A stretch of 64,000 bases of DNA from Gemmatimonas sp. (GTDB taxonomy: Bacteria; Gemmatimonadota; Gemmatimonadetes; Gemmatimonadales; Gemmatimonadaceae): positions 62,001 through 126,000 of the forward strand of contig PNKL01000001.1 of assembly GCA_013822425.1 (NCBI GenBank), read 5' to 3'. Shown one piece after another: positions 1 to 64,000 of this stretch; within the stretch, counting starts at the first letter, position 1; every line of letters starts with the position of its first letter. The notes under the pieces are model-generated. The model saw nothing but the letters and a program-made list of their open reading frames with translations. It searched no databases and was not told where the DNA came from. The position numbers and the translations under genes were made by a program.

Positions 1-554
1 CGCGACAGGTCGATCGGTTCGCCGTGGTTCGAGGGGACCCAGATGGTGAGCGTGCCGGTCGCGTCGGGGTTGAGGTCGCGCAGTCGCAGGTACTGGCCGC
101 CCTCGCTGGTGCCGAACCCGGCGACCCGACCGCGGACGCGCACCAGGCGCCCCGAGTAGGTCGGCAGCAGTTCGTGGTCCACGGCGATCGGTTTTGGGGA
201 CATGATGGTGCGGGGCACCGGCACGACCTCGAACCGGGTGCCCGCGATTTCCACCATGCCGCGATACGTCTTTACCACGCCCGTGGCGACGACGCTATCG
301 CCCACGCGGACGGCCGCCTCTAGCGTGCGCGAGAAAACGCGGATTCCACCGCTGGAGTCCTCGACGGCGACGTCGAACACCGTGGACTGCAGCTGGCCGG
401 TTCCCGATGTGGCGCGGCCCGCCACCGTGACGGTGTCACCGCTGTCGAGGGTGCGGATCGCCTGCGCGATCGGGATGGCGGGACGCGGTTTCTGCGCGAT
501 GGCCAAGGCAGGCCATGCTGCAGCCGAGAGAAGGAGCAGGAGTGTCCGGCGCAT
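1..554 (-). CDS. Secreted OB-fold-like protein, 3' part outside the window
   Basis: The reading frame starts with ATG at 554 and runs off the left edge without a stop, giving 184 codons. The first ~21 residues form a signal peptide (MRRTLLLLLSAAAWPALAIA, then Gln). The mature part reads as beta-rich text with phrases such as DTVTVAGRATSG and LVRVRGRVAGFGTSEGGQYLRLRD, typical of two successive OB-fold (DNA-binding-fold) modules with V-x-G-x-V strands. In this group of bacteria such modules often precede membrane and signalling domains, but the C-terminal part is missing, so the full architecture is unknown. Seen: signal peptide, OB-like strands. Inferred: exported, function unknown. Confidence 0.6.
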   Translation of the reverse strand, partial: MRRTLLLLLSAAAWPALAIAQKPRPAIPIAQAIRTLDSGDTVTVAGRATSGTGQLQSTVFDVAVEDSSGGIRVFSRTLEAAVRVGDSVVATGVVKTYRGMVEIAGTRFEVVPVPRTIMSPKPIAVDHELLPTYSGRLVRVRGRVAGFGTSEGGQYLRLRDLNPDATGTLTIWVPSNHGEPIDLS

Positions 555-660
555 TCGAGGCTGGATGCGGGGAGCTGTCGGACCACGTATCTCGCGGCCG
601 CGCACAATGTAGTGTCGAAGCACGCGTTCGACCACGGTTTGTCCGCCACGCCGGCCTTCA

Positions 661-820
661 TCACCACGGAGCGCACGGAGGAAAGGCCGAGGGCCACGGA
701 GTACTACAAAGCTGGGGTTCAAGACCTCGCGCCGAGCAGGTATTGGCGCGACAGTCGCAGTCCCTCCAGGAAATTGCCGTGCTCCGTGGCCCTCCGTTCG
801 CTCCGTGTCCTCCGTGGTGA
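661..820. repeat. 160-bp imperfect palindromic element, CACGGAG type
   Basis: The outer ~42 bases at each end are near-complementary. The left arm begins TCACCACGGAGCGCACGGAG and the right arm ends CTCCGTGTCCTCCGTGGTGA. Each arm is a run of the word CACGGAG with spacers. The element lies 3' of the M14 gene (stop at 963, minus strand), in a 408-bp space where I see no gene. A relative with CACGGAT words is at 3952-4061. Confidence 0.7.
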
Positions 821-962
821 AAGAGGCCCAGGTGGCGTGCGTCGGTGCGCTCCTTGACGCAGCGTGTTCGGAGGCGGAGCACGTCGAGTCAATGTGAGAA
901 GCATGAAAAGCAAAGCGGCCCACGCCGCGAGGAGTGGGCCGTCGGTGCTGCGTCGCCGCTGG

Positions 963-3848
963 CTACCGCTTGCCGGCGTCGAGGTCGTTCCAGTTCATGA
1001 TGGCGTTGAAGCCGAACGAGTACGTCCCCTGCGTCTGCCAGCGCCAGAAGGGGCGAATGGCAAACATCACCACGTGGCCCTTGCCCACCGGCGCGTCCAC
1101 CAGTTGCGCGCGCCCGCTGAGCGCCTGCCCATTGAGCAGCGTGCCCGACAGCAACATGTCATTGGGATTGGTGGGGAACGCGAGGACGACACGTGGGCGC
1201 TCGCCGCCGGCGGCCGCTCCCATCCCGCCGAAACCACCACCTCCGCCACCACCCGCACCGCGGCCGCCCGGTCCCGTCGGCGCCGCCTCAGCGGCCGGAG
1301 CCGCCGCATCCCACGGCGACAGCCGAAGCGGGTTCGCCATCGGCGTCACGTTCTGGCTCTGTGCCGACCCGCGGCCGAACCCGCCGAACCCGCCGCCGGC
1401 GATGCCGCCGGCGTTGAGCACCGGCGACGTGTTGAAGTAGACCGGTACTTGGTTGCCGGGATAGCCGTAGGTGAGCGGACTCTTCTTGTCGGCGATGATG
1501 CCGCGCAGGATCGAGCCGCGCACGAACAGGTCGGTGGGGGTCTCCACGGTCACGCCCGGCGTGAGATTGTACTCGGGGAAGATCGTGGCGGTGGCACCCT
1601 CGGTGATGAGCGTGCCGCCCTCCTGCACGAACTTGTACAGGTTCATCAGGCCGTCGAGCCCCATCCCGCCGCGGATGTCATCGCTCTCATCGGGCGAGCC
1701 GAGGTTCGGGGTGGCCGCCGACTTCTTGTAGGGCAGCGGCTGGGTGCCCGTGTTGGCCATGCCGGCCACCATGGACTGCGCCGTGCCGCCAACGTGCGGA
1801 TAGATGATGACGTCATACTGCGAGCGCAGGTTTGACGCCGTGCGCAGCTTCTGGTCGGCGAAGTACATGTAGGGCACGCCGAAGTTGTCGAGCGCGGCGC
1901 GCACCCATCCTTCATCCTGCGTGCGGGTCCAGCTGTGCACGTACCCGATGCGCGGCACGTCGAGGTCATGCGACTTCACGGGCGGTACGCTTGCCACGGC
2001 GACGCCGCTCAAGCCGAGCGCCTGGAGCTGCGGCTCGAGCGCGGCACGGTCGGCATTGGCGATGATGAACGAGCCCGCGGCGAACTTCCTGCCGCCCGCC
2101 TCGAAGTCCTCCTCGGCCGCCTGCATCTTCACGCCGGCGTTCTTGAAACGGAACGTCACGAGGTTGTTGTCGCTGGTTGCCGCGACGATGATCGTGCTGC
2201 CGCTCCCCTCGACACCACCCGCCGCCACCACCTTGCCGCTGATCGGCGTCATCGGCTGGGCGAGAATCGCCTTGTCACTCACCGGCGCGATGGTGAGGTT
2301 TCGCATCAGCGGGAAGGTCCAGCCCGTGTCGTCGTACGGCGACGGGTTGCTGGGCGAGAAGTTCTGGAGCGAGAAGTACATGTCGGCCAGCGTGCGGTAC
2401 GGCTGGTCGGCGCGGATGATGTAGTCGCCGGGCGTCACGTCCATGCTGCCGGCCTTGAATGCCGACGTGGCGCGATGGAACTCGAGGCCCTGCACCATCA
2501 GCTCGTTCACCGCGTCGGCGGCGTCGGCCTTCTTGTGTTGCCCCGCCGGAATCACCCACGCGTACGTCGGCCCGTTCCTTCCCCTGTCCACCGAGCGCTT
2601 GTTCTTGAGCCAGTAGTTCTCCAGGAACAGCGCGCGGTTCTTCGCAACGTGCGACAGCGACAGCAGGAGCGCCGACTGCTGGATGTTGGTGTTGTTGCGC
2701 GGGCCCCAGTTGATGGACGGCAACGGCGGGTTCGGGCGGAACCACTCGCGGCTCGTCGTCGTGGGCGGCGGGCGCACCACGTAGTTGTCGGGGCCGTAGC
2801 TCTGCGCCTCGTAGAAGCGCCCGACGGCGTTGTGCGAGTGCGCGATGAAGAACAGGTAGTTCGGCGTCCAGCCGTCGTAGAAGCCGTACGTCCAGACGCC
2901 GGGCACGCCGCGCTTCGTCATTTCCAGGACTTCGTTGCTGGCGAGGTTCCACCACTCGTTCACCGTGATCGGATCCACGGCTTCGTTGTACGGGCCGCTC
3001 CCCGTGGACGCGTAGAGGTAGGTCACCGACTCGTGCAGGTCGTGCATGATGGTCGGCGTCCACTCGAGGAACGTCCGCGTCGTGTTGCGCGTGAGGGCGA
3101 GCACCTGCCCCATGCCGTCGCGGTTGTTGTCGTGCTGCACGTACTTGCCCCAGTACATCAGGGGGAGCCGCGCCTCGCCGGCCGCGCGCTTCTTGTTGAA
3201 GTAGTAGGTGTCCACCTGCTTCTCGCGCCCGTCCACCTCGAGCACCGGCGTGATGAACGTGATGACGTTCTTGCGGATGTTCTGGTAGAAGTCGCTCTCG
3301 TCCACGACGAGGCGGTAGGCGAGCTCCATGAGCATTTCGGGGCCGCCATTCTCCGGCGAGTGCAGGCCCGAGGTGACCCAGTAGATCGGCTTCGCCGTCT
3401 TCAGCAGCTGCTGGGCTTGCGCCTCGCTGGTCCTACGCGGGTCGGTGAGGTCGCGCAGCATTCCCTTGTACCTGTCGAGCTGGCGGATGACACCCGCGTC
3501 GGCGATGGCCAGCATCACCATGTCGCGCCCTTCCTCGGTCTTGCCGATGGTCCAGAACTTCGCACGTCCGCCGCTCGCCTTGGCCACCGCCTCGAGGTAG
3601 CGATGGATGTCCTTGGCGTACGTCAGCTCGCCGGGCGTGCCGACGATGCGGCCGTGGAACTTGAGCGGCGACGGCACCCGGGAGCTGGCCGGCAGATGAT
3701 CCACGAGCTCCGTGGAGATGCGGGTGTCCTGGAGATGCTCCTTGATCTTCCTGGTGTACTCCTGATCAATCGGCTGCTGCGCGCCGGCAAGGCGCGCCGC
3801 AAGGATCAGGGCGACCGGGGTGAGGAACAAGCGGGAATATCGCGACAT
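963..3848 (-). CDS. M14-family zinc carboxypeptidase-like exported protein
   Basis: About 961 residues. I start at the ATG at 3848 because GAGG lies 8 bases upstream and a signal peptide follows at once (MSRYSRLFLTPVALILAARL, then AGAQQ); a start 12 codons upstream would bury it. Residues ~60-430 match the M14 carboxypeptidase fold. The zinc motif H-x-x-E is in GLHSPENGG (His163, Glu166), with a likely third ligand in IMHDLHES (His269/His272). The C-terminal half carries a class-I glutamine-amidotransferase-like domain and a glycine-rich linker (GRGAGGGGGGGFGG), then a closing beta domain (GKGHVVMFAIRPFWRWQTQGTYSF). Proteins of this architecture are predicted periplasmic or secreted peptidases; the substrate is unknown. 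It is transcribed alone, between two palindromic elements. Confidence 0.85.
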   Translation of the reverse strand: MSRYSRLFLTPVALILAARLAGAQQPIDQEYTRKIKEHLQDTRISTELVDHLPASSRVPSPLKFHGRIVGTPGELTYAKDIHRYLEAVAKASGGRAKFWTIGKTEEGRDMVMLAIADAGVIRQLDRYKGMLRDLTDPRRTSEAQAQQLLKTAKPIYWVTSGLHSPENGGPEMLMELAYRLVVDESDFYQNIRKNVITFITPVLEVDGREKQVDTYYFNKKRAAGEARLPLMYWGKYVQHDNNRDGMGQVLALTRNTTRTFLEWTPTIMHDLHESVTYLYASTGSGPYNEAVDPITVNEWWNLASNEVLEMTKRGVPGVWTYGFYDGWTPNYLFFIAHSHNAVGRFYEAQSYGPDNYVVRPPPTTTSREWFRPNPPLPSINWGPRNNTNIQQSALLLSLSHVAKNRALFLENYWLKNKRSVDRGRNGPTYAWVIPAGQHKKADAADAVNELMVQGLEFHRATSAFKAGSMDVTPGDYIIRADQPYRTLADMYFSLQNFSPSNPSPYDDTGWTFPLMRNLTIAPVSDKAILAQPMTPISGKVVAAGGVEGSGSTIIVAATSDNNLVTFRFKNAGVKMQAAEEDFEAGGRKFAAGSFIIANADRAALEPQLQALGLSGVAVASVPPVKSHDLDVPRIGYVHSWTRTQDEGWVRAALDNFGVPYMYFADQKLRTASNLRSQYDVIIYPHVGGTAQSMVAGMANTGTQPLPYKKSAATPNLGSPDESDDIRGGMGLDGLMNLYKFVQEGGTLITEGATATIFPEYNLTPGVTVETPTDLFVRGSILRGIIADKKSPLTYGYPGNQVPVYFNTSPVLNAGGIAGGGFGGFGRGSAQSQNVTPMANPLRLSPWDAAAPAAEAAPTGPGGRGAGGGGGGGFGGMGAAAGGERPRVVLAFPTNPNDMLLSGTLLNGQALSGRAQLVDAPVGKGHVVMFAIRPFWRWQTQGTYSFGFNAIMNWNDLDAGKR

Positions 3849-3951
3849 GCGGGCCCTCGAGTCGTGAAGGGAGTGGGAGTCCAAGAGTCTACGCCTGGCC
3901 GTGAAAAAACGCTTGCATGGGGCAGCATGCGTGTGGGGCCAGTTCTACTGC

Positions 3952-4061
3952 CTACCACGGATTCCACGGAAGAGTGCGCGGATGACCACGGATCAAGCCT
4001 GGAGGGGTTTCCTCCAACGCCGTATCCGTGCCATCCGCCCCCTCAGTGCCATCCGTGGTAG
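3952..4061. repeat. 110-bp imperfect palindromic element, CACGGAT type
   Basis: The left end CTACCACGGATTCCACGGA is complementary to the right end ATCCGTGCCATCCG...CCATCCGTGGTAG. The apex is a small stem TGGAGG/CCTCCA around a 5-base loop. It lies between the HD-GYP gene (stop 4102) and the M14 gene (start 3848), both minus strand, so it could act as a transcript 3' end or processing site. It is built like the element at 661-820, with a slightly different repeated word. Confidence 0.7.
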
Positions 4062-4101
4062 TCTGTAAGACCTTCTTGACCATGAGAGCTGTGGGGTGCG
4101 A

Positions 4102-6147
4102 CTAGCCCGTTGGCGTGAGCCGTCGCCCCGCGCCTGATCTCCTTCCCTCCGCCGGCTGCACCGCCTCAAACACCTTCGCCTCCATGAACGTCGTCAGCAG
4201 CGCCGGGTCCACGTGCCCGTGCTTCGCCTCGTCGTGCAGGATGTCCAGCGCGCGCTCGGCGGTGACCGCGCGCTTGTACGGGCGGTCGGTGGCCGTCAGC
4301 GCGTCGTAGATGTCGCTGATGGTCATCATGCGCGTCTGCACGGGAATGGCGGCGGCGTTCACGCCGCGCGGGTAGCCCGAGCCGTCGAGCTTCTCGTGGT
4401 GGCCCCAGGCGATCAGCGGGATCCCCTTCAGCTCGCGCGTCCACGGGATCTGCTCGAGGAAGCGGTACGTGTGCGTCACGTGGCTCTCGATCTCGCGCCG
4501 CTCGCGCTCGTCGAGGTTGCCGCGGTTGATCATCAGGTAGCGCAGCTCGTCGTCGCTCAGCAGGGGCTTTTCCGTGCCGTCGAAGTCCACGAAGAGGCGC
4601 TCGTTGATCTCGCTCAGCGCCTCGAAGCTCCCTTCCGGCAGGATCGTCGGCTCGTTGGCCCGCACGATGGCGTCGAGGAAGCGCTGCAGCTGGTTGCGCG
4701 ACTCGTCGCGCGCGCGGTCCAGCCGCTGGAGCGCCTCCTCGTAGTTGGTGCGCCCGTGTTCCCACAGGTACTGTGCGCGCTCGCGCTCGTACTGCAGGTC
4801 GGCGCGCTGCAGCAGGAACTGGAAGCGGTGCCGGATGATGGCGAGGTCGGGGGCGTACAGCTTCTTCTGCTTCACGAGCACCTGCTCGCGAACGCCCACC
4901 TTGCCGAAATCGTGCAGCAGCGACGCGTAGCGCAGCTCGCGCATCTCCTCGCGCGAGAAGCGCACGCGGCCGTAGGGGCCGCTGTCCACGCGGTCCACCG
5001 CCGCGGCCAGCCCGGTGGTGAACGTGGCCACCCGCGACGAGTGCCCCGACGTGGTCGGGTCGCGGCTCTCGATGGCCGTCACCGACGCCATCACGAACCC
5101 CTCGAATAGCCGCTCGATGTCCTCGTACAGCCGCCCGTTCTCGATGGCCACGGCGGCCTGCGAGGCGAGCCCGCTGATGAGTGCCACCGCATGCGCGTCG
5201 AACGGCAGCACCTCGCGCTCCACGTCGGCCGCCGTCGCGAGCCGCACATCGGCGTTGCGCTTGCGGTTGATCAGCTGGAGCACGCCGACGATCTCGTCGC
5301 GATGCGTGCGCATCGGGATCGTCACCATGGATTTCGTGCGATACCCGAACTTCTCGTCGAACGACCGGTTGAACGTGAAGCGGTCGCCCGGCCCCAGGGA
5401 ATACGCGTCCTCGAAGTTGATTGCCTCGCCCGACACCGCGGCGGCGCCCGCGATGGACGACACAGTCAGCGGCACCGTGAACTCGCTGAAGGGCAGGTCG
5501 GGGAGCGTGAAGTTCTGCGAGAGCTTGAAGCGGAGCACCGCGTCCTCTCCCCGTTCCCCCTTCTCGACGAGATAGAGCGACCCGGCATCCGCCGCCGACA
5601 ACCGCCGCGCCTGCTCGAGGATCATGGTCAGCAGCGTCGGCAGGTCGCGCTCGGTGGAGAGCGCGACGCCAACGCGCGAGAGTTCGGCGATCTCGCCGGC
5701 GCGCGCGGCCGCTGCCGCGGCCTCACGCCGCGCCGCCACGAGCGCCGCGGCGTGGCGCACGGCGCCCTGGAGCGCCGTGCGCGCGAGCGCCGGCGCCGCG
5801 TCCTCCGCGATGAACCCGCAGAGCGCCTCCGCGGGCAGGGCGGGACCCGGCTCGACGGCGCCGGCCGCGCCCACCCCGAGAAACGCGACGCGCTCGCCCA
5901 GCGCGGCCACCGCGCTCGCCTCGGATGCCAGCGTGGCGTCGAGGAGCGCAACGACCGGCTGGTCGTCCGGCAGGTCTGCGGCCGACGGCAGTGCCCCGAC
6001 GCGGCGTACCGCGTACTCCGGGGCGCCGCCCAGGGACGGGAATGCCGCATAGGTGCGGCCGACGGAAGCGAGGATCAGCGGCGTCGTGGTCACGGCGGCA
6101 GGGAACGAGAACGCCGACGCCCCGGTACGCTGGGCGCCGGCGTTCAA
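4102..6147 (-). CDS. GAF/HD-GYP cyclic-di-GMP phosphodiesterase
   Basis: 681 residues from a TTG at 6147. A GTG at 6093 (VTTTPLILASVGRTY) is an equally possible start, and neither has a clear ribosome site. Residues ~20-130 look like a degenerate receiver-type domain (VVALLDATLASEASAVAALG). Residues ~165-335 are a GAF domain (LLTMILEQARRL...GSLYLVE). An HD-GYP domain follows: GHSSRV at ~369, the metal motif LLHDFGKVG at ~411-419, and the family signature HHEKLDGSGYPRG near residue 600. Known for the family: hydrolysis of cyclic-di-GMP. The HD and GYP motifs are intact, so activity is likely. The GAF ligand and the regulated process are unknown. It follows the CsgG-like gene on the same strand after 54 bp. 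Confidence 0.9.
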   Translation of the reverse strand: MNAGAQRTGASAFSFPAAVTTTPLILASVGRTYAAFPSLGGAPEYAVRRVGALPSAADLPDDQPVVALLDATLASEASAVAALGERVAFLGVGAAGAVEPGPALPAEALCGFIAEDAAPALARTALQGAVRHAAALVAARREAAAAAARAGEIAELSRVGVALSTERDLPTLLTMILEQARRLSAADAGSLYLVEKGERGEDAVLRFKLSQNFTLPDLPFSEFTVPLTVSSIAGAAAVSGEAINFEDAYSLGPGDRFTFNRSFDEKFGYRTKSMVTIPMRTHRDEIVGVLQLINRKRNADVRLATAADVEREVLPFDAHAVALISGLASQAAVAIENGRLYEDIERLFEGFVMASVTAIESRDPTTSGHSSRVATFTTGLAAAVDRVDSGPYGRVRFSREEMRELRYASLLHDFGKVGVREQVLVKQKKLYAPDLAIIRHRFQFLLQRADLQYERERAQYLWEHGRTNYEEALQRLDRARDESRNQLQRFLDAIVRANEPTILPEGSFEALSEINERLFVDFDGTEKPLLSDDELRYLMINRGNLDERERREIESHVTHTYRFLEQIPWTRELKGIPLIAWGHHEKLDGSGYPRGVNAAAIPVQTRMMTISDIYDALTATDRPYKRAVTAERALDILHDEAKHGHVDPALLTTFMEAKVFEAVQPAEGRRSGAGRRLTPTG

Positions 6148-6174
6148 ATGTGCGAAGGCGCCAGCGCCCTCGCT

Positions 6175-6208
6175 ACCTGCCAGTCTACTGCACCTGCCAG
6201 TCTACTGC
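6175..6208. repeat. 17-bp tandem duplication at a gene 3' end
   Basis: ACCTGCCAGTCTACTGC occurs twice in direct succession. The second copy contains the stop codon of the CsgG-like gene and the first copy repeats it, so the duplication copied the end of the gene into the spacer. Confidence 0.7.
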
Positions 6209-6924
6209 ACCTGCAGCTTCTTCAGCTCGGCCTTGGCCCTGTCGAAGTCCGGGAACTTGTCGAGCGACTTGCGGAACAGCGTGACGGCCTCGGCCTTGTT
6301 CCCCGCGTCACTCGCCGCGAGCCCTTTGCTGTAGAGCGCGATCGCCTCGTAGGGCACCTTCTTGGCCGCTTCCTTGCGGGATTCGCCGACGCGCGCCGGG
6401 ATGTCCGGGAGCTTGGCGCCCGTGTTGATCTTGGCGGCCAGCTGCACCACGAGCTCCATGAAGTCGTCAATCTTGCCGTTCACGACGCCGTTCGGGCCGC
6501 CGGCGGTCGGGAAGACGATCTCGCCTGTCTCGGTCTTGAAGACGCGCGCCGTGAAGCGCATGCGGCCGCTGCGGTCGGTCACGAAGCCGCCGGTCACCAT
6601 GTAATGCGCGCCCACCAGCTTGCCCACCTTCACGGCGGTCTCGTTGTCCACCTTGCCGTCGGTGCTGTACTGCTGCTCCTTGAGCACCTTCTCGATCTGG
6701 TCGCGCTCCACCACCCGGATGTTCGGGTTGGCGGCCAGCTCGCCGATGAGCATGTCGGCGATGCCCTTGGACAGCGGCTGGAGCTCCTCATGGGCCGCGC
6801 CGATGGCGCTGTTGTTGAAGTAGAGCACCGCCACGGTCGGCTTGCTGCCGCCCTGCGCGGCAACGAAGGACGGCACGGCAGCGGCGAGCGCGGCAACCAT
6901 GGCAAACGACTTCACGAACTGCAT
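6202..6924 (-). CDS. CsgG/TolB-N-like periplasmic protein with C-terminal TPR
   Basis: 240 residues from ATG 6924, with GGAGG five bases upstream. Residues 1-23 are a signal peptide (MQFVKSFAMVAALAAAVPSF, then VAAQ). Residues ~28-170 resemble the CsgG/TolB-N fold: VAVLYFNNSAIG, GIADMLIGELAANPNIRVVERDQIEKVLKEQQ, and GAHYMVTGGFV. The final ~45 residues form one TPR-like repeat (EAIALYSKGLAASDAGNKAEAVTLFRKSLDKFPDFDRAKAELKKLQ). CsgG relatives act in the periplasm or outer membrane, in assembly or secretion, but this one has no lipobox and no evident pore strands, so I call it only CsgG-like. It may share a transcript with the downstream HD-GYP gene. Confidence 0.8.
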   Translation of the reverse strand: MQFVKSFAMVAALAAAVPSFVAAQGGSKPTVAVLYFNNSAIGAAHEELQPLSKGIADMLIGELAANPNIRVVERDQIEKVLKEQQYSTDGKVDNETAVKVGKLVGAHYMVTGGFVTDRSGRMRFTARVFKTETGEIVFPTAGGPNGVVNGKIDDFMELVVQLAAKINTGAKLPDIPARVGESRKEAAKKVPYEAIALYSKGLAASDAGNKAEAVTLFRKSLDKFPDFDRAKAELKKLQVQ

Positions 6925-6948
6925 GGGGTCCTCCTCTCGGGCGAGGGG

Positions 6949-7821
6949 CTATACGGTCAGCGTCAGTCCTTCTGCGGCTCCCAGCACCTGCAGCGTCCCT
7001 CCGCGGGAGCGCACCAGCGCGCGACATTCGTCGATGCGCTGGTCGAGTTCATCATCCGAGCGACGGGGTTCGTGGTGGAACAGCACCAAGGTCCCCACCC
7101 CCGCGTCCATCGCCACCTCCACCGCGTCCTGGTACGTCGAATGTCCCCAGCCGCGGTGGTGATCGTACTCTTCCGTCGTGTACATGGTGTCGTGCACGAA
7201 CACGGTGGCCCCGCGCACGAAGTTTAGAAAGGACTCCCGCCATCCGGGCGCCGAGTCGTATTTCTCCGGGGCGCCCACCTCGTTGTCCGAGACGTAGACG
7301 ATCGAGTGACCGCTTCCGGGCGCGCGGAACCGGTAGCCCAGCGCCCCGCCCGGATGCTGCACCTCGAACGCTTCCACCTCATACCCCCGCCCGGTGCGGC
7401 GTTCCCCGGCGGCGATGGACGAGAAGTCGATGCGCGCATCGAGTTCCTCGAACGTCACGGGAAACACCACGGGCGACATCTGGTCCCGCACGACCCGAAC
7501 CACGCTGCCCGCGAGCGCCTTCGATCCCCAGATCGTGAAGTGGTTCCCGCGCTGGAAGATCGGGGCGAAGAACGGAATCCCCTGAATGTGGTCCCAATGC
7601 GCGTGCGTCAGGAAGATGTCGCCTTCCAGCGGCGCGCCGTCGGACCGGTCCTGCAACGACAAGCCCAGCTCACGTATCCCCGTCCCTGCGTCGAGGATGA
7701 CCAGCCAGCCCTGCTCTGTCCGGATCTCCACGCATGGTGTGTTGCCGCCATAGCGTACGGTCTTGCGTCCCGGACTCGGGATGGAACCGCGGGTCCCCCA
7801 GAACTGCACACGAAGGGTCAT
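6949..7821 (-). CDS. MBL-fold metal-dependent hydrolase
   Basis: 290 residues. The metallo-beta-lactamase signature THAHWDHIQG (H-x-H-x-D-H) is near residue 73. Earlier, GTRGSIPSPG and YGGNTPCVEI are typical of the RNase Z / PDE class-II branch of the superfamily. Later ligands are in YVSDNE, VHDTMYTTEEYDHHRGWGHST and LVLFHHEP. Proteins of this branch cleave phosphodiesters or cyclic nucleotides; the substrate here cannot be read from the sequence. The gene sits directly downstream, on the same strand, of the Crp/Fnr-type regulator, and a Crp-like palindrome lies 59 bp upstream of its start, which suggests control by that regulator. Confidence 0.85.
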   Translation of the reverse strand: MTLRVQFWGTRGSIPSPGRKTVRYGGNTPCVEIRTEQGWLVILDAGTGIRELGLSLQDRSDGAPLEGDIFLTHAHWDHIQGIPFFAPIFQRGNHFTIWGSKALAGSVVRVVRDQMSPVVFPVTFEELDARIDFSSIAAGERRTGRGYEVEAFEVQHPGGALGYRFRAPGSGHSIVYVSDNEVGAPEKYDSAPGWRESFLNFVRGATVFVHDTMYTTEEYDHHRGWGHSTYQDAVEVAMDAGVGTLVLFHHEPRRSDDELDQRIDECRALVRSRGGTLQVLGAAEGLTLTV

Positions 7822-7879
7822 CGCCAGAAACGTAGGAGGGGGAAAGGGGAGGGTCTTTGCGGGTGGTCACTAGCCCTTG

Positions 7880-7893
7880 GTGACGCGCGTCAC
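7880..7893. promoter_or_regulatory. Crp-like palindrome upstream of the MBL gene
   Basis: GTGACGCGCGTCAC is a perfect 14-bp palindrome with the GTGA-N6-TCAC spacing of Crp/Fnr operators. It is followed by two further GCGTCACA half-sites (to ~7916) that run into the end of the regulator gene. The match to the Escherichia coli consensus core is seen; use by the adjacent regulator is inferred. Confidence 0.4.
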
Positions 7894-7910
7894 ACGCGCG
7901 TCACAGTGCG

Positions 7911-8588
7911 TCACACGCGCTGCTGGGCGCGCTCGCGGAGCGCGGCCTTGTCGAGCAGGCGGATGCGCCGCCGCTCGGTGGACAGCCACTTGTGGTCCTG
8001 GAACTCGCGCATCGCCCGTGAGACGGTTTCACGGCTCGCGCCGATCACCTGGGCGATCGTCTGGTGCGTCAGCGGCTTGTCGATCAGGTCGGCGCCGCCG
8101 TCCTCGGCGGCATCGAGCAGCATTCGGGCGATGCGTCCCGGCACGTCGAGCAGGACCAGCGAGCCGATCTTCTCGTCGGCGCGCCGCAGGCGCCGCGACA
8201 ACTCCTGCAGGAGCGCCCACGCCACGCCGGGACTCGACTCCACGCGGCGCCGAAAATCGTCGCGCCGCAGGACGAGGAGGGCCGATTCCTCCATGGCGAT
8301 GACGTGCGCCGAGCGCGGCTGGTCGTCGATAAGCGCGAGTTCACCGAAATACTCGCCGACGCCAAGCAGGCTGAGGATGACCTCGCGGCCGTCGTCGGCG
8401 AGCAGCACGACCTTGACGCGTCCGGTGCGCACCACGAAGAGCGCATCGCCGGGGTCGTCCTCGAACAGGATGACGCTGCCCTTGGGGTAGTTCTTCTCAC
8501 GCACGAGTTCCGCGAAGCGCGAGCGCTCGGCGGCGTCGAGCGACTCGAAGAGCGGAATGGTGGCGAGGAAGTTGGCGATCGAGGGCAC
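7911..8588 (-). CDS. Crp/Fnr-family transcriptional regulator
   Basis: 225 residues from GTG 8588 (VPSIANFLATIPLFESL). The frame continues 61 codons upstream to 8771, but that text is Arg/Pro-rich and unlike the family, so I do not include it. An N-terminal cyclic-nucleotide-binding beta-roll is clear (GSVILFEDDPGDALFVVRTGRVKVVLLADDGREVILSLLGVGEYFGELALID). A long dimer helix follows, then a C-terminal helix-turn-helix (LTHQTIAQVIGASRETVSRAMREFQDHKW). No Cys cluster is present, so it is not an Fe-S Fnr sensor. The effector is unknown. It is divergent from rpmE and probably co-transcribed with the MBL gene. Confidence 0.85.
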   Translation of the reverse strand: MPSIANFLATIPLFESLDAAERSRFAELVREKNYPKGSVILFEDDPGDALFVVRTGRVKVVLLADDGREVILSLLGVGEYFGELALIDDQPRSAHVIAMEESALLVLRRDDFRRRVESSPGVAWALLQELSRRLRRADEKIGSLVLLDVPGRIARMLLDAAEDGGADLIDKPLTHQTIAQVIGASRETVSRAMREFQDHKWLSTERRRIRLLDKAALRERAQQRV

Positions 8589-8791
8589 GAGGCGGCGGCT
8601 GGGGACGGGTGCTTGTCCGGCGCGGAACGGCGTCCGATGCCGGCGGGAGCCTGGAGGATCGCCTGCGCCGCGTCGCGTGCCGCCTTTCCACGCAGGCGGA
8701 ACTGCCCCGGTTCGGCGGTCCCCGAACTCCCGTACGGTGGCGAACTTAGCCGCGTCGGGGGCGCACGTCAAACGCCCCTATAGTTGCCCGC

Positions 8792-8821
8792 TTGAATCCG
8801 CCCGGCATGATAGGGTATATT
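8792..8821 (+). promoter_or_regulatory. Sigma-70-type promoter for rpmE-prfA
   Basis: -35 TTGAAT (8792-8797), an 18-bp spacer and -10 TATATT (8816-8821), 37 bp before the rpmE start. It also lies opposite the regulator gene 5' region. Confidence 0.55.
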
Positions 8822-8857
8822 ACTCAGCTACCCAAGAACATCCGTCTGGAGCTGCCC

Positions 8858-9067
8858 GTGAAGGCCGATATCCATCCCGTCTACGCGACCACGACCGTGC
8901 GCTGTGCGTGTGGCAACACGTTCCAGACGCGCTCGGTTCGCGACGAGATCCATCTCGACATCTGCTCGAACTGCCACCCGTTCTACACGGGCAAGCAGAA
9001 GCTGATTGACACGGCCGGCCGTGTCGAGCGCTTCAACCAGAAGTTCAAGCGGAAGGCCGCCGTCTGA
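8858..9067 (+). CDS. rpmE: Ribosomal protein bL31
   Basis: 69 residues from GTG 8858, supported by GGAG six bases upstream and by the family start ([16 protein letters not shown]). The zinc-binding form is evident: CAC near residue 17 and [13 protein letters not shown] later provide the cysteines of the C+ type bL31. The basic C-terminus ([11 protein letters not shown]) is typical. It is a component of the large subunit bridging to the small-subunit head. prfA follows with no gap, so the two are likely co-translated. Confidence 0.95.
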
Positions 9068-9069
9068 GC

Positions 9070-10140
9070 CTGCGCGACCGCCTCGCCGACGCGCTGCACC
9101 GCGCGGCCGACGTCGAACGCGACCTGCTCGATCCTGCCGTGCTGCGGGATGCCAAGCGGCTAGCCGAGCTGGGCCGCGAACATCAGCGGTTGGCGCTCGT
9201 CGTCGCCCGCGCCAACCGGCTGTTCAAGCTGGAAGACGAGCTCGCGCAGGTGCGCGAGCTCGTTGCGTTGGATGACCTGGAGATGCGGGAGGAGGCACAG
9301 GCAGAGAAGGCACGCCTGGAAGCGGAGATTCCCCGCCTCGAAGCGGAGATCAAGCCGCTCCTCGTGCCGCCCGACCCGATCGACGACCGCAATGCCATCG
9401 TCGAAATCCGCGCCGGCACCGGCGGCGACGAGGCGGCGCTGTTTGCGGCGGAGCTCTTCCGCATGTACACGCGCTACATCGAGCGGCACGGCGGCTGGAA
9501 GGTTGACACGCTGTCGCTGTCGGACGGCACGATGGGCGGCTACAAGGAAGCGGTGTTCAAGGTCTCGGGCGCCGGCGCGTTCGGTGAACTGCGCCGCGAG
9601 GCGGGCGTCCATCGCGTGCAGCGCGTTCCCGCCACCGAGGCGGCGGGACGCATCCACACCTCGGCGGCCACGGTGGCCGTGCTGCCGGAAGCCGAGGACG
9701 TGGACGTCTCGATCGAGGAGAAGGACCTGCGCATTGACGTGTATCGCGCATCGGGCCCCGGCGGCCAGGGGGTCAACACCACCGACTCCGCCGTGCGCAT
9801 CACGCACCTGCCCACCGGCATCGTCGTGACGCAGCAGGACCAGCGCTCGCAGATCCAGAACAAGGCAAAGGCCATGGAAGTGCTGCGCTCGCGCCTGCTC
9901 GACCAGCGCATCGCGGAGCAGGAAGCCGAGCGCTCGCGCCTGCGCCGCAGCGCGGTGAGCACCGGTGACCGCTCGGCGAAGATCCGCACGTACAACTTCC
10001 CGCAGAGCCGCATCACCGATCATCGCATCAACTTCACGACGCACGACCTGCAGGGCGTGCTCGACGGCAAGCTTGCCGCGATGGTCGAAGCGCTGCGCAC
10101 GGCGGACCTCGAGGAACGGCTGGCGGTGGGCGGCGAGTAA
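9070..10140 (+). CDS. prfA: Peptide chain release factor 1
   Basis: The peptidyl-hydrolase GGQ loop is in [40 protein letters not shown] is the RF1-type C-terminal stretch. The first standard start is GTG 9139, but family-like sequence continues upstream in frame: [31 protein letters not shown] aligns with the usual RF1 N-terminal helix and runs right up to the bL31 stop. I therefore place the start near CTG 9070, which gives 356 residues, the normal RF1 length; the GTG would give 333. RF1 releases nascent chains at UAA and UAG. Tight linkage with prmC, which methylates the GGQ glutamine, supports the call. Confidence 0.93.
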
Positions 10141-10218
10141 GGCCGGTGCGGCGTTCGTGAACGGCCGACCCATGACGGATCACTGACGGTCCGGGGTATG
10201 TAGCAGCATGAGGGATGT

Positions 10219-10238
10219 GTCGGCTGACGTCAGCCGAC
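10219..10238. promoter_or_regulatory. Perfect 20-bp palindrome between prfA and prmC
   Basis: GTCGGCTGACGTCAGCCGAC equals its own reverse complement. It lies 79 bp after the prfA stop and 28 bp before the prmC start. No T-run follows, so it is more likely an operator or an mRNA structure than a terminator. Confidence 0.45.
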
Positions 10239-10266
10239 CGACAGCGACGGGGCGGACGAGGCGGTC

Positions 10267-11232
10267 ATGACGGATTCGATGGGGCGGGGCAGCGGGGCGA
10301 GGGATTCGGGCCCGTATGTGAAGTCACTGCGCGATGTCGAGCTGCCGGCCGACATCAATTCCGTCGCACCCCCGGGCGGCACCATCGGAGAGCTGCTCGA
10401 CGCCCTCGCGGAGACGCTTGGCGGCTCGACCGGCATGCCCGCGCGCCAGGAAGCGCGCGACCTCATCGCCGCCGTCCTCGGCAAGCCGAAGTTCTGGCCG
10501 AGCGCGCATCGTGACGAGCCGCTCGCGCCGGCCACGCTCGTGGCGATCAGCGAGGCGGCCGAGCGGCTGCGGCGCGGCATGCCGTTCCAGTACGCCGTGC
10601 GCCGCGCCGACTTCCGCACGCTGACCCTCTACGTGGACGAGCGCGTACTGATCCCGCGGCCCGAAACCGAGCTGCTGGTGGACCTCGTCCTCGCGCAGAC
10701 GGCGGGGGTGGGCACCATCGCCGACGTGGGCACCGGGTCGGGCGCGATCGCGCTCTCCCTCGCCGCCGAGGGCCGGTACGACCGGGTGATCGCGACCGAT
10801 ATCTCGAGCGATGCGCTGACGGTGGCGCGGCACAACCTGCGCCTGATCGCCCCCGAACGGCGTGCGCTGCTCGACTTCCGGGCCGGCAGCTGGTGCGCGC
10901 CGCTCGCCGGCGAGTCGCTGGGGGCGCTGGTCGCGAACCCTCCGTATATTGCTCCCGCGGAGGCGTTTGAACTGCCCGATCTCGTGCGCAATTGGGAGCC
11001 GTCGTTCGCGCTCTTCTCGGAACGCGACGGCATGGCGGCGATCCGGGCGATCGTGACGGGTGCGGTGCCGGTGCTGGCGCCGCACGGCCTGCTGGCGCTT
11101 GAGGTGGATGCGCGGCGCGCGACCGACGCGGCGGTGCTGGTGGAGGGCTCGGGGGCGTACGAGCAGGTGGTCATACACAAGGATCTCACCGGCCGCGAGC
11201 GGTTTGTCGCGGCCCGACGCAAGGAGACGTGA
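10267..11232 (+). CDS. prmC: Peptide chain release factor N5-glutamine methyltransferase
   Basis: 321 residues. The SAM-binding motif I is ADVGTGSGAIALSLA, and the catalytic NPPY motif, which holds the target glutamine, is in LVANPPYIAPAEAF. The sequence RRADFRTLTLYVDERVLIPRPETELLVD is a family hallmark. The N-terminus is ~35 residues longer than usual, but ATG 10267 has GAGG five bases upstream, so I keep it. The enzyme methylates the GGQ glutamine of RF1 and RF2, consistent with prfA just upstream. Its stop overlaps the next start (TGATG). Confidence 0.93.
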   Translation: MTDSMGRGSGARDSGPYVKSLRDVELPADINSVAPPGGTIGELLDALAETLGGSTGMPARQEARDLIAAVLGKPKFWPSAHRDEPLAPATLVAISEAAERLRRGMPFQYAVRRADFRTLTLYVDERVLIPRPETELLVDLVLAQTAGVGTIADVGTGSGAIALSLAAEGRYDRVIATDISSDALTVARHNLRLIAPERRALLDFRAGSWCAPLAGESLGALVANPPYIAPAEAFELPDLVRNWEPSFALFSERDGMAAIRAIVTGAVPVLAPHGLLALEVDARRATDAAVLVEGSGAYEQVVIHKDLTGRERFVAARRKET

Positions 11233-11585
11233 TGCTGAACGAGCGCGCCGTGGAGTTGGGACGCCTCATTGGCCAGAGTGACGAATACAAGGCCGTGCGG
11301 CGGGCCAACGGCGCGCTGGGGGCGGACACGAACGCGGTGGCGCTGCTGCAGCGCATGGAGCAGCTGCGGCACCAGGCGTCGGACATGCTCGACCGCGGGG
11401 AGAATCCGACGGAGGAGATGGAGCGCGAGCTCGAGCAGCTGCTGGGCCAGGTGCAGGTGAATCCGCTGTACCAGCGCATGATCGTCGCGCAGGAGAACTT
11501 CGACAAGATCATGATGCAGGTGAACCAGTGGATCCTCGACGGGATCAAGAAGGGCGCGACCAGCGGCATCATCACGCTCGGGTGA
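11232..11585 (+). CDS. YlbF/YmcA-family protein
   Basis: 117 residues from ATG 11232, with AAGGAG five bases upstream, overlapping the prmC stop by one base. It is a short all-helical protein (LNERAVELGRLIGQSDEYKAVRRA...LLQRMEQLRHQASDMLDRGENPTEEMERELEQLLGQVQVNPLYQRMIVAQENFDKIMMQVNQWI) matching the YlbF/YmcA family. In Bacillus, members act with YaaT in RNase Y control; no YaaT is visible here, so the role is open. The position within prfA-prmC-ylbF-tmk suggests a housekeeping function. Confidence 0.75.
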   Translation: MLNERAVELGRLIGQSDEYKAVRRANGALGADTNAVALLQRMEQLRHQASDMLDRGENPTEEMERELEQLLGQVQVNPLYQRMIVAQENFDKIMMQVNQWILDGIKKGATSGIITLG

Positions 11586-11590
11586 CGCCG

Positions 11591-12241
11591 ATGCCCGGTC
11601 GACTCGTGGTGTTGGAGGGCGGCGAGGGCGTCGGGAAGACGACGCAGCTCGAGCGGTTGGCGCTGCGGTTGGGACGGCACGGCGTTCAGGTGCGCATGCT
11701 GCGTGAGCCCGGCGGCACCCCGGTTGGCGACGAGATTCGCGAACTACTGCTGCGGCCCGGCCCGCCGATTCCGCCGCGCGCGGAGTCGCTGCTCTTCATG
11801 GCCTCGCGCGCCGCGCTGGTCGGCGAACACGTGCGCCCCGCGCTGGCGCGGGGCGAGATTGTGCTGCTCGACCGCTTTTTCCTGAGCACCTACGCGTACC
11901 AGGCGGGCGGGCGCGGCCTGCCCGAAGACGAGGTGCGCGATGCCAACGCCTTCGCGACGGGAGGTCTGGTGCCTGACGTGACCGTGTTGCTCACTCTCCC
12001 GGTGGCGAGCGGGCTGGCTCGCGCCGCGACGCGTGGCGCCGCCGATCGATTGGAGCAGGCCGAGCGTGGGTTCCACGACCGCGTCGAAGCGGCGTTCCAC
12101 CGGTTCGCTGATCCGGCGTGGCAGGCGTCGCACCCCGAGTGCGGCCTCATCGTGCCGGTGGCGGCGGACGGCTCGGTAGAGGTGGTCGAGGAGCGCGTCT
12201 GGCGGGTGGTTGCCACCGCCTGCCCTGAGGTGCAGGGTTGA
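11591..12241 (+). CDS. tmk: Thymidylate kinase
   Basis: 216 residues from ATG 11591; a GTG three codons upstream is possible. The P-loop GGEGVGKTTQ is near the N-terminus, followed by LREPGGTPVGDEIRELLL with the DRX-type substrate loop ahead (LLDRFFLSTYAYQAGGRGL) and a short lid. It phosphorylates dTMP to dTDP for DNA synthesis in the cytoplasm. It starts six bases after the YlbF stop, in the same operon. Confidence 0.93.
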   Translation: MPGRLVVLEGGEGVGKTTQLERLALRLGRHGVQVRMLREPGGTPVGDEIRELLLRPGPPIPPRAESLLFMASRAALVGEHVRPALARGEIVLLDRFFLSTYAYQAGGRGLPEDEVRDANAFATGGLVPDVTVLLTLPVASGLARAATRGAADRLEQAERGFHDRVEAAFHRFADPAWQASHPECGLIVPVAADGSVEVVEERVWRVVATACPEVQG

Positions 12242-12283
12242 TGGTTGCTGGAACCCGACGTCTGCGCACCGCGTAGGAGCATC

Positions 12284-13858
12284 GTGCCCCGCAACCGCCT
12301 CATCATCACACTGCTCGTGCTCGCCGTCGGCGCCATCGCCGGCGGCTGGTTGGTGCAGCGCGCGCTCAGCCGCTCGACGCACCCCACGGTGAGCGGCACG
12401 CGCCTGCTGGCGTCGGTGATGGAACGGGTGCGCGACAGCTACGTGGATTCGCTGACGGTGGATGAACTCTGGCGCCGCGCGGCCATCGGGCTGGTGGACG
12501 AACTCGGCGACCCGAACAGCACGTACCTGCCCCCCGACCGGCTGAAGCGGCTCACCGAAGCCACGTCGGGGCTGTACAGCGGCGTCGGCATCCAGGCCGA
12601 ACGTCGCGAGGGCTACGTGGTGGTGCTCGCGGTGCGCCCGAACTCGCCGGCGGAACAGGCGGGGGTGCAGGCGGGCGACCGACTGCTGGAGGCCGACGGC
12701 GTGGCCATGAAGGGATGGACGATGGAAGAGGCGCGCCACGCGATGCGCGGTGCGCCGGGCACGCGCCTGCAGCTCGTGGTGGAGCGCGGCACGGCGCGCC
12801 TCCCATTCAACCTCGAGCGTGGCCCGATCCACGTGTCGTCCATCTCGCGCGCGTTCGTGCTCGACGGCGGCGTGGGCTACCTGCACCTCTCCACCTTCAG
12901 CGATTCGGCCCGCGAGGAGCTGACGCGGGCGGTGGACTCGCTGGGGAGAGCGGGCGCGCGTTCGCTCATCCTCGACTTGCGGAACAATCCCGGCGGGCTG
13001 CTCAACCAGGGCGTCGCGATCGCCGACCTCTTCCTCGACAAGGGACAGGAGATCGTGGAGGTGCGGTCACGCGGACCGCAGCGCCAGACGGTGTACGTGG
13101 ACAGCGCGGAGCAGCGGTGGCCGCGGCTGCCGGTGGCGGTGGTGGTCAACTCCGGCACTGCGAGTGCCGCGGAAATCGTGGCCGGCGCGTTGCAGGACCA
13201 TGACCGCGCCCTGCTGCTGGGGCGCACGTCCTACGGCAAGGGCAGCGCGCAGAACGTCTTCACGCTCGAGGGCGGCGGCGGCCTCAAGCTGACCACGGCC
13301 CGCTGGTTCACGCCCTCCGGGCGCAGCATCAGCCACGTCGCAGGCAGCGACGACAGCGCGCCGCGGCAGATCACGAACCGGCCGGAGCGGCCGGTGTTCA
13401 AGACCGACGCCGGACGCAAGGTGTTCGGCGGCGGCGGCATCTCGCCCGACCTGCTGGCGGGCGACTCGGTGCCGGCCCCTGCGGAGCGGGCGTTCCTCCT
13501 GGCGCTGGGCGCGTCGGCGCCGCGATTCCGGGAGGCCATGAAAGACTTCGCCGCCGCGGAAGTGCGACGCGGTGCGGTGCGCGACACCGCCTTCGTTGTG
13601 ACACCGGCGATGCGCGACGCCCTCTGGGCGGAAGCCACGCGCCGCGGCGTGGACACACCGCGCTCGCTGTATGACGACGCCAGCCTGCTGGTGGACCGCC
13701 AGCTCGGCAACGAGCTCGCGCGGCAGGCGTTTGGACTCCCCTTTGCCGGGCGCCGCAGCGCGCGGAACGATCGCGTCCTGCAGCGGGCGGCTGAGCTCTT
13801 GCGACGGGTGACGGAGCCGAAGGAGTTGCTGGCGGTAGTGGACACGGTGACCAAGTGA
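12284..13858 (+). CDS. S41-family C-terminal processing peptidase
   Basis: 524 residues from GTG 12284 (AGGAG just upstream; the frame is open further 5' but lacks family features). The N-terminal membrane anchor is NRLIITLLVLAVGAIAGGWL. A PDZ domain follows (GLYSGVGIQAERREGYVVVLAVRPNSPAEQAGVQAGDRLLEADG). The tail-specific protease core has SLILDLRNNPGGLLNQGVAIADLFL, the catalytic Ser in VVNSGTASAAEIVAGALQDH and the catalytic Lys in GRTSYGKGSAQNVF. The ~150-residue C-terminal extension is less conserved. Expected role: periplasmic processing or degradation of envelope proteins. Confidence 0.9.
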   Translation: MPRNRLIITLLVLAVGAIAGGWLVQRALSRSTHPTVSGTRLLASVMERVRDSYVDSLTVDELWRRAAIGLVDELGDPNSTYLPPDRLKRLTEATSGLYSGVGIQAERREGYVVVLAVRPNSPAEQAGVQAGDRLLEADGVAMKGWTMEEARHAMRGAPGTRLQLVVERGTARLPFNLERGPIHVSSISRAFVLDGGVGYLHLSTFSDSAREELTRAVDSLGRAGARSLILDLRNNPGGLLNQGVAIADLFLDKGQEIVEVRSRGPQRQTVYVDSAEQRWPRLPVAVVVNSGTASAAEIVAGALQDHDRALLLGRTSYGKGSAQNVFTLEGGGGLKLTTARWFTPSGRSISHVAGSDDSAPRQITNRPERPVFKTDAGRKVFGGGGISPDLLAGDSVPAPAERAFLLALGASAPRFREAMKDFAAAEVRRGAVRDTAFVVTPAMRDALWAEATRRGVDTPRSLYDDASLLVDRQLGNELARQAFGLPFAGRRSARNDRVLQRAAELLRRVTEPKELLAVVDTVTK

Positions 13859-13867
13859 TTGATGATC

Positions 13868-14000
13868 TGGATCTAGGATTGCGATTGAGGATTGCGATTG
13901 AGGATTCCGATGGGCGATGGGGCGCCGAGGCATGATGCCCCGGCGCCCAATCGTCGATCGCGATCTGAAATCGCAATCCTGAATCGCAATCCTAAGTCCA
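13868..14000. repeat. 133-bp palindromic element, GATTGAGGATTGCGAT family, copy 1
   Basis: The left arm runs TGGATCTAGGATTGCGATTG and on with repeats of GAGGATTGCGATT. The right arm mirrors it and ends AATCCTAAGTCCA. The centre is a GC-rich stem CGATGGGGCGCCG/CGGCGCCCAATCG around GAGGCATGATGCCC. It fills the space between the convergent S41 protease (+, stop 13858) and acylase (-, stop 14007) genes, so it can end transcripts from both sides. It is a diverged relative of 25633-25780. Confidence 0.75.
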
Positions 14001-14006
14001 AGTCCT

Positions 14007-16172
14007 CTATCTCGGTTCCCCCGGCCGGTACCTGACCACCGCCGCCTTCTCGACGTCGGCGGCCGTGTACGCCACCGGCTTCAGCTCGCCCTTGGCGAAC
14101 AGCTCGGCCTGCGTGGAGTACCACGGCGACTCGGGCCGTGAGCTGCTGCCGTAGGCGAGGACGGAGTACGCGCGCGGCGTATCGCCGAACTCCACCGCGA
14201 GCACCCAGCCGTCGCCGCCATTCACCGACAGCTTGCCGTCGGGGTCGCGCGCGAAGTTGAGCACGCGGAAGCAGCCGAGCGCGCCGCCGCAGCCGCCGAC
14301 GGGAACGTCCACGGGGCCGCGGCGCACGCGATGCACCTCGCCCCACGCCACGTCGTACGCGCCATGGCGGCGCGCCGTCTCGGCAACCGCCCACGCGAAG
14401 GCCTCGGCCGCCCTGGCGGGCTGCGAGAGCCCGTAGGGCGTTCGCAGCGCATCGGCCGATGTCCAGGCCTTGGCGTAGCGCAGTGAATCGGCGAGCCCCT
14501 GCCCGTAGCGCGTCCACCACACCTCGAACAGCATCGCCCCCTTCGAATCCGGCGCGGCGGTGTTGTCCCACCGCTCCATGAGGGCGAGCGCCGCGGCCAC
14601 ATCACCCGTCGGGTTCGTCACCTTCACCGCCGCGATGAGGTCGGGCTTCACGCGATCCGCCAGCAGCATGCGGTACGTGTGCTTCATCTTCACCACGTCC
14701 TCGAGGCTCACCTTGTTCGTGCCGCCCACGAGTTGCAGGCCGAGTTGGCTGCGCAGCGAAAGCGACGGCTCCTGGAAGTTCGGGTACCGATTCGTGGTGT
14801 CCACCGGCGCGCACACGTTGGTCCAGTGCGGCGAACTGTTCTCCTGATGCACGTAGCCGCCCTTCGGGTTCAGGAACTGCGGGAGTGAGTCCCACGGCAC
14901 GTACTGCGTCCACATGTCGTTCGTGCTCCGCACCGGGATCGCCAGCGTGTCGCCGCCGGTGGCGTGCGGCAGCAGCGGCAGCGTGGCGTTCCACACCATC
15001 AGGATGTTCCCCGCCTTGTCGGCGTAGGTGTAGTTCGACGTGCCGCGCGCGCGCAGGCGCATCGCCGCCTTCCACTCGGCGAGCGACGAGGCGCGCATCA
15101 GCCGCAGGAATTGCTCGCCGTTGCGGAACTCGCCGTCATTGGCGGTCTTGAGGATGTAGATCTTGCCGTTGGCCCGGTGGATGACGGGGCCGGCGTTCGT
15201 GAACCAGAGTTCGCGCGTCTCGGTCGCGATGCCCGCGCCGTCGCGGTACGGGACGGTGACGAGCTCGCGCCTCAGCGGCACGGAGGTACCGTCGATGAGG
15301 TAGTGGTCAGGCGTCGCGGGGTTGGCGTCGAGTGCGTAGAACTCCTGCAGCCGCTGGGCGTTGTTGGTCGTCGCCCAGCCGAGGTGCGCATTGAATCCGC
15401 CGATGAGGGTCAGCGGCCCGCCGATGCGGAAGTCGCCGTAGAAGTCGAACTGCCCGGGCACCGCCAGGTGCGCCTCGTAGTAGCCCGCGTTCCATGCGAG
15501 GTGCGGGTTGCGCAGGAGAATGGCCTTGCCGCTTTTGGTGCGGCTGGGGGCAAACGCCCAGGCGTTGGAGCCGACGTTGTCGGGCGACAGTTCGTCGTCG
15601 CCCTCGCTCGGCGACGCGCCGACGCGCCGTGGCGCCTCCGGCGGGAATTGCCTGGGGTCGAGCTTCGTGAGAAAGCGCCGGACTGTCCCGTACGCCGGTC
15701 CGCCCATGTCGCCGGCCAGGATGTCGTACCCGGTGAAGTCGGTGGGCATCGTGGCCGGATACTCCTCGCGGTGCAGCGCGATGTACCGGTTGAGGCCGGC
15801 GGCGAATCCTTCATACACGTCGCGCGTGCCGGGCTCGAGCTTCACATAGCTCTCCACGGCGCGCGCGCGCGTGACGCGCTCGAGGAAGTCCGACGCCATG
15901 CTGTCGCGGCCGAACACGAGTCCCAGGCGACCGGCGGAACGCAGCACGCCCATCGCCGTGCGCGGCCCGTAGGCCTCGAGCATGAGCCAGCCCAGCGCGT
16001 ATCCGGCCGCGCGCAGGTTTTCGGCGCGGATGTGCGGCACGCCGGTGGTCGTGCGGATGACTTCCACCTGGCGCCACAACTCCGGCGAGGTGGTGGGCGC
16101 GGGGCCCTGCGCCGGTGCGCGCACGGCGAACGCCGCGAGGACGAAGGCGGGGAACACGGGGCGGAGGCGCAT
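14007..16172 (-). CDS. Penicillin-acylase-family N-terminal-nucleophile hydrolase
   Basis: 721 residues from ATG 16172, where a signal peptide begins (MRLRPVFPAFVLAAFAVRAPAQ). The N-terminal alpha segment has VEVIRTTTGVPHIRAENLRAAGYALGWLMLEAYG. The autoprocessing site and beta-chain nucleophile Ser are in NVGSNAWAFAPSRTKSGKAILLRNPHLAW. Further family marks are FNAHLGWATTNNAQRLQEFY and NSSPHWTNVCAP. Family members cleave amide bonds of penicillins, acyl-homoserine lactones or related compounds after periplasmic self-cleavage; the substrate here is unknown. It is transcribed on the minus strand, 103 bp downstream of lolA. Confidence 0.88.
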   Translation of the reverse strand: MRLRPVFPAFVLAAFAVRAPAQGPAPTTSPELWRQVEVIRTTTGVPHIRAENLRAAGYALGWLMLEAYGPRTAMGVLRSAGRLGLVFGRDSMASDFLERVTRARAVESYVKLEPGTRDVYEGFAAGLNRYIALHREEYPATMPTDFTGYDILAGDMGGPAYGTVRRFLTKLDPRQFPPEAPRRVGASPSEGDDELSPDNVGSNAWAFAPSRTKSGKAILLRNPHLAWNAGYYEAHLAVPGQFDFYGDFRIGGPLTLIGGFNAHLGWATTNNAQRLQEFYALDANPATPDHYLIDGTSVPLRRELVTVPYRDGAGIATETRELWFTNAGPVIHRANGKIYILKTANDGEFRNGEQFLRLMRASSLAEWKAAMRLRARGTSNYTYADKAGNILMVWNATLPLLPHATGGDTLAIPVRSTNDMWTQYVPWDSLPQFLNPKGGYVHQENSSPHWTNVCAPVDTTNRYPNFQEPSLSLRSQLGLQLVGGTNKVSLEDVVKMKHTYRMLLADRVKPDLIAAVKVTNPTGDVAAALALMERWDNTAAPDSKGAMLFEVWWTRYGQGLADSLRYAKAWTSADALRTPYGLSQPARAAEAFAWAVAETARRHGAYDVAWGEVHRVRRGPVDVPVGGCGGALGCFRVLNFARDPDGKLSVNGGDGWVLAVEFGDTPRAYSVLAYGSSSRPESPWYSTQAELFAKGELKPVAYTAADVEKAAVVRYRPGEPR

Positions 16173-16275
16173 GCGGACCTCAGGCAATGTGAGCGCTTGA
16201 CAGCCGGCGGCGGTGGCAATTCGCCCGCCGGTGCGGTGACGCAATTCTACGCGGCGCGAGGTGCGCCCGCTGGCA

Positions 16276-17046
16276 TCAGGGCCTGCGCGCGGCACCGCCC
16301 ATCAGCGCGGCCTGGTCCACGATGCGCACGCCGGGCGGCACGTCGAAGACGAAGGCCCGCTTCGGAAGGGTAACGCCGAGCCGCATGTTGATGAAGCGCA
16401 TGCGGCGGCGCAGCCCGCCGGGTTCCACCACTTCGATCTGCCGCACGAGCTGGTCGGCACCGATCCAGACCTTCGCGGTCTCAAACGGGGCGCCGGCCGC
16501 GCGGGGCGTCAGCGCGAAGACCGTGACCGCCTCGCCCCCGACGCGCTCAGACTCGGGAATGACGCGCACCTGCGCGCGGTCTCCCGGATTCGCGAGCAGC
16601 CGCGCCACGACATCGAACGCGCCGCCCACTTCGCGCGGGAGCTTCAGCACCTGGCCCTTGGCGGTGCTGGGCAGGTAGACCCACAGCGCCTCGCCGTCGG
16701 AGACGACGGCATCACCCGCCGGGTCGGTGAAGCGGAACGCGAACCGGAGCGGGGGACGCTGCATCAGTTCGCCGCGCGATGTGCGCGGCGTCGTGCTCAC
16801 CGGACTGATGAGCGTCTGCTCGAAGCCGGCGCGCATCGTCCGGGCGCCGGCGAATCTTGCCACGGCCGCACGGTAGAGTGCCATCGCCGCCGCCGTGTCG
16901 CGCGGCGTCTGCGCCCCCGCAACCGCGGCGGGGAGGGCCAGCGCCGCGAGCGTGCACGCAAGGGCCAGCAGGAGGCGCCCGCACCAAGGGTCTCGGGCGC
17001 GCCGCCCCTGGCGCACGCCCGCCGTCTCGCGCCGCGCTGACGGCAT
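16276..17046 (-). CDS. lolA: Outer-membrane lipoprotein carrier LolA
   Basis: 256 residues from ATG 17046, which overlaps the upstream DAHP synthase stop (TGATG). The exported N-terminus has a hydrophobic core (GRLLLALACTLAALALPAAVAGAQ). The LolA fold is seen in ARTMRAGFEQTLISP, SRGELMQRPPLRFAFRFTDPAGDAVVSDGEALWVYLPSTAKGQVLK and, near the end, LVRQIEVVEPGGLRRRMRFINMRLGVTLPKRAFVFDVPPGVRIVDQ. It ferries lipoproteins through the periplasm, and its presence supports a two-membrane envelope. The partner LolB and LolCDE genes are not in this window. Confidence 0.88.
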   Translation of the reverse strand: MPSARRETAGVRQGRRARDPWCGRLLLALACTLAALALPAAVAGAQTPRDTAAAMALYRAAVARFAGARTMRAGFEQTLISPVSTTPRTSRGELMQRPPLRFAFRFTDPAGDAVVSDGEALWVYLPSTAKGQVLKLPREVGGAFDVVARLLANPGDRAQVRVIPESERVGGEAVTVFALTPRAAGAPFETAKVWIGADQLVRQIEVVEPGGLRRRMRFINMRLGVTLPKRAFVFDVPPGVRIVDQAALMGGAARRP

Positions 17047-18080
17047 CACCGCGTGTCGAGCGTCGCGATGCGGCGTCCGATCGCTGCCGCAATGGAGACG
17101 AGCTCGCCCATGAGCTCGGTGAACTGCTGCGGGAACAGCGACTGCGCGCCGTCGCTCAGCGCGCGATTCGGGTCGGGATGCACCTCGATAAGCAGGCCGT
17201 CGGCGCCCGCGGCAATCGCCGCGCGCGCCATTGGCGCCACGCGGTCGCGCACGCCGGTGCCGTGGCTCGGGTCGGCGATGATCGGCAGGTGCGACAGTTT
17301 CTGCACGGCGGGAATCGCGTTCAGGTCGAACATGTTGCGCGACGACGGGTCCCACGTGCGCACGCCGCGCTCGCACAGGATCACCTGGTCGTTGCCTTCC
17401 GACAGGATGTACTCGGCGCTCAGGAGCAGCTCCTGCACGGTGGCGGCCATGCCTCGCTTGAGCATCACCGGCGTGCGCATCCGGCCGACGGTCTTGAGCA
17501 GCGAGTAGTTCTGCATGTTGCGCGCCCCGATCTGGATGCAGTCGGCGTACTCGGCGACCAGTTGCGCGCCTTCGTCATCCATCGCCTCGGTGACGATGGC
17601 GAGTCCGGTCTCGGCCTTGGCGCGCCGCAGCAGTGCGAGCCCGTCCCGGCCCATGCCCTGGAACGAGTAGGGCGAGGAACGCGGCTTGAACGCACCGCCG
17701 CGCAGGGCCACCGCGCCCGCGGCCTTCACGGTGTGCGCCGCCGCCATGATCTGCTGCTCGCTCTCCACCGAGCACGGCCCCGCGATCACGGGGACGTCCG
17801 GGCCGCCGAAGGTCACGCCTGGCGCGATGGTCACGAGCGTGTTGGCCTGCCGCCACTCCCGCGAGACCTGCTTGAACGGGGAGGAGACGTAGATGACCTC
17901 CGACACGCCCGGCAGGGCCTCGATGTGGGAGCCGTCCACGCGGCGGTCGTTGCCCACAAGGCCCACCGTGGTGAGCTGCGCGCCGGGCATCGGGAGCGGC
18001 TGGTAGCCCATCTCGCGGATGGCCTCGCAGACCCGTTCGACGTCGGCTGGTGAAGCGGTGGCCTGCATGACGACGAGCAT
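17046..18080 (-). CDS. aroF: 3-deoxy-7-phosphoheptulonate synthase (DAHP synthase)
   Basis: 344 residues. An N-terminal ~70-residue ferredoxin-like (ACT-type) regulatory domain (MLVVMQATASPADVERVCEAIREMGYQPLPMPG) precedes the catalytic barrel. The barrel has PVIAGPCSVESEQQI, ALRGGAFKPRSSPYSFQG, EAMDDEG, IGARNMQNYSLLKTVG, MLKRGM, CERGVRT and ADPSHGTGVRD, which carry the PEP, erythrose-4-phosphate and metal ligands. This is the type-I beta DAHP synthase arrangement known from Thermotoga, where the N-terminal domain gives tyrosine or phenylalanine feedback. First step of the shikimate pathway. GGAG lies seven bases before ATG 18080. Confidence 0.93.
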   Translation of the reverse strand: MLVVMQATASPADVERVCEAIREMGYQPLPMPGAQLTTVGLVGNDRRVDGSHIEALPGVSEVIYVSSPFKQVSREWRQANTLVTIAPGVTFGGPDVPVIAGPCSVESEQQIMAAAHTVKAAGAVALRGGAFKPRSSPYSFQGMGRDGLALLRRAKAETGLAIVTEAMDDEGAQLVAEYADCIQIGARNMQNYSLLKTVGRMRTPVMLKRGMAATVQELLLSAEYILSEGNDQVILCERGVRTWDPSSRNMFDLNAIPAVQKLSHLPIIADPSHGTGVRDRVAPMARAAIAAGADGLLIEVHPDPNRALSDGAQSLFPQQFTELMGELVSIAAAIGRRIATLDTR

Positions 18081-18104
18081 TCTCTGGCTCCAATATCAGA
18101 TTCA

Positions 18105-18119
18105 GTCCGCCTGGCGGAC
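18105..18119. promoter_or_regulatory. Inverted repeat upstream of aroF
   Basis: GTCCGCC-T-GGCGGAC, 7-bp arms around one base, 24 bp upstream of the aroF start. It is placed where a repressor site or 5'-leader hairpin could sit. The rest of the 115-bp spacer (18081-18195) shows nothing else. Confidence 0.35.
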
Positions 18120-18195
18120 GGTCACGCAATATAGCCGGAGGTGGGGAGGAGGGCGGAGTGCGGAGTGCCGCTGGAGCGGAACGAGCAGGGGGTAA

Positions 18196-19245
18196 CTATC
18201 TCCCCTTGAACAGCGCCTTCCTGAATGTCTCCACGCCATCCGCCCGCAGCCGGATCAGGTAGACGCCCGTCGGCGCGGCGCGCCCCGAATCGTCGGTTCC
18301 GTCCCACGACAGACGGGGATCGCAGCCCGTGTTGCTGCCCTCGCTCGCGCGACCATATCGTCCGGCGGCGAAGGTCGCGGACGACGGGAATGCCGGACCG
18401 GGAATGAGCGAACGCACGAGGTTGCCGCGCAGGTCGAGCACCTGCAGTTCGACCGCCGACGCCGTGCGCAGGTCAAACCAGATGCACGTGCCGTTCACGC
18501 GGTCGTTCGGGAACGGGTTCGGGAAGTTCTGGAAGAGCGTCGTCGCCGGCGGCACCGACGGGTCCACCACGACGAGCGAGGCCGCGCTCGAGACGCGGGT
18601 CGAGTCGCCCGTTGACGGAATCCACGCCGACACCGACCAGCGATACGAGGTGTTCCCCTCGAGATCGCGCACCGGGGCGTACACCGTATCGTCAAGCCGG
18701 CCGACGAGCACCGGGTTGCCGTTCGACTCCACCACGCGAATCTCGTACTGCCAGCGGCCGGCCGACGCATCGATGCGGGCCGAGCGCCAGGTGAACAACG
18801 GCCGCTTCGTGTAGACCACCGAACCGTTGGGGTTGTTCGGCGACATCAGCGTTAGCCAGGGCGCGGTGTTGAAGGGGCCCGAGATCGCCGAGTTCACCTG
18901 CAGGCCGGCCGCGGTGGTAACGACACCGCGCCAGTAGACAGTGCTCCGCTCGGGCAAAAGCCGTCGCGGCGCGATGGTCTGGCTCGTGCCGGCGCCCGTG
19001 ACGGTGGTGTCGCTCAGCAGGCCGGTGGCGAACGACGTATTCGTCGCGACCTGGAGCGTGAACCGCAGCGGCAGGTCGGCAGGGACAAACCCCGTCGCGA
19101 CGATCGTGAACGCGGGAATGCCGTCGCGCAGCGGATTGTCGGTGGGGCCGATGACCGACACGCTGCGCTGCGCGGCGGCGGGAATGCTCCAGGCCAGCGT
19201 GCCCGCGACGAACAGCGCCCGCCACCATCGGTCCGTGCGCCGCAT
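18196..19245 (-). CDS. Secreted protein with C-terminal FlgD/sorting-type Ig-like domain
   Basis: 349 residues from ATG 19245 with a signal peptide (MRRTDRWWRALFVAGTLAWS, then IPAAAQ). Middle region: two fibronectin-like beta domains (FTLQVATNTSFATGLLSDTTV; WQYEIRVVESNGNPVLVGRLDDTVYAP). The C-terminal ~100 residues start with LFQNFPNPFPNDRV and end with LSWDGTDDSGRAAPTGVYLIRLRADGVETFRKALFKGR. This is the FlgD-Ig-like module that ends many secreted proteins in this part of the bacterial tree. Function of the protein is unknown; surface or periplasmic location is inferred. It is the last gene of the smc-containing minus-strand run. Confidence 0.75.
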   Translation of the reverse strand: MRRTDRWWRALFVAGTLAWSIPAAAQRSVSVIGPTDNPLRDGIPAFTIVATGFVPADLPLRFTLQVATNTSFATGLLSDTTVTGAGTSQTIAPRRLLPERSTVYWRGVVTTAAGLQVNSAISGPFNTAPWLTLMSPNNPNGSVVYTKRPLFTWRSARIDASAGRWQYEIRVVESNGNPVLVGRLDDTVYAPVRDLEGNTSYRWSVSAWIPSTGDSTRVSSAASLVVVDPSVPPATTLFQNFPNPFPNDRVNGTCIWFDLRTASAVELQVLDLRGNLVRSLIPGPAFPSSATFAAGRYGRASEGSNTGCDPRLSWDGTDDSGRAAPTGVYLIRLRADGVETFRKALFKGR

Positions 19246-19307
19246 GGGGTGGCCGGCCGCCGCGCCGCGCGCGGCAGCCGCCGGCGAACGTTCGTGCACA
19301 GCCTGGA

Positions 19308-22817
<3,510 letters not shown>

Positions 22818-24110
22818 TTAGAACGTTCTCCCGGTTCGATACGCCAACTGCGGTGCGAACCCGGCCGCGCGGAGATCCGCGTCGAGGGGCACCGCCGCAG
22901 CGGCCGTTGCAAAGGCGCCTGCGAAGAGGCGCACGCTTCCATCGTCCTGCACCAACGCATACGCCGGCACGCCGCGGGCGGCCAGCGCGGCCACGCGCAC
23001 GGTCACCGCACCGCGCGGCACGTCCGCTTCCAGCAACAGCGCCAACGGCACCCGCACCACTGCGCCCGCGCCGGCGCGCAACCGGTCGTCGCTCCGCAGG
23101 GCGGCGAGCAACGAATCCGCGCCGGCACGATCCAGCCACGCGCCGGCGATCACCTTGTTCCAGCGTGCACGCGTTGCGCCCAACAGGACCGGCGACACCG
23201 TGAGGCCGGCCAGTTGGTTGCCGCGTTCCCGAATCCACAAATTTGCACCCGCGACAGTGTTTGTCGCCACAAGCTCGACGGCGAATTGTGCGGCGGCGGC
23301 GCTGTCGCGGGGATTGACAGGCTCGGGGACGCGCACTGTATCGGCGGGCGGGGGGACCGGCGTTGCGACCTCCGCTGGCTGAACCGGGGCGGCGGGCGCG
23401 GCCGCGCCGTGCGGTCGCGCCGCGCCGCGCGTGGATTGCCGCCAGAGGGCGATGCCTGCGATGACGAGCGACACGCCGACGGCGGCGGCGACCACCAGCC
23501 GGCCGCGCGACCGCGGCCGGCGCTCGCGGCGCGCCGCCGCGGGCACCGGGGACGGAACGCGCTCGCCCGCCTGCGCGATGACCCGCCACTCCATCGGGAT
23601 GTCGGCATCGCCCACCGCCACGACACCGTCCGTTTGACGCACGAGCGCCTCGAGCGCCGGTGTGCCGGCCCGCGTCACGATGAGGAGCAGCGCGCCCGCC
23701 TCGGCGAATCCCGCCGCCAATCGGCTCCATCGGTCACTCCGGAGCATTTCCTCGGGGAGCGTCGATGCGTTGCCGCGCGGCAAGATGAAGAGCGAGGCCG
23801 TCCCATCGGCAGCGGGCCGGGCGACCTCGTTGAGCGAGACGCCGCGGAGGAAGCTGTCGATGAGGCCCGGCGCATCGGCAGCGCCGGCGAGCGCGCGAAG
23901 TGCCGCAGGAGCGCCCACCAGGTCGGCTACCGCCACGCGCCGTTCGCGCGCGGTGGCCCGTGCCGCACCCAGCGCCACCCGCGCCGTCGCCTCGGTGTCG
24001 ACGCCGATGACGACGGCCGACGAGAGGCCGCCGAGCTGTGGCGCGAGGCGGCGCCCTTCCTCTTCCCAGGGGTCCGGGGCCGGCGCAGTCGGACGCCGGC
24101 GACCGATCAC
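22818..24110 (-). CDS. Membrane-anchored pseudo-BY-kinase/ParA-like protein with SPOR-like tail
   Basis: 430 residues from GTG 24110, overlapping the upstream stop by 4 bp. Residues ~25-185 follow the layout of bacterial tyrosine-kinase (CpsD/ParA) ATPase domains (VVIGVDTEATARVALGAARATA; APGLIDSFLRGVSLNEV; LFILPRGNASTLPEEMLRSDRWSRL; LLLIVTRAGTPALEALV), but the Walker A lysine motif is absent, so ATP binding is doubtful. One membrane segment (RLVVAAAVGVSLVIAGIALW) is followed by a Pro/Ala linker. The C-terminal ~75 residues (YALVQDDGSVRLFAGAFATA) resemble a SPOR peptidoglycan-binding domain. Inferred: an envelope scaffold. Coupling to smc is positional only. Confidence 0.6.
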   Translation of the reverse strand: MIGRRRPTAPAPDPWEEEGRRLAPQLGGLSSAVVIGVDTEATARVALGAARATARERRVAVADLVGAPAALRALAGAADAPGLIDSFLRGVSLNEVARPAADGTASLFILPRGNASTLPEEMLRSDRWSRLAAGFAEAGALLLIVTRAGTPALEALVRQTDGVVAVGDADIPMEWRVIAQAGERVPSPVPAAARRERRPRSRGRLVVAAAVGVSLVIAGIALWRQSTRGAARPHGAAAPAAPVQPAEVATPVPPPADTVRVPEPVNPRDSAAAAQFAVELVATNTVAGANLWIRERGNQLAGLTVSPVLLGATRARWNKVIAGAWLDRAGADSLLAALRSDDRLRAGAGAVVRVPLALLLEADVPRGAVTVRVAALAARGVPAYALVQDDGSVRLFAGAFATAAAAVPLDADLRAAGFAPQLAYRTGRTF

Positions 24111-25594
24111 GGGATGGACTCGAAGAGCCAGTACGGAAGGCCGCTGCGGCGACCCGCATCCTCGGCTGCTTCGCGTGTGGGGAAGGGGCCGGCGACCACG
24201 CGGTACACCGTCGTGCCGGCGCGCTCGCTGACTTGCACGCGCGCTGCCGATCCGTCGACGCGCACGGCCGCGGCCATGGAGCGCGCGCGGCTCTCCGACA
24301 GTACCGCCGCGAAACTCAGCATCCAGCCGCGTCCCGCGGACTCGGCTCGCGCCGCGGGGGGCGGCACCGGATTGAGCGCCGCGGCCACGGGGGCGGGGAG
24401 TGCGTCTGGCTCCGGCTCAGCCGCAAGCGAATCGGCGGCGAGGGAATCGGCGTACGCATCCGCGAACCTGACCGGTTCGTCCAGCGCGGCGGAGCGCGGC
24501 CGGAACCCGTTCCAGCGCACGAGCGCCCACACGTCGGTGGCGCCGGTGAGGAGGCGGGCGCGCTCACGCTGCGTCTCCGCATCCACGATCACCAGCGCGT
24601 CGCCGTCGGCGAGGGCGAGCGCGCCGTCGGGCGCGATGAGGGGCAGGTCGGGGCGCCAGGCCGTGGCCACGGTGGCGATGACGCGGTGCGTGCCGACGGC
24701 GACCACGTACGCCGAGTCGCCGCTCGCCGACTGGGCCAGCAGGTATTGCCCGTCCGGGTCCATGCGCAACGCGGCGGGCGGGCCGGGGAGCGTGATGCGA
24801 TCGCGCACCGCGGCCTCGTAGCGGTCGACGACGTACAGCGTCGCGCTGTTTCGCACCGCGACGAAGAGACGGTCGCCGCTCGGTGTGGGGACGACCGCGC
24901 GCACCGCATCGTTGAACGTGACGGTGAGCGAGCGCTCGAGGTCGCGCGTGCGCAGTCCCTCGAGGTGGTCGCCGGCGGCGAGGTAGATGCGGTCGCCGAC
25001 CTCGGTGGCAATCACCAGGTCGGCGCCCCCGATGGTGGTGCTGTCGGTGACCTTCGTCTCCGGCGGCTGCACCTTGCGGATCGTGACGCGCCCGTCCGTG
25101 TCGTCGCTCAGGATGAGGAGCGTCCCGTCGGGAAGCGGCACCAGCGTGCGCGCCGGCGTGGGCGGGCGAAAGCGCCACGTCGCGCTGCTGGTGAGCCGCA
25201 CCACCTCGCCCGTGGGGGCGACGCCGAAGACGGCATAGCCGGTCGCCGAGGCGAGGGCGCGCAGCCGCTCGCTCGTGGCCGGGGTGACGCGTCCAACGCG
25301 CAGGTCAACGCGCACCGGAATGCGCGCCGCGTCGAGCACGACCAGGATGCCTTGCTGCGCGTCGAAGGCCAGCGCGCCAGTGATGGCGGGCACGGACTGC
25401 GCCGAGCTCCAGACGGAGCTGTCTCGCCACCAGCGGTAAGCGCGGGCCGTCCCGCCGCCGCGCGGAAAGCGCAGCAGGACCGCATCCGGTCCCGATGCGC
25501 CCACCGACGCGCCGCCGCTCAGGACGCCGGCGTCCGGCGTCTTCGCGCAGGCGGACAGCAGGAGGGCGGTCAGGAGGAGGGCGGGGCGCCGCAT
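24107..25594 (-). CDS. Lipoprotein with beta-propeller-like body and C-terminal SPOR domain
   Basis: 495 residues from ATG 25594. The lipobox is at MRRPALLLTALLLSACAKTP (Cys16). The body (residues ~40-340) has repeating four-stranded blade-like text with VVPTPSGDRLFVAVRNSATLYVVDRYEAAVRDRITLPGPPAALRMDPDGQYLLAQ, typical of YVTN/WD-type propellers. A low-complexity Ala/Pro/Asp stretch follows. The last ~75 residues are a SPOR domain (GRGWMLSFAAVLSESRARSMAAAV...RVQVSERAGTTVYRVVAGPFPTREAAEDAGRRSGLPYWLF). SPOR domains bind denuded peptidoglycan at division sites. First gene of the run that continues into the pseudo-kinase gene and smc. Confidence 0.75.
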   Translation of the reverse strand: MRRPALLLTALLLSACAKTPDAGVLSGGASVGASGPDAVLLRFPRGGGTARAYRWWRDSSVWSSAQSVPAITGALAFDAQQGILVVLDAARIPVRVDLRVGRVTPATSERLRALASATGYAVFGVAPTGEVVRLTSSATWRFRPPTPARTLVPLPDGTLLILSDDTDGRVTIRKVQPPETKVTDSTTIGGADLVIATEVGDRIYLAAGDHLEGLRTRDLERSLTVTFNDAVRAVVPTPSGDRLFVAVRNSATLYVVDRYEAAVRDRITLPGPPAALRMDPDGQYLLAQSASGDSAYVVAVGTHRVIATVATAWRPDLPLIAPDGALALADGDALVIVDAETQRERARLLTGATDVWALVRWNGFRPRSAALDEPVRFADAYADSLAADSLAAEPEPDALPAPVAAALNPVPPPAARAESAGRGWMLSFAAVLSESRARSMAAAVRVDGSAARVQVSERAGTTVYRVVAGPFPTREAAEDAGRRSGLPYWLFESIP

Positions 25595-25632
25595 CACTGC
25601 AATTTGCCGGGATGGATGGTCAGGCGAAAGGC

Positions 25633-25780
25633 GATTGAGGATTTGGACCCAGGATTGCGATAGAGGATCGCGATTCAGGATCACGATGCGCGATGGCCCG
25701 ACGGAGCTCCGCCGGGCCATCGCCAATCGCTATCAGTAATCGCGATCCAGGATCGCAATCCTGGGTCCAAATCCTCAATC
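25633..25780. terminator. 148-bp nested palindrome, GATTGAGGATT family, copy 2
   Basis: The outer 29 bases at each end (25633-25661 and 25752-25780) are exact reverse complements and begin GATTGAGGATTTGGACCCAG. Inside lie a second pair, GGATCGCGATT/AATCGCGATCC, and a core, GCGATGGCCCG/CGGGCCATCGC, with a 12-base loop. The right end touches the stop codon of the large outer-membrane gene, so the RNA can fold into a very long hairpin directly after translation ends. It is related in sequence to 13868-14000. Confidence 0.75.
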
Positions 25781-28700
25781 TAGAATGACGGCCCCAGCGT
25801 CCAGAACCAGTACCCCTTCTTCGACGCCGCATCGAGCGGGAACGATTTGTCGATGCGCAGGATGGCGAAGTTGAACAGGTTGATGCGGAATCCGTAGCCG
25901 TAGCTGCGCAGCGGGTACCGTTGGCTGGCCCAGTCGTAGTTGTCCGGACGAGACATCGACAGCTTCTGCCCCTTGTTCCATGCCATGCCGGCGTCGGCGA
26001 AGATCAGGCCATCCACGGGGACAAAGCTGACCGTCCGCCGCTTGACCTTGAACGGCCGCAAGACGGGGAACCGCAATTCGACGTTGCCGAACGCCACGCG
26101 ACTGCCGATCAACTGCTTGGTCGAGCACTCTCCCGTTCCGCCCGGGACCGTCCCGCAGACGCTCGAGTAGTAACTCCCGCGGTCGTACCCGCGCATCCGG
26201 TCGGCGCGCCCGATGTACTTCAGGAACTGGGTCTCGCCGCTTCCCACCGAGATGTTCGTCTGCACGCGCGTGGCCAGCGTGAGGTAGCTGAACAGGATCG
26301 CGTCGTAGCGCCGGTAGTCGGCGTTGTAGTTGGTCCAGCTCAGGTTGCCGCTGGCCTGTTCGAGCCCAAACCGGTAGCGCTGTCCGAAAATGGGGCCGGT
26401 GTAGCCGTTGATCGTGTTGTCGTGCACGAACGCCGCGTACGGCGCCACGAAGTTCAGCGAACCGAAGTTCACGATGCTGTCCAGGTAGATCTGCGTCGTG
26501 TACCCGTACGCGTAGTCCACCCCTTGGCTCACGTACATCAGGGAGCGGTCGATATTGTTCAGGCTCATGCCGTACTCGAACCGCTTGAACCGGTTCAGCG
26601 GATAGATGCCGGCGAGACTCGCCGTCCGCTGGATGTAGCGCCCGATGGCCTGGACCTGCACCGCCTGCGTGGCGCTGACGGGCGTGAGTGCGGAGCCGGA
26701 CAGGAAGAAGAACGGCTGCTGCTGGATGGTGACCTGGTACTGGAAACGGCGCGCCAGCGAAAGGTATGCCGCGTAGACTTGCGCTTCCTCCACCCGCCCG
26801 TTGATGCTGCCAGCCAACACGAGGCGCTTGTTGCCGACCAGGTCCGCCAGCACGATGGCCGTCCCGCCGTAGACGCCGCGGCCGTAGTTGTTCTGCGCGT
26901 AGCCCACCTGCGGGCGCGCGATGTACTCGGGGCGCAACGAGCCGGGGTAGCGATTCTCGGTGAACTTCGAGGTGTCGGGGAGCGCGTACGTCGCGTTCTC
27001 CAGCAGCGACGCGACGCTGATGCCCGCGCCCGGCGCACCCAGGCGCTCGGGCAGCCGGTCGGCCGGCCGGAGGCCGCCCTCACCGCGATAGACCGACTGA
27101 CGGCGCGGATCGCGCGTGGCGCTCGTCGTGGCCTGGGCCGTTGCGAGCACCGAGTCGCGTCCCGTGGCCGCCTTGGCCACGATCGCCCTGACATTCGCCT
27201 CGGCGGCGGCGCGTTCGTGCGCGCGCTGCAGCGCAGCCGAATCCGGCGCCACCGCCGGGCCGGCGGCTTGGCCGGTGGCGACGACGGCCGCCTCGCGATA
27301 CGGCTCGCCCTTGAACTGCCGCGGGTTCGTCACCTGCCAGACGGTGTAGCTGTTGTTCTCACTGTACACGAACGCCATGCGGTCGGCGCCCTGGGCCCAC
27401 GTGAGCGCCGGGCTGTTCTCGGTCACCGACTGCACGCCGCCGACGAGCCGCGTCAACTGGTAGTGCTGCTGGTCTGCCAGGTCGTACAGAAAGACCTGCG
27501 GAATCCCCTCGCGGTCGCTGATGAACGCCACCGACTTGCCGTCGGGCGCCCACTGCGGGTTGAGGTTCTTGCCCGCCTGACCGGGGAGCACCGCGCTCGT
27601 CCCCATCTCCAGGTCGAGCACGCTGATGCGCCACGAGCCGTATCGCATGACATCGAGCTGCGTCTGCGGCCCGCGCTCGCTCACAAACGCCACCTTCCTG
27701 CCGTCCGGCGACCAAGCTGGCATCAAATCGCCGTACAGGTCGTTCGTCAGGCGGCGGAGGTTCTTGCCGTCGGCGTCAATGACGTACAGGTCGGAGACGC
27801 CGCCGCTGAGCCCGCTGAAGACGATCTGCCGGCCGTCCGGCGACCACGACGGGCCCACCATCGCGTCGAGCGAGGTGTCGAGCCGCCGCACGACATCGCG
27901 CTTCCGGACGTCGGCAACATACAGCACGTCCTTGCCGCCGCGCTGCGCCGTGAAGGCCAGGTAGCGCCCATCGCGGGAGAAGGCGCTTTGCGAGTAGGCG
28001 TAGCGCAGCTCCTCGAACTCCGGATTGAGCGTGCTCTTCGTGAGCCGCTTCAGCCGCTTCCCCGACTGTGCGTCCGCGAGATAGAGGTCGAGGAAGACCT
28101 CGGCCTTCACCAGGCTGCCGGTGGAGATGTACGCGATGTACTTGCCGTCGTTCGAGAGCGCGGGCGCCACATAGACGGGAATGACGCCACCCGTCTTGCG
28201 TTCGGTGAGCAGCGACGTGGCGATCTTGCGGGGCCGGTCCAGCTTCTCCACCTGCGGCAGGTACTGCGCCTGCATCGCGTCCTTCCAGTCGCCGCCCAGT
28301 TCCTCGACCGAGAGGCCGGTGTGGCGCTTGATGGCGCGCTCATGCCCCAGCGTCGGCGTGGACTGCATGATCTCGCCGACGATCTCGTCGCCCCAGCGCG
28401 CGCCGACGTAGCGCCAGAAGGACTCGCCGTACCGGTACGGGAAGTACTGGTCGGGGCGCCGGTCGAGGTCTTCGATGGTCGGGAACTTGCCGCTGAGGGT
28501 GGCGTCGCGGATGACGCCGTCGGTGGCCGGATGGACGGGGCCGATGGAGAGATACTCGGCCATGCCCTCGATGAACCAGAGCGGGGGCATGCGCTGCTGC
28601 AGCGTCTCGAGGCCCTGGCCTGCCTTGCCGCGCGCGAAGATGTCGTACTGGAACTGGTGCACCATTTCGTGCGTCAGCACCTGCTCTGCCTGGCCGAGAT

Positions 28701-29073
28701 TGCCGGTGAGGAAGAACATGTTGCGCTGGCGCAGCGCGTCGGTGACACCGCCCGTCCCTTCGCCGGGGTCGCCGACGACGTTGTTCTGGGCGAACGCGCC
28801 GCGCGACGCGAAGATGATGATCGGTTTGCGTTCCTTGAACGTGTAGCCCATCAGGCGGGACAGCCGAGCGTACGACCGTTCGGCGAGGCTGCCGCTGATG
28901 CGCGCGACCTGGGCCTCTTCGGGGTAGTAGTGGATGTCGAAGTGTTCGGTCTTCAGGACCTTCCAGTTGAAATGCCGGAACTGGACCTGGTTCTTCCCGA
29001 AGTAGCCCTGAGCGGCCACTGGCGGCGCGAGGCAGAGGCTCAGGCACAGACCCGCGAGGCGGACTTTTGACAT
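25780..29073 (-). CDS. Peptidase-MA / TolB-type propeller / outer-membrane barrel fusion
   Basis: 1097 residues from ATG 29073 (GGGAG five bases upstream), with signal peptide MSKVRLAGLCLSLCLAPPVA. Residues ~30-260 are a Peptidase-MA-like zinc domain: TEHFDIHYYPEE and the H-E-x-x-H motif in VLTHEMVHQFQYD, then PPLWFIEGMAEYLS. Residues ~290-600 hold TolB-type propeller repeats (LSNDGKYIAYIS, FSRDGRYLAFTAQRGG, WSPDGRQIVFSG, WSPDGRKVAFVSERG, WAPDGKSVAFISDREG). The C-terminal ~400 residues are rich in aromatic beta strands and end in F (GYWFWTLGPSF), as in surface-antigen/BamA-like barrels. Inferred: an outer-membrane protein with a periplasmic or surface peptidase. Substrate unknown. Confidence 0.85.
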   Translation of the reverse strand: MSKVRLAGLCLSLCLAPPVAAQGYFGKNQVQFRHFNWKVLKTEHFDIHYYPEEAQVARISGSLAERSYARLSRLMGYTFKERKPIIIFASRGAFAQNNVVGDPGEGTGGVTDALRQRNMFFLTGNLGQAEQVLTHEMVHQFQYDIFARGKAGQGLETLQQRMPPLWFIEGMAEYLSIGPVHPATDGVIRDATLSGKFPTIEDLDRRPDQYFPYRYGESFWRYVGARWGDEIVGEIMQSTPTLGHERAIKRHTGLSVEELGGDWKDAMQAQYLPQVEKLDRPRKIATSLLTERKTGGVIPVYVAPALSNDGKYIAYISTGSLVKAEVFLDLYLADAQSGKRLKRLTKSTLNPEFEELRYAYSQSAFSRDGRYLAFTAQRGGKDVLYVADVRKRDVVRRLDTSLDAMVGPSWSPDGRQIVFSGLSGGVSDLYVIDADGKNLRRLTNDLYGDLMPAWSPDGRKVAFVSERGPQTQLDVMRYGSWRISVLDLEMGTSAVLPGQAGKNLNPQWAPDGKSVAFISDREGIPQVFLYDLADQQHYQLTRLVGGVQSVTENSPALTWAQGADRMAFVYSENNSYTVWQVTNPRQFKGEPYREAAVVATGQAAGPAVAPDSAALQRAHERAAAEANVRAIVAKAATGRDSVLATAQATTSATRDPRRQSVYRGEGGLRPADRLPERLGAPGAGISVASLLENATYALPDTSKFTENRYPGSLRPEYIARPQVGYAQNNYGRGVYGGTAIVLADLVGNKRLVLAGSINGRVEEAQVYAAYLSLARRFQYQVTIQQQPFFFLSGSALTPVSATQAVQVQAIGRYIQRTASLAGIYPLNRFKRFEYGMSLNNIDRSLMYVSQGVDYAYGYTTQIYLDSIVNFGSLNFVAPYAAFVHDNTINGYTGPIFGQRYRFGLEQASGNLSWTNYNADYRRYDAILFSYLTLATRVQTNISVGSGETQFLKYIGRADRMRGYDRGSYYSSVCGTVPGGTGECSTKQLIGSRVAFGNVELRFPVLRPFKVKRRTVSFVPVDGLIFADAGMAWNKGQKLSMSRPDNYDWASQRYPLRSYGYGFRINLFNFAILRIDKSFPLDAASKKGYWFWTLGPSF

Positions 29074-29086
29074 CGACGCTCCCGGC

Positions 29087-29452
29087 TTAGGACGTGATGG
29101 GGACCGCGGGGGCGTCGCCCCACAGCCGCTCGATCTGGTAGTACGACCGCATGGACGGGTGGAACACGTGCACGACGAAATCGACGAAGTCCACCAGGAC
29201 CCAGCGCCCGGTTTCGGCTCCCTCGACGGAGAACGCCTTCAGCCCCGCCCGTTCCATTCCATCGATGAGATGCTGCGCGACGCTTCGCACGTGCGTGTCG
29301 GACGTGCCCGAGGCGACGATGAAGTAGTCGGCCATGTCGGTCACGCCGTGCAGGTCGAGCAACACCACATCCTGTGCCTTGTTGTCAACGCAGAGCGACG
29401 CCGCGCGCCGCGCGTGGTCGGCAATGTCGGCTGGCGAACTGGCGGGGGACAT
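29087..29452 (-). CDS. rsfS: Ribosome silencing factor RsfS
   Basis: 121 residues. Family marks: DNKAQDVVLLDLHGVTDMADYFIVASGTSDTHVRSVAQHL and GRWVLVDFVDFVVHVFHPSMRSYYQIERLWGDA. RsfS binds uL14 and blocks 50S-30S joining under starvation. It is followed after 13 bp by the large outer-membrane gene on the same strand. The 268-bp space upstream (29453-29720) holds repeats only. Confidence 0.93.
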   Translation of the reverse strand: MSPASSPADIADHARRAASLCVDNKAQDVVLLDLHGVTDMADYFIVASGTSDTHVRSVAQHLIDGMERAGLKAFSVEGAETGRWVLVDFVDFVVHVFHPSMRSYYQIERLWGDAPAVPITS

Positions 29453-29676
29453 CTATGAGATCAACACCGGGGGTGGAAAAAGGTTCCGGGTGAGAAAACG
29501 GCGGAATACGACAGAATAAGACAGAGTACGGCGGAGCGATATCCCTCGGACGTGACGGTCCTGACCCAGCGTGTGCGGGAAGGACGCGCCCTCCGTCGAA
29601 GGGCCGCTGGCGGGCGGCGACTCCCGCGCGACCGCACGGACACAAGACGGGGAGCGCGACAACGCCCGCCCCCCGT

Positions 29677-29720
29677 CTGTTGTTTCTCTGTTGTTTCTCT
29701 GTTGTCTCTCTGTTGTTTCT
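29677..29720. repeat. Tandem CTGTTGTTTCTC repeat 3' of rplI
   Basis: About four 12-bp units of CTGTTGTTTCTC, one with TCTC instead of TTTC, abut the rplI stop codon. The reverse complement of this word (GAGAAACAACAG) forms the array at 43061-43131. The rest of 29453-29676 holds no gene that I can support, only short GACAGAATAAGACAGAG words near 29510. Confidence 0.7.
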
Positions 29721-30164
29721 CTAGCCTTTAATCACCCAGACCTTGATCTCCGGCTTCACGTCCGCGTGCAGCTTGATGCCGACCTTGTAGACACCGAGCG
29801 CCTTGATGGGCTCGCTCAGGTCGATCTGCCGCTTCTCGACGTGCACGCCCTGCGCCTCGAGCTGCGCGACGATGTCGCCCGACGTCACCGACCCGAACAG
29901 CTTGCCTTCCTCGCCCACGCGGGCGGCGAAGGTCAGGGAGATCGGCTCGATCTTGGCGGCAAACTCCTCGGCCGCCGTGCGGCGTGTGTTTTCCGCCGCC
30001 TCGAGCGTGGCCTTCTCCTGGGCGATGCGCTTCTTGTTGCCCGGCGTGGCCTCGTACGCGATGCCGCGCGGGAGCAGGAAGTTGCGCGCGTAGCCCGCCG
30101 ACACCTTCACGATGTCACCCGGATGCCCGAGCTTTTCCACCGCTTCTCGCAAAATGACTTCCAT
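29721..30164 (-). CDS. rplI: Ribosomal protein bL9
   Basis: 147 residues (MEVILREAVEKLGHPGDIVKVSAGYARNFLLPRGIAYEATPGNKKRI...). The N-terminal RNA-binding domain, the long connecting helix and the C-terminal domain (IVAQLEAQGVHVEKRQIDLSEPIKALGVYKVGIKLHADVKPEIKVWV) are all present. Last gene of the rpsF-rpsR-yybS-rplI operon. Confidence 0.96.
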   Translation of the reverse strand: MEVILREAVEKLGHPGDIVKVSAGYARNFLLPRGIAYEATPGNKKRIAQEKATLEAAENTRRTAAEEFAAKIEPISLTFAARVGEEGKLFGSVTSGDIVAQLEAQGVHVEKRQIDLSEPIKALGVYKVGIKLHADVKPEIKVWVIKG

Positions 30165-30181
30165 CGGAAACCCCTGAACGT

Positions 30182-31222
30182 TCAGGTTGACGGGCGCGCT
30201 CGGCGACGCCAGTCGAGCCAGGTGTCGCCCAAGCCGAGCCCCACGAAGATCACGCCAGCGGCGCCGGCAAACAACACCGACACGCTGACCAGTACAACTG
30301 TCATCACCCGCCCGGGCGCCAGGAAGAACAGCGCCACGCCGGCCCCGCGGAGCGCGTAGAGCGCGCCGAAGAACACCAGCAGGTTGGCACCCAGGTCCTT
30401 GACGGAACCGAGGCCCGGCACCACGAGGAAGAGCAGTCCGCTCACCAGTCCCCAGATGAACTGGTCATCGAACCGGAACTCCCGCAAGCGCGCAAGCGGT
30501 GCGCCGATGCGGGCGCGCCCCACGCGGTGATACAGCGCCCAGGCAAGCCCGAGCGCGGCCAGCGTTTCCAGCAGCAGCAGGGCCGGGAAGAGCGCGGGCG
30601 ACCGTTCGGCGGCGCGCCGGATCGTCACGCGCTGCTCCTCCAGCGTCTTCTCGAACCAGGCGGCCGATTCGGCGTTGGCCGTCCGGAACTCCTGCCAGTC
30701 CTTCGTGGCCAGCCGAGCCTGCCAGTCGGCGTCAAACACGTCGGCGCGGCGCTGGACCTCGCGGGCCACCACTTGCTGCACACGGGCCGGACCTCCCGGC
30801 ACCGCGAACGACATCACACCACCGAGCACAAGCGCCACGCCCACCGTCGCCAGCGCCCGGGGCAGGAAGGGGCGTCCGGGCCAGAGCAACGCCCACGCGG
30901 CGAACGACACCGCCACCAGCACGCCCCACCCCCGCGCGAGCAGCGCATAGTCGCCCTGCGCCGCCCCTGCCACGACGATCCAGGCGGCGAACGCCGTCCA
31001 GAGCACGGCGAGGAAGAGCCGCCCCCCGGCCTTCCACCCCGCGAGCGCGCACGCAGCGACCGCGGGAACCAGCAGCAGCGCCGTTTCCGCCACCGGAAAG
31101 ATGACCGCGAACGGCGGCATCGCCGGCAGCAGCAGGAGCAGCGCGAGTCCGCCGATGACGTCCCGCCAGCCGCGCTCCCTGAAAACCGCCGGCGGCGTGG
31201 ACTCGACGACGACGTTGCTCAC
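30182..31222 (-). CDS. YybS-like (DUF2232) membrane protein
   Basis: 346 residues from GTG 31222. About eight hydrophobic segments are visible (for example GLALLLLLPAMPPFAVIFPV, ALLLVPAVAACALAGW, ATVGVALVLGGVMSFAV, FIWGLVSGLLFLVVPGLG, GANLLVFFGALYALRG, VMTVVLVSVSVLFAGAAGVIFVGL). The position between rpsR and rplI and the membrane layout match the DUF2232/YybS family found in many ribosomal S6-S18-L9 operons. Molecular function is not known. Confidence 0.75.
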   Translation of the reverse strand: MSNVVVESTPPAVFRERGWRDVIGGLALLLLLPAMPPFAVIFPVAETALLLVPAVAACALAGWKAGGRLFLAVLWTAFAAWIVVAGAAQGDYALLARGWGVLVAVSFAAWALLWPGRPFLPRALATVGVALVLGGVMSFAVPGGPARVQQVVAREVQRRADVFDADWQARLATKDWQEFRTANAESAAWFEKTLEEQRVTIRRAAERSPALFPALLLLETLAALGLAWALYHRVGRARIGAPLARLREFRFDDQFIWGLVSGLLFLVVPGLGSVKDLGANLLVFFGALYALRGAGVALFFLAPGRVMTVVLVSVSVLFAGAAGVIFVGLGLGDTWLDWRRRARPST

Positions 31223-31234
31223 GCGCGCATCACC

Positions 31235-31456
31235 TTACGGAGTCTGTCCGCGGGTGTATGGCAGCAGCGCCAGGTAGCGCGCCTTCTTGATCGCGCTCGC
31301 CAGCTGCCGCTGATGCCGCGCGCAGGTTCCGCTCAGGCGGCTCGGCAGGATCTTGCCGTTGTCGGTGACAAAGCGCGACAGGAATCGCTCGTCCTTGTAG
31401 TCCACGTGGCGGATGCGGAGCTCATCCATGGGGCACGTCTTTCTCTGGCGGCGCAT
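31235..31456 (-). CDS. rpsR: Ribosomal protein bS18
   Basis: 73 residues; the core [48 protein letters not shown] is diagnostic. It starts at ATG 31456, which overlaps the rpsF stop by one base (TAATG). It binds the small-subunit platform as a heterodimer with bS6. Confidence 0.95.
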
Positions 31457-31818
31457 TAGTCGTCGTCCTCGTCGTCGTCGTCGCGGGCCCGCTTGGCGGC
31501 GAGCTGCTCTTCGGTCATGGGCGGGGCGCCGAGCTCATGCTCATGGATCGAGATGAGGTAGCGGACCACGGCGTCGTCGAGCTTGAGCGAACGCTCGAAC
31601 TCGGGAAGCACCTTGCCGTCGGCCTTGAAGCGGGCGACGACGTAGTAGCCCGTCTCCCGCTTGCCGATCTTGTAGGCGAGCTGGCGACGTCCCCAGTGGT
31701 TGAGCGCAATCTCGCCGTCGGCGCTGAGGAGCGCGTGGTGCCTGGCGATCTTGTCGTTGATGGCGGCGTCTTCGAGCGTCGAGTCGAAGACGTACACCGC
31801 CTCGTATTCACGAGTCAC
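31456..31818 (-). CDS. rpsF: Ribosomal protein bS6
   Basis: 120 residues from GTG 31818 ([24 protein letters not shown]). A TTG three codons earlier is only one or two bases from the AGGAGG ribosome site, so the GTG, ten bases away, is preferred. GGRRQ-type strand text ([25 protein letters not shown]) and the acidic tail DDDDEDDD are typical of bS6. First gene of the operon, behind the promoter at 31917-31945 and a 5' hairpin. Confidence 0.95.
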
Positions 31819-31847
31819 GGATGGCAATCCTCCTTTGGTCGTTCGCG

Positions 31848-31874
31848 CCTCCCGCGGGTTGCCGACGCGGGAGG
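31848..31874 (-). promoter_or_regulatory. Hairpin in the rpsF mRNA leader
   Basis: A perfect 9-bp stem CCTCCCGCG/CGCGGGAGG closes a 9-base loop (UCGGCAACC on the mRNA), about 14 bases upstream of the AGGAGG ribosome site of rpsF. bS6:bS18 binding leaders are known from many bacteria and place a CCG in a structured element just upstream of rpsF. The position fits; the identity as that regulatory element is an inference. Confidence 0.4.
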
Positions 31875-31916
31875 AGGCAGGGCGGCCTGGATGACCGCGT
31901 TGTGTGCAACCCTATC

Positions 31917-31945
31917 ATCATAGTCACGGCAAGCACTTGGGTCAA
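31917..31945 (-). promoter_or_regulatory. Promoter of the rpsF operon
   Basis: On the minus strand: -35 TTGACC (31945-31940), a 17-bp spacer and -10 TATGAT (31922-31917). Close to the sigma-70 consensus and oriented towards rpsF, ~100 bp upstream of its start. Confidence 0.7.
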
Positions 31946-32005
31946 CACTCCGCCTCGGTCGGAGCAGCCTCCCCGCGCGCGCTGCGGTCGCCTTATGTTA
32001 GAAGC

Positions 32006-32305
32006 ATGACGTCCCCTGCTTCCCTCGACGACGTGATTGTCGTCTCCACCGACCAGGTGTCGGCCGATCTCTCGGGCGAGACCATCATTCTTGGCATGCG
32101 CGAGGGGGCGTACTTCGGGGTCAGCTCCGCCGGCTCGCGCATCTGGTCGCTGCTGCAACAGCCCCGCCGACTGGGCGACGTGGTATCCATCCTCACGTCG
32201 GAGTACGAGGTGGACGCCCGGCAGTGCGCGACCGACGTGCTGGCGTTCGTTGACGACCTGCTCTCCCGTGGCCTCGTGAGCCGTGACGGGCCGTCGGCTG
32301 GCTAG
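32006..32305 (+). CDS. PqqD-family RiPP recognition protein (lasso B1)
   Basis: 99 residues from ATG 32006 (MTSPASLDDVIVVSTDQVSADLSGETIILGMREGAYFGVSSAGSRIWSLLQQPRRLGDVVSILTSEYEVDARQCATDVLAFVDDLLSRGLV). The strand pattern V-S-A-D-L-S-G-E-T-I-I-L, then G-x-Y-F-G-x-x-x-x-G-S-R-I-W, is that of the PqqD/RRE fold that binds RiPP leader peptides. It starts a plus-strand run whose next gene, the B2 peptidase, overlaps it by 23 bp. Expected role: present the leader of the precursor at 34020 to the B2 protease and the cyclase. Confidence 0.9.
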   Translation: MTSPASLDDVIVVSTDQVSADLSGETIILGMREGAYFGVSSAGSRIWSLLQQPRRLGDVVSILTSEYEVDARQCATDVLAFVDDLLSRGLVSRDGPSAG

Positions 32306-32771
32306 TTTCCTGCGGCTGCCGGTGTCGGAGCGCCGTCTTGCCACACGGGCCCTTGCCACGCTGGCCGCGGTGCGGCTCGCGCTTTTCCTGATGCCATTTC
32401 GTCGCGTGCGAGCGGGAGTGGACCGCTGGTCAGGCGGCGGTGTGACCCCGACGCCCGACGTCGCCACGGCCAAGGCCGTGAAGCGCGCCGTCGAGCGTGC
32501 CGCGCGTACCCTGCCGGGGAGTGCCTGCCTCGCGCTGGCGCTGACGGCGGAGGTCCTGCTGCGTCGCGCCGGCCAATCAGTGGAGGTGTTGATCGGCGTC
32601 GCTCCGGGCGCGGCGGCGGCGGACAATGGGACCGCGAGCCCTGCGCCCAGCGCACTCGACGCCCACGCGTGGGTGCGCTGTGCCGGCGTGGTGGTGACGG
32701 GCGAACGGGCGGACCTCGCGGCGTATCGCACGCTCGCGGTGTTCGGCGCCGATCGGCCCGCGGGGTCGTAG
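32283..32771 (+). CDS. Transglutaminase-like leader peptidase (lasso B2)
   Basis: 162 residues from GTG 32283. The C-terminal cysteine-protease-like core holds Cys82 in the run GSACLALALTAEVLLRRAG and His128 in LDAHAWVRCAGVVVTGE. This is the Cys-His pattern of the lasso peptide biosynthesis B2 (transglutaminase-like) family; the acidic third residue is not certain. The N-terminal segment (ATRALATLAAVRLALFLMPFR) is the usual hydrophobic helix. It should cut the precursor after the leader, two residues beyond the conserved Thr. Translation overlaps B1 and ends one base before the methyltransferase start. Confidence 0.88.
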   Translation: MTGRRLASFLRLPVSERRLATRALATLAAVRLALFLMPFRRVRAGVDRWSGGGVTPTPDVATAKAVKRAVERAARTLPGSACLALALTAEVLLRRAGQSVEVLIGVAPGAAAADNGTASPAPSALDAHAWVRCAGVVVTGERADLAAYRTLAVFGADRPAGS

Positions 32772-32772
32772 C

Positions 32773-33936
32773 GTGACGTACTCGCTTGAAGACTACGTGG
32801 CGATGATCGCCGACCCGCACCGCACGGAGCCGTACGTGCGGGCGATGCGGCGCCTGGTGGCGCCCGACTCCGTCGTCCTCGACCTCGGCGCCGGCTTCGG
32901 CTACTTCGCGGTACTCGCGGCGACGCTGGGCGCACGGCACGTGTACGCTATCGAGACCAACGACGCCGTCGCGCTGGGTCCGGCGCTGGCACGCGCCAAC
33001 GGCGTGGCCGACCGCATCACGTTCTTCCACGGCGATTCCCGGCGGGTGGAGCTTCCGGAGCGCGCGACCGTCCTCGTGGAGGACGTTCGCGGCGTCCTGC
33101 CACTGCACGGGGCGCGGTTCCAGTTGCTGGCCGACGCGCGCGAGCGGCTGCTGACGCCGGATGCACAGCACGTGGCGCTGCGCGATCATTTGTGGGCCGC
33201 CCCGGCCAGGCATCCGGCCAAGGCAAGGCGAGGGCTCCAGGTCGTCGGCTCCGTGCTGCACGGCGTGGACCTGGGCGCGGTGCAGCCGCGCCTCGCGGAC
33301 GGCTGGACGCGTATATCGCCTCGCGCCGACGATTTGATTGGGCCCGAACGCCAGCTCGGCACGCTCGAATTGGCTGCGCTTGTGGATTCCCGCTTCGAGG
33401 GAACAGCGTCCTGGACGCTGCCGCACGACCTTGCGGTTGACGGCTTCGCTGTCTGGTTCGAATCGGAGCTCTGGGGCGGCGAGCGTTTCACTGCGAAGCC
33501 CGGACTCGAGCAGACCGTGCACGGCTGCCTCTACCTGCCGCTTCGGGCGCCGCTGCAGGTGCGGGCGGGGCGCGAGTTCGGACTCCGTTTCTGCGGGATT
33601 CCGGTTGACTCGGACTACACGTGGGCGTGGGAGTGCCAGTTTCGCGACGCCAGTGGCGGCCTGGTCGCGCTTCCGCGGCAGTCCACGGTCTCGACCCTGG
33701 TGCGCACGGCGGCGCGGCTGAGGGCCATGTCGGAGGAGCACCGCCCAACGCTCGGGCTCGAGGGCCGGCGCTGGAAGGCCGCCCTTTCGCTCGCGGAATC
33801 GGGGCTCTCGTCGGGGGAGATCGCGGCCGCGCTTTCGGGGGAGACTTCCAATCGCTTTCGGACGCCGCGCGAGGCGTTCGACTGGCTACAACGTGTGGTT
33901 GCAGCGCTCGAATCGAGTGAGGCTGTCAGGCTTTAG
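32773..33936 (+). CDS. PRMT-like SAM methyltransferase in the lasso cluster
   Basis: 387 residues from GTG 32773. The SAM site is clear: motif I VLDLGAGFGYFAVLAATLGA, acidic post-I IETND, motif II in ERATVLVEDVRGVLPLHG. The order and the acidic loop resemble protein-arginine-methyltransferase-like enzymes. The C-terminal ~200 residues include a beta-barrel-like part (FTAKPGLEQTVHGCLYLPLRAPLQVRAGREFGLRFCG) and an Arg-rich helical end. It lies between B2 and the precursor, so it is likely a tailoring enzyme of the peptide. Methyltransferase: well supported. Arginine target: inference. It ends 83 bp before the precursor. Confidence 0.75.
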   Translation: MTYSLEDYVAMIADPHRTEPYVRAMRRLVAPDSVVLDLGAGFGYFAVLAATLGARHVYAIETNDAVALGPALARANGVADRITFFHGDSRRVELPERATVLVEDVRGVLPLHGARFQLLADARERLLTPDAQHVALRDHLWAAPARHPAKARRGLQVVGSVLHGVDLGAVQPRLADGWTRISPRADDLIGPERQLGTLELAALVDSRFEGTASWTLPHDLAVDGFAVWFESELWGGERFTAKPGLEQTVHGCLYLPLRAPLQVRAGREFGLRFCGIPVDSDYTWAWECQFRDASGGLVALPRQSTVSTLVRTAARLRAMSEEHRPTLGLEGRRWKAALSLAESGLSSGEIAAALSGETSNRFRTPREAFDWLQRVVAALESSEAVRL

Positions 33937-33949
33937 CCGACAAAAGGTG

Positions 33950-33978
33950 TTGATCCGGGGGTTCGACGTCAGTATATT
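33950..33978 (+). promoter_or_regulatory. Promoter in front of the RiPP precursor
   Basis: -35 TTGATC (33950-33955), a 17-bp spacer and -10 TATATT (33973-33978), 41 bp before the precursor start and just after the methyltransferase stop. It is AT-rich against a very GC-rich background. It would give the precursor its own strong transcription, separate from B1-B2-methyltransferase. Confidence 0.6.
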
Positions 33979-34019
33979 GCGTCCTAAGGCAGCATTCCTC
34001 CATCAGAGGCTGGGTTCTC

Positions 34020-34193
34020 ATGGATCGTCCCGTGCAAGCACCCTCGAGTGGTGTCGCCACTCCGTCGACCCGGGGCCGTGCGCCGTGGTCGGCTCCGCGC
34101 TTGCTGCGCATGGGCTCGGTGGCCGCACTGACCAGCAAGGTTGACAACGCGGGCAAGAACGACGGCGGTGCCTTTCCGAAGCGCCGTACCTGA
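34020..34193 (+). CDS. Lasso-type RiPP precursor peptide
   Basis: 57 residues from ATG 34020 (GAGG ten bases upstream). It contains the lasso leader signature W-x-x-P-x-L-x-x-x-G-x-x-x-x-L-T as WSAPRLLRMGSVAALT (residues 23-38), with Trp in place of the usual Tyr. The invariant Thr38 sits at leader position -2, so the predicted cut is after Ser39 and the core is KVDNAGKNDGGAFPKRRT. Asp48 is core residue 9, allowing a 9-residue macrolactam ring with the Lys1 amine; the tail GGAFPKRRT has bulky Phe, Lys and Arg that could act as plugs. A core starting with Lys is unusual. It is flanked by B1, B2, cyclase, kinase and exporter genes. The leader match is seen; ring and cut site are predictions. 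Confidence 0.85.
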   Translation: MDRPVQAPSSGVATPSTRGRAPWSAPRLLRMGSVAALTSKVDNAGKNDGGAFPKRRT

Positions 34194-34233
34194 GCGGCCG
34201 AGGATTCCGCGGTTTCTCCCCTGAGTCGGCTGC

Positions 34234-35997
34234 GTGCTCGGCTTCGGCGCGCTCGTTGACTTGTCGCTCGCACCGCTGGCGCCCGATGCCGCTGACCGGC
34301 TCGCTCGGCCGCTCGCTGGGATTGCCGGCGCCGTAATCACCCGGCACGCGGGCGATATGTGCGTGGCGCAGGCGGCCGACGCGCGTCCGCAACCCTACGA
34401 CGACGACCTGCCGTATCGCGATGCCGATCTCGTCGTCGCGGGCGTCCTGCGTCTCGACGCGCAGGCGCGGCTGCGCGACGCGCTGGCGCCGGGCGCGCCC
34501 GACGCGCTGGCGGGCGCGTCAGACGCCCGGCTCGTCGCCCTCGCGTTTCGACGCTGGCACGACCGTCTCGCCGAGCATCTGCTGGGTGACTACGCGTTTG
34601 TCGTGTGGCACCGCGCCAGCGGGCAACTGGTCGCGGCGCGCGATCCCCTGGGCAACCGCCAGTTGTTCTGGGCGCGATCGGGGTCGCTGGTCGCCTTCGG
34701 AAGCTCCGTCGAGCTCGTGCGCGCGCTGCCAGGAGTGGCGGGCGCCCTCGACGAGGTCTCGATTGCCAGTATCCTGCGCGAGGGCTGGATTGAGCGCGCC
34801 GAGGGCACGGCGCTGCGCGACGTGCATCGCGTGCCGGCCGCGCACACGCTGTGCCTCGCGCGCGATGCGGCGCCGGTCCTTCGCCGTCACTGGGAGTTTC
34901 CGGATCCACCGCCCCTGCGTTTCGCGCGAGAGGACGATTACGCCCTTCGATTCAACGAGGTACTCGACGAGGTGGTCGCCGACCGCCTGCGCGGCGGCGG
35001 CGCCACGGTTTTGCTGAGTGGCGGCATGGACTCGTCGTCGCTCGCGGTCGCGGCGCGCCGGGCCGCCCCGGAGTCGCCGCTCTGCGCGCTTACGATGGTG
35101 AACCCGACCTTGGCGCCGAGCGACGATGATCACCTGTCGCACGAGATCGCCCGACGGCTGGGGATCGAGCGCGAGACCTGCGACCTCGAGCACGTGATAC
35201 CGCTCAGCTACCTCCAGGACCTGCCGTCGCTGCCGGCCCAGCCGCTCGACGAACCCGATCTCGCCGCGCTGCGCCTGCAGACGGCAGCAGCGGCGCGGCA
35301 AGCGCCCCTGGCATTCTTTGGCGAGGACGGTGACATGCTGCTGCACGCCCCCACGCTGCTGGGACAGTTGCGCACGCAGTCGCCAGTGGAGGTGGCCCGC
35401 GCGTGGCTGGCGTATCGGCGGCGGGCAGGGCATTGGCCGTGGATCGGGCTCGACTGGCGGCGGCGACTGCGACGGCGCAGCGGTGACGCGCCGGTGCGGG
35501 CTTGGTGGGTAAGCAGTCCCGCCGACGAGCGCCGGCCTCGCGGCGCGCACCGCGTGCGTCCGCAGGCGGTGCGCGCGCTCACGTCTCCCCAATGGGATGC
35601 GCTGTTCGAGACGCTCGAGCCCGCCACGACGCGCTCAGCCGTGCTGTACACGTTCCCGTTCACCGATCCACGGCTGCTGGAGGTCGCCTTCGCCATTCCG
35701 CCGGTGCCATGGTGCCAGGAGAAGACGCTGCTTCGGCGGGCCATGCGCGACGCGCTGCCGCCGGCAGTGCTCGCTCGGCCAAAGACCCCGCAGGCCGGGT
35801 TCCTCGAGGCGCGTGTGGCCCAGTGGCGCGCGGCGGGCCTGGCCGACACGCCGATCTCGCCGCGCGTCGCACCATGGGTGGACGTGGACGCCGTCCGAAG
35901 GGTGCTGCGCGAGGGCGCGCCGTACGATGTGCTCGATGCGTGGCGCGTGCTGCAGGTGGATGCCTGGCTGGCGCGCGAAGAGACCCCGCGTGCCTGA
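34234..35997 (+). CDS. Asparagine-synthetase-like lasso macrolactam synthetase (C)
   Basis: 587 residues from GTG 34234. The N-terminal glutaminase-like half (LLGDYAFVVWHRASGQLVAARDPLGNRQLFWARSGSLVAFGSSVELVRAL) has no N-terminal Cys2, so it cannot release ammonia from glutamine, as in lasso cyclases. The ATP-pyrophosphatase half has the PP-loop LLSGGMDSSSLA (residues ~260-271) and later FGEDGDMLL and PFTDPRLLEVAFAIP, as in AsnB. Expected reaction: adenylate the Asp9 side chain of the core and join it to the N-terminal amine. It starts 40 bp after the precursor stop and overlaps the kinase gene by 8 bp. Confidence 0.88.
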   Translation: MLGFGALVDLSLAPLAPDAADRLARPLAGIAGAVITRHAGDMCVAQAADARPQPYDDDLPYRDADLVVAGVLRLDAQARLRDALAPGAPDALAGASDARLVALAFRRWHDRLAEHLLGDYAFVVWHRASGQLVAARDPLGNRQLFWARSGSLVAFGSSVELVRALPGVAGALDEVSIASILREGWIERAEGTALRDVHRVPAAHTLCLARDAAPVLRRHWEFPDPPPLRFAREDDYALRFNEVLDEVVADRLRGGGATVLLSGGMDSSSLAVAARRAAPESPLCALTMVNPTLAPSDDDHLSHEIARRLGIERETCDLEHVIPLSYLQDLPSLPAQPLDEPDLAALRLQTAAAARQAPLAFFGEDGDMLLHAPTLLGQLRTQSPVEVARAWLAYRRRAGHWPWIGLDWRRRLRRRSGDAPVRAWWVSSPADERRPRGAHRVRPQAVRALTSPQWDALFETLEPATTRSAVLYTFPFTDPRLLEVAFAIPPVPWCQEKTLLRRAMRDALPPAVLARPKTPQAGFLEARVAQWRAAGLADTPISPRVAPWVDVDAVRRVLREGAPYDVLDAWRVLQVDAWLAREETPRA

Positions 35998-36946
35998 CTA
36001 TTCGCTGTACGGGTTGGTGGTTCGCAGCGCGCGACCCCTTGATGGGCTGGAGGCCGCCCCGCCCGGTGCGCCCATTGACGTCGAGATCGCTATGGGCGCC
36101 TCGGGGGAGCGTGCCACGGCCTGGGCGTCGTGTGCACCGTATTTCATAGGGCCATCAGAGGCGGGCGGGACGCCCTCACTGCTTGTCCAGCACGATCTCG
36201 CGCGAGGGTACAGGTTCGAGTATGCCGACGGCACGCAGTTCGTCATGGACCCTGGCGCGTCGTCCATCGCCTGCTGGTGGTCCGACGCCTCGACGCTCGA
36301 GGACACCGCGACCTACCTGCTGGGGCCCGTGCTCGGGTTTGCGCTGCGGCTACGCGGTGTGCTCGCGTTGCACGCGAGCGCGGTGCTCATTGACGGGCGC
36401 GCCATCGCGCTGGTCGGCCCGAGCGGGGCGGGGAAGAGCACGACGGCGGCGGCGTTCGCCGCCGCGGGATTCCCCGTGCTCACCGACGACGTGCTTGCGG
36501 TGCGAATGGATGGCGCTGCGGCGCTCGCCTTTCCCTCCTATCGCCTGCTCCGCCTGTGGGATGCGTCGGAGCAGCTGCTCTTTGGGACGGTCGGCCAACT
36601 GCCGCTGCTGACCCCCACGTGGGAGAAGCGGGCGCTTCCGCTCGGCAGGGACTACCCGTTTCATGCGGCGCCGGCGCCGCTCGGCGCGCTGTTCGTGCTC
36701 GGGGAGCGGCAGTCGGATGCGCATGCGCCCTTCATCGAGACGCTCCCGGCCGGCGACGCCTTCATCGCACTCGTGGCGAACAGCTACGCGAACTATCTTC
36801 TGGATGACGCGATGCGCGCCGCGGAGATGCGGGCGCTCGAGCCCCTGGTGCGCAGCCAGCACGTACACCGTCTCGTGCCGCACCGCGATCCGGCGCGGCT
36901 CGGCGCGCTGGTACAGGTGGTCTGCGCGGCGGCGCGCGACCGCTGA
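35990..36946 (+). CDS. HPr-kinase-like lasso peptide kinase
   Basis: 318 residues from GTG 35990. The P-loop GPSGAGKSTTAAAFAAAGFPVLTDD (Walker A residues 143-151) followed by an acidic pair matches the HprK-type C-terminal kinase fold. ALHASAVLIDGRAIALVGP just before it is the usual strand and His/Ser region of this family. In known lasso systems (paeninodin type) such kinases phosphorylate the C-terminal hydroxyl residue of the precursor; here that residue is Thr57. It lacks the N-terminal half of real HPr kinases. Kinase assignment is strong, the target is inferred. Confidence 0.85.
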   Translation: MPDYSLYGLVVRSARPLDGLEAAPPGAPIDVEIAMGASGERATAWASCAPYFIGPSEAGGTPSLLVQHDLARGYRFEYADGTQFVMDPGASSIACWWSDASTLEDTATYLLGPVLGFALRLRGVLALHASAVLIDGRAIALVGPSGAGKSTTAAAFAAAGFPVLTDDVLAVRMDGAAALAFPSYRLLRLWDASEQLLFGTVGQLPLLTPTWEKRALPLGRDYPFHAAPAPLGALFVLGERQSDAHAPFIETLPAGDAFIALVANSYANYLLDDAMRAAEMRALEPLVRSQHVHRLVPHRDPARLGALVQVVCAAARDR

Positions 36947-36991
36947 CCCCCCTGCGGGGCCGCTCGCCGGCGCGCATCTTGGAGGCATCGC

Positions 36992-38143
36992 ATGACAACG
37001 CGCGTCTCCCCCGAGTTGCAGTTCGTGCTGGCCGCCGTGCGCCGTGACGCGGCGGCCGCCGAGGCGCGCGTGCGCGCGGCCGGTGCGGTGTCCGACTGGG
37101 ACGCCGTGGTGTCGCTCGCCGAACGACGCGAAGCGGAGTGGTGGGTGTGGCGCGCACTCCCCGCCGCGGGCGTGCCCGAGGCCGCGCGCGATCAACTCGG
37201 CGCGGCCGTGCGCGCGCTGGCGCGGCAGTCGCTGGCGGGCGTGCGCGAACTGCTGGCGCTCGTGCGTGCGCTCGAGGACGCCGGGGTTACGGTGGTGGCG
37301 TACAAGGGACCCGCGCTGGCCGCCGACGTGCACGGCGACGTCGGCGCGCGGAGATTCACGGACCTCGACCTGCTGGTGTCGGAGCGCGACCGTGCGCGGG
37401 CGCGCGCGGCGCTGCGGGCCATCGGGTACTCGTCGCCCGGCGGTTACAGCGAGCGCGAGGAGCGGTTTTTCTCGGCGTGGGAAGGCGTGCTGCATTTCTC
37501 GGCCGAGCACGCCTTGCTCCCCGTCGAGCTGCACTGGAGGGTCCAGGCGCCGCGTTACGGCGCGCCGCAGGATCCTGCGTCCATCCTGGAATCGGCGCGG
37601 CGCTGCGACCTTGGCGCTGGATCGGTGCTCGTGCCGGCGATGGAAACGCAAGCGGTGCTGCTCGCGCTGCACGGCGTCAAGCACGCATGGACGAGCATGC
37701 TGTGGGTCACGGACTTCGCGCGCGCCGTGGATCGCGACGGGTTCGACTGGGTGCGATTCGAGGCGGAGACGGCGCGGTGGGGCGTGCGGCGCGCCGTGCA
37801 TGACGCGCTGCTGGTGGCGCACGACCTGTTGTCCCTCGCGGTGCCCGACCACTGGCTGGCGCGCGCCCGCGCCGACGCCGCGGCCGCGCGACTGGCCGCG
37901 GACGCCGTGCGCGGCCTGGTGAGCGATGCCGATTCACCCAACGCGGGCCGCGAGTCCACGGCGCGCTACGACCTGCAGTGGCTGGGAAGCACCAGGGCGC
38001 GGCTCCGCTACCTCGCCTTGGCGGCGGCTCTGCCGACGCCCCAGGAACGCGCGGCGGTGCGGCTCCCGGACGTGCTGCTGCCGCTGGCCTATCTCGTGCG
38101 CGCGTGGCGCCTGTTGCGGCATGTGCTGGCGAGGAACGCGTGA
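36992..38143 (+). CDS. Family-5 nucleotidyltransferase-like protein
   Basis: 383 residues from ATG 36992 with a strong ribosome site (GGAGG six bases upstream). VVAYKGPALAADVHGDVGARRFTDLDLLV (residues ~101-129) holds the KGPAL and D-x-D (Asp124/Asp126) elements of the NTP_transf_5 (PF14907) nucleotidyltransferases. VELHWRV and ALHGVKHAWTSMLWVTDFARAV are further family text. Such proteins accompany HprK-type kinases in several lasso clusters and may extend the phosphate on the peptide. Reaction here unproven. The stop overlaps the exporter start (GTGA). Confidence 0.8.
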   Translation: MTTRVSPELQFVLAAVRRDAAAAEARVRAAGAVSDWDAVVSLAERREAEWWVWRALPAAGVPEAARDQLGAAVRALARQSLAGVRELLALVRALEDAGVTVVAYKGPALAADVHGDVGARRFTDLDLLVSERDRARARAALRAIGYSSPGGYSEREERFFSAWEGVLHFSAEHALLPVELHWRVQAPRYGAPQDPASILESARRCDLGAGSVLVPAMETQAVLLALHGVKHAWTSMLWVTDFARAVDRDGFDWVRFEAETARWGVRRAVHDALLVAHDLLSLAVPDHWLARARADAAAARLAADAVRGLVSDADSPNAGRESTARYDLQWLGSTRARLRYLALAAALPTPQERAAVRLPDVLLPLAYLVRAWRLLRHVLARNA

Positions 38144-39891
38144 CTGCGCCATGGCGTGCGCTGGCCCGGGGCCTGTGGCGGGAGCATCGCGGGGCGATGC
38201 TCGTGGTCGGCACGGCCACGGCGGCGCTCATGCTCACCGAGGGGGTGGGGCTGCTGCTCGCGGTGCCCATGCTGCGGCTGGTTGGCGTGGCGCTCGGCGC
38301 CGGTGCCTCGGATCGCGTTGCCGACGCGCTGGAGGCGGCGTTGCGCGCCCTGGGCGTGACGCCCACCCTTGCCGGCGTGCTGCTCGCGGTGGTCGCCGTG
38401 GTGACGGCGCGCGCGGCGCTGCAGCTGCTGCTGACGAGCGCGCAGGCGCGGCTTGAAGCGGAGGTCGTGGGGCGGCTGCGCCAGCGGCTCTTCGCCGCCG
38501 TGGTGCAACTGCCGTGGGCGCGCTTCTCGGGCGAGCGGCCGGCGGCGCTTGCGCATGCACTCGGCCCGCAGGTGGACGACGTGCACGCGGCGCTGCTGAT
38601 GCTGCTCGACGCGGCGTCGCTGGCGGCGGCAGTCGCGGCGGCGGCCACGGTGGCCGTCGTTGTGTCGCCGGTCCTGACGGCCGTGGTCGCGCTGGCTGGC
38701 GTGCTGCTGGTGCTCGCGGCGCGCGCGCTGCGCGCGCCGGGACGTGCCGAGGGCGAGCGGCTGCTCGAGGCGGCCACGACCCTGTTCGCGCACGTCAGCG
38801 AGCTGCTGGGCGCGATGAAGATGATCCACGCGCATGGCGCCGAGTCGCGCGCGGTGGGCACCGTCGCGGCCGACACGCGCGCCTGGTCGGCCCTGACGCT
38901 GCACTACGCGCGCTCGCGCGCGGCGACGAGTTTCGCGCTCGCGGTGCTTGGCGTCGCGATGCTGGCCGCGCTCATCTGGGGGTCGGTGGTGCCGTTCGGC
39001 ATTGCGCCGGGGACGCTGCTGCTGCTCCTGCTGGTCTACGCGCGAATCGTCCCACGCCTCTCGGAACTGCACGTGCTGTGGAGCCGCATCAGCCAGGCGC
39101 TGGCGTCGTTCGATGCGATCTCCGGCTTGCTCGCCCGGTGCGAGTCGGCGCGCGCCACGGCGGACGACGCACGGTCGGGGTTCGCGTTGACGGACGGCGG
39201 CGCGGCCGGGCGCGAGCGGAACGCATACGCCGCGGGGGTGACGCCCGTCGGGAGCGGACCGGGGCTCGAACTGCGCAACGTCACCGTCCGCTACCCGACG
39301 GGCGAGCGGCCCGTGTTGTCGAGGTACACGGCGTACTTCCCCGGCGGCCTGCTCACCGCGGTGGTCGGCCCGTCCGGCGCCGGCAAGACGACGCTTGGCG
39401 ACGTGCTGCTCGGCCTGCTCGTGCCCGAGGCGGGCGAGGTGCTGGTGGATGGCGTTCCGCTCGCCTCCATTCCGCGCGACGCCTGGCGTTCCCGGCTCGG
39501 CTACCTCGCGCAGGAGCCGATGCTCGTTCACGGCACGATACGCGAGAACCTGCTGTTCGCGCGGCCTTCAGCGACGGACGCGCAGCTCACCGCCGCGCTC
39601 GCCGCCGCGGCGTGCGACTTCGTTGCGCGACTTCCGCAGCGCATCGACGCGCCGGTGGGCGACCGCGGCGTCCTGCTCAGCGGCGGAGAGCGGCAGCGAA
39701 TCGCGCTCGCCCGGGCGCTGCTGCGCGAGCCGCAGCTGCTGGTGCTCGACGAGGCGACGAGCGCGCTCGATGCCGAGACGGAATGGCGGATCCTGCAGAC
39801 GGTGCGCGCCCTGAGAGGGCGCTGCACGGTGGTGTTCTGCTCGCACCGGGAGGCGGTGCGGGCGGAGGCGGATCAGGTGATAGAACTCTGA
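38140..39891 (+). CDS. ABC-type RiPP exporter (membrane plus ATPase)
   Basis: 583 residues from GTG 38140. An N-terminal transmembrane domain of about six helices (residues ~15-330; for example GAMLVVGTATAALMLTEGVGLLLAVPMLRLVG and SLAAAVAAAATVAVVVSPVLTAVVALAGVLLVLAARAL) is fused to the ATPase. The ATPase has Walker A VVGPSGAGKTTLGD (410-417), the signature LSGGERQRIALARALL (from ~513) and Walker B LLVLDEATSALD (~535). No peptidase-C39 domain, so it exports already cut peptide. Last gene of the cluster, giving export and self-protection. No TonB receptor or lasso isopeptidase is nearby. Confidence 0.9.
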   Translation: MTAPWRALARGLWREHRGAMLVVGTATAALMLTEGVGLLLAVPMLRLVGVALGAGASDRVADALEAALRALGVTPTLAGVLLAVVAVVTARAALQLLLTSAQARLEAEVVGRLRQRLFAAVVQLPWARFSGERPAALAHALGPQVDDVHAALLMLLDAASLAAAVAAAATVAVVVSPVLTAVVALAGVLLVLAARALRAPGRAEGERLLEAATTLFAHVSELLGAMKMIHAHGAESRAVGTVAADTRAWSALTLHYARSRAATSFALAVLGVAMLAALIWGSVVPFGIAPGTLLLLLLVYARIVPRLSELHVLWSRISQALASFDAISGLLARCESARATADDARSGFALTDGGAAGRERNAYAAGVTPVGSGPGLELRNVTVRYPTGERPVLSRYTAYFPGGLLTAVVGPSGAGKTTLGDVLLGLLVPEAGEVLVDGVPLASIPRDAWRSRLGYLAQEPMLVHGTIRENLLFARPSATDAQLTAALAAAACDFVARLPQRIDAPVGDRGVLLSGGERQRIALARALLREPQLLVLDEATSALDAETEWRILQTVRALRGRCTVVFCSHREAVRAEADQVIEL

Positions 39892-39895
39892 GTGC

Positions 39896-39940
39896 GGCAG
39901 AGAACGGCAGAGGACGGCAGAGGACGGCAGAGGACGGCGG
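39896..39940. repeat. Tandem GGCAGAGGAC repeat
   Basis: Four 10-bp units plus a partial one, first unit GGCAGAGAAC. It lies between the convergent exporter and ychF genes. Similar CAGACGGC words occur inside the last codons of the DUF4175 gene near 58800-58845. Confidence 0.75.
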
Positions 39941-39955
39941 TGACTACGGATTCAG

Positions 39956-41056
39956 TTACACGTTGAATCTGAACAATAGTACGTCACCGTCATTCACCAC
40001 GTACTCCTTGCCCTCGCTGCGCACGGCGCCGGCTTCCTTGGCGCCCTTCCACCCGCCGGACTTCACGAAGTCGACGTAGCTCGCCGTTTCGGCGCGAATG
40101 AAGCCGCGCTCGAAGTCGGAGTGGATGACACCGGCCGCCTGGGGCGCGGTGTCGCCTCGGTGCATGGTCCAGGCGCGCACTTCCTTCTCGCCGGCGGTGA
40201 AATAGGTCTGCAGCCCGAGCAGGTGATAGCCGGCGCGGATCAGCCGGTCGAGGCCGGCGGACTCAATGCCGAGGTGCGAGAGGAACTCGGTGCGCTCCTC
40301 CACTGGAAGCTCCGACAGCTCGGCCTCGATCTTGGCGGAGAAGGTGACGACCTCCGCCGGTTCGTGATCGCGCTCGATGGCGGCGCGCAGCGCGGTGACA
40401 TGCGGTCCCTCGTCGCCGCTCAACTCCGCGTCGGTGACGTTCGCGGCATAGAGGATGGGCTTGAGGGTGAGCAGCTGCAGGGGCCGCAGCCAGGCCCGCT
40501 CCTCGGGCGTCAGCGTCACGTGCCAGAGCGCGCGTCCTTCGGCGAGCGGCGCCATCGCCTTCTCGAGGGCGGCCGCCTCTACGGCGGCGGTCTTGTCGCC
40601 GGTCTTGGCGGTGCGCCGCGCCTTGTCGAGGCGCTTCTCCACCGAGGACAGGTCGGCGAGCGCGAGCTCGAACTCGATCGTCTCGCGGTCGCGCACGGGA
40701 TCGATGGCGCCGTCCACGTGCGTCACGTCGTGGTCGTCGAAGCAGCGCACCACATGCACGATGGCATCCGTTTCGCGGATGTTCGAGAGGAAGGCATTGC
40801 CGCGTCCTTCGCCCCTGGAGGCGCCACGCACGAGGCCGGCGATGTCCACGAACTGCACCCCGGCGGGCAGGGTCCGGACGGGCTTGACAATGTCCGCCAG
40901 CGCCGCGAGCCGCGCGTCAGGCACATCCACCACGCCGATGTTCGGATCGATGGTGCAGAACGGATAGTTGGCCGCCGCCGCACCTGCGGAGGTAATGGCG
41001 TTGAAGAGGGAGGACTTGCCGACGTTGGGGAGGCCTACGATTCCGAGCGAGAGCAT
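39956..41056 (-). CDS. ychF: Redox-regulated OBG-family ATPase YchF
   Basis: 366 residues. G1 motif GLPNVGKSSLFNAI, G3 DIAGLVRGASRGEGRGNAFL, the degenerate G4 YAANVTDAEL typical of ATP-preferring YchF, and the C-terminal TGS-like domain (LQTYFTAGEKEVRAWTMHRGDTAPQAAGVIHSDFERGFIRAE...GKEYVVNDGDVLLFRFNV). YchF binds ribosomes and responds to oxidative stress. Apparently monocistronic. Confidence 0.95.
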   Translation of the reverse strand: MLSLGIVGLPNVGKSSLFNAITSAGAAAANYPFCTIDPNIGVVDVPDARLAALADIVKPVRTLPAGVQFVDIAGLVRGASRGEGRGNAFLSNIRETDAIVHVVRCFDDHDVTHVDGAIDPVRDRETIEFELALADLSSVEKRLDKARRTAKTGDKTAAVEAAALEKAMAPLAEGRALWHVTLTPEERAWLRPLQLLTLKPILYAANVTDAELSGDEGPHVTALRAAIERDHEPAEVVTFSAKIEAELSELPVEERTEFLSHLGIESAGLDRLIRAGYHLLGLQTYFTAGEKEVRAWTMHRGDTAPQAAGVIHSDFERGFIRAETASYVDFVKSGGWKGAKEAGAVRSEGKEYVVNDGDVLLFRFNV

Positions 41057-41242
41057 GAACGGGAGGGAACGGGAAACAAGAACGGACAGCGGTTAACGGT
41101 TCACCGTTGTCCGTATCCAGTTGGCCGAGTCGAGCGCCGAACGCGCCACGAGCCACCGCAGGAATGAAAGGTAACCAGGTGGAGAGGATTGGTACCGCTC
41201 GAGACGCCGTCGGTCGCGAAGTTGCCCACACGGGAGGTGCCC

Positions 41243-41773
41243 ATGCAGGACTATCGGAAGCTGGACGTGTGGACGAAGTCGCACGAGCTCGCACTGGACG
41301 TGTATCGCATGACGGCGCGGCCACACGGCGACATGGCCGACGCGGAGCTTCGCACGGCCGTCCGTCAGGCTGCGGTGTGCGTTCCGGTCCTCATCGTGCG
41401 GGGATGCGAAGGCGAGACGGCGACCGAGTTCTCCGAGGCCATGCGCGAGGCGGCCCTGGCAACGGACGAGTTCGCGTACCTGTTGCGCCTGGCCCACGAC
41501 GCGGCGGCGCTGGAGGACGTGCCCTACGCCAGGCTCGAGGCGCGCACCAACCAGCTGCGCGCCATGCTCGGCGCGCTGAACCGCACGGTGCGGCTCAAGC
41601 TGGGGGCGGAAGCGCGCCGAGTGGTGACTCAGGCTCCGACTCAGGCTCCGACTCGGGCGGCAACGACTCGGGTGGCGGCGACTCCGGCGGTGGCGACGAC
41701 CCAGGCGGCGGTGGCTCGGGCGATGCGGGACGTCCGGAATGGCGGTTCATCGCCGCCACGATCCCGTCCGTGA
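41243..41773 (+). CDS. Four-helix-bundle (S23/IVP-like) protein with overlapping tail
   Basis: 176 residues from ATG 41243, with GGGAGG five bases upstream. Residues 1-~125 match the S23 ribosomal-intervening-sequence-type bundle family (MQDYRKLDVWTKSHELALDVYRMT...ATEFSEAMREAALATDEFAYLLRLAHDAAAL...ARTNQLRAMLGALNRTVRLKL). The usual family length is ~120, so the Thr/Ala/Pro tail (TQAPTQAPTRAATTRVAATP...) is extra. That tail is antisense to the equally repetitive C-terminal extension of pth, over 179 bp. Function of the family is unknown. Confidence 0.75.
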   Translation: MQDYRKLDVWTKSHELALDVYRMTARPHGDMADAELRTAVRQAAVCVPVLIVRGCEGETATEFSEAMREAALATDEFAYLLRLAHDAAALEDVPYARLEARTNQLRAMLGALNRTVRLKLGAEARRVVTQAPTQAPTRAATTRVAATPAVATTQAAVARAMRDVRNGGSSPPRSRP

Positions 41774-42299
41774 TCCACGTCGTGACGCCGGCGCGCAGGG
41801 CGGGGAAGAGCTCGCGCACGACCGCAGCTTCGCCACCGGTGAAGTCGCCGAGGACGAAGTCGCGCAGAACCTCGCCGGGGATCGCATCCGCGCGCCCGAT
41901 GCCGATGCGCAGGCGCGCGTACTCCTGCGTGCCCAGCGCGTCCTCGACACTGCGGAGGCCATTGTGGCCGCCGGCGGAGCCCTTCGCCCGAAAGCGATAG
42001 GTCCCCAGCGGCAGCGCGACGTCATCCACGACGACGAGCAGGTCGTTGGCGATGGCCCAGAAGGGGCGCTGCACATACGGCGCGAGCGCGTGGCCGCTCA
42101 GGTTCATGAACGTCTGCGGTTTCAGCAGGCGGACGCGGCGACCGTCCACCTCGCCGTCCGTGGCGCGCGCGTCCGGCATCGCGCGCCACGGGGGAAAACG
42201 CCAAACGTCGGCCAGGTGGTCAATGACCCACCAGCCGACGTTGTGACGCGTGGTCTCGTATTCGGGGCCCGGGTTGCCGAGGCCGACGACGAGCTTCAC
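41595..42299 (-). CDS. pth: Peptidyl-tRNA hydrolase with repetitive C-terminal extension
   Basis: 234 residues from GTG 42299, 14 bp after the rplY stop. Core: VKLVVGLGNPGPEYETTRHNVGW with the catalytic His of RHNVG, LLKPQTFMNLSGHAL, DDVALPLGTYRFRAKGSAGGHNGLRSVEDALG and DFVLGDF. It recycles peptidyl-tRNA. The normal protein would end near AMNRHSG; instead ~45 residues of Pro/Glu/Ser repeats (SPPPESPPPESLPPESEPES) follow, coded by the same DNA as the tail of the plus-strand four-helix gene. Confidence 0.93.
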   Translation of the reverse strand: MKLVVGLGNPGPEYETTRHNVGWWVIDHLADVWRFPPWRAMPDARATDGEVDGRRVRLLKPQTFMNLSGHALAPYVQRPFWAIANDLLVVVDDVALPLGTYRFRAKGSAGGHNGLRSVEDALGTQEYARLRIGIGRADAIPGEVLRDFVLGDFTGGEAAVVRELFPALRAGVTTWITDGIVAAMNRHSGRPASPEPPPPGSSPPPESPPPESLPPESEPESEPESPLGALPPPA

Positions 42300-42313
42300 G
42301 GGAGTGGACTCGA

Positions 42314-42985
42314 CTAGGCCTTCTTCTCGGCCGCCTCGGCGTCCTCCTCCTCCTTCTTGCCCTTGCTGAGCACCTCCGGCTCGGCGACCGCAGCCGCCAC
42401 CGCGGCATCCGTCGGCTCCGGGGCCTTCTCTTCCTTCGGCGCGGCGCACGTGCAGACCGTGGCGTCCACGGCGTCCAGCACCTCGACGCCGTCCGGCACC
42501 GTGATGTCGCCGACGTGGATCGACTTGCCGATGGCCAGCGCGGTGATGTCCACCTCGATCCTGGCCGGGATCGCCATGGGATCGACGCGGATCTCGAAGT
42601 CGTGCATGATCTGGTCGATGATGCCGCCTTCCTTGACGCCGATGGAGGCGCCGACGAACGCGAGCGGCACGCTCACCGTGACCTTCTCGCCCGCGACCAG
42701 TTCCTGGAAGTCGACGTGGAGAATCTCCTTGCGGAACGGGTGGCGCTGGATCTCCCGGATGAGCGCGTTGGACTTGGTGCCGTCGATGTCGACTTCGAAG
42801 ACGGTCGTGCGGTACGCGACCTTCTCGAGCATCAGCTCGAAGGCGTGCGTCTCGAGCGAGAGCGCGCGCGGCGCGCGCGCGTGTCCGTAGATGACGCCGG
42901 GGATGCGGCCCGCGGCGCGGAGCTTGCGAGCGACGCCCTTGCCGGTGTCGGCGCGGCCGGCGGCGGAAATCAGTGTGGTTGCCAT
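42314..42985 (-). CDS. rplY: Ribosomal protein bL25 (CTC form)
   Basis: 223 residues from ATG 42985 (MATTLISAAGRADTGKGVARKLRAAGRIPGVIYGHARAPRALSLE). The L25 RNA-binding domain comes first, then the TL5/CTC C-terminal domain (SVPLAFVGASIGVKEGGIIDQIMHDFEIRVDPMAIPARIEVDITALAIGKSIHVGDITVPDGVEVL), which binds 5S rRNA in longer forms, and a charged Ala/Glu tail. It follows prs by 168 bp of repeat-containing spacer. Confidence 0.95.
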   Translation of the reverse strand: MATTLISAAGRADTGKGVARKLRAAGRIPGVIYGHARAPRALSLETHAFELMLEKVAYRTTVFEVDIDGTKSNALIREIQRHPFRKEILHVDFQELVAGEKVTVSVPLAFVGASIGVKEGGIIDQIMHDFEIRVDPMAIPARIEVDITALAIGKSIHVGDITVPDGVEVLDAVDATVCTCAAPKEEKAPEPTDAAVAAAVAEPEVLSKGKKEEEDAEAAEKKA

Positions 42986-43060
42986 GAGCCAGTCCTGCTG
43001 AAGTGCGTGTGCGCTACGTGGGTTCCCGGTAGGTCCGGCCCGGCGGCGCACATCAAGAAA

Positions 43061-43131
43061 GACAAACAACAGAGAGACAACAGAGAGACAACAGAGAGAC
43101 AACAGAAAAACAACAGAAAAACAACAGACGA
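43061..43131. repeat. Tandem ACAACAGAGAG array between prs and rplY
   Basis: Six 11-12-bp units of ACAACAGAGAG / ACAACAGAAAA in a row. This is the reverse complement of the array 3' of rplI (29677-29720). The units are too short and the spacers absent for a CRISPR array. It separates prs and rplY on the minus strand. Confidence 0.75.
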
Positions 43132-43153
43132 GGGGGCGCGGGGGCCTGCCTCG

Positions 43154-44107
43154 TTATTCGAACAACGAACTCACCGACTGGTAGGCGTGCGTACTGCGAA
43201 TGGCCTTGGCGAGCAGTTCGCCTACCGAGAGCACATTGAGCGTCGGAAAGCGCCGCGACTCGGGGATGGCGATGGTGTCGGTGACGGTGACTTCCTTCAC
43301 CGGCGCGTTGCGGAGCCGTTCCACGGCGGGGCCGCTGAGCAGGGCGTGCGTGGCGCAGATGTAGATGTCGCGCGCGCCGAGCTTCTTGAGCGCGTGCGCC
43401 GATTCGGTGACGGTGCCGGCCGTGTCAATCATGTCATCGGCGAGGAGGCAATCGCGTCCCTCGACTTCACCGACCACGTTGACGACCTCGGCGATGTTGG
43501 CCGCCGGGCGCCGCTTGTCGATGATGGCGAGCGAGGCGTCGAGGCGCTTGGCGAAGCCGCGCGCCATCTTGGCGGAGCCGACGTCGGGGGCGACGACGAC
43601 GAGATCCTTGAGTTCCTTCCTGCGGTAGTGCGCGGTGAGCACGGGCGCGGCGTACAGGTGATCAACGGGGATGTCGAAGAAGCCCTGCAGCGCATGCGCG
43701 TGGAAGTCGATGCCGAGCAGTCGGTCGGCGCCGGCGCCGGTCAGCATGTTCGCCATGAGCTTGGCGCCGATGGCGACGCGCGGCTGGTCCTTGCGGTCCT
43801 GGCGGCCGTAGCCGTAGTACGGCACGACAACGGTGATGCGGGCGGCGGAGGCGCGCCGGGCGGCGTCAATAAGGAGCAGGAGCTCCATGATGTTCTCGGC
43901 CGGCGGGTTGGTCGGCTGCACGATGTAGACGTCCGCACCGCGCACGTTCTCGTCGATGCGTGCAAAGACCTCACCGTCGGCAAACCGTGAGGTTGTGCAC
44001 TTGGTGAGGTCGCAGTCCAGGTGCTGCACGATGCTTTCCGCGAGCGCCCGGTTTGCCGTGCCAGTCAGGACCCGAAAGCCCTTCAGAGGAACCGCTAGGC
44101 CGTCCAT
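43154..44107 (-). CDS. prs: Ribose-phosphate pyrophosphokinase
   Basis: 317 residues. PRPP-synthase marks: VLTGTANRALAESIVQHLD, SRFADGEVFARIDENVRGADVYIVQPTNPPAENIMELLLLIDA, YYGYGRQDRKDQPRVAIGAKLMANML, APDVGSAKMARGFAKRL, IDKRRP, and the PRPP-binding loop LLADDMIDTAGTVTESAHAL. It makes PRPP from ribose-5-phosphate and ATP for nucleotide, His and Trp synthesis. Confidence 0.96.
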   Translation of the reverse strand: MDGLAVPLKGFRVLTGTANRALAESIVQHLDCDLTKCTTSRFADGEVFARIDENVRGADVYIVQPTNPPAENIMELLLLIDAARRASAARITVVVPYYGYGRQDRKDQPRVAIGAKLMANMLTGAGADRLLGIDFHAHALQGFFDIPVDHLYAAPVLTAHYRRKELKDLVVVAPDVGSAKMARGFAKRLDASLAIIDKRRPAANIAEVVNVVGEVEGRDCLLADDMIDTAGTVTESAHALKKLGARDIYICATHALLSGPAVERLRNAPVKEVTVTDTIAIPESRRFPTLNVLSVGELLAKAIRSTHAYQSVSSLFE

Positions 44108-44150
44108 AACTTCTAAAGATGGCAGAAACGGGGTCTAAATGGAAGTGAGT

Positions 44151-44261
44151 GAAGCAGATGGGAGATGGGAGACGGGAGGTGGGAGACGTCTGGCGGGCGA
44201 GTAGTATCTTCGCGGCCGTCTTCCGTCTTCCGTCTCCCATCTCCCGTCTTCCATCTGCTTC
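44151..44261. repeat. 111-bp inverted repeat, GATGGGAGACGGGAG type, 3' of tRNA-Gln
   Basis: The left end GAAGCAGATGGGAGATGGGA and right end TCCCGTCTTCCATCTGCTTC are complementary, and both arms continue as runs of GGGAGAYGG-like words for ~40 bases. It starts two bases after the 3' end of the tRNA gene, so it can form the tRNA transcript terminator or processing hairpin. Confidence 0.7.
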
Positions 44262-44262
44262 A

Positions 44263-44334
44263 TTGCCCCCGGTGGATTCGAACCACCATTACCGGATCCA
44301 AAGACCGGGGTCCTAGCCATTGGACGAGGGGGCA
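44263..44334 (-). tRNA. tRNA-Gln (anticodon UUG)
   Basis: 72-base cloverleaf on the minus strand, beginning TGCCCCCTCGTCC. The acceptor stem TGCCCCC/GGGGGCA is complete. D-arm GTCC/GGAC, anticodon loop CTTTGGA with TTG at 34-36, T-arm GGTGG-TTCGAAT-CCACC. One T-T apposition at 31-39 closes the anticodon stem poorly. CCA is not encoded. The flanking 44335-44716 has no other gene that I can support. Confidence 0.9.
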
Positions 44335-44716
44335 GTTCGTCTGGGGACTGCCGAACTGGGCGTGCCGAAGAGGCACACCTTCTGATACAACTGGGCGCGC
44401 ACGGGGTTGCTCACGCTCCGGTCACGAGCAAAATAGCGCGTGGGGGCCTTTCCGCCACCTGCGCCCACGTCTGCCGCTGCGCTTCTCCGCCCAGGGCAGC
44501 CAGTCTGGCCTCGTCTTGACGGCCATGTGACGCCTCGTGTGCAGACTTCATCTCATGTGGAAGCATCCATCGACATCGCCGGCCGATGAGCATGAGTCGT
44601 CCCGGCCGTCCGTCAGCGGCCAGCGAGTCTTTCGCGCAGCCCGCCGCGCGGTCGAGTCGACTGTCGTCTCGACGCTGGCGGACCAACCTCAAACACCTGT
44701 GAAGAGCGGACGAACC

Positions 44717-44893
44717 ATGGTGGACGTACGTCAGTGCCGTCGTTGCGGTTTTTCCGTGGCGAAGATCGCGGCGATGTGCCCGAAGTGCAAACAGACCGCG
44801 CCCGGCTACACGGATCATGAACTCACCGTACGCCGATGGAAGCTGCTCGCAGGTTTCATCTTTCTACTCGCGCTCGCGGCGGCCTTCGCGTAG
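44717..44893 (+). CDS. Small zinc-ribbon membrane protein
   Basis: 58 residues from ATG 44717 (MVDVRQCRRCGFSVAKIAAM). Two C-x-x-C knuckles (CRRC, CPKC) form a zinc ribbon, followed by one transmembrane helix at the C-terminus (LLAGFIFLLALAAAFA). A hypothetical small protein, probably anchored in the inner membrane with the ribbon in the cytoplasm. Function unknown; the frame is open further upstream but without family features. Confidence 0.5.
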   Translation: MVDVRQCRRCGFSVAKIAAMCPKCKQTAPGYTDHELTVRRWKLLAGFIFLLALAAAFA

Positions 44894-44947
44894 CCCGGAG
44901 GGCGTTCGCCGCGCGGAGCGAGAGTGTCTTTCGGTACGAGCGGTCCG

Positions 44948-45841
44948 TCAGTACAGGCCGATCGGTGCCGCCGGCGCGGTGCTGGTCATCAGAATCGCCC
45001 AGCCGGCCGGCAGGGTGAGGGGGCGGGGCTCCGCCGCATCCCGTTCTTGCACGGCGAACAGGGTAGAGCCGGAGCCGCTCATCAACGCCAGCACGGTGGT
45101 CGGCAGTGCGGCGAGCTGCGCGCGCAGTGTGGCGAGCGCTGGGTGCTGTTCGAAGACAACCGGTTCGAAGTCATTCACCGCATCCGCGGCGACCGCGCTC
45201 CAGCTGCCGATCGACCGCGGCGACCGCCAGGCGGCGCCCGCCTGCGGGTGGCCGGCGGCGCGGTGCGCCGCGAGGGCGGCGTAGGCCTGCCCCGTGTGCA
45301 CGCCGAAGTCGGGAACGACGAGGAGCACGGGCGCGGCAGCGAGCGGCGGAAGGTCGAGCATGCGTTCGCCGCGCCCCCACGCGAGCGCGAGCTCAGAGGG
45401 GGACACGAGGAAGGCGACATCCGCGCCGATCCGGGCCGCGATATCCACGAGCGCCGCCGTGCCCAGGGAACGCGGCGCGAGCGCGTCGAGCGCGCGCAGC
45501 ACCGCTGCGGCATCGGCGCTGCCGCCGCCGAGCCCGCCGCCCACGGGAATCCGTTTCTCGATCTCGATCGCCCATCCACGCGGCGATCCGGCGACGGCGG
45601 CGTAGGCGTCCGCCGCACGCCAGGCGAGGTTCTGCTCCACCGGCCCGAGGTCCACGGCGCGCGCACCTTCGGAGAAGCGTACGTCGAGGGATCGACTGCC
45701 GGCTTCGCGCACCGTCACCACATCGGCGAGGGCGAGCCGCTGGAAGACCGTTTCGATCTGGTGGAAGCCGCTCTCTTCGCGCGCGAGGATCCGCAGGGAG
45801 AGGTTCACCTTGGCCTGCGCCATGGCGCGGGCGGTGCTCAC
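44948..45841 (-). CDS. ispE: 4-diphosphocytidyl-2-C-methyl-D-erythritol kinase
   Basis: 297 residues from GTG 45841, overlapping the upstream stop by 4 bp; ATG 45823 (MAQAKVNLSLRIL) is an alternative. GHMP-kinase motifs: AKVNLSLRILAREESGFHQIETVFQ, the ATP loop KRIPVGGGLGGGSADAAAVLRAL, and the C-terminal ALMSGSGSTLFAV. It phosphorylates CDP-methylerythritol in the MEP isoprenoid pathway. No other MEP genes are in the window. Confidence 0.94.
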   Translation of the reverse strand: MSTARAMAQAKVNLSLRILAREESGFHQIETVFQRLALADVVTVREAGSRSLDVRFSEGARAVDLGPVEQNLAWRAADAYAAVAGSPRGWAIEIEKRIPVGGGLGGGSADAAAVLRALDALAPRSLGTAALVDIAARIGADVAFLVSPSELALAWGRGERMLDLPPLAAAPVLLVVPDFGVHTGQAYAALAAHRAAGHPQAGAAWRSPRSIGSWSAVAADAVNDFEPVVFEQHPALATLRAQLAALPTTVLALMSGSGSTLFAVQERDAAEPRPLTLPAGWAILMTSTAPAAPIGLY

Positions 45842-46884
45842 CGCACCACCTCGTGCTCGCCTGTGACTCGGCGCCTCTCCTCCGCCTTGGCCGCCTCGAC
45901 GTCGCCGAGGTGCAGGCCCATGCGCAGGAAGTACCAGGCGCCGATCACGGTGATGGGAATGTAGGAGAGGAAGTGGAAGCCGATGGCCCAGGTCACGGCC
46001 TGCGCCTCGCTGACGCCGTAGACCGGCAGCGAGAGCTTGGCCAGCATCTCCCAGACGCCGAAGAAGCCGGGGGACGATGGAACGGATACGCCGATGGCGA
46101 TGACCCCCTGCACAAAAAGCGCGGCGGTGAACGGAGCGGTGATGCCGAGTGCCCGGAACCCAAGCCAGAAGGCGAGGGCGTTCATCAGCCAGTGTGCCAT
46201 CGCCCACAGGAATGTCGCGAGAAACCGCACGGGGTCGCGCACGACGGCGAGCCCGGCCGCCAGCGAGTGCACGAGCGCCCCGATCCGATCCTTGTGCTTG
46301 GGCAGCAGCACGCCGGTGACGCGGCCCACCAGCGCCTCTACCGTGTGTGGCCACCTCGCGAGGGCGAAGTACGCGACGAATAGCAGCGTGACCAGCGCCA
46401 GCATGACGACGGCGGAGTTGCGGACCGGCGTGCCGCCAATCGCGAAGTCCCTCGGGAAATCCGGCGCGAGAATGGCAGCGACGAGCAGCAGCAGGATGGA
46501 GAGCGCATCGAATGCGCGGTCGATGGCCAGCGACGCGAGGGCGCTGGACCACGGCACCTCGCGCCGTTCGCGCACGAGCACGTAGACGCGCACGATCTCG
46601 CCGGCGCGAGCCGGGAGCACGTTGTTGCACATCATGCCGATGGACGTGGCGCGCCAGAGCGTGCCGAACGGCAGCCGCGGCGCCACGGGGTCGAGAATGG
46701 TGCGCCACCGGCGGGCGCGCAGCGGGAAGATGAGCTGAGACGCAATGGTGCACAGCGCCCAGAGCACGAGGTTGCTGCCGCGCAGCGCCGACACCACCTG
46801 CCCGAGGGCGATGTCCCTGAATGCATACCAGAGCAGGAACGCGCTGACGGCGATGCCAAGCGCGCTCTTGGCGCCCAATTTCAT
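45838..46884 (-). CDS. Lysylphosphatidylglycerol-synthase-TM / flippase-like membrane protein
   Basis: 348 residues with about eight transmembrane segments. MMCNNVLPARAGEIVRVYVLVRERREVPWSSALASLAIDRAFDALSILLLL is the typical conserved core of the PF03706 family (N-x-x-P-x-R-x-G-E), and PSSPGFFGVWE matches the later conserved loop. Family members include lipid flippase domains and hypothetical inner-membrane proteins; the substrate is unknown. It shares a transcript with ispE and probably with the Hpt gene upstream. Confidence 0.8.
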   Translation of the reverse strand: MKLGAKSALGIAVSAFLLWYAFRDIALGQVVSALRGSNLVLWALCTIASQLIFPLRARRWRTILDPVAPRLPFGTLWRATSIGMMCNNVLPARAGEIVRVYVLVRERREVPWSSALASLAIDRAFDALSILLLLVAAILAPDFPRDFAIGGTPVRNSAVVMLALVTLLFVAYFALARWPHTVEALVGRVTGVLLPKHKDRIGALVHSLAAGLAVVRDPVRFLATFLWAMAHWLMNALAFWLGFRALGITAPFTAALFVQGVIAIGVSVPSSPGFFGVWEMLAKLSLPVYGVSEAQAVTWAIGFHFLSYIPITVIGAWYFLRMGLHLGDVEAAKAEERRRVTGEHEVVR

Positions 46885-46887
46885 GGG

Positions 46888-48525
46888 CTAGTCCGACGTG
46901 GCGGCGAGCTCGAGCAGGTCGAACAGCTCGGCGAGCATCGCAGGGTCCGGCGCGTCCGGCGCCTGCTTCAGCAGGACGCGGAGCTCAATGGCGCGGTCGA
47001 GCGCGTCGCGTCCGCGATAGACAAGGTCTTCGATGGGAACGACGACATCGCTGCCCACGGTCGCGGGCTCGGCGAGCGGCGTCTCCTCCAGTCCCCTCAG
47101 TCCGGCGAGGCCGCTGCTGAGCATCGCCGCGAGCGCGTCGCCCGAGGACCCGGCACCCGCTGGCGCCCTGGAGACGAGCGACGGCTCGCCGTCGGGAGCA
47201 AGCGACGCGATGTCCACCATCGCCGGCTCGGCATCGGGCGCAAGCGCTGCGGCCGCCACGATCGGCGGCTCCGCGTCCGGTGCGAGCGTCGCGATATCCA
47301 CGAGCGGCCGCCCGATATCCACGGCGGGCGTGGCGATCACGACCCCGGCCTCCCGCCCGGGCGCGCGCAGCACCCGCACGATTTCGGCGGTCGTCTTGCC
47401 GTGCGGCGCCGACAGAAGCTGGCACGCGTGATCAAGTGCGTGGAGCGCCGCCCCGGCGAGCAGGCTGGCCTGGGCGCGCTGTTCCTCGAAGAACGCGGCG
47501 AGCGGCGTCTCGCCAAAGCTCGTGGAGAGGTGCGCGAGCGCGCGCGCGGCGCCGCCAAGTTCGCGCGCCAGCCGTTCGCGGGTGGCCGCGTCGACGGCCT
47601 GCGCCGCATCGCTCACGAGACGGCGCAGATGCTCGGCGTGGCTCACGACCTCGAGGCGGAACCGCTGCGCCGCCGACGTCGGCGGCGTTGGGGCGGCGCT
47701 GACGAGACCCGGCGCGCCATCGTCCGGGAAGAGCGCGCTGATGGGAACGATGTCGTCGGCCCCCACCGCGCCGCCGGCAACGGCCGCCGCGGCTGCGGCG
47801 AAGGCGGTGAGCGAGTCCGACGACGTCGCGGGGCGCGCGCCGCGCGTGAGGGCGATGCTGCCGTCGGCCAGGACGACGGCCGCCGTGGAGAAGAGCGACC
47901 GCAGGGCGGGCGTGACCGCGCCGCCCAACTCGAGCGTCTTCGCCATCTGATCGAGCGCGCCCACGACCTCAGGAAGCGGCGGCAGGTCCTTGAGCAGCGC
48001 GATGCCCCTCAGCGCACGCACGCGCTGCAGCGTGTCGGCCAACGCCGTCGGTTCCGTCGGGTTCTCGGCGAACGCCAGCAGCGCGCGGGCAATCTCGGAG
48101 GTCTCCGTGGCGAGGAAGCTGATGGCATAGGGGGCGGCCGTTGCCGCACTCGTCGCCGCTGGCGCGAACGAAGCCAGCTCCTGCGTTCGCGCCGCGGCAC
48201 GGCCCGTTTCGGCCGCGCCCCAGCTGCGGACGCCGCGCAGGAGAATCTTGAGATCGTCGATGGCGGCGACAAACGCACCGCGCAGCGCATCGCTCCACGG
48301 GAGCGTGCCGGTCTGCAGGCCGTGCGCGGCCCGCTCAAGCGCCACGGCCACGTCGGCAATGCCGCCGACCTTGGCCATCGTGGCGCTGCCGCGCAGGGCG
48401 CGCGCATGTCGAACGAAAGCGTGGAGGTCGGGCGGGCCGCCGCGCGCCGTGGCGACGAGCCCGTCGAGGTGCTCGACGTACTCGGAGGCTTCGAGCGTGA
48501 AGAAGTCGAGAAGGCCGCTGCTCAT
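46888..48525 (-). CDS. Hpt-domain (CheA-like) phosphotransfer protein
   Basis: 545 residues. The N-terminal ~110 residues form an Hpt bundle with the phosphorylatable His in AFVRHARALRGSATM (His40 region). A second helical Hpt-like unit is seen around residues 130-230 and a third around 290-370. Near the C-terminus, three copies of a ~17-residue unit with LAPDAEP (LAPDAEPPIV..., LAPDAEPAMVDIAS, LAPDGEPSLVS) form a linker. No kinase or CheW domain is present. Likely a histidine phosphotransfer or scaffold protein of a signalling or motility-type chain; the partner is unknown. Confidence 0.65.
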   Translation of the reverse strand: MSSGLLDFFTLEASEYVEHLDGLVATARGGPPDLHAFVRHARALRGSATMAKVGGIADVAVALERAAHGLQTGTLPWSDALRGAFVAAIDDLKILLRGVRSWGAAETGRAAARTQELASFAPAATSAATAAPYAISFLATETSEIARALLAFAENPTEPTALADTLQRVRALRGIALLKDLPPLPEVVGALDQMAKTLELGGAVTPALRSLFSTAAVVLADGSIALTRGARPATSSDSLTAFAAAAAAVAGGAVGADDIVPISALFPDDGAPGLVSAAPTPPTSAAQRFRLEVVSHAEHLRRLVSDAAQAVDAATRERLARELGGAARALAHLSTSFGETPLAAFFEEQRAQASLLAGAALHALDHACQLLSAPHGKTTAEIVRVLRAPGREAGVVIATPAVDIGRPLVDIATLAPDAEPPIVAAAALAPDAEPAMVDIASLAPDGEPSLVSRAPAGAGSSGDALAAMLSSGLAGLRGLEETPLAEPATVGSDVVVPIEDLVYRGRDALDRAIELRVLLKQAPDAPDPAMLAELFDLLELAATSD

Positions 48526-48822
48526 CTGCGAGGCAAGCTACGGGTCTATGGGTGGAGGGGCAATGCGAGCATACCAAGAGACGCGTCAAAAAGGCAGGGT
48601 GTAACGGCGACTGAGGTCTCGCAAATCGACGCTCAGCTGCAATCGTCTCGGAGGGCGCTCCCCCTCTTTCGCGATGGCGTTCGGCTGCTCACCCCATTCC
48701 TCGCTGGGCCTCGGCTATCCGAGCCCGCCGCGACGAACGACGCCGCGACGAACGACTGGACACGCCTGCCTTCAGCTCCGTATTCTTGCCAAACTGCGAC
48801 TTCCTCCATCTCGCCAGACGCC
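48526..48822. other. Spacer between the Hpt gene and the restriction locus
   Basis: No gene supported. It holds a 15-bp direct tandem repeat CGCCGCGACGAACGA twice at 48726-48755. The GC content starts to drop here, which marks the left edge of the foreign-looking segment. Confidence 0.5.
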
Positions 48823-49432
48823 ATGCCAATCCGACGAAACAAAGTCGATCGAAGACGGATGAACTCGAAGGCCAAGCTCCCATTCGAACTTCGCCTGCAA
48901 GACTTCGAGCTGGCCATGCAGGATGTCTACGACTTCTTCTTCGACGTGAACGTGGGACTCACGCAAAGGGGGCTCGAGCGACTCGACGACTTTCTCCGAC
49001 CGGCCATCATGTCAGGCCTTCTGTCTGATATGCTGACGGCTAGCCTCGGAAGACACTCAAGAACTCTGACGGAGAATCGGTATTTCAATGGGCACCCCGA
49101 TCTCGTCGTCAAGGGAGTGTACGCAGGCGACAGCGTGAAAGCCGGCGTTGAAGGCGTTGAGGTCAAGACAACCCGAAAGAGCGGTGGCGCAGTTGACACT
49201 CACGGCGCTCGAGATCACGTGGATGTGCGTGTTCGTTTACGAGGTTGACACGGAGACGGAGCCTGCACGTGACCGGCTGCCGATGAGGATTACCGAAGTC
49301 TACCTTGGGAAAGTCACCATCGCAGATTTTCGAAAGAACGCCCGCGGCGAGCTCGGAACGAGAACCGCAACACTCCACGCAGATGGTATCAAGAAGCTGC
49401 GCAGGCGTTGGATCTACAGGCTAAGCGAGTAG
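48823..49432 (+). pseudogene. Type II restriction endonuclease-like gene with a +1 frameshift
   Basis: The frame from ATG 48823 (ATG 48859, MNSKAKLPFELRLQDFELAMQDVYDFFF, is also possible) runs to LTENRYFNGHPDLVV...GVEVKTTRKSGGAVDTHGARDH and then goes out of frame. The next frame resumes without loss as WMCVFVYEVDTETEPARDRLPMRITEVYLGKVTIADF and ends at 49432. Dropping one base at 49219-49222 (G-T-G-G) joins the two as ...GARDHWMCVFVYEVD.... Asp in HPDLVV and E-x-K in VEVKTT form a PD-(D/E)xK nuclease site. It is convergent with, and overlaps by 19 bp, the DNA methyltransferase gene, as expected for an R-M pair. Either a dead nuclease or a one-base sequence error. Confidence 0.7.
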
Positions 49433-50562
49433 GGAGAACCGTTCTTGTACGCCGCGAGTTTGGGGATCGCGTTCTTCGCAAGCGCAAAGAAGTGCGGGTC
49501 TCTCTCGACTCCGATGCTCTGGTAGCCGACCGCCTCGGCAGCCGCTAACGTCGATCCGGAGCCCGCGAACGGATCGAGTACCACCCCTTCGCCGAGCGGA
49601 AGGACGCCGCGAACGAGTTGGCGCAGGAAGCCTTGGGGTTTTAGGCTCGGGTGCGGCGCCAGTGCGCGCTCGGACTTGTGAGTTGGCGAGGACGCGATCA
49701 CGTCACCGAAAGGTCGGTCGGCTGACGGCCGTCGAAACCCCCCAGTCTTCCACGCGCGCAGATTGTCTTGTGCGCGGCCTTCCAGCGGTCGCCGGAACAC
49801 CAGCCACGGCTCCCACATTGCTCGGGGCATGACACTCACGTCAGCGAATTCGTGATGGGCAGCCTTCGGTCGGTCACCACCCCGCATCGTCATGACAAGT
49901 CGAGCGATCTCTCCGCGGCGCTCCAGTCCAGCCCTCGCGAGCGCGCCCGACACGACGTAGGAGAGGAGGGGATTGCTGGCTACCACCACATTTGCACCTG
50001 GCACAAGCACGCGACCGAGCGTACTTGCCCACAGGAAGAAGAACTCATCGAGCGCGGCATGATCCCTAGCCGAGAGCACAGTAAAACGGGGCAGTGGTGC
50101 TCGCTGCGTTCCGTCAAAGGAAGGCGGGATTCGCCAAACACCGCCTTTGCCTGCTCGGAGCTTCTCCTGCTGCTCTGCCGAGTACTCAAACAATCCATAG
50201 GGCGGATCCGTCACGACAGCTTGGACGCTGCACTCGGGTTGTGCTCGCAGCCAGTCGATGCAGTCGTTCAGGTACAACACGGAGTTCCCATGTCTGAACT
50301 CGGAAACGGACTTTCGTGCGATCGGATAACCGCCCGCAATTGTCAGAGGGTTCTCCTTCAGAGCGTAGTGTCCTCGGGCACTCCGAGCGAAGACCGTCGG
50401 AGTATTGAGTCTGAGGTAGGAGCGAATTGACGAAGCTGCCGCCGCTGAGCCAATCCGAACCGCCACGCGACGTTCGATTTCCGGCAACTGCATTCCGTCC
50501 GATGCCGATGCAAGCACTGCCATGATCGCGTCCCTCACTTCACCCGGCTTTCGCTTTCCCAT
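49414..50562 (-). CDS. DNA methyltransferase (N6-adenine/N4-cytosine type) with N-terminal HTH
   Basis: 382 residues from ATG 50562 (GGGAGAG upstream). Residues 1-~70 form a winged-helix-type domain (EVRDAIMAVLASASDGMQLPEIERRVAVRIGSAAAASSIRSYLRLN). The methyltransferase core has the catalytic DPPY in VQAVVTDPPYGLFEYS and, after the target-recognition part, the SAM motif VLDPFAGSGSTLAAAEAVGYQSIGVERDP. DPPY before FxGxG is the beta-class order. It pairs with the convergent nuclease gene. Lower GC and different codon use from neighbours suggest horizontal origin. Confidence 0.9.
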   Translation of the reverse strand: MGKRKPGEVRDAIMAVLASASDGMQLPEIERRVAVRIGSAAAASSIRSYLRLNTPTVFARSARGHYALKENPLTIAGGYPIARKSVSEFRHGNSVLYLNDCIDWLRAQPECSVQAVVTDPPYGLFEYSAEQQEKLRAGKGGVWRIPPSFDGTQRAPLPRFTVLSARDHAALDEFFFLWASTLGRVLVPGANVVVASNPLLSYVVSGALARAGLERRGEIARLVMTMRGGDRPKAAHHEFADVSVMPRAMWEPWLVFRRPLEGRAQDNLRAWKTGGFRRPSADRPFGDVIASSPTHKSERALAPHPSLKPQGFLRQLVRGVLPLGEGVVLDPFAGSGSTLAAAEAVGYQSIGVERDPHFFALAKNAIPKLAAYKNGSPYSLSL

Positions 50563-50591
50563 GAGACTCTCCCGTGAATCGAAGGAAGAGT

Positions 50592-50607
50592 AGACGTCTA
50601 GACGTCT
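50592..50607. promoter_or_regulatory. Double AGACGTCT palindrome upstream of the methyltransferase
   Basis: AGACGTCTAGACGTCT: two abutting 8-bp palindromes, together also a 16-bp palindrome, 30 bp upstream of the methyltransferase start. On the minus strand a TTGAGC box lies upstream, with 17 bp to TAGACG inside the palindrome, so the site would overlap the -10. It may be an autoregulatory operator for the HTH-bearing methyltransferase. Confidence 0.5.
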
Positions 50608-50663
50608 TTTCGCAATAGCTCAAAATCCTAGCGTCTGGCGTGAATCGCGGTCCCGACGACGTC

Positions 50664-51401
50664 CTAACGCGCGGCGTCCATCGCCGCTCTCATCTCACGC
50701 ACGGCCGCTTCGATCCCAACGAAGACGGCGCGAGACACGATGCTGTGCCCTATGTTCAGCTCCTCGACGTCGGCTAGGGCAGCCACCGGGCCGACATTGC
50801 GCACCGTCAGGCCGTGGCCGGCATGGACGGCGAGGCCGAGGCTCCGGCCTAGGCGGGCGCCAGTACGCAGGGCCGCCAGCGTAGCCGGGTCGGCGGGGGC
50901 TTGGGCATAGCGCCCCGTGTGCAGCTCGACAGCGGCGGCTCCCAGCCGCTTTGACTGCTCGATCATGACCACATCGGGGTCGATGAACAGCGAGGTGCGG
51001 ATGCCGCCAGCGGCGAGCCGGGCCAGCGCGAGGCGAAGCACCTCCGGTTGGCGCGTTACGTCGAGCCCGCCCTCAGTCGTCACTTCTTGGCGGCGCTCCG
51101 GCACCAGGGTGACTTGGTGCGGACGCAGCCGTTCGGCGATGGCCAGCATCTCGTCGGTGACGGCCATCTCGAGGTTGAAGGGCGTGCGGATCACGCGGAG
51201 GACGGCCTCGAGATCCGCGTCCTGGAAGTGGCGGCGGTCCTCGCGCAGGTGCGCGGTGATGCCGTCGGCGCCGGCCGCCTCACAGACGACCGCCGCCGCT
51301 GCCGGATCGGGTTCGTCGGTGTGGCGCGCCTGACGGATCGTCGCGACGTGGTCGATGTTGATGCAAAGGCGGAGATGCCCAGGGCCGCCGGTTGATGCCA
51401 T
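50664..51401 (-). CDS. pdxJ: Pyridoxine 5'-phosphate synthase
   Basis: 245 residues. [109 protein letters not shown] and [27 protein letters not shown] cover the whole PdxJ barrel. It condenses 3-amino-2-oxopropyl phosphate with DXP to make the vitamin B6 ring. It is divergent from the next lipoprotein gene over 46 bp. Confidence 0.95.
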
Positions 51402-51447
51402 AGTTCACCCCATCCGTGATCGCGGACCATCTCCGCGGGAGTCATCC

Positions 51448-51915
51448 GTGAAACGAGTTGCCGTGCTGCTGCTTCCCTTCGCCGCCGCCTGCGCCAGCTT
51501 GTCCGGCGGAGGCGCCGGCACCGGCGCCGAGTCGCCGAACGCGGTCATTCAACAGTTTCTCACGGCCGCTCGCCGCAAGGACTTGACCGCCATGGCCATG
51601 GTGTGGGGCACCGACAAGGGTCCTGCCAGCCAAACCATGAGCCAACGGGAACTCGAGCGCCGCGAGTTGATAATGATCCAGTGTCTGCCGCACGAACAAG
51701 CCACCCTCGGGACGCCGACCCCGAGCGAGGCGGGCCGACTGCGGATTCCGGTGGAGCTGACCTTGTTGAACCTGAAGGCAAAGCCTGTCTTCACGGTGGT
51801 GCGCGGTCCAAGGGACCGCTGGTATGTGGAGAACCTCGAGATCGACCAACTTCGTGACCAGGGATTCTGTGGCGCCTCGACGGCGTCGCCGGCACCGCCG
51901 CCCGGAACACGATAA
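51448..51915 (+). CDS. Putative lipoprotein
   Basis: 155 residues from GTG 51448, with GGAG six bases upstream. The N-terminus is a lipoprotein-type signal (VKRVAVLLLPFAAACASLSGG; Cys15). The body contains NAVIQQFLTAARRKDLTAMAMVWG and later VPVELTLLNLKAKPVFTVVRGPRDRWYVENLEIDQLRDQGFC, resembling the NTF2/DUF4878-type fold of small lipoproteins. Function unknown. Confidence 0.65.
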   Translation: MKRVAVLLLPFAAACASLSGGGAGTGAESPNAVIQQFLTAARRKDLTAMAMVWGTDKGPASQTMSQRELERRELIMIQCLPHEQATLGTPTPSEAGRLRIPVELTLLNLKAKPVFTVVRGPRDRWYVENLEIDQLRDQGFCGASTASPAPPPGTR

Positions 51916-51940
51916 TTGGGTGGCGCAAAGCGGCGGTGCA

Positions 51941-51988
51941 GGGATGCGCCGCCGCGTGGGGAAAGGGATGCACCGCCGCGTGGGGAAG
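51941..51988. repeat. 24-bp tandem duplication
   Basis: GGGATGCGCCGCCGCGTGGG plus GAAA, then a second copy with A for G at base 8. A partial third copy follows. Between the convergent lipoprotein and mce genes. No function apparent. Confidence 0.75.
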
Positions 51989-52040
51989 GAGTGCATCACG
52001 GGGTGGCAGGCCGCCGTCGCAACGGGGCTTGCCGCCCCGA

Positions 52041-52451
52041 TTAGTATTCAGACAACTCGATGAGGACGCCACCCGTCGACTTCGGGTGCAGGAAGGCGAT
52101 GCGCTTGCCCTCGGCGCCGATGCGCGGCACTTCGTCAATGAGAGTAAGCCCGGCGGCCTTCGCCCTGGCGAGCGTGCCGTCGAGATCATCGACGCAGAAG
52201 CAGATGTGATGGATGCCCGGTCCTTTCCGGTCGACGAACTTCGCAATGGGCGAGTCGGCGGCGGCGGGTTCGAGCAGTTCCACCAGCGATTCGCCGGCGG
52301 CGAGGCCGGCAATGCGGGCGCCGTCGGCATCGTCCAGCGGCACGTCGGGAAGGCCGAGCACGTCGCGGTAGAGGGGCAGGACGTCGTCGAGATTGCGCAC
52401 GGCAACGCCGAGGTGGGCGATGCGCGTGCCACGACGGACGGGAGAGGTCAT
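52041..52451 (-). CDS. mce: Methylmalonyl-CoA epimerase (VOC family)
   Basis: 136 residues from ATG 52451. IAHLGVAVRNLDDVLPLYRDVLGL, GESLVELLEP, KGPGIHHICFCVDDLDGTLARAKAAGLTLIDEVPRIGAEGKRIAFLHPKSTGGVLIELSEY carry the His/Glu metal ligands of the methylmalonyl-CoA epimerase branch of the VOC superfamily. It interconverts (R)- and (S)-methylmalonyl-CoA in propionate and odd-chain metabolism; the mutase is not in the window. Confidence 0.9.
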   Translation of the reverse strand: MTSPVRRGTRIAHLGVAVRNLDDVLPLYRDVLGLPDVPLDDADGARIAGLAAGESLVELLEPAAADSPIAKFVDRKGPGIHHICFCVDDLDGTLARAKAAGLTLIDEVPRIGAEGKRIAFLHPKSTGGVLIELSEY

Positions 52452-52534
52452 GGCGGGGTGCTCCGGCAACAGGGTGAACGCCTAACATTATCAATCGCGG
52501 CGGTGCGCGGCACCGTCGCAGCGGAGGCGAGGCA

Positions 52535-52864
52535 ATGGCGGGCAATTTGACGGCGGTCACGGACGCCGATTTCGAGCAGGAAGTCGAGAAGCACCAGGGC
52601 GTCGCGGTGGTGGACTTCTGGGCGACATGGTGCGGTCCGTGCCGCATGATCGCGCCCATTCTCGAGCAGCTGTCGGTGGACTACACCGGCAAGGTGAAGG
52701 TGGCCAAGCTCGACGTGGACAGCAACCAGAAAACGTCGATGCGGTTCAATGTGCGGTCCATCCCCACGCTGCTGTTCTTCAAGGACGGCAAGGTGGTGGA
52801 CCAGGTCATCGGCGCGGTGCCGAAGGCAGCGCTCGAGGCCAAGTTCAAGCAGCACACGAGCTGA
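52535..52864 (+). CDS. trxA: Thioredoxin
   Basis: 109 residues with the redox motif WCGPC in VVDFWATWCGPCRMIAPILEQL, KVAKLDVDSNQKTSMRFNVRSIPTLLFF with the cis-Pro, and GAVPKAALEAKFKQH at the end. A strong ribosome site (GGAGGCGAGGC) precedes ATG 52535. The last 18 bases around the stop are duplicated 39 bp downstream (52854-52871 and 52893-52910: ACACGAGCTGACCGCCGG). Confidence 0.96.
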   Translation: MAGNLTAVTDADFEQEVEKHQGVAVVDFWATWCGPCRMIAPILEQLSVDYTGKVKVAKLDVDSNQKTSMRFNVRSIPTLLFFKDGKVVDQVIGAVPKAALEAKFKQHTS

Positions 52865-52944
52865 CCGCCGGGGACATTTCTACTGAACGTTGACACGAGC
52901 TGACCGCCGGATTGCGGCTGGGGTGTACGCCCCCGCAGAATTAG

Positions 52945-52976
52945 CCCGGGCGCCGCGATGCGGCGGCCCGGGTTTT
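52945..52976 (+). terminator. Rho-independent terminator after trxA
   Basis: CCCGGGCGCCGC / GCGGCGGCCCGGG stem with one bulge, short loop, then TTTT. 80 bp after the trxA stop. The next gene starts just downstream at 52994. Confidence 0.7.
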
Positions 52977-52993
52977 CGCTCGTATCCCCGCCT

Positions 52994-53977
52994 ATGCCTG
53001 TCGCCGCCGGACATCTTCGCTATCCCAAAGTCAGGGCACTGCTGCCCCGGACGCGCCTAGCGTACGTCCATCTTCAGAACCTCCTGACGGACGCGAAGCG
53101 CGATCGCGCCGCCCGCGTATTCGGCTACGTCGCCATCTGGCTGCCCGACGAACTGCTGCTGCTCTACATGGAGGAGGGCGAGTTGGTGAATGCCACGGCA
53201 AGCGTCGACGGCCGGCGCTGGCGGGCGCTGCCCATCGGCGAGGCGGTGGCCGAGGTGCCCAACGCCGCCGAGTACGGCGAGATATGCTTTCACGAGGCGG
53301 CGGACGAACAGCTGGCCGCGATGTACGCGACGCAGGTGACGCCGGAGCTTGGCTGGCCGCCGGAGTTGCCGGTCACGAGTGCGCCCGCCGTGCTCGGCCA
53401 TCTCATGGCGACGCTGTTTGACGGCCTGCTGGAAGTCTCGGCGGACGGTGAGGTGAACTACATCGTCTTCCAGCACGGCATGCCGCTGCGCGGGTACTTC
53501 GTGAATGACGAGGTGGCACCGGATCTCGCGGCGCGCGTGCGCGCGCTGCTCGAACGCGCCTTCCTCCACGACGGGATGGCACGCCGGTGGGATGTGCCGC
53601 CGGCGCTCGCCAACCAGGCGGCCCCCGCTCTCATCGCCGCGTACCGCGACCTCGTGGGCACGCTCATGCGGCGACTCCACGACCACGGGGCCGAGAGTGC
53701 ATTCGCGGTGGCCGAGCACGCGCGGCAACACCTGATCGCGCAACACCCGGCACTCGAGAAGTTTTCGCTGAACATCCCGGACCAGCGCGACCCGGTGGTG
53801 GATGCGCCGGCGCTCTCGGCGGCGATCGCGGCGTGGCTCGGTGAAACGCTCTGGCACCTGCACCTGCCAGAAGGCGTGACGGCAGAGCAGCTGCTCGCCG
53901 AGGTGGCGCGGCCGCGCCGCCATCTGTTTCAGGCGGCGGGCCTCTTCGAAGCCCTGCCGTGGACGATTCCGTGGTAG
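52994..53977 (+). CDS. Hypothetical protein
   Basis: 327 residues from ATG 52994 (MPVAAGHLRYPKVRALLPRT); the frame is open 12 codons further but enters the terminator. No signal or membrane segments. The text LTDAKRDRAARVFGYVAIWLPDELLLLYMEEGELVNATASVDGRRWRALPIGEAVAEVPNAAEYGEICFHEA and a later DGLLEVSADGEVNYIVFQHGMPLRGYFVND look like two related alpha-beta modules of the DUF4388-like type, but I do not recognise the family with certainty. It overlaps rsmI by 19 bp, so the two may be co-expressed. Confidence 0.55.
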   Translation: MPVAAGHLRYPKVRALLPRTRLAYVHLQNLLTDAKRDRAARVFGYVAIWLPDELLLLYMEEGELVNATASVDGRRWRALPIGEAVAEVPNAAEYGEICFHEAADEQLAAMYATQVTPELGWPPELPVTSAPAVLGHLMATLFDGLLEVSADGEVNYIVFQHGMPLRGYFVNDEVAPDLAARVRALLERAFLHDGMARRWDVPPALANQAAPALIAAYRDLVGTLMRRLHDHGAESAFAVAEHARQHLIAQHPALEKFSLNIPDQRDPVVDAPALSAAIAAWLGETLWHLHLPEGVTAEQLLAEVARPRRHLFQAAGLFEALPWTIPW

Positions 53978-54798
53978 GCGCCGCAGGCACACTCTATATC
54001 GTCAGCACCCCCATCGGGAACCTGGGAGACCTGAGTGCACGGGCGCTGGATACGCTGCGCGCTGCGGACGCGATTCTCGCCGAGGACACGCGGCACACGC
54101 GGGCGCTGCTGGCGCACTTCGACCTGCACACACCGCTGGAGTCGTACCACGAGCACAATGAGGCGGCGACGACGCCGGGGCTCGTGGGCCGCCTGCAACT
54201 CGGTGCGACACTCGCGCTGGTGAGCGACGCGGGGACGCCGCTGCTCAGCGATCCTGGCGCGCGGCTCGTGCGCGCGGCGGCGGCGGCGGGCATCGCGGTG
54301 GTGCCGGTGCCGGGGGCGTCGGCGCTGCTCGCCGCGCTGGTGGGGGCGGCGCTGCCGGCCGATCGGTTTACGTTCTTCGGCTTCGTGCCGCGCAAGGGGC
54401 CGGAGCGGCGGACGCTGCTGGCCGACGTAACCGCGCTGCGACATACCGCGGTGCTGTATGAGGCGCCGGGGCGCGTGGCGGAGATGCTGGGCGACCTCGC
54501 TGCGGCCGGCGCCGCGGAGCGCAAGGCGGTGGTGGCCCGCGAACTGACGAAACAGTTCGAGGAATTCCGCCGCGGCACGGTGCGCGACCTCGCCGTGCGG
54601 TGCACGGAAACGCCGCCGCGCGGCGAGGTGGTGATCGTGGTGGCGGGCGCGGAAGCGCCGACGCTGGACGAGGCGGCGTTGAAGGCGCGCGCCGCCGCCT
54701 TGCGCGCCGACGGGTTGAGCGCTCGGGACGTGGTGCGCGTTCTCATGGAGGACGAGGGAGCACCCCGCAACCTGGCCTATCGCCTCGCCCACGGCTGA
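53959..54798 (+). CDS. rsmI: 16S rRNA (cytidine-1402-2'-O)-methyltransferase
   Basis: 279 residues from GTG 53959 (GTG 53971 also possible). GTLYIVSTPIGNLGDLSARALDTLRAADAILAEDTRHTRALLAHF, ALVSDAGTPLLSDPGARLVRAAAAAGI, VVPVPGASALLAALVGAALPADRFTFFGFVPRK and ARELTKQFEEFRRGTV are the tetrapyrrole-methylase-fold marks of RsmI. It modifies C1402 in the ribosomal P site. It overlaps the preceding hypothetical gene. Confidence 0.95.
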   Translation: MDDSVVGAAGTLYIVSTPIGNLGDLSARALDTLRAADAILAEDTRHTRALLAHFDLHTPLESYHEHNEAATTPGLVGRLQLGATLALVSDAGTPLLSDPGARLVRAAAAAGIAVVPVPGASALLAALVGAALPADRFTFFGFVPRKGPERRTLLADVTALRHTAVLYEAPGRVAEMLGDLAAAGAAERKAVVARELTKQFEEFRRGTVRDLAVRCTETPPRGEVVIVVAGAEAPTLDEAALKARAAALRADGLSARDVVRVLMEDEGAPRNLAYRLAHG

Positions 54799-54801
54799 CG
54801 C

Positions 54802-55533
54802 ATGCGCCTCCCGCACACCCTCCTGCTCGCGCTCCCGTTGCTGGCCGGTGCGGCCCGCTCGGCGCCGCTCCCGCCGCTGGCGCCGCTGGCGCTGCCGCCG
54901 GCGGTGCGCGCGGTGCCGCCCGTGCCGCGGCTTGCGGTGGCACGCCTGCAGTACGACGGCGGCGGTGACTGGTACGCCAATCCGTCGAGTCTCGCGAACC
55001 TGATCAACGCCATACGTCAGCGGACGACGCTCGACGTGGAAGCGCGCGAGGCGCGCGTGACGCTCACGGACGAACGCCTGTGGGACTACCCGTTCCTGCA
55101 CCTGACCGGACACGGCAACATCCGGCTCACCGACGCCGAGGTGGCGCGCCTGCGCGAGTACCTGCTGCGCGGCGGGTTCCTGCACGCCGACGACAACTAC
55201 GGTCTCGACGACTCGTTTCGCCGCGAACTCAGGCGGGTCTTCCCCGACCGCGACCTGATAGACGTGCCGCTGCGGCACCCTGTCTATCACGCGGTGTACG
55301 ACTTTCCGCAGGGCTTGCCGAAAATCCACGAGCACGATGGCAAGCCGGCGCGCGGGCTCGGGATCTTCATCGGCGACCGGCTGGCGGTCTTCTACAGCTA
55401 CGAGAGTGACCTCGGCAACGGGTGGGAAGACGTGGGGACGTACAAGGAAGACCCGCCGGAACTGCACGAACAGGCGCTCCGCATGGGCGTCAATCTGTTC
55501 GTGTATGCCGTCACCAGCCGGCCGGGCGCATGA
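54802..55533 (+). CDS. DUF4159-family exported protein
   Basis: 243 residues from ATG 54802. A Leu/Ala/Pro-rich signal-like N-terminus is followed by VARLQYDGGGDWYANPSSLANLINAIRQRTTLDVEAREARVTL, DYPFLHLTGHGNIRLTDAEVARLREYLLRGGFLHADDNYGLDDSFRRELRRVFPDRDLIDVPLRHPVYHAVYDFPQGLPKIHEHDG, the DUF4159 core with a glutamine-amidotransferase-like fold. Such proteins occur with MoxR/DUF58/BatA-type loci. It overlaps the next gene by 4 bp (ATGA), so they form an operon. Molecular role unknown. Confidence 0.85.
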   Translation: MRLPHTLLLALPLLAGAARSAPLPPLAPLALPPAVRAVPPVPRLAVARLQYDGGGDWYANPSSLANLINAIRQRTTLDVEAREARVTLTDERLWDYPFLHLTGHGNIRLTDAEVARLREYLLRGGFLHADDNYGLDDSFRRELRRVFPDRDLIDVPLRHPVYHAVYDFPQGLPKIHEHDGKPARGLGIFIGDRLAVFYSYESDLGNGWEDVGTYKEDPPELHEQALRMGVNLFVYAVTSRPGA

Positions 55534-58500
55534 CCACCGTCGAACGGCTGCTGCACGAGCACCGGCTCGTGTCACGTGTTGCGCGGCTTACGCTGGCGAT
55601 GCGGGTCACCGCCGCCGCCGTCGTGGTGCTCGGACTGGCCGCGTGGATGCTTGCCGGCGCGCGATGGCTGACCCTGCCTCGCGCGCTGCCGATCGTGGCG
55701 TGGCTCGCGGTCGCGGCGGTGGGCATCGTCGTCTGGCGGACGCAGCGTGGCCGCCTCCTGGGGCGCCGCACGCCAGAGGCGGTGGCGCACGCGATCGAGC
55801 GGGAGCGCGGGCTCCGCGACGGTGCGGCGCGGACGCTGCTCGAAGTGGCGCCCGAAGGCGGGCCGTTCGTCGCACGCGCCGACGCGCTCCTTGGCGCACG
55901 ACTGGGTGACGGCGCGCTGGCGCCGCGGCTGCGCCAGCGCGCGCGACGCCAGATCGTCCTGAGCACGGGCGCGGTGTTGGGGGGCGTCGCGCTCGCGACG
56001 GCCACGGCCGGGCCCCTCGGCGACGGATGGCGCGCGCTGTTGCACCCGGCGTCGGCGTGGGCCGGCTCTCTGCTCCCCGTGATCACCTTCACTGATCCAC
56101 CGGCGGGACTCCTGCGCGGCGACACGGCGGCGTTGCGCGTGCGCGCGCCGGGGCGCCGCGAGATCACGGTGCGTCAGCGCGCGACGGGCGGTGCGTGGCG
56201 CGACACGACGCTCGCCGTGCGCGGTGACGTCGCGGCGCTGCGCGTCGGGCCGCTCGATGCGGACCTTCTGCTGATCGCCACCGACGGGCGCGCCGAGAGT
56301 GACACGCTGCGCCTTCGGCTTGCCGAGCGCTCATTCGTGGGCGACGTGACGGTGGGCGCGCACTTTCCGGCCTACCTCGGACGCCCCGACGAGACGCTCC
56401 CCGCGGAGGGCGCGCTCCGCATTCCGCAGGGGACGACATTGACGATTTCGGGACGGGCCTCGGAACCGCTGCGCACCGTGTCGCTCGGAACGGACGCGGT
56501 GCGCGTGCCGCTGGCGATCAACGGCCGCGGCTTTACGGGGCGCTTCACACCGCGCGAGAGCGGCACGCTCGCGTGGCGCGCCGAGGGGTCGGGCGGCCCG
56601 ATTGCCGACGTTCCGCCGCCGCTGCACCTGGAGGTGGTGCCTGACTCCGCGCCGCAGGTGGACTTCCTGGCCCCGGACGCCGACTCCTCGGTCGCGCCCA
56701 CCGGCGTGGTGCGCGTGGCGGTGGCGGCGGTGGATGATCGCGTGCTGCGCGACGTGACGCTCGCCGTCTGGACGCAGCGCGGCGACGGACGCACGACGGC
56801 CCCGCAGGCGCGGCAGCTCTTCGACGGCGGCGCGCCGTCGTACCTCGGCGCGCTGGCGGTGGACCTCGGGGCGCTCGCGCTGGAGCCGGGGGACGTGGTG
56901 CACGTGCAGGCCAGCGCGCGCGACGACGCCCCGTGGGGGCAATCGGGCCGGAGCCGCGAACTGCTGCTGCGCGTGCCCGCCGTCGAGGACCAGCGGCGCG
57001 AAGCCCGCGCGGCAGCGGACTCGCTCGTGAGCCGCGCGGTGGCGGCGGCGCGCGCGCAGCAGCGGCTGGAGCAGCGGACGACCGAGGCGGCGCGCGCGCG
57101 CACGCAGTCCGACCCGGCGAAGGCCGGCGAACGCAAGGCGCCCGACGCGATGGCGTACGACGCGGCGGAGAAGGCGAAGGGGCTGGCGAAGGAGCAGGGG
57201 GAGATGGCGCAGCGCGCGCGCGAGGTGCAGGAGGCCACGCGTGAGCTGGAGGAGCGGCTGCGCGCTGCGGGCGGACTGGACAGCTCGCTGCAGGCGCAGT
57301 TGCGCGAGGCGCAGAAGCTGATGCGCGAGGCGCTCACCCCGGAGCTGCTGGCGGCGATGCGCAAGCTCGAGGGGGCGGCGCAGGACCTGTCGCAGGACCG
57401 GACGCGGCAGTCCATGGCCGATCTCGCCGAGCAGCAGAAGAAACTGCGTGAGGCCCTGGAGCGCAGCGCGGAGATGCTCAAGCGTGCCGCGCTCGAGGGG
57501 CAGATGAAGACGCTGCGCGAGGACGCGGCGTCCATGGCGCGCCGGCAGCAGCAGCTGGCGGATTCCGGGGCCGCGGACGCCGCGCGCGCGCGGTCGGTCG
57601 CGCAGCAGACGGCGGATCTCGCGAAGGAGATCCAACAGCTGCAGCAGCGGCTCGAGCGTGAGCGCGCCAACGCGGCAGCGCGGCCGGCCGACGCCGCGGC
57701 CAGCCAGGCCCAGGCGTCGCGCGAAGCGATGCAGCGTGCCGCGCAGTCGCCCGATCGCCAGGTGCGCGAGCAGGCGGCGCGGGAAGCCGCGCGGGCGATG
57801 CAACAGGCGGGCAACTCGCTCTCGGAAGCACGGGAACGGCAGGTGGCGGCGTGGAAGAACGACGTGACTGGCTCACTCGACAAGGCCGTGCAGGAGATGA
57901 TGCAACTGGCCCGGCAGCAGGAGCAGCTTGCCGACCAGGTGCAGGGGAAGGGAGCAGGGGAGCAGCAGACCGACGCGCGCGGCCAGCAGTCGGCGCTGCA
58001 GCAGGGCGTGCAGCGGGCGAGCGAGCGGCTGGCCCAGCAGGCGAAGAAGAGCGCGATGGTGTCACCGGGGACGCAGCAGGCGGTGCGCGACGCGCAGCAG
58101 CGCGTGGACCAGGCGATGCGCGACGCGAACAACGCGCAGCAGGGGCCGGGCGGCCAGCAGCAGCAGGCGGGGTCCATGCGCGAGGCGGCACAGGCGCTGC
58201 GGCAAGCGGCCAGCGCGCTCGCGCGCGACCGTGAGCGCGTGGAGGGGGCGCAGTCGGGGAGCGGCGTGCCGGAGATGATCGCCGAACTGCAGAAGCTGGC
58301 GCAGCAGCAGGGCGAGGTGAACGCGCAGATGGCCAACCTGTTTCCATCGGCCGCACAGGGGCGCCAGAGCGCCGATGCGGCGGCGCTCGACAAGGCGCGC
58401 GTGCTCGCGCGGCAGCAGCGCGCGGTGGCGCGGGCGCTCGATGACGTGCAGGACCTCGACGCGACCGGCCGGACGCGCGAGCTCGCGCGCGAGGCGCGCA

Positions 58501-58853
58501 CGCTCGCGCAGGCCCTCGAGGCGGGGGCGGCCGATCCGTCCACGCTTGATCGGCAGCAGCGCCTCTTCCGCAAGATGCTCGATGCCGGCCGCCTGCTGCA
58601 GCAGGCGGAGCGCGACGAGCAGGGGCCGCGCGAATCAAAGCCGGGCGACCAGGTGTCGCCCTTCGCCCCGCCCGACGCCGGCGTGCGCGGGCGCGATGCG
58701 CTGCGGTACCGCACACCGACGTGGAACGAGCTGCGCACGCTCGCGCCGGAAGAGCGGCGCGCGGTGCTGGAGTACTTTAGGCGACTCAACTCGGCGGGCG
58801 GGCAGACGGCAGACGGCGGACGGCCGACGGCAGAGCCGCCGAAGAAGCCTTAG
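55530..58853 (+). CDS. DUF4175-family membrane protein with long coiled coil
   Basis: 1107 residues from ATG 55530. Two or three membrane segments near the N-terminus (ALPIVAWLAVAAVGIVVWR, VLSTGAVLGGVALATAT) are followed by beta domains with DPPAGLLRGDTAALRVRAPGRREITVRQ. From residue ~480 on it is a long Ala/Gln/Arg/Glu-rich coiled coil (EQQKKLREALERSAEMLKRAALEGQ, RQQQLADSGAADAARARSVAQQTADLAKEIQQLQQRL). The Pro/Gly-poor composition and the end YRTPTWNELRTLAPEERRAVLEYFRRLN fit DUF4175. The last codons are built from a CAGACGGC-type repeat. It lies between DUF4159 and TPR genes as in many Gram-negative genomes; function unknown. Confidence 0.85.
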   Translation: MTTVERLLHEHRLVSRVARLTLAMRVTAAAVVVLGLAAWMLAGARWLTLPRALPIVAWLAVAAVGIVVWRTQRGRLLGRRTPEAVAHAIERERGLRDGAARTLLEVAPEGGPFVARADALLGARLGDGALAPRLRQRARRQIVLSTGAVLGGVALATATAGPLGDGWRALLHPASAWAGSLLPVITFTDPPAGLLRGDTAALRVRAPGRREITVRQRATGGAWRDTTLAVRGDVAALRVGPLDADLLLIATDGRAESDTLRLRLAERSFVGDVTVGAHFPAYLGRPDETLPAEGALRIPQGTTLTISGRASEPLRTVSLGTDAVRVPLAINGRGFTGRFTPRESGTLAWRAEGSGGPIADVPPPLHLEVVPDSAPQVDFLAPDADSSVAPTGVVRVAVAAVDDRVLRDVTLAVWTQRGDGRTTAPQARQLFDGGAPSYLGALAVDLGALALEPGDVVHVQASARDDAPWGQSGRSRELLLRVPAVEDQRREARAAADSLVSRAVAAARAQQRLEQRTTEAARARTQSDPAKAGERKAPDAMAYDAAEKAKGLAKEQGEMAQRAREVQEATRELEERLRAAGGLDSSLQAQLREAQKLMREALTPELLAAMRKLEGAAQDLSQDRTRQSMADLAEQQKKLREALERSAEMLKRAALEGQMKTLREDAASMARRQQQLADSGAADAARARSVAQQTADLAKEIQQLQQRLERERANAAARPADAAASQAQASREAMQRAAQSPDRQVREQAAREAARAMQQAGNSLSEARERQVAAWKNDVTGSLDKAVQEMMQLARQQEQLADQVQGKGAGEQQTDARGQQSALQQGVQRASERLAQQAKKSAMVSPGTQQAVRDAQQRVDQAMRDANNAQQGPGGQQQQAGSMREAAQALRQAASALARDRERVEGAQSGSGVPEMIAELQKLAQQQGEVNAQMANLFPSAAQGRQSADAAALDKARVLARQQRAVARALDDVQDLDATGRTRELAREARTLAQALEAGAADPSTLDRQQRLFRKMLDAGRLLQQAERDEQGPRESKPGDQVSPFAPPDAGVRGRDALRYRTPTWNELRTLAPEERRAVLEYFRRLNSAGGQTADGGRPTAEPPKKP

Positions 58854-58854
58854 C

Positions 58855-60582
58855 GTGCGACGCGCACACGGCTGGTGTTTCGCGGCCGCCGCCCTCGCGT
58901 GGCTGGCCCTGTGTGTGCCGGACATGTCGTTCGCGCAGGCGCAGCCTGGCGAAAGCGCACTGCGCCGCGCGCTCGACCTCGAGAACGCAGCGAAATACCG
59001 CGAGGCGGTGGCGGCGTATCGCGAGGCGATGGCGCAGGGAGCGCTCACGCAAGGCGTGCTCGGGCTCGAGCGCTCGTTCGCGTCGCTCGGACAGGAGGAC
59101 TCACTGCTGCCGACACTCGACGCACTGCTCCGCGCCGCGCCACGTGATCCGACGCTGCGCGGTGTCCTGCTGCGCACCCAGCGCGCGTTGGGGCGCGACG
59201 CGGCTGCGCGGCGCGCGTTCGACGACTGGCGCGCACTCGACCCGCGCAGTCCCGCGCCGTACCGCGAGTACGTGCGGATCCTGCTCACCGACCGCCGCAC
59301 GGCGCCGGCCGACTCGGTGCTGCAGCAGGCGGTGGAGTTGCTCGGCGGCGCACGTGAGTTTGCCACCGAGTTCGCGGATCTCTACGCGACCATGGGGCGG
59401 TGGGATGCCGCCGCGGTCGCGTGGCGCGATGCGCTCGCCGACGCGCCGTACCTCGACCAGTCGGCGGCGTACTCGTTGATGGCCGCACCGGCGGCGGCAC
59501 GCGACGGCGTGCGCAAGGCGCTCGCTCCGCAGTTGACGACGCCGGGCGCCGTGGTCGTGGCACTGGCGCGTACCCGCGCCTGGCTCGAGTTGCGGTGGGG
59601 ATCGCCCCGCGAGGGGTGGCGTGCGTTGCGAACGCTGCCGCCGTCCGACAGCACGGCCCAGCTCTGGATTGACTTCGCAGACGAAGCGGTGTTCCTCGGT
59701 GGCGTGCTCGCGGCGCGTGATGCGCTCGAGGCGGCGTATCAGGTGCGACGCGACCCCGTGCTCGCCCTGCGCGCGGCGACGGCGGCGCTGAGTGGCGGCG
59801 ACGCGGCGAGTGCGTTGCGACTCGCCACGCTTGCCACGACGGCCACGCCGGCGCTCGACAGCGCGCGCGCGGCGGCCGAGGCGCTCCCCGTGCGCGTGCG
59901 TGCGCTGGCGGAGCAGGGGCAGCCGGGCGAAGCGGAGGCGCTGATCGGTCGCTACGGCGCGCGCGTGACCGACGCGCAGCGCCGGCTCTTCGCGCGGTCA
60001 CTCGCGTGGGGATGGATTCGGGCCGGGGACATCACGCGCGCGCGACGCGCGGCGGCGCAGGGGGGCGGCGAGGATGAGGACGTGGTCTCGGGATGGCTGG
60101 CGCTCTTCGACGGCGATCTCGACGGCGCGCGACGGGGCCTGCGCACGGCGGAAGAGCAGGCGCCGGAGGTCGTGACGGCGCTGGCCTTCATCTCGCGGGC
60201 AAAGCAACCGCGCGTACCGGGCATCGGCGCCGCGTTCCTCGCACTGGCGCGCGGCGATTCGGCGCAGGCGTCGCTCGCGTTCGAGGCGGCGGCGGTGTCG
60301 GTGCCCGATGCGGCCGCATTCCTCATCGGCCTCGCGGCGCGCGTGTCGAGTGCGCAGGGCGACGAGCGTCGCGCGATGGCCCTATGGACGCGGCTCGTGG
60401 AGCGCTACCCGTCATCCCCTGAAGCGCCCGAAGCCGATCTCGAATGGGCGCGCGCCCTGCAGCGCCGCGGCGACCGGGCCGGCGCGACGGCGCGATACGA
60501 ACACCTGATCCTCACCTGGCCTGACAGCGCGCTCGTGCCGCAGGCGCGGGAGGCGCTGGACCGGATGAGGGCGGCGCCGTGA
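58855..60582 (+). CDS. Exported TPR-repeat protein
   Basis: 575 residues from GTG 58855, one base after the DUF4175 stop. Signal-like N-terminus (GWCFAAAALAWLALCVPDMSFAQAQ). TPR units run through the protein: ALRRALDLENAAKYREAVAAYREAMAQGALTQ at the start, then ~10 less regular units, and at the end LWTRLVERYPSSPEAPEADLEWARALQRRGDRAGATARYEHLILTWPDSALVPQAREAL. Likely a periplasmic scaffold of the DUF4159-DUF4175 system. The 184 bp after it (60583-60766) contain nothing I can support. Confidence 0.75.
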   Translation: MRRAHGWCFAAAALAWLALCVPDMSFAQAQPGESALRRALDLENAAKYREAVAAYREAMAQGALTQGVLGLERSFASLGQEDSLLPTLDALLRAAPRDPTLRGVLLRTQRALGRDAAARRAFDDWRALDPRSPAPYREYVRILLTDRRTAPADSVLQQAVELLGGAREFATEFADLYATMGRWDAAAVAWRDALADAPYLDQSAAYSLMAAPAAARDGVRKALAPQLTTPGAVVVALARTRAWLELRWGSPREGWRALRTLPPSDSTAQLWIDFADEAVFLGGVLAARDALEAAYQVRRDPVLALRAATAALSGGDAASALRLATLATTATPALDSARAAAEALPVRVRALAEQGQPGEAEALIGRYGARVTDAQRRLFARSLAWGWIRAGDITRARRAAAQGGGEDEDVVSGWLALFDGDLDGARRGLRTAEEQAPEVVTALAFISRAKQPRVPGIGAAFLALARGDSAQASLAFEAAAVSVPDAAAFLIGLAARVSSAQGDERRAMALWTRLVERYPSSPEAPEADLEWARALQRRGDRAGATARYEHLILTWPDSALVPQAREALDRMRAAP

Positions 60583-60766
60583 CGGGGAGCCGCAGCCGGC
60601 GCGCGCGCGAACGCACGCGACGGGCCATCTGACATCTCGTCTGGGGCAAATCCAGCGTTGTGTCCCAGAGCTTCCGGGTATGATCCGAGACCGCCAAGCG
60701 ATGGGACCACGAGAAGATGGCGTGCGCGAGTAACGAAGAGGATTACCAGAACCCAACACGAGTCCG

Positions 60767-62005
60767 TCAGCACGATCGCGCTTGGAGGACCTCGAATACC
60801 GGTGTCCGAGTCACACTGTCAATCCCAGTGCGCACCATAAAGATCTTGCCGTTGTTCTCAGCGAGACCTCCATCTACTGTGACCGCAAGGCTACGGGGCA
60901 ATCGGCGCGGGCGTACGCGCGTCCGTGACACTTCAAACACCGCATTCGTCGGATGGGCCCCGCCGCTACTGTCGGCCTCGAGCGCGCCCAGCAGTATGAA
61001 AGCGGGCCCACAGCGCGCCGCAACAACCTGGGCGAAGAGGATGTTCGGGCTGGTGAGGGGAGCTCTTCCAGATTGCCAGCTTTGCCCGCCATCGTGTGAC
61101 CAAGCCAAAACTAGGCGCGCCGCTGACATGTCCACTCGCGTATCTGTTTGTTGAGAGACGAGCAGGAGATCGGGGCCAACCATCTGCAACAGTGGTCGCA
61201 CGCTGTTGACGCTTGTCTCGATAGTCGATCCGAGTTCCTTCCAAGTCCCCCCGGCATCGTCCGAAATACGAAGTGCCACTCCTACTCCCTTCCTTGCCAA
61301 CGGCACGGCGGCCGCGAGGACGATGGAGATCTTGCCGACACGCGCCAGTGTCGGACTGGATCCGGTCAACGACGTCGTGCTTGCCTGCCACTTTCCTCCG
61401 TCCCACCTAGCAGTCACGATCTGGGGCATAGCGTGTGAAGCAAGCAATGCAGACAAGGCGAGCACGGGATTGCCGGTGCTGTCGAAGACAACTGACAAAC
61501 CTTCGCGTGGCCAGGAAATGCGTTCCGCCGCAAACACCACTTCCGGCATCGTCCATCCACCCTCCGCAGTTCTAACGGAGTGCATCACACGGCATGGGAG
61601 GGCACTCCAGGCGCGCGCATCGAAGCCCTTGATTGCACTTTCGGCCCAGAAGAGATGCACGCGACCTTGGGGGTCCAAGTTCACCTTCGGCAAGATTAGA
61701 ACTTGGGAGTCGCGCGCCGGCAAGAGGGCGCGCTCATCCCCTCGAAAGAAGAGAGCTCCATTCGCGAAGTCATCGGTGCTCGAAGAGGCGAGTGGCACGT
61801 TCGCCACGACATAGACCACTCCGTCGCGTGCCGCGATGGACGGCCAACGCAACAAATGGCCGCTGCGAACACGCGTGATCGTCCGCCACTCGACGCGCGC
61901 CACTTCTGGTCCGGTACCGACCTGCGCCACAGAACGGTAGGTAACGCACGCAGAGAGGGACGTAGCAAGACCGACCACCCCCACGGCTCTCGTAAGGCAG
62001 CTCAT
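60767..62005 (-). CDS. Lipoprotein with BNR/Asp-box repeats
   Basis: 412 residues from ATG 62005. Lipobox LATSLSACVTY (Cys20). Two Asp-box-type repeats are visible (RISDDAGGTWKELGS, AWSHDGGQSWQSGRA), with strand pairs such as RWPSIAARDGVVYVVANVPL between, giving a sialidase-like propeller. The catalytic residues of sialidases are not evident, so it is probably a binding or structural propeller. GC is visibly lower than in the preceding genes. It is convergent with the TPR gene. Confidence 0.7.
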   Translation of the reverse strand: MSCLTRAVGVVGLATSLSACVTYRSVAQVGTGPEVARVEWRTITRVRSGHLLRWPSIAARDGVVYVVANVPLASSSTDDFANGALFFRGDERALLPARDSQVLILPKVNLDPQGRVHLFWAESAIKGFDARAWSALPCRVMHSVRTAEGGWTMPEVVFAAERISWPREGLSVVFDSTGNPVLALSALLASHAMPQIVTARWDGGKWQASTTSLTGSSPTLARVGKISIVLAAAVPLARKGVGVALRISDDAGGTWKELGSTIETSVNSVRPLLQMVGPDLLLVSQQTDTRVDMSAARLVLAWSHDGGQSWQSGRAPLTSPNILFAQVVAARCGPAFILLGALEADSSGGAHPTNAVFEVSRTRVRPRRLPRSLAVTVDGGLAENNGKIFMVRTGIDSVTRTPVFEVLQARSC

Positions 62006-62159
62006 CGACGTCCGCTCGTGGAAAATGACACACTACGCCGCACCTGGTCGACACCTACCGAGCTTTCGACCATGCGGCAATAGTCCCCGTTGCCAGTCAT
62101 CGCTAACGGTCAGGGGAGACCATTTCGCCCATTCCCGCCGCCCCTCGTTCGATCCCTCA

Positions 62160-62633
62160 TTGCCTTAGAAGGCAAGAAAACCTCAATGGTTCGGACCATT
62201 CCCATTCCGGGGACTTGACGACGCGGTGCAGTCGGGAGCCGCCGCATGATGTCCGCCGCATGTCGTCCATCCTCGCTGTCAATGGGTGTGAGCGAGGAAG
62301 CCCGCGTACGGAGTGCAGCGCCCGTCGATGCAGTGTCTCCCTGGCTCTCACGGTGCCGGTCAAGCGCCCTCAAGCCCGCTAGCAAAGCGCCGCCAGAGGC
62401 GTCCTTGCGCACTCGGACCAGGTCAGTGCCGTGTGCATGCGACCGCCTTTGCACCAGGACGGGCTCGCCCGTTGGCAGCGACTCATCCAGCACAATCCAC
62501 GTGGCGATTCGTCGTCCGCGTTCCTCTCGCTGCCTATCGTCCGCATCGTCCGCAACTCCCGCACACTCCCGTCCGCCTCGGCGACCGCCGCAGCAATCGT
62601 TTCGGCATGGACATCGAGACCGACATGACGCAT
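62160..62633 (-). pseudogene. IS110-family transposase remnant
   Basis: From ATG 62633, MRHVGLDVHAETIAAAVAEADGSVRELRTMRT is the N-terminal DEDD-domain start of IS110-type transposases (first Asp in GLDVH). The next ~60 codons continue only through frame changes (for example GTDLVRVRKDASGGALLAGLRALDRH in another frame) and degrade before ~62160. The transposase is normally ~350-400 residues, so most is lost. No inverted ends are expected for IS110, and none are seen. Confidence 0.6.
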
Positions 62634-62743
62634 AGTATTTGGCATAAGCGACCGGCTCCGTCGTGTGGTGGCTCTGGGCAATCGGCTCATTCCGATTGGC
62701 TAACCCACGGTACCACGACCGCGAGCCGGTCGCTTCATTCTGA

Positions 62744-63397
62744 CTAGGGTGGACACGCATTGCGTCCAAACGCACTTCCGACCGTGGTTACGCTGCTGCG
62801 ATCACGCGAAATCGCGATGGTCACAAGAGGTCCTGGTGCTGTACGAGCGTCTGGCGGCAATCGTTGCTCGTTGCGCAGGCGAGCAAGCCGAACTACCACC
62901 AACGCCGCGTCCCATGTAGCGACGCGTCCTGCGGAGGAACTCGAATCCCCCATGCATAATGTCGGAGGACCAAGCTTCGTCCTGATCGCGTCGTAAGCAG
63001 CGACAAACAGCGAGTCCGCGACGCGAAGCGTGTCAACCTCTGTGCCGATCGTCACCTCCTCAACCACAGCTCGGCTCTTCGGCATGGCGTTTCCCCTGTC
63101 ATCGACCGGCGCGGGGTCGGTGCGGTAGATGACCCAACCACCGTTCATCTCCTCAAAGGCGCCCGTGTATGGCATCCCCCGAGTTGCAGGACGTAACTTC
63201 ACGACGTCGTCAATGCGCAGGCCAACTCCGACTGCTGCGAGTCCCTTCGGTATGAGCTCGGGCGGCAGGGACTCTCCGAGAGTCGGGTGCTGCGCCTTCT
63301 GACAAGCAGCCATGGACAGAAGGCCGCACGTTGCTGCAACAGCGCCGAATCGCACGATTGCTTTCTTTGGTCGATGCGCAGGTAGTGCCCGGCACAC
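62744..63397 (-). CDS. Putative lipoprotein
   Basis: 217 residues from GTG 63397, supported by GAGG five bases upstream and by a basic n-region (HRPKKAIVRFG). Lipobox LLSMAACQKA (Cys32). The body has EEVTIGTEVDTLRVADSLFVAAYDAIRTKLGPPTLCMG and WDAALVVVRLARL, a small alpha-beta domain of unknown family. GC is low for the window. Its start lies 27 bp after the end of the frameshifted gene upstream. Confidence 0.65.
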   Translation of the reverse strand: MCRALPAHRPKKAIVRFGAVAATCGLLSMAACQKAQHPTLGESLPPELIPKGLAAVGVGLRIDDVVKLRPATRGMPYTGAFEEMNGGWVIYRTDPAPVDDRGNAMPKSRAVVEEVTIGTEVDTLRVADSLFVAAYDAIRTKLGPPTLCMGDSSSSAGRVATWDAALVVVRLARLRNEQRLPPDARTAPGPLVTIAISRDRSSVTTVGSAFGRNACPP

Positions 63398-63424
63398 GAG
63401 AGCCTCGAGCGTGTGGATTGTGGA

Positions 63425-63794
63425 TTACCGCGGGACGATCGCGAGCACGCGCATCTGCGGATCGAGAAGCACCGCTCTGGATAGCCGTCGACGGCCGGTG
63501 GTAGATACAGATGTGTCGGCGGCCGCGATGATGTAACCTAGCGGCGATCGATAGTACGCGAGTGCATTATAACGACCCCGAAACGATTCCGGCACAGATG
63601 TCGTATTCCTGGCCGAATTCGTCGTACTGTAAACACGTTGTCGAGGCTGCGCCGACGCGCACGAAAGGAACTGCATCTTCCGTGATCATTCGGCGCGGTG
63701 ACACCGGGTCTCCAGGAGCGCAAGCTGACGCGGCGAGCGCCACGGATGCGGCGAACGCAAACAGTGCTTCGCGCGAGAGATAAGGAACCTGCAA
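63425..63794 (-). pseudogene. Putative lipoprotein gene with a frameshift at a G4 run
   Basis: TTG 63794 has AGGAGG six bases upstream and opens a lipoprotein signal (QVPYLSREALFAFAASVALAASACAPG). That frame stops at 63567 (...YDICAGIVSGSL). In the other frame, text continues without a start as GRYNALAYYRSPLGYIIAAADTSVSTTGRRRLSRAVLLDPQMRVLAIVPR and stops at 63425. Removing one G from the G4 run (CCCC at 63576-63579 on the plus strand) joins both into one ~122-residue lipoprotein (...AGIVSGRYNALAYYRSP...). Function unknown. Confidence 0.5.
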
Positions 63795-64000
63795 TTCGCG
63801 CCTCCTGAGAAGGGGAATTCGTGACAACGGAGCGGGGCAGGCGACGATCGGCGAAGCGGGTAGTCGGGCCGTGATGGGCCGTGCGCTCACACGCTGTACG
63901 AAGTAGGTGCCAACAGAAGACACACTGAAAGCTGGCAATAGACTATCACTCCATGTAACTGGTATCAACGCCGAGGTGAATACGTCTCTGCCAGCGACAC
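63795..64000. other. Right edge, no gene supported
   Basis: 206 bp upstream of the frameshifted lipoprotein gene. It may hold its promoter (AT-rich text TGGAGTGATAGTCTATTGCC on the minus strand near 63936-63955), but I see no convincing box pair, tRNA or gene. Confidence 0.3.

Follow-up and report, generated by a model that had tools for sequence, protein, structure and literature searches.

Described lasso systems and the Gemmatimonas locus

The described systems closest to the locus analysed here are the phosphorylated lasso peptides, including paeninodin with its Thermobacillus and Sphingobium relatives and bsf of Bradymonas. A split B1/B2 pair, a cyclase C and an HprK-like kinase are common to these systems and to our locus; the His, P-loop Lys and Asp-Asp (H-K-D-D) motif of lasso kinases has been described (PMC9266682, PMC10368454). 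Paeninodin-type tails end in a hydroxyl residue, as does the core described here. Our locus differs from this group in having Thr where Ser is reported, Lys1 where Ala1 or Gly1 is found, and an extra gene for a PRMT-fold methyltransferase, and it is also unlike bsf, in which the phosphate is on Ser3 and position -2 is Ile. Pseudomycoidin (PMC8498205) brings a kinase and a nucleotidyltransferase together in one lasso cluster, as in our locus, whereas the phylum and the core are different and the PRMT-fold gene belongs to ours. Metanodin (PMC12670498, October 2025) likewise combines the Thr(-2) rule with a previously unobserved first residue, reported as the first Asn1, but it is gammaproteobacterial, of classical ABC architecture and experimentally supported, whereas our peptide is predicted from genes. 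Lariocidin/triculamin (PMC11451635) is, as a lead only, similar in its 18 residues, strong positive charge, and conserved ring Asp with neighbouring Gly residues; its eight-residue Ser1-Asp8 ring and its cluster without a named kinase or nucleotidyltransferase are unlike ours. Reviews place the ring acceptor at core position 7 to 9 and deem larger rings too loose (PMC9266682, PMC12427821), and experimentally observed first residues include Gly, Cys, Ser and Ala (PMC12670498).

The window, a 64,000-nucleotide stretch of Gemmatimonas DNA, contains a short gene at 34020-34193 that, judged by its genes and their conservation, is an authentic conserved lasso precursor with ordinary machinery and an ordinary leader; the first core residue, the Thr-ended tail and the PRMT-fold neighbour are unusual. 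Lasso peptides that begin with Leu or Trp are also known, and we know of none that begins with Lys. Our literature search, which covered papers on studied lasso peptides, found no report of Lys1 in any of these peptides, and a search on lasso peptides in Gemmatimonadetes returned nothing on this Gemmatimonas precursor family. The gene product is probably processed to a cationic lasso peptide with a Lys1-Asp9 ring, a member of a family of Gemmatimonas and its relatives. This model draws on genes, synteny, conservation, leader register and the association of tail and kinase, and what it predicts is the cut, the ring and its threading, the phosphorylation and methylation, and the export and activity of the product. 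First residue and ring size determine genome-mining targets and the lasso peptides that can be engineered. Both limits can be tested directly in this natural family, whose charged residue 1 is conserved, and in its relatives, which probe the 7-9 rule.

A lasso operon with an additional methyltransferase gene

The genes formed a colinear operon in the order B1, B2, methyltransferase, precursor A, C, kinase, nucleotidyltransferase and ABC exporter, with short gaps and overlapping starts (Table 1); for the exporter, the GTG at 38140 is one among several possible starts. The earlier note had listed B1, B2, C, kinase, nucleotidyltransferase and exporter genes, all of which were recovered with Pfam and NCBIfam models, and had missed the methyltransferase gene.

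Table 1. Features of the lasso locus, in positions of the window
Feature	Positions	Strand	Remarks
B1, PqqD-like leader-binding (RRE) protein, 99 aa	32006..32305	+	PF05402 E=2.3e-17
B2, lasso leader peptidase, transglutaminase fold	32283..32771	+	NF033537 lasso_biosyn_B2, 72 bits > cut-off 33
PRMT-fold methyltransferase, C-terminal helical domain	32773..33936	+	between B2 and precursor; phmmer vs PDB: PRMT6, E=5e-16
Lasso precursor A	34020..34193	+	ATG, 57 aa MDRPVQAPSSGVATPSTRGRAPWSAPRLLRMGSVAALTSKVDNAGKNDGGAFPKRRT; leader 1-39, predicted cut after Ser39, predicted core 40-57 KVDNAGKNDGGAFPKRRT
Leader recognition stretch WSAPRLLRMGSVAALTS	34086..34136	+	W-17, P-14, L-12, G-8, T-2; homologous precursors in same register
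Core codons	34137..34190	+	Lys1 34137-34139, Asp9 34161-34163 (predicted ring acceptor), Thr18 34188-34190 (predicted phosphate acceptor)
C, lasso macrolactam cyclase (asparagine synthetase-like), 587 aa	34234..35997	+	PF00733 E=3.7e-26, GATase_7
HprK-like lasso kinase, 318 aa	35990..36946	+	GTG start overlaps C end; TIGR04352 E=1.6e-9
Nucleotidyltransferase-fold protein	36992..38143	+	PF14907 E=1.7e-47
ABC exporter, fused membrane and ATPase domains	38140..39891	+	PF00664 and PF00005

The short precursor was thus adjoined by the set that marks a lasso cluster genetically, namely B1 (RRE), B2 (cysteine protease) and C (Asn-synthetase-like cyclase). B2 exceeded its curated cut-off; B1 (NF033536 lasso_PqqD_Bac, E=3.3e-20, 72 bits where the cut-off is 80) and C (NF033535, E=3.2e-47) were clear matches below the curated NCBIfam cut-offs of the lasso models, which counts against the lasso reading. 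B1 was 49-68% identical to its genus homologues, and the Cys and His of the B2 catalytic motifs were conserved in 18/18 aligned rows. Of the nine other cyclases of the genus, eight were 47-63% identical to C and one, that of cluster L071, was 35% identical. When public genomes were scanned with the cyclase alignment, the matches were mainly distant relatives, with one record of the genus (Gemmatimonas sp. GL140_4).

Leader register and position of the cut

Precursors in YxxPxL register at -17 to -12, and Thr(-2) in previously known lasso precursors, were described in PMC10368454. When the genus precursors were cut before Lys, positions -17, -14, -12, -8 and -2 were occupied by an aromatic residue, Pro, Leu, Gly and Thr, respectively, so that the leader carried both W/YxxPxL at -17 to -12 and Thr(-2). 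The same Thr(-2) rule, applied to other lasso clusters of the phylum, gave Gly1 or Ala1 with Asp or Glu at position 8 or 9; kinase-less clusters elsewhere in the phylum mostly gave Gly1, again with Asp or Glu at 8 or 9. Because the Thr(-2) rule and the W/YxxPxL register agree, and because the rule also fits these other clusters, Lys is assigned to residue 1. The 18-residue, Lys-first core that had been proposed from the sequence is therefore upheld, and the alternative offered with it, a cut site off the Thr(-2) rule, is disfavoured since both signals give Lys1. The leader and cut site, as read here, follow the rule, and Lys1 is a novelty at the level of a residue within lasso peptides.

The main rival for Lys1 in the window precursor is a cut one residue later, which would place Thr at -3 and give the core VDNAGKNDGGAFPKRRT with an eight-residue Val1-Asp8 ring (computed mass of this 17-residue form, 1783.908). 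This reading is consistent with an invariant Val at position 2 in 15 genus cores, and with the sister clade described below, where it would turn most cores, whose only acid is at 10, into nine-residue rings and the genus cores into eight-residue rings. It would, however, depart both from the Thr(-2) rule and from the YxxPxL spacing (-17 to -12) of previously characterised precursors (PMC10368454). In several relatives the residue after Tx was Ala or Ser, which are ordinary starts, whereas a core starting with Val or Ile would be unusual, and cores with an acid at 11 (L081, L259) would still lie outside the accepted range. We consider the later cut unlikely, though it fares best among the alternatives to a Lys1-Asp9 lasso peptide.

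In a tree of 39 cyclases, the window cyclase and 18 others formed one fully supported clade with two groups. Under the Thr(-2) register, the only core acid in the group without the window was at position 10 (twice in L080, once each in L201, L210 and L081, and in L259 as judged from precursor similarity) or 11 (L081, L259). In three clusters of genus g31 (L260, L261, L262), a D9 core near B1 and the methyltransferase was found together with a D10 core between the kinase and the nucleotidyltransferase. The sister-group cores with an acid at 10 or 11 are, by sequence, candidates for rings of more than nine residues, and either they form 10-11-residue rings or they are cut one residue later. The position of these acids argues against the Lys1 reading, since the later cut (Val1 and Asp8 in the window) would put most cores within 7-9. 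Tentatively, the cyclases of this Gemmatimonadaceae clade may accept Lys, Arg, Ala, Ser, Thr and Asn as the first residue and close 9- and 10-residue rings and perhaps 11-residue ones. If so, the window peptide would be the Lys1 nine-residue form, and the peptides of the sister clade and of L260-L262 would be the first lasso rings larger than nine.

The sister-group precursors were located at L080 10224-10636, L081 6150-6578, L201 9229-9465, L210 5408-5674 and L259 7353-7757 (for example, SVGMKGTTSDGGGAPGMSKTS). The D9 and D10 precursors of genus g31 were located at 12400-12675 and 7554-8174 in L260, 3449-3760 and 7691-7897 in L261, and 4984-5439 and 9249-9476 in L262, with RNSNRGRRDGLNNRRTG and RNLWAPGRQDGSNWFRRTG as examples of the D9 and D10 cores.

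Core conservation and ring closure

The window core was compared with 14 further cores from seven other genomes of the genus (L064-L070, one to three precursors per cluster). Asp9 and Val2 were present in 15/15 cores, and Asp3, Gly6, Gly10, Gly11, Arg17 and Thr18 each in 13/15. Residue 1 was Lys in 12, Ala in two and Arg in one. An acid was thus found within core positions 7-9, as Asp9, and its invariance agrees with the nine-member ring for which the earlier note considered Asp9 suitable. That note had also proposed a check of Lys1 and Asp9 in homologous clusters, where Asp9 proved universal and Lys1 predominant. Cores of another type were encoded by two further genus members (L071 and L072).

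A branched-cyclic, unthreaded macrolactam in place of a threaded lasso is improbable: bulky tail residues are few and the plug at position 13 varies (F, W or G), as that product would allow, but the full lasso machinery is encoded, and Arg and Lys close to the C-terminus could serve as plugs.

Ring closure through the epsilon-amine of Lys1 is less probable still. Lys1 in 12/15 cores would suit it; however, clusters L064, L065 and L066, each with a single cyclase, combine Lys1 cores with Ala1 or Arg1 siblings, which have no epsilon-amine, and characterised lasso cyclases work on the alpha-amine (PMC9266682). These siblings in one-cyclase clusters imply that the predicted Lys1-Asp9 ring closes through the alpha-amine. 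They also bear on the suggestion that a Lys start would define an unusual class: Lys1 is indeed unusual, but a separate class is not indicated, as Ala1 siblings share the family.

Two precursors in L070 (10879-11453; KVGTSKHRDSKNRRNRTF, KVGKSKHRDSKNFKNRTF) had Lys1 and Asp9 without the DGG/Gly6 pattern, in a cluster lacking the methyltransferase.

Conservation of the precursor gene

An AGAGG sequence was present about 10 bases 5' of the precursor ATG. A protein search of 179 family genomes detected homologues in Gemmatimonas (best E 2.6e-17), and neighbourhood comparison demonstrated homologous precursor ORFs at equivalent sites in clusters of the genus, within the same operon. When the gene was compared codon by codon with 12 homologues, pN/pS was 0.33-0.55, substitutions were mainly synonymous and third positions were most variable, a pattern indicating that the ORF is under purifying selection. 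Given the ORFs at equivalent sites and these pN/pS values, we regard it as a real gene, and the 57-codon lasso precursor that had been noticed from the sequence is borne out. That 34020-34193 is a chance ORF inside a lasso locus, as its shortness and the overlapping antisense ORFs might suggest, is scarcely credible against the genus homologues, their pN/pS and the lack of a better precursor candidate within the locus.

Proposed pathway

In the proposed pathway, B1 would bind the leader stretch WSAPRLLRMGSVAALTS, and B2 would cleave two residues past Thr(-2), before Lys1. Cyclase C would then activate the Asp9 side chain and join it to the Lys1 alpha-amine, giving a nine-residue ring, KVDNAGKND, with the tail GGAFPKRRT. 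The ABC protein would export the product. The predicted monoisotopic mass is 1912.003 for the core minus water and 1991.969 with one phosphate.

The PRMT-fold methyltransferase

Sequence and predicted fold both place the methyltransferase among PRMT-fold proteins. Its AlphaFold model (pLDDT 84) matched PRMT6 in Foldseek (E=9e-25), and the TM score by target reached 0.86 with a chain of a trypanosome PRMT1 complex. The full-length fold is common to this protein and eukaryotic PRMT1/PRMT6, whereas the double-E catalytic loop is not kept: the PRMT segment SEWMGxxLLHES aligned with VEDVRGVLPLHGAR, in which an invariant Asp104 takes the place of the first Glu and the second Glu is not conserved. 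Several neighbouring cores, moreover, are free of Arg. Of the 179 family genomes, 26 had the gene, nearly always as a single match; at the loci that were read, it usually lay next to a lasso precursor.

The enzyme probably methylates the peptide. Arginine methylation as its sure role was set aside in view of the altered double-E loop, of clusters L071, L080, L210 and L258, which have the gene and cores without Arg, and of Gemmatimonas genomes G123, G126 and G129, which have cores of the same or a related kind and gave no match to the methyltransferase. The C-terminal helices were also considered as a fused leader-binding domain, which a profile comparison with B1 did not support. A PRMT-fold enzyme in lasso clusters suggests a tailoring step, of which no description was found in the literature, and a search on lasso peptides and arginine methylation likewise found no such enzyme described.

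The kinase and the C-terminal threonine

The His (LALHASAV), the GxxGxGKS P-loop (GPSGAGKS) and the Asp-Asp (TDD) motifs of the window kinase were intact. Among clusters of the phylum, the three C-terminal core residues included Ser or Thr in 45/46 cores from kinase clusters and in 6/29 from kinase-less clusters (Fisher p = 8.5e-13, indicative only, as relatedness is uncorrected and some rows are possibly chance ORFs). The window core has no Ser, and the C-terminal Thr18 is its only hydroxyl residue; a C-terminal Ser is the paeninodin-type acceptor. Because tail Ser/Thr goes with the kinase, Thr18 is the sole hydroxyl and the kinase motifs are intact, phosphorylation of Thr18 by the kinase is predicted. 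Addition by a nucleotidyltransferase to the kinase-made phosphate was described for pseudomycoidin (PMC8498205), and by analogy the window nucleotidyltransferase may extend the Thr18 phosphate.

Precursors of a different lasso type, with Gly1, Glu8 and an ELINF/EFIN motif (GEHGRALELINFRPG), occurred in a further family of the class to which Gemmatimonas belongs (L184, L185, L186, L198); they were often in tandem, and their clusters were kinase-less.
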